From positions 1 to 20,018 of IMG/VR virus record IMGVR_UViG_3300001679_000080: a DNA stretch of 20,018 bases, one strand, 5' to 3'. This DNA comes from a virus. Made by a program: the position numbers and the translations under genes. This document shows, piece after piece, positions 1-20,018 of this stretch; the stretch's first letter is position 1, and each line of letters starts with the position of its first letter. The notes beneath the pieces are model-generated. The model was not told the origin of the DNA and did not search any database. It saw only the letters and a list, made by a program, of their open reading frames with translations.

Positions 1-3000
1 TTTTTATAAGCATTCGTTTCGGCAGGATATATTCTCTCCGTATAATCTGTAATCACTGTGAGGTTACTGCCCGTAACATATTCGAACACCGTATTGAGAG
101 CATTGTTGTAGAGGTTGGGTACCTGAACATTAAGGCGATTATTTAAGCCCTGATTCGAAAAGTGATCCAGTAGATTACCATATGAAATATTAAGAGAAAT
201 ATTGTTAGTTATATTGGGCTCTTCAGTATTATCCTCTAGGCAAACCATGGTCGGACGATATCGGCTGCTCACGGGTTGTTCGGTATAATCCACAAATGTA
301 TTTGCCTGCTTGCCGAGGACATATTGGTATGCCCGGCCGGGCGGCCCTTGTGGAATAAGGGGAGGTGCCAATATCGTGCCGATCTTATTGGCCTCACGAA
401 GCTTCGAGGCGACCTTTGATTCCCCGGTACGGATTTGTTTCCATGTTGGCCAACCGTATGGGCCATGGCGATTGTTTAAGAGAATATTGAGTCCGTCCGC
501 GCTATTGGGGCTGAAGCGTGATGGGACAACGCCGCTCGCGGTGCCGTTGATAGTGGGGGTAGTAGCTTCCTGGTTTAGGACTAAGCTACTATCTCCAGGT
601 GGGAAATCTCCGCTAAACTGATCAAAACGATACCAGGCAATAAAGTCATCAGGATCGATCGAGGGCGGATGAAGATTAATCGGACGTCCATCATTGTAAA
701 GAAGAATAGCATTCGCTGCACTCAAATTATCACTCCAAATAGCAACATCTGTTAAATATCCCTTAAAATAGTAGGAGCTAAACATCCCGGGATTGGTGGC
801 ATAACCAATTCTGCCCGGGTTGGTGGCGATGGCGTCGGCATTAGTTAGTTCACTAACGGCTGGGGAATCCGTAACATCAATACCATCAATATAAATCTTC
901 ATTGCAGAAGCTGTGCCGGACCCTCCGGGGTTACTCCCATCGTAGGTGACCGTTACATGATACCATTTTTCGGTGTCAATGGTAGTGGTTGATTTAACAA
1001 CCCCATCCGTGGTGCCGGATCCACCCTTTCTTTGAAACCTTATAGTCATGGTAGCTGTGTCAATCCACACTACTATTTGCCCTGTCAAGTTCCCGGCGGC
1101 GCCACCAAATGTAATAAGAGGGATGAAGGATCCCCCAGTAACTGCCTCATGAGTGTTAAACCACATACTAATGGTGAACGCAGCGACTCCGGCGGGGACA
1201 CCGATCAAGTTATTCCAGACCGTCGCGAGGCCGAGGGTGACCTGGTTGCCGAGACCGCTGAACTTCCCGGAATATGTTCCTACATCTAGAGGCGAGTATT
1301 CATTAGCATACTGAAGGTGTGCGGACTCATCAATACTATCAATAACCAAGCGACCGGCTTGCCCGACAAAATTCTGAAGGTATGGTGGGTTAGCCGGTCC
1401 GGCGAGAGTGCGGTAATATGAGTTAACGGCGCCCGTCGCCAACTGGCTCAGAGAGGACGCTGAGACACACGAGGCTGCGTCCAAACCGTAGATGGTTGTC
1501 CCAGGTAGCATCGAGCCCGTAATCCACGCATATTGCTGTTCTGAGCGCGGGATCTGGTGCTGGACGAATAGGTTATCGTAGACAACTCCCTGTGTATACC
1601 CTGCGGAAGAGCTGAGAATCGTTGCCTTCGCGTTTCTGTTGGTCTTATGCCATGAAGGCTGCGTAACATAAGTAAGCTCCGGAACAGTACCGTACGCGGC
1701 GTCTGAGCCGAAGGGTCCGCAGTGGAGGCTGGCACGTTGATCTAGGCCGCGGTTCTTGTCGATTTGGTCAACAACGCGAATGGTGTTTCGGATGCTGGGA
1801 TCAATGGAGGCAGATCCGGACATACCATAGTCGATGATCGAAAGGTTGTGATATGGGTTGGCGTTGTAGACCGACAGTTCTTCGTGGGCTGGGTCCATAT
1901 AGCCGCGCGACATGACTTCATAGCCGCTGCCAGCATAGCGGTTAACAATGACTGTCTGATTTGAGGCAGATCCTGTGCGGGCAGGAAGGGCGTAGTTAAG
2001 AGCACCACCGGGGTTGGGGCTGGGGTCACTGGTGGTGGACGCGAAAAGACTCGGGAATTGGTCTTGTGTGAGGGGCGACGGAGAAACACTCTTAATCGAG
2101 CCGGCAGGAAAATTGCTAGCGTCGAGATTATCATTTCCTGTGAGATCTTCGATAACGGTGATGGTATCGTCGTCCAGATTGCCCATGGGGTAATATACTA
2201 AGGTATTTCCGGCAAAACCGGTTTCAAGAGGATTGGCGCGCTCCTTTTCGTTGTAGAGAATCTCGACTTCGGCTGACGTCAGCTCTTTGTCATAGACTGC
2301 AACATCACAGATGTAGCCGTCGAACGGAGTAGTGGCGGTAAAGCCGGCGCCGACTTTGAGAATGTCTGCTGCTGCCGTGAAGCCGCCGACGTCTGAGAGC
2401 GCTCCTGCGTTACCTCCGTCGCCGCGGTCGATTCCATTGATATAAATGTCTGGTAGTGTGGGCGTAACCCAACCCGGAAGGTTCGGTGCCATCCCAGCAT
2501 AGGTTGCCACTATATGGTACCATCGTCCGGTGGACATTGTGAACTCCCCGAGCGTAGTTTTGTAGGTGAGTCCGCCTAGGCGTGCACGAAGTCCATTGGG
2601 GGTGCCCTTTAATTGAAGGTCGCGGCCGCGCCAGTTGTCGACGTTACCAACGCCGAAGATTAGGTCGCCACCTAGCCAAGTATTGACATAAATCCAAGCA
2701 GAAAAACTATAGGGTTTGACACCCCCAGCAGACGACGACCCGATAAGGTTATTCCAATCAACGTTTGTATAGGTACTAGACTTTGCGCTCGTGCTGGATT
2801 TCTGGTCGAAAAGATAGGACTTTCCTGCAATCGGCGTAAAAGTTGTCTCGTAGGTAAGTGGGAATCTTCCTCTTGTTGCCAAGGTCTCGGGATAAGGAGC
2901 AAAATCGAAAGACTGGTCGTTAAAGAAGGGGTCATTGAGTTCACGGCCGCAAGTTTGTACCACTTGATAGTTTTTCTCATAATTACCAATGATTGTCGAT

Positions 3001-6000
3001 CCAGTGCGCATTTGGATATTACGGATATTGACGGGGCGCTTTGCAGTCTCGTCACGGAAACGTTGTGCGACCGGGGTGCGAGACAACCAACCTGATTCTA
3101 TGGGGGCGGCGGACGAAGTGTAATAATTTGGAGGTACTATAGCTAGCGAGCCCAGGTCAGTTGCGCCCGAATGTTCCCCTAGTACCAGGCGGAAGCCCTC
3201 GGCCCGTGTTTGAGCTGTATCTAAAACGGGGCCAGAATTTAGGTTCGTATGACGATAGTGGCGGCCGCCTACATATTTTTCAGTAAAAGGTCCTTGTAGA
3301 GGAATATCGGTGTCGAACACAAAATCGTGGTGCAGGTTGGTGATATCCACGTTAGATTTATAGGACTCACTAATTTCTGCGCGATATGTAGAATTTACCG
3401 TACTTTTGTATAGACTGAACGGGGTGAGCTTGTTCCCGTTGCCTTTAAGATACAGAGACTCCGGATTATCTCTATTAATACCCGGATTTATTCCAAACCC
3501 TAGACGCTGCTTGTAAACAGGATAAAACTCATCAGTGGTATCCAACAGTAGCTCAACATCCTTGTCGGTCGACACCATAATATTCATGGCTTCTCCACTG
3601 GGGGTCGCGGTCGGACCATATGGTTGTGTTGCTTGGAATGTAAAGTTAACATCTTTGTTCTGATGTTGGCCGACGCCACCTAGGACACGAGTACCGGACA
3701 TTGAAAATCGATAAGGAGACGCCAGGGTTCGCTTTGTTTGTTCTTTAATATTCTGTAAAAGAACCGCGCGCGAAGTGTTTACTGCAGTTACTGTTGCAAT
3801 GGTGGGATTATTTCTTTCCGCGCGGTTGCGCCACCAGAGGTGGTTCTTCTTTTGATCTTTATCCGGAGGTGCGTGATCATACTTCCATTTTTGTAGAAGG
3901 GCGCGGGGGCTTCGGCCTATTGCGCGGGCTGTTGGAGCGTGGACCGGATAAAATCCAACACCTTGCAGATCGTCGTCGGGCGACGAAATAGCATCTCCGT
4001 AATCTACATTACTCCCGATTGAGGCCGTGAAGTCGTGGGCCGGTTCTTCGAGGAACGGAAATACGCTGCGATATTTACTTCTTTCTAGGGTCGTACTCTC
4101 GATCGTGGTACGAATATTCTGTGCGAAGTCTGCGCTGGCAGGGACGAGCTGGCCCAGCATATAAGACAAGGAGGAGTCAAACCACTTATAAAATTCATAA
4201 AACTTATCAAAATCAATCTCTTCATTGGCGACATTCTCAAAGAACTTTCGGCGCAAGGAAGCAAGATTTTTATACTCACTCCGGAATCGATTTACTGGTT
4301 CACCGACAAGGGTGTTAAACGCCTGCAGAGTACCAAACGAATTAACCATGGCTTCCGAAACTACCTTGGACATACTCTTTTCAAAAACATAAAAGTAGTT
4401 TATAGGTCGAGAATCTATTTTGAAAACTTGCTGTTCGTCGGCGTCCAAAACTGTTACCATTTCAGATGGGGCGATAACCTCTAACTCGTTAAGACGGGAT
4501 ACAACTACAAATTCTTTTTTCACTGCATCCGTAGAACTAGCAGCGAAGCCGCTGCCTTCGGCCGTGATTTGTTTACCTGTTAGATTTCCGATGAATCCAT
4601 ATCGGCTCGCCGCAAGGGCTGCTGACCCGGATGATTCGTCGGCAATACTAAATTTACCTAAAGCATTCGAGCCTGTGTTCTCACTAAACTCCCAATTAAA
4701 TGCAAGTGTATCTAATTCTGATATCTCGCCGGTGTCCGCGGCGGTCTTGTTCCACGGTGATGCGTATTGGGTTGGCCGGCTGGGACCATAATTTTCGGTG
4801 TCGAGGGCGTGAGACTTAAGAGCTGTATCCTCGACATAATCTATCCAGAATCGACAGGAATTAACTCGAACATCAGATGTCTGGTATATCGTACTGCCGG
4901 TGACATTTTCTTTATGCGCGCCGAGGTACACGCGTCGGGAGCCGGTCATAAATGACGATGGCGGGCTAGCGACAGTTCCCGAAACAGTAAAAGTATTAAT
5001 TACCTCGCCGGAGCGAGTCTGAACACCGTGGAGTTCCACGACATAATCACCAGTTGTGGCGCCAGAAACAAAATTGGCCAGAGGGAATCGCTCAGGGCGA
5101 ATTCTGGTGGCCAGTGTCCAGCTGGTGTCAGTATATACGTCTTCATATAGTGGCGATGTTAGATATGGAACATATCCTCCAGCAGTTCCCGTCAGCATAA
5201 AGCGTACATTGGGGGAATTAATCTCGTCGCGGACCGAAAAGACCTGGAAGTTGGTCGACCGGTCGTCCCCGGCTGCGGCGTTTCCCCAGCCAGTATCTGT
5301 CTGGTTTGGCCGCGCATGGTGGATTCCAAACAATGATGAGGTTATGGCATTTGTATCGAAATATCCATATGCATCAGACTCGTTGGGCTTTTGAGGGAAA
5401 AATATATTTGTTTCCAAGGTAACAGCGTAACCGCCAAGAAGCCCGGAGTCGGCGGGGATATATCCGGTAGACTCTGGGTTTACTGAGGACGAATAGGAAT
5501 AGACCGTTGCTTCTGTATTTATTGGATGATTGAAATTGATTGTCCTGTCATTAACAAGAATAGTACGCCGGTTCTCACGGAATTCATAATTTGTATTGCG
5601 AGCATACATACTAAGCTTTATCAACTCATCATCAAGACCAAAACATCGAATTAGGTTCCTGAATGCTTTTTCCGTACCCTTAGCTTTATAAATATAGGAT
5701 AGATTATTATAGATGTTCTGGTAAATTAGGTTTTTAACCTCACTCAGAGATTTTTCATAAAGCTTATCCTCACTGCGGTCAGCTAGTTGCTCGAATAAAT
5801 CCGCATCAACAAAGATATCGGGTGATATAAATCCTTGTGAATTTAATAACTTATTAGAATAAGGGAATGGCTTGTTGCTGCCGCTTATATACTCGATGTC
5901 TTTAAGTTTGTTATGCTCCGCAATTTGCATGTGCAGAGTATCAAAATAACTAGAAATAATCTGCGTAAGGTTCTTAAGCTGGTGCTGGCCGGCGTCATCA

Positions 6001-7445
6001 TCTTCTGTGATCCATCCAGGAATAGATTTATAGATAGAGGTAGAATTACTATCATCGTAGGAAGACCCGGATGTTTCTAATTCAGATTTAAGAGTCACCA
6101 CAGCTGGATGGAAAGAATAGATTATAGGATCTTTAAACTCTTTGATAGCTGCCTTTGAAAGTACAATTGCTGAGCCAGTGTTTCTGGACGTAGCCGAATA
6201 TCCTGTCCAGTCTCCGTTGGACACACGGCCGGAATAATCTAAGACAGTGCTATCGGTTGTTGCAACTCCAGTAATACCTTCATTGAATTTAAAATATACT
6301 CCTAGATTGGTATTGACTGTTTCTTGGTTATCGGTATATGGCTTCGGATCCGAGTTGGTTCCTCCTCCGACCTGTGTGAACCAGTAGCGGCCAATGTCAC
6401 GGGAAGTACGGCGCGTTTTCCAATAACGGAATTCGTCGAGGGACCCAGAGAGTTTTCCGGCCGGTCCGAAGTAGCTGGCGCCGATGTTGCGGGAGGTTAT
6501 AAGAGCACCCACATATGCGCGGAGGGCCCCAGTTACTTCATTAATTCCAGTTGAACCCAGAGTTGTTTCTGTGTTGAGGGTGCCGTCAACATATAATTTT
6601 GTTGCGATACCTGCGGATGCGGATGCGAAAGAAAGGGCATAATGATGCCATTCCCCATCTGCGATGGTTATAGATGACCCTACAGCTGTGTTCTCAACTC
6701 CAGTGGCGCCAGACATCACTGTAAGAAGGAATGGGGAGGTGCCATCTGCAGTCGAATCTAGAGCAATCATCAGACGTCCATAGAAATTAGGAGCAGGCGA
6801 CTCCTTCACCGCGACGCCGTTCCACATGTCGAAGATTACTTCTTTAGTAGTAAGGAGAGGAAGCCACTCATCCTTTTTCAACCAAAACTCAACAGTAACT
6901 CCGTTACCAGCCAAATCATATTTTAAGTTACTTTCGCGGTTTGCATTAGGTTCATAATAATTGGATCCTGTAAAAGCATTTGAGTAGGGGCTCATTCCAT
7001 CAGGATTCGGATGTGGGCCACCCTTCAGATAAATATACTCCTCCTTACTCGGAAGGCCCCACCCATCCTGTATGGTAGCCTGGGTACCCCACCCTTCCGC
7101 AGAGAGCAGTGCATACCCATTAGTCCGAGGATATTTGTTGTTTAGAAGGTGTAAGTCAATATAAGTGGAATCATTTTCCCACTCTAGCCTCTCTTTGAGC
7201 GATCCGTCATAAGGGTATGTATCATGGACGCGTTCGATGGATTGACCATAATACTCCTCAGCAGAGCCGTAGCGGGCGAACGTAGAAGGGTCATTAAAAT
7301 CAACATTAGGAATAAATCGTTTCTCGTTGATGATATCTTGTGTGTGATATCCAACGGACTCAACTTCCGCGCCGATTTCTTTCGCTGATTTGTTTGCGAT
7401 CGCGCTGGCGCGGGACGCTCCATCAAATAAATCTTTAAAACTCAT
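1..7445 (-). CDS. Giant LamG/ConA-like baseplate protein with gpI/gp7-like segment (3' end outside window)
   Basis: The frame from the ATG at 7443-7445 has no stop down to base 1, giving at least 2481 residues with the C-terminus missing. Three LamG (concanavalin A-like) jelly-roll domains can be seen at residues ~175-355, ~1570-1740 and ~2075-2255. Each has a W-[HY]-H core strand (WHHYALSF, WYHIVATY, WYHVTVTY), a following [LI]Y[VI][DN]G strand, and a closing D-x-[FV]-x-[YI] strand. A fourth, degenerate ConA-like stretch may lie at ~670-885. Between the first two clear domains, residues ~562-640 contain YKAKGTEKAFRNLIRCFG (KGT at 589-591), which resembles the KGT segment of phage tail protein I (P2 gpI, equivalent to T4 gp7). 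The position downstream of gp6 fits a wedge protein. Residues ~1048-1128 form a helical charged segment. Inferred role: baseplate wedge plus host-surface binding. An AAGGT abuts the ATG with no spacer, which is unusual. The gene starts 7 bases after the 513-residue gene ends. Confidence 0.9.
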   Translation of the reverse strand, partial: MSFKDLFDGASRASAIANKSAKEIGAEVESVGYHTQDIINEKRFIPNVDFNDPSTFARYGSAEEYYGQSIERVHDTYPYDGSLKERLEWENDSTYIDLHLLNNKYPRTNGYALLSAEGWGTQATIQDGWGLPSKEEYIYLKGGPHPNPDGMSPYSNAFTGSNYYEPNANRESNLKYDLAGNGVTVEFWLKKDEWLPLLTTKEVIFDMWNGVAVKESPAPNFYGRLMIALDSTADGTSPFLLTVMSGATGVENTAVGSSITIADGEWHHYALSFASASAGIATKLYVDGTLNTETTLGSTGINEVTGALRAYVGALITSRNIGASYFGPAGKLSGSLDEFRYWKTRRTSRDIGRYWFTQVGGGTNSDPKPYTDNQETVNTNLGVYFKFNEGITGVATTDSTVLDYSGRVSNGDWTGYSATSRNTGSAIVLSKAAIKEFKDPIIYSFHPAVVTLKSELETSGSSYDDSNSTSIYKSIPGWITEDDDAGQHQLKNLTQIISSYFDTLHMQIAEHNKLKDIEYISGSNKPFPYSNKLLNSQGFISPDIFVDADLFEQLADRSEDKLYEKSLSEVKNLIYQNIYNNLSYIYKAKGTEKAFRNLIRCFGLDDELIKLSMYARNTNYEFRENRRTILVNDRTINFNHPINTEATVYSYSSSVNPESTGYIPADSGLLGGYAVTLETNIFFPQKPNESDAYGYFDTNAITSSLFGIHHARPNQTDTGWGNAAAGDDRSTNFQVFSVRDEINSPNVRFMLTGTAGGYVPYLTSPLYEDVYTDTSWTLATRIRPERFPLANFVSGATTGDYVVELHGVQTRSGEVINTFTVSGTVASPPSSFMTGSRRVYLGAHKENVTGSTIYQTSDVRVNSCRFWIDYVEDTALKSHALDTENYGPSRPTQYASPWNKTAADTGEISELDTLAFNWEFSENTGSNALGKFSIADESSGSAALAASRYGFIGNLTGKQITAEGSGFAASSTDAVKKEFVVVSRLNELEVIAPSEMVTVLDADEQQVFKIDSRPINYFYVFEKSMSKVVSEAMVNSFGTLQAFNTLVGEPVNRFRSEYKNLASLRRKFFENVANEEIDFDKFYEFYKWFDSSLSYMLGQLVPASADFAQNIRTTIESTTLERSKYRSVFPFLEEPAHDFTASIGSNVDYGDAISSPDDDLQGVGFYPVHAPTARAIGRSPRALLQKWKYDHAPPDKDQKKNHLWWRNRAERNNPTIATVTAVNTSRAVLLQNIKEQTKRTLASPYRFSMSGTRVLGGVGQHQNKDVNFTFQATQPYGPTATPSGEAMNIMVSTDKDVELLLDTTDEFYPVYKQRLGFGINPGINRDNPESLYLKGNGNKLTPFSLYKSTVNSTYRAEISESYKSNVDITNLHHDFVFDTDIPLQGPFTEKYVGGRHYRHTNLNSGPVLDTAQTRAEGFRLVLGEHSGATDLGSLAIVPPNYYTSSAAPIESGWLSRTPVAQRFRDETAKRPVNIRNIQMRTGSTIIGNYEKNYQVVQTCGRELNDPFFNDQSFDFAPYPETLATRGRFPLTYETTFTPIAGKSYLFDQKSSTSAKSSTYTNVDWNNLIGSSSAGGVKPYSFSAWIYVNTWLGGDLIFGVGNVDNWRGRDLQLKGTPNGLRARLGGLTYKTTLGEFTMSTGRWYHIVATYAGMAPNLPGWVTPTLPDIYINGIDRGDGGNAGALSDVGGFTAAADILKVGAGFTATTPFDGYICDVAVYDKELTSAEVEILYNEKERANPLETGFAGNTLVYYPMGNLDDDTITVIEDLTGNDNLDASNFPAGSIKSVSPSPLTQDQFPSLFASTTSDPSPNPGGALNYALPARTGSASNQTVIVNRYAGSGYEVMSRGYMDPAHEELSVYNANPYHNLSIIDYGMSGSASIDPSIRNTIRVVDQIDKNRGLDQRASLHCGPFGSDAAYGTVPELTYVTQPSWHKTNRNAKATILSSSAGYTQGVVYDNLFVQHQIPRSEQQYAWITGSMLPGTTIYGLDAASCVSASSLSQLATGAVNSYYRTLAGPANPPYLQNFVGQAGRLVIDSIDESAHLQYANEYSPLDVGTYSGKFSGLGNQVTLGLATVWNNLIGVPAGVAAFTISMWFNTHEAVTGGSFIPLITFGGAAGNLTGQIVVWIDTATMTIRFQRKGGSGTTDGVVKSTTTIDTEKWYHVTVTYDGSNPGGSGTASAMKIYIDGIDVTDSPAVSELTNADAIATNPGRIGYATNPGMFSSYYFKGYLTDVAIWSDNLSAANAILLYNDGRPINLHPPSIDPDDFIAWYRFDQFSGDFPPGDSSLVLNQEATTPTINGTASGVVPSRFSPNSADGLNILLNNRHGPYGWPTWKQIRTGESKVASKLREANKIGTILAPPLIPQGPPGRAYQYVLGKQANTFVDYTEQPVSSRYRPTMVCLEDNTEEPNITNNISLNISYGNLLDHFSNQGLNNRLNVQVPNLYNNALNTVFEYVTGSNLTVITDYTERIYPAETNAYK

Positions 7446-7452
7446 ACCTTAA

Positions 7453-8994
7453 TTATTCTTCAACTCTAAATTTGAACCTCTGAGGTTGTTCTTGCCAGTC
7501 TCCTATACTATCATTATAATAAGATAATTTAATCTCATACATATAATCGCGGTCGAGCAAGGACATATCTAAGTCGAAGTAGTTCCCCTCTTTGTCGTAC
7601 GAAAGGCATGTGCTATAGTCCGACCCAGTACCATAAGAAATGGCCTGCAGGTTATCAATGACGCGAGAAATTGAGTATGATGCACTAGGGACTACTTCTG
7701 TAGGATTGTTCGTAGTGGCAACCGTATATAAATTGGGACTCCAATTCTTGGCGCGCACAAAAAACCTGAACCGGGACGTTTCTTTTTGCGAATATACCTT
7801 TTTAAGATTTTTGCATGATGTTACTCTATTGAAAGTAGGAGCATAGTCGTATGTCGGAAGGAGATCGGGATAAAATGATCCTGTAAAGAATTCTACACCC
7901 CCCGAATGCCAAACATCATGAATTGCCAGTAGGCGTGTCGACGCTGCGGTTAGCGCCACCGAGCATGAATAAATTCCCGAACTAACATAGCTAGCCGTAG
8001 TATTAAGGTTGGCTGCGGCCGCAGTGCCGCCGCCGTAAGAAATAGCCAGCTTAGATCCCGTGGGGGCCCCATTGGAACCAGAATAGAAAGACACCAATAA
8101 CTTATTTGTAGCAACGGCTGGGATGTTCTTCAGGCCCCCGCGTACGTAATTATAAAAATGTAGTCTATTCAAATTGTCTGAGGCTGGGGCGACAGAACTA
8201 GAATAATAAAAGTTCTCTCGGTCATCCATCACACGAGAGTCCCAGCGCGCCTCGATGTGGGGCCGTTTAAAGAAATATTCTGTAGATCTAGCAAAAAATT
8301 TCTTCAAGTAATATGATTGTCTTGCGCCGGCGACGTTCTGTAGTACCGACCCGGAGTTTGATCCCAAAGAGGACGAAAAATACGCTTCCTCGCTTCCCGT
8401 AAGTCTTACGCCGAATCCATAATTTTTTATAACGCCGGGTGCAATAGGCGTAGAGCGGAATTTAATCCATTCCTCAACAATAGAAGAAACATCGACTTCT
8501 AAGTCTTCATACCCCCCGGGGAAGGTGGCTGCATAATTGGAGGCGGTTAAATAGTCACCCCCTACTGTCGCCCAAGAAGTGGTTGAACTTGCCGACATCC
8601 AGTTGGCATAACCTAAATCTTTGTATTCATCCATATCAAGGCCGGCGCCCTCGGTCCAGGATTGAGATACCGGAGCAACAATCAACGTAAAGTCCTGTGG
8701 GAGCGTAAATGGATGTTCCGCATTGTACATTTTAAGGTAAAAAGAAACACTTCCCGCTGCAGGAATGCGGGCGGCAGCACGATCATTAGCGATTGCATCA
8801 ACAGAAAACTGTATAAGCGCTCGAGAAAGCTCCGGTGATTGTCCGTTTGAGCCGGACTCTTGTCCGTATATTGAAAAAACGGCCATGGAGTCAGCGTATC
8901 CCATGTTTGAGCCTGTTCCCCGCGTGACCAGATTTGCCTCAAAGGCATTCGTAATAGTAGTGTCTGCACTCGCAGTGTAACGTAAGATAGCCAT
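7453..8994 (-). CDS. Baseplate/tail-fibre-associated protein with DNRLRE-like N-terminal domain
   Basis: 513 residues. Residues ~1-245 show the strand order of a DNRLRE-type beta domain: ADTTITNAF near the start, SRALIQFSVDAI (~57-68), SVSFYLKMYNAEH (~84-96), then a VSQSWTEG strand, then DVSSIVEEW, then NYGFGVRL. This pattern is known from bacterial surface and phage tail adhesin-like proteins. The remainder (~245-513) is beta-rich with Ser, Tyr and aromatic residues, and I do not recognise it. No signal peptide or membrane segment is visible. The start overlaps the gp6 stop by one base (TAATG), so translation is probably coupled. Its place between gp6 and the giant LamG protein suggests a structural baseplate or fibre-attachment part. 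I cannot assign a T4 gene equivalent; gp8-like or fibre-connector roles are only guesses. Gene certainty is high; the domain call is moderate. Confidence 0.85.
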   Translation of the reverse strand: MAILRYTASADTTITNAFEANLVTRGTGSNMGYADSMAVFSIYGQESGSNGQSPELSRALIQFSVDAIANDRAAARIPAAGSVSFYLKMYNAEHPFTLPQDFTLIVAPVSQSWTEGAGLDMDEYKDLGYANWMSASSTTSWATVGGDYLTASNYAATFPGGYEDLEVDVSSIVEEWIKFRSTPIAPGVIKNYGFGVRLTGSEEAYFSSSLGSNSGSVLQNVAGARQSYYLKKFFARSTEYFFKRPHIEARWDSRVMDDRENFYYSSSVAPASDNLNRLHFYNYVRGGLKNIPAVATNKLLVSFYSGSNGAPTGSKLAISYGGGTAAAANLNTTASYVSSGIYSCSVALTAASTRLLAIHDVWHSGGVEFFTGSFYPDLLPTYDYAPTFNRVTSCKNLKKVYSQKETSRFRFFVRAKNWSPNLYTVATTNNPTEVVPSASYSISRVIDNLQAISYGTGSDYSTCLSYDKEGNYFDLDMSLLDRDYMYEIKLSYYNDSIGDWQEQPQRFKFRVEE

Positions 8995-10787
8995 TATTTA
9001 ACAGATCCTTTTATATCAAGGTTGGGATATTTTAATTCAAATATTACATTCGGCTCCGCGAGGATGAGGCGGCCGTCTGCGGATAACGCGGCATCAAAAT
9101 TATAATTAGATTGAGAATAGAGGCCGCCTGATTTGAGATGAATTTCAACCGAAGTCGTATCTACGACGCCTTCGACTTTATTCAAAGCAGTATAAATATC
9201 TGAAATAGTAATCGGCTCCCCGATATCGTACGCTTGTGAAAAGAGTACTCCCAGTTTGTTGGTACATTTATTGATGACCGTAAATCTATTTGAGTTCATA
9301 TCCATAAGAACCTCATATTTTACTGCAAAATTAACAACCCGGGCATCAAGTATATCTATAGTATCACTTAACATTTTATAATTTAAAAGCCAATTCTTAA
9401 GATTATTCTTGAGCGTAGTGTTTGCCGGCGTGAGTTTACCTGCATTTGTTTCCGAGATAACATATATATTAATGTTTTGCTTGAACTCGTCGAGATCTTT
9501 AATAACGGCCGCTCTTTTAAGCATCCCATACTTCCCGGGCATCGCGTAAGTGAGTGCTTTATAATCTTCAGCAGTTACTGCTCTATTCTGGGTTGAAAAG
9601 TAGCTAAAGGCGCGCTGTTTAATTTCGTCTGCAGAAGGCATTGCTACACTGCCCACAAATTTCTCTTCATTGGAGACCTCTAAAGAGGCTTGAACTGAGC
9701 TTCTCTGGGATGGATTCAAACTGCCCTGATTAGCGAACTTAAAGGACGTCGAGGCTGCCTGTGTGATAGTATTTACTGCTGCATTGACATCGCTGGTAGT
9801 ATTGAATCGATATTGGACTCTAAGTGTAGTATTAGAAGGCCCTATACCAAACTTGTCCGTACTAATAATTTTAGTCGGATCAAAATTTAACTCTGTGGAG
9901 TAAGTTCGGCCGGAAAGGTCTAATACAACTTCTGTCGGATCAGTTACAGCATCCGTAAGCATTGTAGAATCAGAACCATATCCAAATTGTAAAAAGGTCT
10001 GACCGTCAATAGTCTCTACTGCGAAGCGGCGAGCGACGGGCACTGCTTTCAATATATTGGGGACTGATGCGCGCGTAGAAGTAGTATTTCGAATAGCTTT
10101 ATAGACAATATTCTGTGACAGATTGTCAACTTCAAAATATTCATTACCTTCTTTGTCCGTGACCTTGATAACATTACTTATATTGTTTACTCCTAGCGGA
10201 ACTCTTCGGAATCTTTGGAATTCTCCGATCTCTAAATCTTCGATTGTGCCTCTTCCGGAGACTGCCAGGCCGGTCATGCGAATCACATAAGTAGTCGGAT
10301 TGCCAGAGGCGGCGTCTGCTTGACCCACTACTGTTTGGGCCGCAATAGATTTAAAGTCGACGTCGTTAAGAAGTGTGTAAAAGCCGCCGCCGGTGGAACT
10401 AAAAGTTGAGCCGGCTTGGAGGACCGGGATCAATGTGCTATCGGGTCCCAAGCCGGGCGAGGAGGCCGGCACTTCAATATAAAAAGATAGGCGGCCGTAT
10501 GAAGAAGGACTAGTTTTTAATTTATATCCAAGCTGGCGGGAGAGTCGAATTACATTTGTATATTCAACGGCGCTGTCCAAAAAGGTCTCGTTGCTCTGGT
10601 AATCGATATAAAAGGAAAGAATATCTCCGACATAAGAGACAGTATCCAACATCAGCGAACCGAAGGACGCTCTATTAAAATCTTTATAAGTGTCGGGGTA
10701 ATATCGCTTAGCAAAGTCTTCTAAATCTTTACGGATAGAAGCAAAATCTCTGCTTGTATAATCTATTGATACGTTTTTTTTAGACAT
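8994..10787 (-). CDS. 6: Baseplate wedge protein, T4 gp6 / P2 gpJ family
   Basis: 597 residues, close to the ~660 of T4 gp6. The N-terminus carries the family signature: IDYTSRDFASIRKDLEDFAK (~8-27), then YYPDTYKDFNRASFGSLMLD (~29-48), SYVGDILSFYIDYQSNETFL (~51-70) and a conserved LGYKLK (~86-91). The C-terminal half has the usual gp6-like helix-turn KQRAFSYFSTQNRAVTAEDY (~387-406) before the dimerisation region. In contractile tails this protein forms the continuous ring that joins the wedges around the hub, as a dimer with gp7/gpI. The start is the ATG at 10785-10787 with AGGAA at 10797-10801, nine bases away. It lies 26 bases after the gp25-like gene ends and overlaps the next gene by one base. 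This is one of the most secure calls in the window. Confidence 0.95.
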   Translation of the reverse strand: MSKKNVSIDYTSRDFASIRKDLEDFAKRYYPDTYKDFNRASFGSLMLDTVSYVGDILSFYIDYQSNETFLDSAVEYTNVIRLSRQLGYKLKTSPSSYGRLSFYIEVPASSPGLGPDSTLIPVLQAGSTFSSTGGGFYTLLNDVDFKSIAAQTVVGQADAASGNPTTYVIRMTGLAVSGRGTIEDLEIGEFQRFRRVPLGVNNISNVIKVTDKEGNEYFEVDNLSQNIVYKAIRNTTSTRASVPNILKAVPVARRFAVETIDGQTFLQFGYGSDSTMLTDAVTDPTEVVLDLSGRTYSTELNFDPTKIISTDKFGIGPSNTTLRVQYRFNTTSDVNAAVNTITQAASTSFKFANQGSLNPSQRSSVQASLEVSNEEKFVGSVAMPSADEIKQRAFSYFSTQNRAVTAEDYKALTYAMPGKYGMLKRAAVIKDLDEFKQNINIYVISETNAGKLTPANTTLKNNLKNWLLNYKMLSDTIDILDARVVNFAVKYEVLMDMNSNRFTVINKCTNKLGVLFSQAYDIGEPITISDIYTALNKVEGVVDTTSVEIHLKSGGLYSQSNYNFDAALSADGRLILAEPNVIFELKYPNLDIKGSVK

Positions 10788-10813
10788 TTAAATTCATTCC
10801 TGTTTTAATATAA

Positions 10814-11215
10814 CTAGTTTGCGTTATTATCAACCTCAATCTCAAGTGTTGATACAATTTGGAGAGGTATCACTCTAAAAGTTATCTTCATCTTTATAGT
10901 ATTTGGAAAAAGATCGGGATTATCCTCCGGGACCGTAAAGTCCACTTGTTGAATTTCTATAAACGGCAGATACCGCGCAGTTTGTTTTCTTACGGCCGTA
11001 TCAATGTCTACGTACAGAGACGATACTAATTGCTCGAACAGATAGTTTCTAAGTCCAACACCAAAATTTATATCCATCATCCTTTCACCAGGAGCGGTTA
11101 AAACAAGCATTTTTAAGTTTTGTCGTGCTAGTGAAAGATAATCAGTGATAAGATTATAGGGGCCAAAAACATCACTAATTACCAAAGGAAGCTGTACTGC
11201 GATTCCAGAAGCCAT
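10814..11215 (-). CDS. 25: Baseplate wedge protein, gp25-like (GPW_gp25 family)
   Basis: 133 residues, typical of T4 gp25 (132). Residues ~33-61 hold the family core: LKMLVLTAPGERMMDINFG followed by VGLRNYLFE. The PGER and DxxFGxGLR pattern is diagnostic of GPW_gp25 proteins (T4 gp25, P2 gpW). A second conserved part, ARYLPFIEIQQVDFTV (~80-95), precedes the final beta strands. In contractile tails this protein sits in the inner baseplate and initiates sheath polymerisation. The start is the ATG at 11213-11215 with the Shine-Dalgarno TGAGGT at 11223-11228, seven bases away. It lies 26 bases upstream of gp6, matching the common gp25-gp6 (W-J) gene pairing. No anomaly seen. Confidence 0.95.
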   Translation of the reverse strand: MASGIAVQLPLVISDVFGPYNLITDYLSLARQNLKMLVLTAPGERMMDINFGVGLRNYLFEQLVSSLYVDIDTAVRKQTARYLPFIEIQQVDFTVPEDNPDLFPNTIKMKITFRVIPLQIVSTLEIEVDNNAN

Positions 11216-11222
11216 ATATTAT

Positions 11223-11228
11223 ACCTCA
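11223..11228 (-). promoter_or_regulatory. Ribosome binding site of gp25-like gene
   Basis: TGAGGT on the minus strand lies seven bases before the ATG at 11215. The 42-base gap after the 1664-residue gene is one of the few non-coding gaps in the operon. I saw no T4-type late promoter (TATAAATA) in it. Confidence 0.6.
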
Positions 11229-11257
11229 GAATAAATAGAATTAGTTATTGTTTTTAA

Positions 11258-14200
11258 CTAACATTCATTTTCTGTTGATGCTGATGCATCTTCTATTACT
11301 TCCGCCTCGTCGCCGGGCGGCAACGTATCCAAGAGTGTCTTTAGCATTTCTAGTAAGAGATATACAATCCCTATAGGGGTCGGTGTCAGCATTAGCATAC
11401 CAGCAACGGTACCTTTGAAATCGACGCCGTCCAGAGTCATCTTTGGACCAAAAAGAAGATTATTTTCTATTCCGGGCGGAGCATCTTCGGGAATTGCGAT
11501 TGTCGAGAGGCTGGTGTTACCGATGTTATAAAGACATAGGATAAGGCCCAACAGGTCCTCTCCGGTTATGCCAGAATCGGCTAGTGGTCCAGGGGTGTCC
11601 TTAATGGCCTTCGTCATCGCTTGAGATATCTTCAGGAAGACTTCTCCCGTAATGTCCCTAATCATTTTAGAGAGCGCCACGTGAGGATCGATAAGCTCAA
11701 CGAGACCTTTCAGGATCATCAAGGGAGTTTCTTTTAAGAACTTCAAGAAAATTTCTCTCGCCAATGATTCCATGTCTGGCCCTGAATCGCCGGCTGCTAG
11801 CGAATCTACGAAATCATTGTTGGGTCGATTGGGTAGTGGTGGGCGCGTGGAGGCGTCCGTCATGTTCATAAAGTTAATAATGGCGCGCTTGGTTCCCCTA
11901 AAGGAATCAGTAATATCTGTAAAATATTTATTCGTAAGATAGAAGTTATAAATGATTGGAACCATTAAGATTGCATTCTTGTTGAATGTTTGGTTCATAT
12001 ACTTCTGGTATACTGGAGATGTCTTAACGGTCTCTAGAATTTGTGCTCTGGTGTAAGTAGGAGAAATAGGAATAGTAAACAAGACTGCTCCCTGCATAGT
12101 ATTCCTCCAATCTTCATAATACGCTGGCAATTCGAGGGCGTCATGCAGCTCAGTCGTCAGATATACTAGGCTTACTTGTGTGCCGTCGTCGGTGATCAGC
12201 AGTGCTATTCCTTCCGTGGTGATGTCGACTGCATTGTTGACGAAATCTGTAGTGACCATATCCTCGAAGAAGCCGTACTCTGAGAGGAGGCTGGCTCTAT
12301 TAGGAAATATTCGTGAAAGATTCTCGTAGATTTCGCCTTCGTTATAAAGACCTACCACATCCTCCAGGATAACCTCATCAACGCTCTTCTTATTGTCGCC
12401 GGGCTCGATGATGTTCTGGATTGCCTTAATGGTAGAGCGCGGGGTGGTACCGTCCATCCAAGTATATCCCAGGCGTTCCTCGACCAAGAACCTTATAAGG
12501 CCCTCGGTACTTTGCGGGAACTCGGTCCCCTCAAACCCCGAAAGAGGTGTTTCTGGGTCATAAGTATGAGTGATCCCTCCATTTACTAGGGTGGAGGTAC
12601 GTTGGGATAGGCGATTGAAGTATCCGAATATTTCCCTCTCAAGGATATCATTTCCATCGAAACGGACATTGTGGAATGATTTAACGATCTCAGTGATCAT
12701 AAACTCCTTAAACGGGTAGTTGGGGCTAAGAATTTCGTTCATGCGGAATGCCGTAAAAACAATAATATTCTTAACAACAAATTCATCAATAATTGCTTGT
12801 ACAAGCATCATTAGTAAACCAAAATACAATGTATTCCGAACCTTGTCCTTGCTAGATCCGGTGTCCTCGCATGCTGCAGCAGCAAACTCCTTCTTCATTT
12901 GGTCTAGGATCCCATCTGAATCGAAGAGATCTCCAATATTTTCCGGCTCACAGTTTGTATTATTTTTGAAGAAGTTAAGATTATTGATTCGGTCTGTACT
13001 AAATGCACCATTAGCGGCGATGTAAGCAAACATGTTCTGAACAAGACCGCCATATGACTGGGCATAATCATAGCCAATAGTCTCGATTACGTGCTGTGTA
13101 TCAGAAAGATCCACGTTCTGGGCACTCATGACAGGCGCGACAAAATTATATACATAGGGATTCATCGAATAAGTTTGATAATCAGCCTCTTCCGGGTCGA
13201 GTTGATATTCTTCAGCCACCAAATCATTAATGGTGCCCTGAAATCCAGTTCCCAAAACATTATACTTAAACTCCACAAGGTGATCCGTTAGAGGGTCGGG
13301 CTCTAGATATTTGATGCTGCAAATAGTAGCTGCTCCGGGTCTCTTAAACAATATCTCAGCGTCTTTTACACGGTCGATATCATTGCTGGTATAGGTTCGC
13401 GACGGTCCAAAAATATTTTGGGCAGAGCCCGTACCGGGCCAGGGCTCCACAATAAATCTTTTGGGGGTATTGGTGGCATACCCCGCCAGTGATAACGGCT
13501 CAAGTGTCGATATCGCTCCATTCCACGAAGCTTTAAACGCTTCCGGGAAAGCATACTCGACATGGGGTGCACCGCAGTTTGGACCCTCTGATTCCATTGA
13601 TGCCTGGAGCGCGCTGATCTTACCGTCGACTTCTTCTATAACCCCGGGTAATTCTCCTAGGGCAGAATTGATGGCACCGATGATAACCTCCATATTATCC
13701 ATCACCTCTTCTAACTTGTCCATATTAATATCGGCGCATGCGCCATTATTATCATTAATGACCTCAAAGGTAGTGTCAGTAATACCTTCGATAAAGCCAA
13801 ACAACTCTGTAATAAAGTTTAAGACGGATGGGTCGAGGGAGGAGGTCGCAGGCATGACACCCGTTGCAGCAAACGCTGCACAAAGATCTGGATTTATTGT
13901 ATTAACGATAGTCGCGTCCAATAAGGATGTCCGGGCAGACTCTATTGAGCCGGCCATGTAGATCTTGGTGGTGTCCAGAATATTATTCCATAGGTTCGGG
14001 AGGATGTGAGTAGCAACCGGGTTTTCCAAATAGTTTTCACTTTCGGGACATAGGAAATCAATCTTAGGCGCCACCAAGGTTATTCCATTTTCAGCAATGT
14101 CAATAAGATTAGCGATGGCCGGGTTGGCCCCCAAGAGATCAGTGTCCAAACAGATATTACAATTTTGAACGGCACTAAAGATATAATTGTTTATCATATC

Positions 14201-16252
14201 ATTACAAAAAGTAACTGTATCAATTTGGGATGTAAGGCTCCGGAAATAGTTCATTATGGCGTTTCGTGTTATCAGCTTATTATTAACAGCCACGAGGGGG
14301 TACGCCTTATTAAATTCAATAAGTTCATCGATTGTCGAGTCCAGAACTTCCGATGGGCCATTAAGTAGTCGGCAGATTTGTCGAGGGTCGAGGATGCGGG
14401 ATACATCAGTAAAATATGTATATCCCTCTTCTAGGGACAGATCATATTGCGCCATCTGTTGTTCCATAAGATCCTCAAGATTTGGAATGTCCAAGGCAGC
14501 ATGCGCAGCTCTCTCTCGAATCTCTCTACCCAAATCAACAGCGCCGGCAAGGTCTTTAAGAATTTCCCCGCAATTCAGCTGAATCATTTCTGCGAGAGAT
14601 TTAATAATCTCGAAACCAGCGTTCGCTAAAGCATTGAGAATGATATCTTTAATTCGTTGAGAAAGTGGAGGCGACCCGGAGACGGAGAAATAGGCGCCGG
14701 GATTCTTAAGACCCTTTGACATATTCGGTCGCTCAATATTGAGTTCTCCGCTTGGCTTTATAGGATCATTGCGAAGGCTTGAGGCTGTTTCTACTAATGA
14801 ATTTTTAACCGCTGTAGTGATTCTAGATGCTGTTGCTCCAAGGCCCAAGGTAAGGCATATTAAAGCCTCCTTTGCCATTTCTTGAATTCCAAACTGTGAG
14901 AGTACCGCATTGACGGCTCGGCCTTCCTTCGTAAGGTTGGGCCCAAATAAAGGAAAGTTAAAATTGAGGATATCATCAATAATTTTAACAGTTTGAATTC
15001 CGGCTTTGATCTTTGTAGCCTTTTGTTTTTGAAGAATTCTCTTAGTAATTTCTGGATCCGCGGCTGTTTGTTCCAGTTGCTGCACTTCCTCGGCAGTCAT
15101 AATGGTAGAAAATAAGTTTTCGAGATGTCCTATATCATTCGCATCCACTAAATTATCAGAGGGTCTGTTACCAAAAATATTATTCCCCGGAGTGAGGGAT
15201 CCAGGAATATCTCCGATCTGAGGTGTGAACGACGGGCCTGTACCCATTCCTAATGTTTTAAAAAATTGCGTTATAGAGCTTTGGCCCGTTAGCCCAGAGT
15301 CTTGAGACGAGTTCTGGAGGATTTGATCGTAATTTTTAAGAACTCCCAATGTGAGAGGATCGTGGAACATAGGGTTGTATTTAACATTTGATATAAACCC
15401 CACTGTAGCTGGCTCGGTTTCAGACGCGGTAATATTAAGAATAAAGTATTCAATGGATATAATTTGTGGGTGGAGAAGATCCTCATTAAAGTAAACTGTA
15501 ATAGAATCAGTATCATAGGCCGCCGGGGGTGGGGAAGCTTCATCAGAACGAATTGAATCATATATAACTTGCAGAATAGTATTGATGATCATCGAAGTTC
15601 CCGATTGCAATCCATTAAAATCAACCGGAGTGTTGGCAATATTCTGCATCGCCCTACCGAATTCACCGAAGCCATCCAGGACTCCTGTCATCCGTTCCGT
15701 TGCGTTGGGCATTGTCACCATCTGAAAAGTTGTCTGTGCGCCGACTGTACCAGCGGATCTCTCGGTTGCGAATACTTCTATTGAGTATTGCATATCGGGA
15801 AGTTGCTGTGCTTCTTCCGCTGTCGTTCTTTTCAGGGAAAAATCAATATCGCTTTCCATGACAACTTTAAGTCGAGGATTCGAGCCAGGGAAAGGTAATA
15901 ACAACTCAGTCCTTTTCACACTCAAACTATCATATATTTCTTGTCGAAGTGTTTCATAGTAAGGTTTAAACGAAGCTATTTCTTCAAGTAGGCTCGACTC
16001 TATCGCGACTTTGCCGTCCATTAGAAAAGGATAATACTCAGGAAAATAATGGGTTATGAAAGCATCAGTTGCTCGATTATAAATTATTACGTTATCGATG
16101 GCAGCTGCTTTATTATTAGCGCCATTTGTATCAAGAATGTGGACCCGATAGATTGCAGCTGCCGATGCATAATACGGAATCATAAATTTATTCTTTTTGA
16201 ATTTATTGTCGTCGAGTATATTTCCCAATTCGGGAGGTAGAGATGAACCCAT
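11258..16252 (-). CDS. Very large virion structural protein of unknown family (baseplate module)
   Basis: 1664 residues. I recognise no catalytic motif or named domain. The N-terminal ~300 residues look mixed alpha/beta; much of the rest is helical. Residues ~845-890 form a heptad-like helical segment (LEEVMDNMEVIIGAINSALG onward). Hydrophobic stretches lie at ~455-480, ~1137-1167 (FGLLMMLVQAIIDEFVVKNI) and ~1614-1645, the last followed by an acidic Ser/Thr-rich tail. About residue 698 there is a CNIC (CxxC) pair with further scattered cysteines. It sits between the spike-like protein and gp25, starts two bases after the previous stop (AAGG about 11 bases before the ATG), and is clearly part of the baseplate operon. 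It might be a large hub or wedge scaffold, or a membrane-interacting protein delivered with the spike. A tape-measure role is less likely because the repeats and position are wrong. Function unassigned. Confidence 0.85.
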   Translation of the reverse strand: MGSSLPPELGNILDDNKFKKNKFMIPYYASAAAIYRVHILDTNGANNKAAAIDNVIIYNRATDAFITHYFPEYYPFLMDGKVAIESSLLEEIASFKPYYETLRQEIYDSLSVKRTELLLPFPGSNPRLKVVMESDIDFSLKRTTAEEAQQLPDMQYSIEVFATERSAGTVGAQTTFQMVTMPNATERMTGVLDGFGEFGRAMQNIANTPVDFNGLQSGTSMIINTILQVIYDSIRSDEASPPPAAYDTDSITVYFNEDLLHPQIISIEYFILNITASETEPATVGFISNVKYNPMFHDPLTLGVLKNYDQILQNSSQDSGLTGQSSITQFFKTLGMGTGPSFTPQIGDIPGSLTPGNNIFGNRPSDNLVDANDIGHLENLFSTIMTAEEVQQLEQTAADPEITKRILQKQKATKIKAGIQTVKIIDDILNFNFPLFGPNLTKEGRAVNAVLSQFGIQEMAKEALICLTLGLGATASRITTAVKNSLVETASSLRNDPIKPSGELNIERPNMSKGLKNPGAYFSVSGSPPLSQRIKDIILNALANAGFEIIKSLAEMIQLNCGEILKDLAGAVDLGREIRERAAHAALDIPNLEDLMEQQMAQYDLSLEEGYTYFTDVSRILDPRQICRLLNGPSEVLDSTIDELIEFNKAYPLVAVNNKLITRNAIMNYFRSLTSQIDTVTFCNDMINNYIFSAVQNCNICLDTDLLGANPAIANLIDIAENGITLVAPKIDFLCPESENYLENPVATHILPNLWNNILDTTKIYMAGSIESARTSLLDATIVNTINPDLCAAFAATGVMPATSSLDPSVLNFITELFGFIEGITDTTFEVINDNNGACADINMDKLEEVMDNMEVIIGAINSALGELPGVIEEVDGKISALQASMESEGPNCGAPHVEYAFPEAFKASWNGAISTLEPLSLAGYATNTPKRFIVEPWPGTGSAQNIFGPSRTYTSNDIDRVKDAEILFKRPGAATICSIKYLEPDPLTDHLVEFKYNVLGTGFQGTINDLVAEEYQLDPEEADYQTYSMNPYVYNFVAPVMSAQNVDLSDTQHVIETIGYDYAQSYGGLVQNMFAYIAANGAFSTDRINNLNFFKNNTNCEPENIGDLFDSDGILDQMKKEFAAAACEDTGSSKDKVRNTLYFGLLMMLVQAIIDEFVVKNIIVFTAFRMNEILSPNYPFKEFMITEIVKSFHNVRFDGNDILEREIFGYFNRLSQRTSTLVNGGITHTYDPETPLSGFEGTEFPQSTEGLIRFLVEERLGYTWMDGTTPRSTIKAIQNIIEPGDNKKSVDEVILEDVVGLYNEGEIYENLSRIFPNRASLLSEYGFFEDMVTTDFVNNAVDITTEGIALLITDDGTQVSLVYLTTELHDALELPAYYEDWRNTMQGAVLFTIPISPTYTRAQILETVKTSPVYQKYMNQTFNKNAILMVPIIYNFYLTNKYFTDITDSFRGTKRAIINFMNMTDASTRPPLPNRPNNDFVDSLAAGDSGPDMESLAREIFLKFLKETPLMILKGLVELIDPHVALSKMIRDITGEVFLKISQAMTKAIKDTPGPLADSGITGEDLLGLILCLYNIGNTSLSTIAIPEDAPPGIENNLLFGPKMTLDGVDFKGTVAGMLMLTPTPIGIVYLLLEMLKTLLDTLPPGDEAEVIEDASASTENEC

Positions 16253-16254
16253 TG

Positions 16255-17241
16255 TTAATTCGCCTTATTGTATAAACTTAAGATATATTTCTTGCTCTTG
16301 GCACCACCACCATTAGAAAGGTAATCGTTAATTACGCCGGCCGTATCTAGGGGCGCATCTAACATCTGTGGTACCAGACAATTAAGAGTTTCATTAACCG
16401 CACATTCCACGCCTGCCATCATTGTTCTTTTAAAGTCCGGAGCGCTTTCTGATCCATAGAAGGCGGTCATGTGTGTGTGCGTCTGGACTGCTCTGAAAAA
16501 GTCTTGATCATACTGTAGTTTGTTTTCTACAATTGTTGCCAGGTTAGTAATCATTTGTATGATGCCTTCTAGGCACTCTACAAGGTTTTCTCCCTTAACC
16601 ATAGATTGAAGGCCCTCGTCATCATTCATGGCAATTAGATTAATTCCATAACTCTTCTTGAGTGAATTGGAAAGTTCTCCTCCTTGGGAGTTAAAACTAT
16701 CAGTACGAGTGACGAGCTTTATATTCTCCCGGGCGATGAGGCGTACTGTGTCAGCCTTAAGCGCAACAGTGGATCGGGGAGCTTCAAAGGATGTATTGCC
16801 TACGGCGCCCTTTACCAAGCCAAAATAAGTGTCTACATCAGCCTTTTGTGAAATGTAGACCCGGGCCGAGTCGAGTTTAAAGTCGGGATTCACCACTGTT
16901 TCTTCATTCTTCTTGTTTCTCTTTTTGGCACACCAGCCCCTAGTGCCGGCAACTATATCAATCGCTGCGCAGTGAGACTGTCCTTTGCCGCCAAAGCCTG
17001 TGAATCGATTGGTGGTTCTATCTTTGCCGAAACGAATGGAAGCATTCCCCTTTTTAATAAGGCGCTCATTTGGAAGTATCATAAGATTGGGGGCGTCAAA
17101 CTGGTCCCCGTCTGCTGCAGCAATACCCAAGATGTCAGCCTCTGCCTCAGGAAGGGCAGCAATCTTTTTTTGCACTTCTTTCGGTAGATCTTTAATATCT
17201 ATGGCAGCTTTAGTTTTTACTCGTTTGCAATCATCACTCAT
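16255..17241 (-). CDS. Putative baseplate central spike protein (gp5 C-terminal-like)
   Basis: 328 residues. Residues ~56-100 (PNERLIKKGNASIRFGKDR to AAIDIVAGT) and ~124-210 (ARVYISQKADVDTYFG, then KADTVRLIARENIKLVTRT, then YGINLIAMNDDEGLQ) alternate short beta strands in the way of a triple-stranded beta-helix spike, as in T4 gp5 C-terminal or P2 gpV-like proteins. A helix (~218-250) follows, then THTHMTAFYGS with H255-x-H257. HxH motifs bind iron at the tip of P2 gpV and phi92 gp138, so a metal site is possible here, although the motif is not at the very C-terminus. The gene follows the hub lysozyme by 25 bases with a strong AAGAGGA seven bases before its ATG. Together these two genes would replace a single T4-type gp5. 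The spike role is an inference from fold style and context. Confidence 0.75.
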   Translation of the reverse strand: MSDDCKRVKTKAAIDIKDLPKEVQKKIAALPEAEADILGIAAADGDQFDAPNLMILPNERLIKKGNASIRFGKDRTTNRFTGFGGKGQSHCAAIDIVAGTRGWCAKKRNKKNEETVVNPDFKLDSARVYISQKADVDTYFGLVKGAVGNTSFEAPRSTVALKADTVRLIARENIKLVTRTDSFNSQGGELSNSLKKSYGINLIAMNDDEGLQSMVKGENLVECLEGIIQMITNLATIVENKLQYDQDFFRAVQTHTHMTAFYGSESAPDFKRTMMAGVECAVNETLNCLVPQMLDAPLDTAGVINDYLSNGGGAKSKKYILSLYNKAN

Positions 17242-17248
17242 TTTTATA

Positions 17249-17255
17249 TCCTCTT
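17249..17255 (-). promoter_or_regulatory. Ribosome binding site of spike-like gene
   Basis: AAGAGGA on the minus strand lies seven bases before the ATG at 17241. It is the strongest Shine-Dalgarno in the operon and supports this start. Confidence 0.65.
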
Positions 17256-17266
17256 CATTTGTTCTA

Positions 17267-18652
17267 CTATGCTAATAGATCTGTCAACCCGCGGGCGGAA
17301 AGGTCTTCCTTTGCGGCAACCACTTCATCATATATTTTCGTCACGATGCTCTTCTTGGCGTGGTTCTTACCGTCTTGCTCATAAGCAGACATGCCGCGCT
17401 CAAGCGGAATGCCTTTTGAAGTGTCGTCGTTGTACAGGGGGTATGCTTGCCCTTTCCTATTTTTATGTATTTCAGAGTACTGAATAGGTACGCCGGCCCA
17501 TTCGTATGATATCGATTGGGCTGCCTGGTCGGCTTCGTCGTGGTTCCCAGCAAAATACTGCCCTGTCCGACCCTGTTTAAATAACAAGTTTACCAACGCT
17601 ATCGCCTCTTGGTTATCAGGGGAATACATTTCTTTGTTCAATTCCTCGATCGTAATGCTCTCGTCGTTCTTAACGATCATGTTGATGACGCCTTCGAGAG
17701 TGGGGTGTGTCTGCTGATATTTTCCCGTAGCGAAGAGGATCGTGGATCCTGTTTTCTGTTTTTCTATTATCTCGCCAATAGTAACCTGAGTGTGATCTTT
17801 ACCGAAAACCTCTGTGATGCTTGTGAACGCGTAGGTTGTTCTGATTTTTCCCGAGGGAAGATCCGTGAAGATCTTGCGGTTTCCAATATCATAGTCTCCG
17901 CCCGATTCGGAGCCGGCTATAGTCTCCATAAGCTTCTGAAAAACCTTTTCCTCTGCTAACTTCTTGTAGCTCTCCCAGGTTATTTTTGGACCTTTCAGGC
18001 CGCGGGAAAGTTGGTCGGCTTGGGAGCGAAAGGTCCCCGAAGAAGAGTTCCCTCCGCCTCCGGTCGCAGTCCCTCGATTGTTCGAAAATTTAGCTTTTAA
18101 ACTCCCGGCACGGTTCAAACCTCTTAGTTCAATGACCTTTTTTCCAATTGCAATAATTTTGGGATTCTTTAACTTTTGCTGATTAGCAAAAATTACTTGT
18201 ACATATGTGCCGGCGGCGATGGCTCTCATGTTATCGTTGGCTGGAATACTAGCATCCAATATAGCGTTAGGAAGAGTCATAACCCGCTGCGCGTTAGTGA
18301 ATTCGCCGGCGGCTCCTCTATCACTAAAGTTGATGCAGCGCGGCTCTATTTCCGGTATATAGATCTTGTATATATAATATAGAACCAGATCTGGCGGGTC
18401 GCTTAAATATTCTATAAGTGCCTGGTTGCTCTGCAATGTGGGCGAGTTAGTGGCTATGGTTGCCATAATGACTCCATCATAAACGCTTTTGCCTTTTAAA
18501 ACATCGGGTGTATAATAATCCTCCAGGGCTTTAGATATTGCAGTCGTTGTAGAGAGGGTTTGCCGATTTCCGACCGGAGTCTTGTCGCTTATTGTCAGAT
18601 CATTAAACGCGCCATAAGTTTCAAAGATATCGTCTGGTTTTAATTCAGCCAT
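17267..18652 (-). CDS. 5: Baseplate hub protein with OB-fold-like domain and lambda-R-like lysozyme domain
   Basis: 461 residues. Residues ~88-176 (LVLYYIYKIYIPEIEP, then MTLPNAILDASIP, AAGTYVQVIFANQQ, NPKIIAIGKKV) look like the gp5-type OB-fold of baseplate hubs. A Gly/Ser-rich linker (~193-208) leads to a lysozyme domain (~236-400). This carries AGSESGG with candidate catalytic E249, ATGKYQ (308-313), NQEAIAL (347-353) and EWAGVP (384-389). The same order of motifs (E-x-x, GRYQ, QDAVAL, WASLP) occurs in the lambda R endolysin/transglycosylase. The inferred role is local peptidoglycan cleavage at the tail tip during DNA injection, like T4 gp5 but with a different lysozyme fold. The start at 18652 lies four bases after the SGNH stop and has no clear Shine-Dalgarno, so it is probably translationally coupled. 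A diverged second copy of its first ~125 residues lies inverted at 19578. Confidence 0.85.
   Translation of the reverse strand: MAELKPDDIFETYGAFNDLTISDKTPVGNRQTLSTTTAISKALEDYYTPDVLKGKSVYDGVIMATIATNSPTLQSNQALIEYLSDPPDLVLYYIYKIYIPEIEPRCINFSDRGAAGEFTNAQRVMTLPNAILDASIPANDNMRAIAAGTYVQVIFANQQKLKNPKIIAIGKKVIELRGLNRAGSLKAKFSNNRGTATGGGGNSSSGTFRSQADQLSRGLKGPKITWESYKKLAEEKVFQKLMETIAGSESGGDYDIGNRKIFTDLPSGKIRTTYAFTSITEVFGKDHTQVTIGEIIEKQKTGSTILFATGKYQQTHPTLEGVINMIVKNDESITIEELNKEMYSPDNQEAIALVNLLFKQGRTGQYFAGNHDEADQAAQSISYEWAGVPIQYSEIHKNRKGQAYPLYNDDTSKGIPLERGMSAYEQDGKNHAKKSIVTKIYDEVVAAKEDLSARGLTDLLA
18272..18344 (+). repeat. Internal copy of 73-base direct repeat
   Basis: This stretch is identical, base for base, to 19946-20018. 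Here it is antisense to codons ~103-127 of the hub lysozyme gene (around GEFTNAQRVMT). Its left end, AAGAGTCATAAC, has a reverse complement that resembles the same codons in the second hub copy. This offers a microhomology for the fold-back at 19946. Confidence 0.95.
18365..18505. repeat. Inverted near-identical block shared with 19725-19865
   Basis: The reverse complement of this stretch matches 19725-19865 over 141 bases with 5 mismatches, all clustered in a 10-base gap between an exact 58-base block (18448-18505) and an exact 73-base block (18365-18437). It covers hub residues 50-96 (DVLKGKSVYDG to YIYK). The flanks on both sides are far more diverged. Confidence 0.95.
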
Positions 18653-18656
18653 TTTG

Positions 18657-19433
18657 CTATGTTACAAATCCTGGCCAGCGCTTCACCCGCAGCATTTCGG
18701 CAAGCTTACGGTGGCCGGCGTGGGATGGATGGAGGCCGTCGCCGCTGGTCAGACCTTTTTTGAACCAATCGCGGGAACCAGGGATAATACGTCCTTCGGA
18801 GTAGGTCGTGTCGTCGTCGTCTGCGGGTGGAGGCCCTACGTTATTTGTGGCGGTCGCGAAGTTGCTCCACTCCAGATAATCAGTGATCAATCCTGAGTCC
18901 TTCCCGGCATTGCGCATCCAATCATTATAGTCGTTAGTATACCCCATAAATTCAACGCGCTCCGGAGCTGTCCAAGCTTCTTGGATGCTTTTATCCCCCA
19001 GCACCTTATCCTTCATGCGCCATCCGTACCAACCATGAAGGGTTACGACATATCTGTTTTCAATCTTCATTTCATCGCGAACGTACTCCAAGACTTGTTT
19101 CATACGCTTATATTGATCTTTCCTCATCCCGTTGGCGCCCCCAAACATTATCACCGAGTCATAATCTGCTGCTATTATACAGCCGGCCTCAACATTTGTT
19201 TTTAAATGGGCAAGTATAGATTTCTTGCCGCCGGCGAAGACCTGGCTGCCTTTTGCTATTCTGTCTAAGTCTAGATTCATGGAGCCCGCGTAGGTCGCAT
19301 CGCCGGCTGCGAAGGAGGCGCCTAAAGCCAGGACTCTCGGTGTCGCCGATTTTGTAGACAGGTGAAGATAACTCTCCTGTTGCTCAGAGGAGCCCCCACT
19401 TTTCTTAGACTTATATACCGGGCCCCCTTGCTG
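18657..19433 (-). CDS. SGNH/GDSL-family hydrolase, 5'-truncated at junction
   Basis: The frame is open from 19433 to the stop at 18657 (258 residues), bounded upstream by a TAG at 19434-19436. It contains no ATG, GTG or TTG before the internal ATG at 19280. That ATG (207 residues) cannot be the true start: the SGNH block I, LALGASFAAGD, with the nucleophile serine codon at 19314-19316, lies upstream of it. Block III is seen as MFGGANG and block V as DGLHPS with catalytic D and H at about 18738 and 18729. So all parts of the Ser-Asp/His site are present. The visible N-terminus (YKSKKSGGSSEQQE) looks like a linker, so this may be the C-terminal domain of a larger protein. SGNH enzymes deacylate carbohydrates and lipids; at a phage tail tip a deacetylase acting on surface glycans is likely. 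It lies four bases before the hub gene. Confidence 0.8.
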   Translation of the reverse strand, partial: QQGGPVYKSKKSGGSSEQQESYLHLSTKSATPRVLALGASFAAGDATYAGSMNLDLDRIAKGSQVFAGGKKSILAHLKTNVEAGCIIAADYDSVIMFGGANGMRKDQYKRMKQVLEYVRDEMKIENRYVVTLHGWYGWRMKDKVLGDKSIQEAWTAPERVEFMGYTNDYNDWMRNAGKDSGLITDYLEWSNFATATNNVGPPPADDDDTTYSEGRIIPGSRDWFKKGLTSGDGLHPSHAGHRKLAEMLRVKRWPGFVT

Positions 19434-19436
19434 CTA
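19409..19436. other. Head-to-head junction between two coding regions
   Basis: The minus-strand SGNH frame ends upstream at a TAG (19434-19436), and the plus-strand gene fragment to the right is closed upstream by a TAG at 19406-19408. Both frames lack a start codon here, so each has lost its 5' end within this short stretch. A GGGCCC palindrome (19420-19425) lies at the join and could be the switching microhomology. It looks like an inverted join, either artefactual or real. Confidence 0.75.
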
Positions 19437-19585
19437 AATTTGTCGAAAACTTGCAGCGCTCGAACGAACAAATGGTAAAACTAGCAGCTATTCTACAACG
19501 ACAGAAAACTTCAAGCGTCGGCCTTACATCTGATGATAAAGAACAGCTCTTTGATCTCTTAAACGAGGGTCAGGAAGATGTCTGA
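19427..19585 (+). pseudogene. C-terminal fragment of an unidentified gene upstream of second hub copy
   Basis: A plus-strand frame running from the junction to a TGA at 19583-19585 encodes about 52 residues: LAAKFVENLQRSNEQMVKLA, then AILQRQKTSSVG, then LTSDDKEQLFDLLNEGQEDV. It is helical and charged, with a coiled-coil look, and I recognise no family. It has no start of its own (the first ATG is internal, near 19472). Its stop overlaps the ATG of the second hub copy by eight bases, which is a normal operon arrangement. So this is probably the true 3' end of the gene that precedes that hub variant. It differs entirely from the SGNH protein that precedes the first hub gene. Confidence 0.6.
19565..19569 (+). 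promoter_or_regulatory. Ribosome binding site of second hub copy
   Basis: GAGGG lies eight bases before the ATG at 19578, inside the end of the upstream gene. It supports a functional start for this variant. Confidence 0.5.
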
Positions 19586-19724
19586 ACTCAAACCAGATGA
19601 TATATTCGAAACGTACGGCGCTTTTAATGACCTAACTATTGGGGATAATGATCCCATTGGCGATCGCCAAACTCTGAGCGCTACCCAGGCTCTTTCGGGT
19701 TGGCTAGAAAGCTTTTACACTCCT

Positions 19725-19865
19725 GATGTTTTAAAAGGCAAAAGCGTTTATGATGGAGTCATTATGGCAACCATAGCCACTACTTCTCCTATATTGCAGA
19801 GCAACCAGGCACTTATAGAATATTTAAGCGACCCGCCAGATCTGGTTCTATATTATATATACAAG
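19725..19865. repeat. Inverted near-identical block shared with 18365-18505
   Basis: This is the plus-strand partner of the 141-base block in the first hub gene, with exact matches of 58 (19725-19782) and 73 (19793-19865) bases. The left edge is abrupt: identity falls to about 62% immediately upstream. Confidence 0.95.
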
Positions 19866-19945
19866 GTCTATATACCGGAAGTAGAACCACGTTGTATTAG
19901 TTTTAGCGATCGCGAGGGTCCTGTCGGAGAGTTCACCAATGCTCA

Positions 19946-20018
19946 AAGAGTCATAACCCGCTGCGCGTTAGTGAATTCGCCGGCGGCTCCTCTATCACTA
20001 AAGTTGATGCAGCGCGGC
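19946..20018 (+). repeat. Terminal copy of 73-base direct repeat; fold-back junction
   Basis: Identical to 18272-18344 up to the last base of the window. The hub variant to the left runs in sense, while this part is antisense to the same codons of the first hub gene. The two flanks (about 19880-19950 and 19955-20018) therefore form an imperfect palindrome with almost no loop. Confidence 0.95.

Follow-up and report, generated by a model that had tools for sequence, protein, structure and literature searches.

Tandem tail-hub genes with a mosaic OB-fold block and a folded-back contig end in an IMG/VR virus record

Gene order and junctions at the contig end

The stretch analyzed in this study (hereafter, the window) is a complete linear IMG/VR record of 20,018 bp, and position 20018 is therefore the contig end. 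The same virus was present in a second IMG/VR record (3300001524_000214; L004), because this record was 100% identical to positions 95-10830 of the window (10736 bp); it stops before the hub region. The features near the contig end are listed in Table 1.

Table 1. Features of the hub locus and of the contig end in the window.
Feature	Positions	Strand	Basis or remark
Spike-like gene	16255-17241	-	Next gene after the hub genes in relatives (synteny); beta-helix-like repeats judged by eye only
hub2: OB-fold (about 18098-18652) and lysozyme-like C-terminus	17267-18652	-	Sequence and OB model comparisons
Lysozyme-like module of hub2	17318-18052	-	Residues about 201-445; near-identical to L006 at four-fold sites
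Counterpart of the mosaic block in hub2	18365-18505	-	Alignment with hub1
hub1 C-terminal part: SGNH/GDSL-like hydrolase and linker	18657-19419	-	L006 hub1 is a single OB+SGNH ORF; GAS, GGAN, and DGLHP motifs invariant
J1, inverted junction with 8-nt microhomology GGGCCCCC	19420-19427		Left, hub1 linker (-); right, gene X (+)
Gene X, 3' end	19428-19585	+	Gene X precedes hub1 in relatives; 96% aa identity to L006 715-864
hub1 N-terminal OB-fold part, residues 1 to about 126	19578-19945	+	Matched by an HMM built from 25 hub OB domains; orthologous to L006 hub1 (863-); inverted orientation
Putatively converted block in hub1, gene bases 148-288, residues 50-96	19725-19865	+	5/141 differences from hub2
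Putatively unconverted 10-base island	19783-19792	+	All 5 differences; alignment with hub2
J2, inverted junction with 12-nt microhomology AAGAGTCATAAC	19946-19957		12-mer present in the sense strand of hub1 and in the antisense strand of hub2
Antisense hub2 fragment at the contig end	19946-20018	+	Exact direct copy of 18272-18344

The native gene order was seen in L006 (IMGVR_UViG_3300010883_000797; 18.7 kb), which shows about 76% nucleotide identity to the window and is the sole close relative with both hubs. In this record, gene X, hub1 (OB-fold and SGNH), hub2 (OB-fold and lysozyme-like enzyme), and the spike gene follow one another on one strand. The gene X stop codon overlaps the hub1 ATG, and hub1 is a single ORF in which the OB N-terminus is joined to the SGNH part. 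Comparison with L006 thus assigns the plus-strand OB segment and the minus-strand SGNH part of the window to one gene, as its start and its end, respectively, and about 250-300 bp of hub1 (the end of the OB region and the linker) are missing between the two. The initial annotation had regarded the plus-strand copy as the N-terminus of a second hub-lysozyme; the order in L006 instead assigns it to hub1 with its SGNH enzyme, and only hub2 is lysozyme-like. As a hub copy, the plus-strand ORF holds up to about 19945-19957, whereas its final approximately 20 residues are antisense hub2 and not protein. L006 is a relative of the kind that the annotation had proposed to look for, because its complete hub1 carries the orthologous N-terminus.

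The final 600 bp of the contig are folded back via the two inverted junctions, neither of which the initial annotation had noted. In L006, the segments joined at J1 lie about 0.8 kb apart and those joined at J2 about 1.4 kb apart; that is, nearby segments (<2 kb) were joined in inverted orientation through 8 and 12 nt of complementarity. Among chimeras formed during DNA amplification, 85% are inverted, separations of <10 kb are favoured, and the complementarity reaches up to 21 bp (PMC1855051). The joins in the window resemble these chimeras of multiple displacement amplification in their inversion, in the distance between the segments (<10 kb), and in the short complementarity at the join; the published cases come from amplified DNA, whereas the match here is one of join sequences. 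The J1 sequence was found in no other contig of viral_contigs. The fold-back joins are most likely chimeras of amplification, library preparation, or assembly, and they lie near the end of the contig rather than at the edges of the mosaic. A contig-end fold-back can thus mimic an inverted second copy of a gene.

The mosaic block shared by the two hub genes

Subsequently, the plus-strand start of hub1 (from 19578) was aligned with the start of hub2 (from 18652, minus strand). The two sequences differed at 55 of the first 147 bases, and then at 5 of 141 bases (bases 148-288), all of which fell at bases 206-215, flanked by an exact run of 58 bases and one of 73 bases. Beyond the block, one mismatch and another 14-base run were observed before divergence resumed, with 10/42 differences over bases 289-330. 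The total length of the two runs was reached in none of 100000 shuffles of the hub1/hub2 differences that preserved codon position. The alignment therefore reproduced the 5 differences in one 10-base gap between two exact blocks, and the renewed divergence, that had been described before. The divergence pattern of the first 147 bases also stood, with 55 in place of about 56 differences, but these were not mostly silent: 29 of the 55 lay in synonymous codons and 26 in residue-changing codons. In the predicted OB domain, the block covers a strand (57-68), a helix (76-84), and a further strand (92-98). Residues 21-49, which had been proposed as a partner-specific interface, diverge between orthologs as well, and this proposal was not retained.

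The comparison with L006 separated the block from the preceding bases. Within bases 148-288, all 27 informative sites in the window and L006 grouped the paralogs of one genome and none grouped the orthologs. Over bases 1-147, 12 informative sites grouped the orthologs and 4 the paralogs, and the contrast with the block was significant (Fisher p=1e-7). At four-fold sites in the block, the window and L006 orthologs differed at 9/12 and 10/13 sites (19/25 together), whereas the paralogs within a genome differed at 2/18 sites in the window and 5/16 in L006. Constraint does not explain the block because its orthologs differ at 19/25 four-fold sites. Judged from these sites, the block is free to evolve between genomes and is homogenized within them.

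Further evidence was obtained from an independent two-hub genome, L098 (2412-5146, minus strand), which is the extended L040 locus. Its M23 hub and amidase hub have OB regions that are 69% identical and share a 53-nt stretch with one mismatch. This near-exact tract sits late in the OB region. None of 5000 codon shuffles reached the tract, and the same was true for the window pair (0/5000); in the same test, the paralog pairs of L086, L087, and L006 and the ortholog controls were not significant or weak. The L006 paralog pair alone contained no significant exact run, which suggests that the conversion in L006 is older or rests on site patterns. An exact 36-mer from the block was absent from every other viral contig in the viral_contigs search. 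Paralogs within a genome were closer than orthologs at neutral sites, with defined edges, and the pattern recurred in independent genomes, as site patterns in L006 and as a tract in L098. The mosaic block looks like the product of true gene conversion between tandem paralogs. Of the earlier reading, recombination or gene conversion between two hub alleles, the conversion is supported by the ortholog comparison; the genes involved, however, are not alleles but tandem paralogs whose enzymes differ.

Hub domains and enzymes in the window and its relatives

The hub OB domain was modeled as a five-stranded barrel (pLDDT 70); the full-length hub2 model was poor (pLDDT 46), and the OB domain model alone was usable. 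In Foldseek searches, the OB domain model matched S12-type OB folds in the PDB. Against BFVD, gp5 OB and hub-lysozyme models were matched with E values of about 1e-3 to 1e-2 and TM scores of about 0.3, and the best matches, which are unnamed, had E values of 6e-10 to 9e-9 and TM scores of 0.46-0.50. With modest scores, these results support at the level of fold a gp5-like OB-fold for the predicted hub N-terminus. The three best BFVD structural matches (A0A1B1IUR3, A0A1B1IUR4, and A0A1B1IUT8) carry accessions that are almost consecutive, are 440-472 aa long, and possibly represent a further multi-hub genome.

Neither hub1 nor hub2 matched a Pfam model above the cut-off; GDSL matched the SGNH part with an E value of 8e-4, below the curated cut-off. 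The blocks that define SGNH hydrolases (Ser, Gly, Asn, and His) were recognized by their motifs, which were invariant in four sequences. For hub2, a tblastn search found phage endolysin/lysozyme-like genes, and its relative L087b matched PHROG endolysin families. Sequence searches of the PDB with profiles of hub2, hub, lysozyme, and SGNH returned no convincing match, and the SGNH search of GTDB genomes gave no match. The family assignment of the two enzymes of the window is weak. The hub chain ends after the enzyme, with no C-terminal triple beta-helix on it, and the candidate spike is encoded by a gene of its own further downstream.

The lysozyme-like module of hub2 had a history of its own. 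It showed 94% DNA identity to L006 and differed at 3/89 four-fold sites, whereas the OB part of hub2 differed at 37/58; the four-fold divergence from L006 was 0.43-0.63 for the spike, gp6, gp25, the 1664-aa protein, and SGNH. The edges of the exchanged module lie in the Gly/Ser-rich linker and near the stop codon. Within the module, the nonsynonymous rate was close to the synonymous rate (dN/dS about 0.9). From the four-fold differences (3% versus 43-64% elsewhere), we conclude that the hub2 lysozyme module was swapped recently between phage lineages.

Direct searches of viral_contigs for close relatives of hub2 or of its N-terminus returned none or L006 only, and relatives were collected via the baseplate wedge protein instead of a hub query. 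In these relatives, the enzyme joined to the OB domain was of the M23 peptidase, amidase, muramidase, SLT, VanY, or DUF2272-like type; the matches to M23, Amidase_2, Muramidase, SLT, and VanY lay above cut-off. One hub chain (L048:1197-3209) combines a muramidase with an SGNH/GDSL domain as a fused two-enzyme version. Among the 43 related records searched, most of those bearing a hub had one; L006 and the L040 record had two, and L086 and L087 had three. In the latter arrays (L086:2915-6801 and L087:1262-5186), three hubs follow one another in tandem immediately before the spike gene, each with a different enzyme. As the array of L087 begins near the end of its contig, it could include more hubs further upstream.

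Between L086 and L087, the phage-lysozyme-like enzymes of the first hubs were 52% identical in amino acids and the SGNH domains of the last hubs 46%, but pairing of the OBs by orthologous enzyme was rejected in OB trees (AU p<0.0003). Furthermore, SGNH domains were 46-50% identical among L006, L086, and L087, whereas the OBs were 20-23% identical between L006 and L086/L087. These results indicate that the enzymes and the OBs have different histories. A single clade of the three L086 OBs was unsupported in the OB tree, in which the starred groups were L087 and the window pair only.

Explanations of the locus and comparison with known hubs

We consider it likely that the locus comprises two tandem hub genes, that short conversions between the OB regions made the mosaic, and that the inverted hub1 start and the antisense stub came from fold-backs at the contig end. 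The tandem baseplate-hub genes would be related in their OB-fold N-termini but encode different enzymes at the C-terminus, and short conversions between the OB-coding regions would keep parts of them alike (residues 50-96 here and other patches in relatives). A conversion that left a small unconverted island would give the sharp-edged mosaic. Fold-back at two sites of short complementarity would then produce the inverted hub1 N-terminus followed by the antisense hub2 stub, in chimeric molecules that arose in DNA amplification or library preparation and were assembled. The homogenization may persist since the subunits share one hub.

The mosaic could instead be an in vitro or assembly artefact, in which template switching placed hub2 sequence into the hub1 copy. 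Two further chimeric joins do occur in the molecule, at distances of about 80 and 300 bases from this region, and the block occurs in no independent sequence of the same species. This explanation is unlikely, as about four switches within 141 bases would be required to spare the 10-base hub1 island, and relatives show the same block alike within a genome (L006) or an independent tract (L098). Slightly less probable again is a real rearrangement, with the hub1 start inverted or duplicated in a subpopulation or a defective genome. The assembled contig contains the inverted arrangement, and quasi-palindromes are sites of replication slippage in vivo as well, but such a rearrangement would break hub1 with the loss of its OB end and linker, the last 73 bases of the contig repeat part of its own interior, and the arrangement is present in no relative.

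Different genomes might also come together through inverted joins where a contig ends, and the initial annotation had noted that a chimeric assembly of two co-occurring phages with different hub alleles would look similar. We regard such a join as very improbable and unneeded: both pieces are collinear with L006 in one genome at similar distances (nucleotide identities of 85% for gene X, 69% for the hub1 OB, 74% for SGNH, and 72% for the hub2 OB), and runs that match the hub2 of the contig itself exactly make up 131 of the 141 bases of the block, whereas the nearest relative is about 67% identical there. Strong selective constraint alone is scarcely credible; the block includes OB strands that may contact partners, but the ortholog differences at four-fold sites refute it.

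Tail hubs are usually regarded as homotrimers of one enzyme-bearing protein. The three tandem hubs with three different enzymes in two genomes suggest mixed-subunit hubs. It is conceivable, although by our estimate rather doubtful, that these marine myoviruses assemble two or three tandem OB-fold paralogs into a heterotrimeric tail hub, with several different envelope-cutting enzymes per tip. Hub paralogs with different enzymes would sit in one baseplate, conversion between the OB regions would preserve their fit to a common set of partners, and the enzymes would be exchanged by recombination at the linker. Alternatively, there may be two homotrimeric hub forms, or only one hub gene product may be used. 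Taken together, the tandem hubs, the homogenization of their OBs within genomes, and the exchange of their enzymes between genomes point to a puncturing tip that is modular and may contain mixed subunits.

Phage T4 has one hub gene, whereas some genomes here have two or three in tandem. As in T4 gp5, an N-terminal OB-fold is followed by a cell-wall enzyme and the baseplate wedge genes adjoin; the structural neighbours of the OB domain include the gp5 N-terminal OB and models named baseplate hub and tail lysozyme. The hubs differ from gp5 in that the enzyme varies among relatives, an SGNH hydrolase included, and that the spike is a separate gene. A precedent for several enzymes in one hub is the hub gp15 of the Anabaena myophage A-1(L), a homotrimer with endoglucanase and peptidase domains on one chain (PMC10966104). 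Both are tail hubs with more than one hydrolytic activity, but each enzyme here lies on its own tandem OB-fold paralog. In VgrG, the beta-helix is on the same chain. For mixed trimers with different C-terminal domains, type VI secretion provides a precedent, namely heterotrimeric spikes of the "evolved" VgrG proteins of V. cholerae, in which the C-terminal effector domain differs among the paralogous subunits (as cited in PMC8668125). These spikes resemble the proposed hub as a gp5/gp27-related trimer of paralogous subunits with differing C-terminal domains; they belong to a secretion system in which the requirement for mixed trimers was tested genetically, whereas the hubs here are known from genes.
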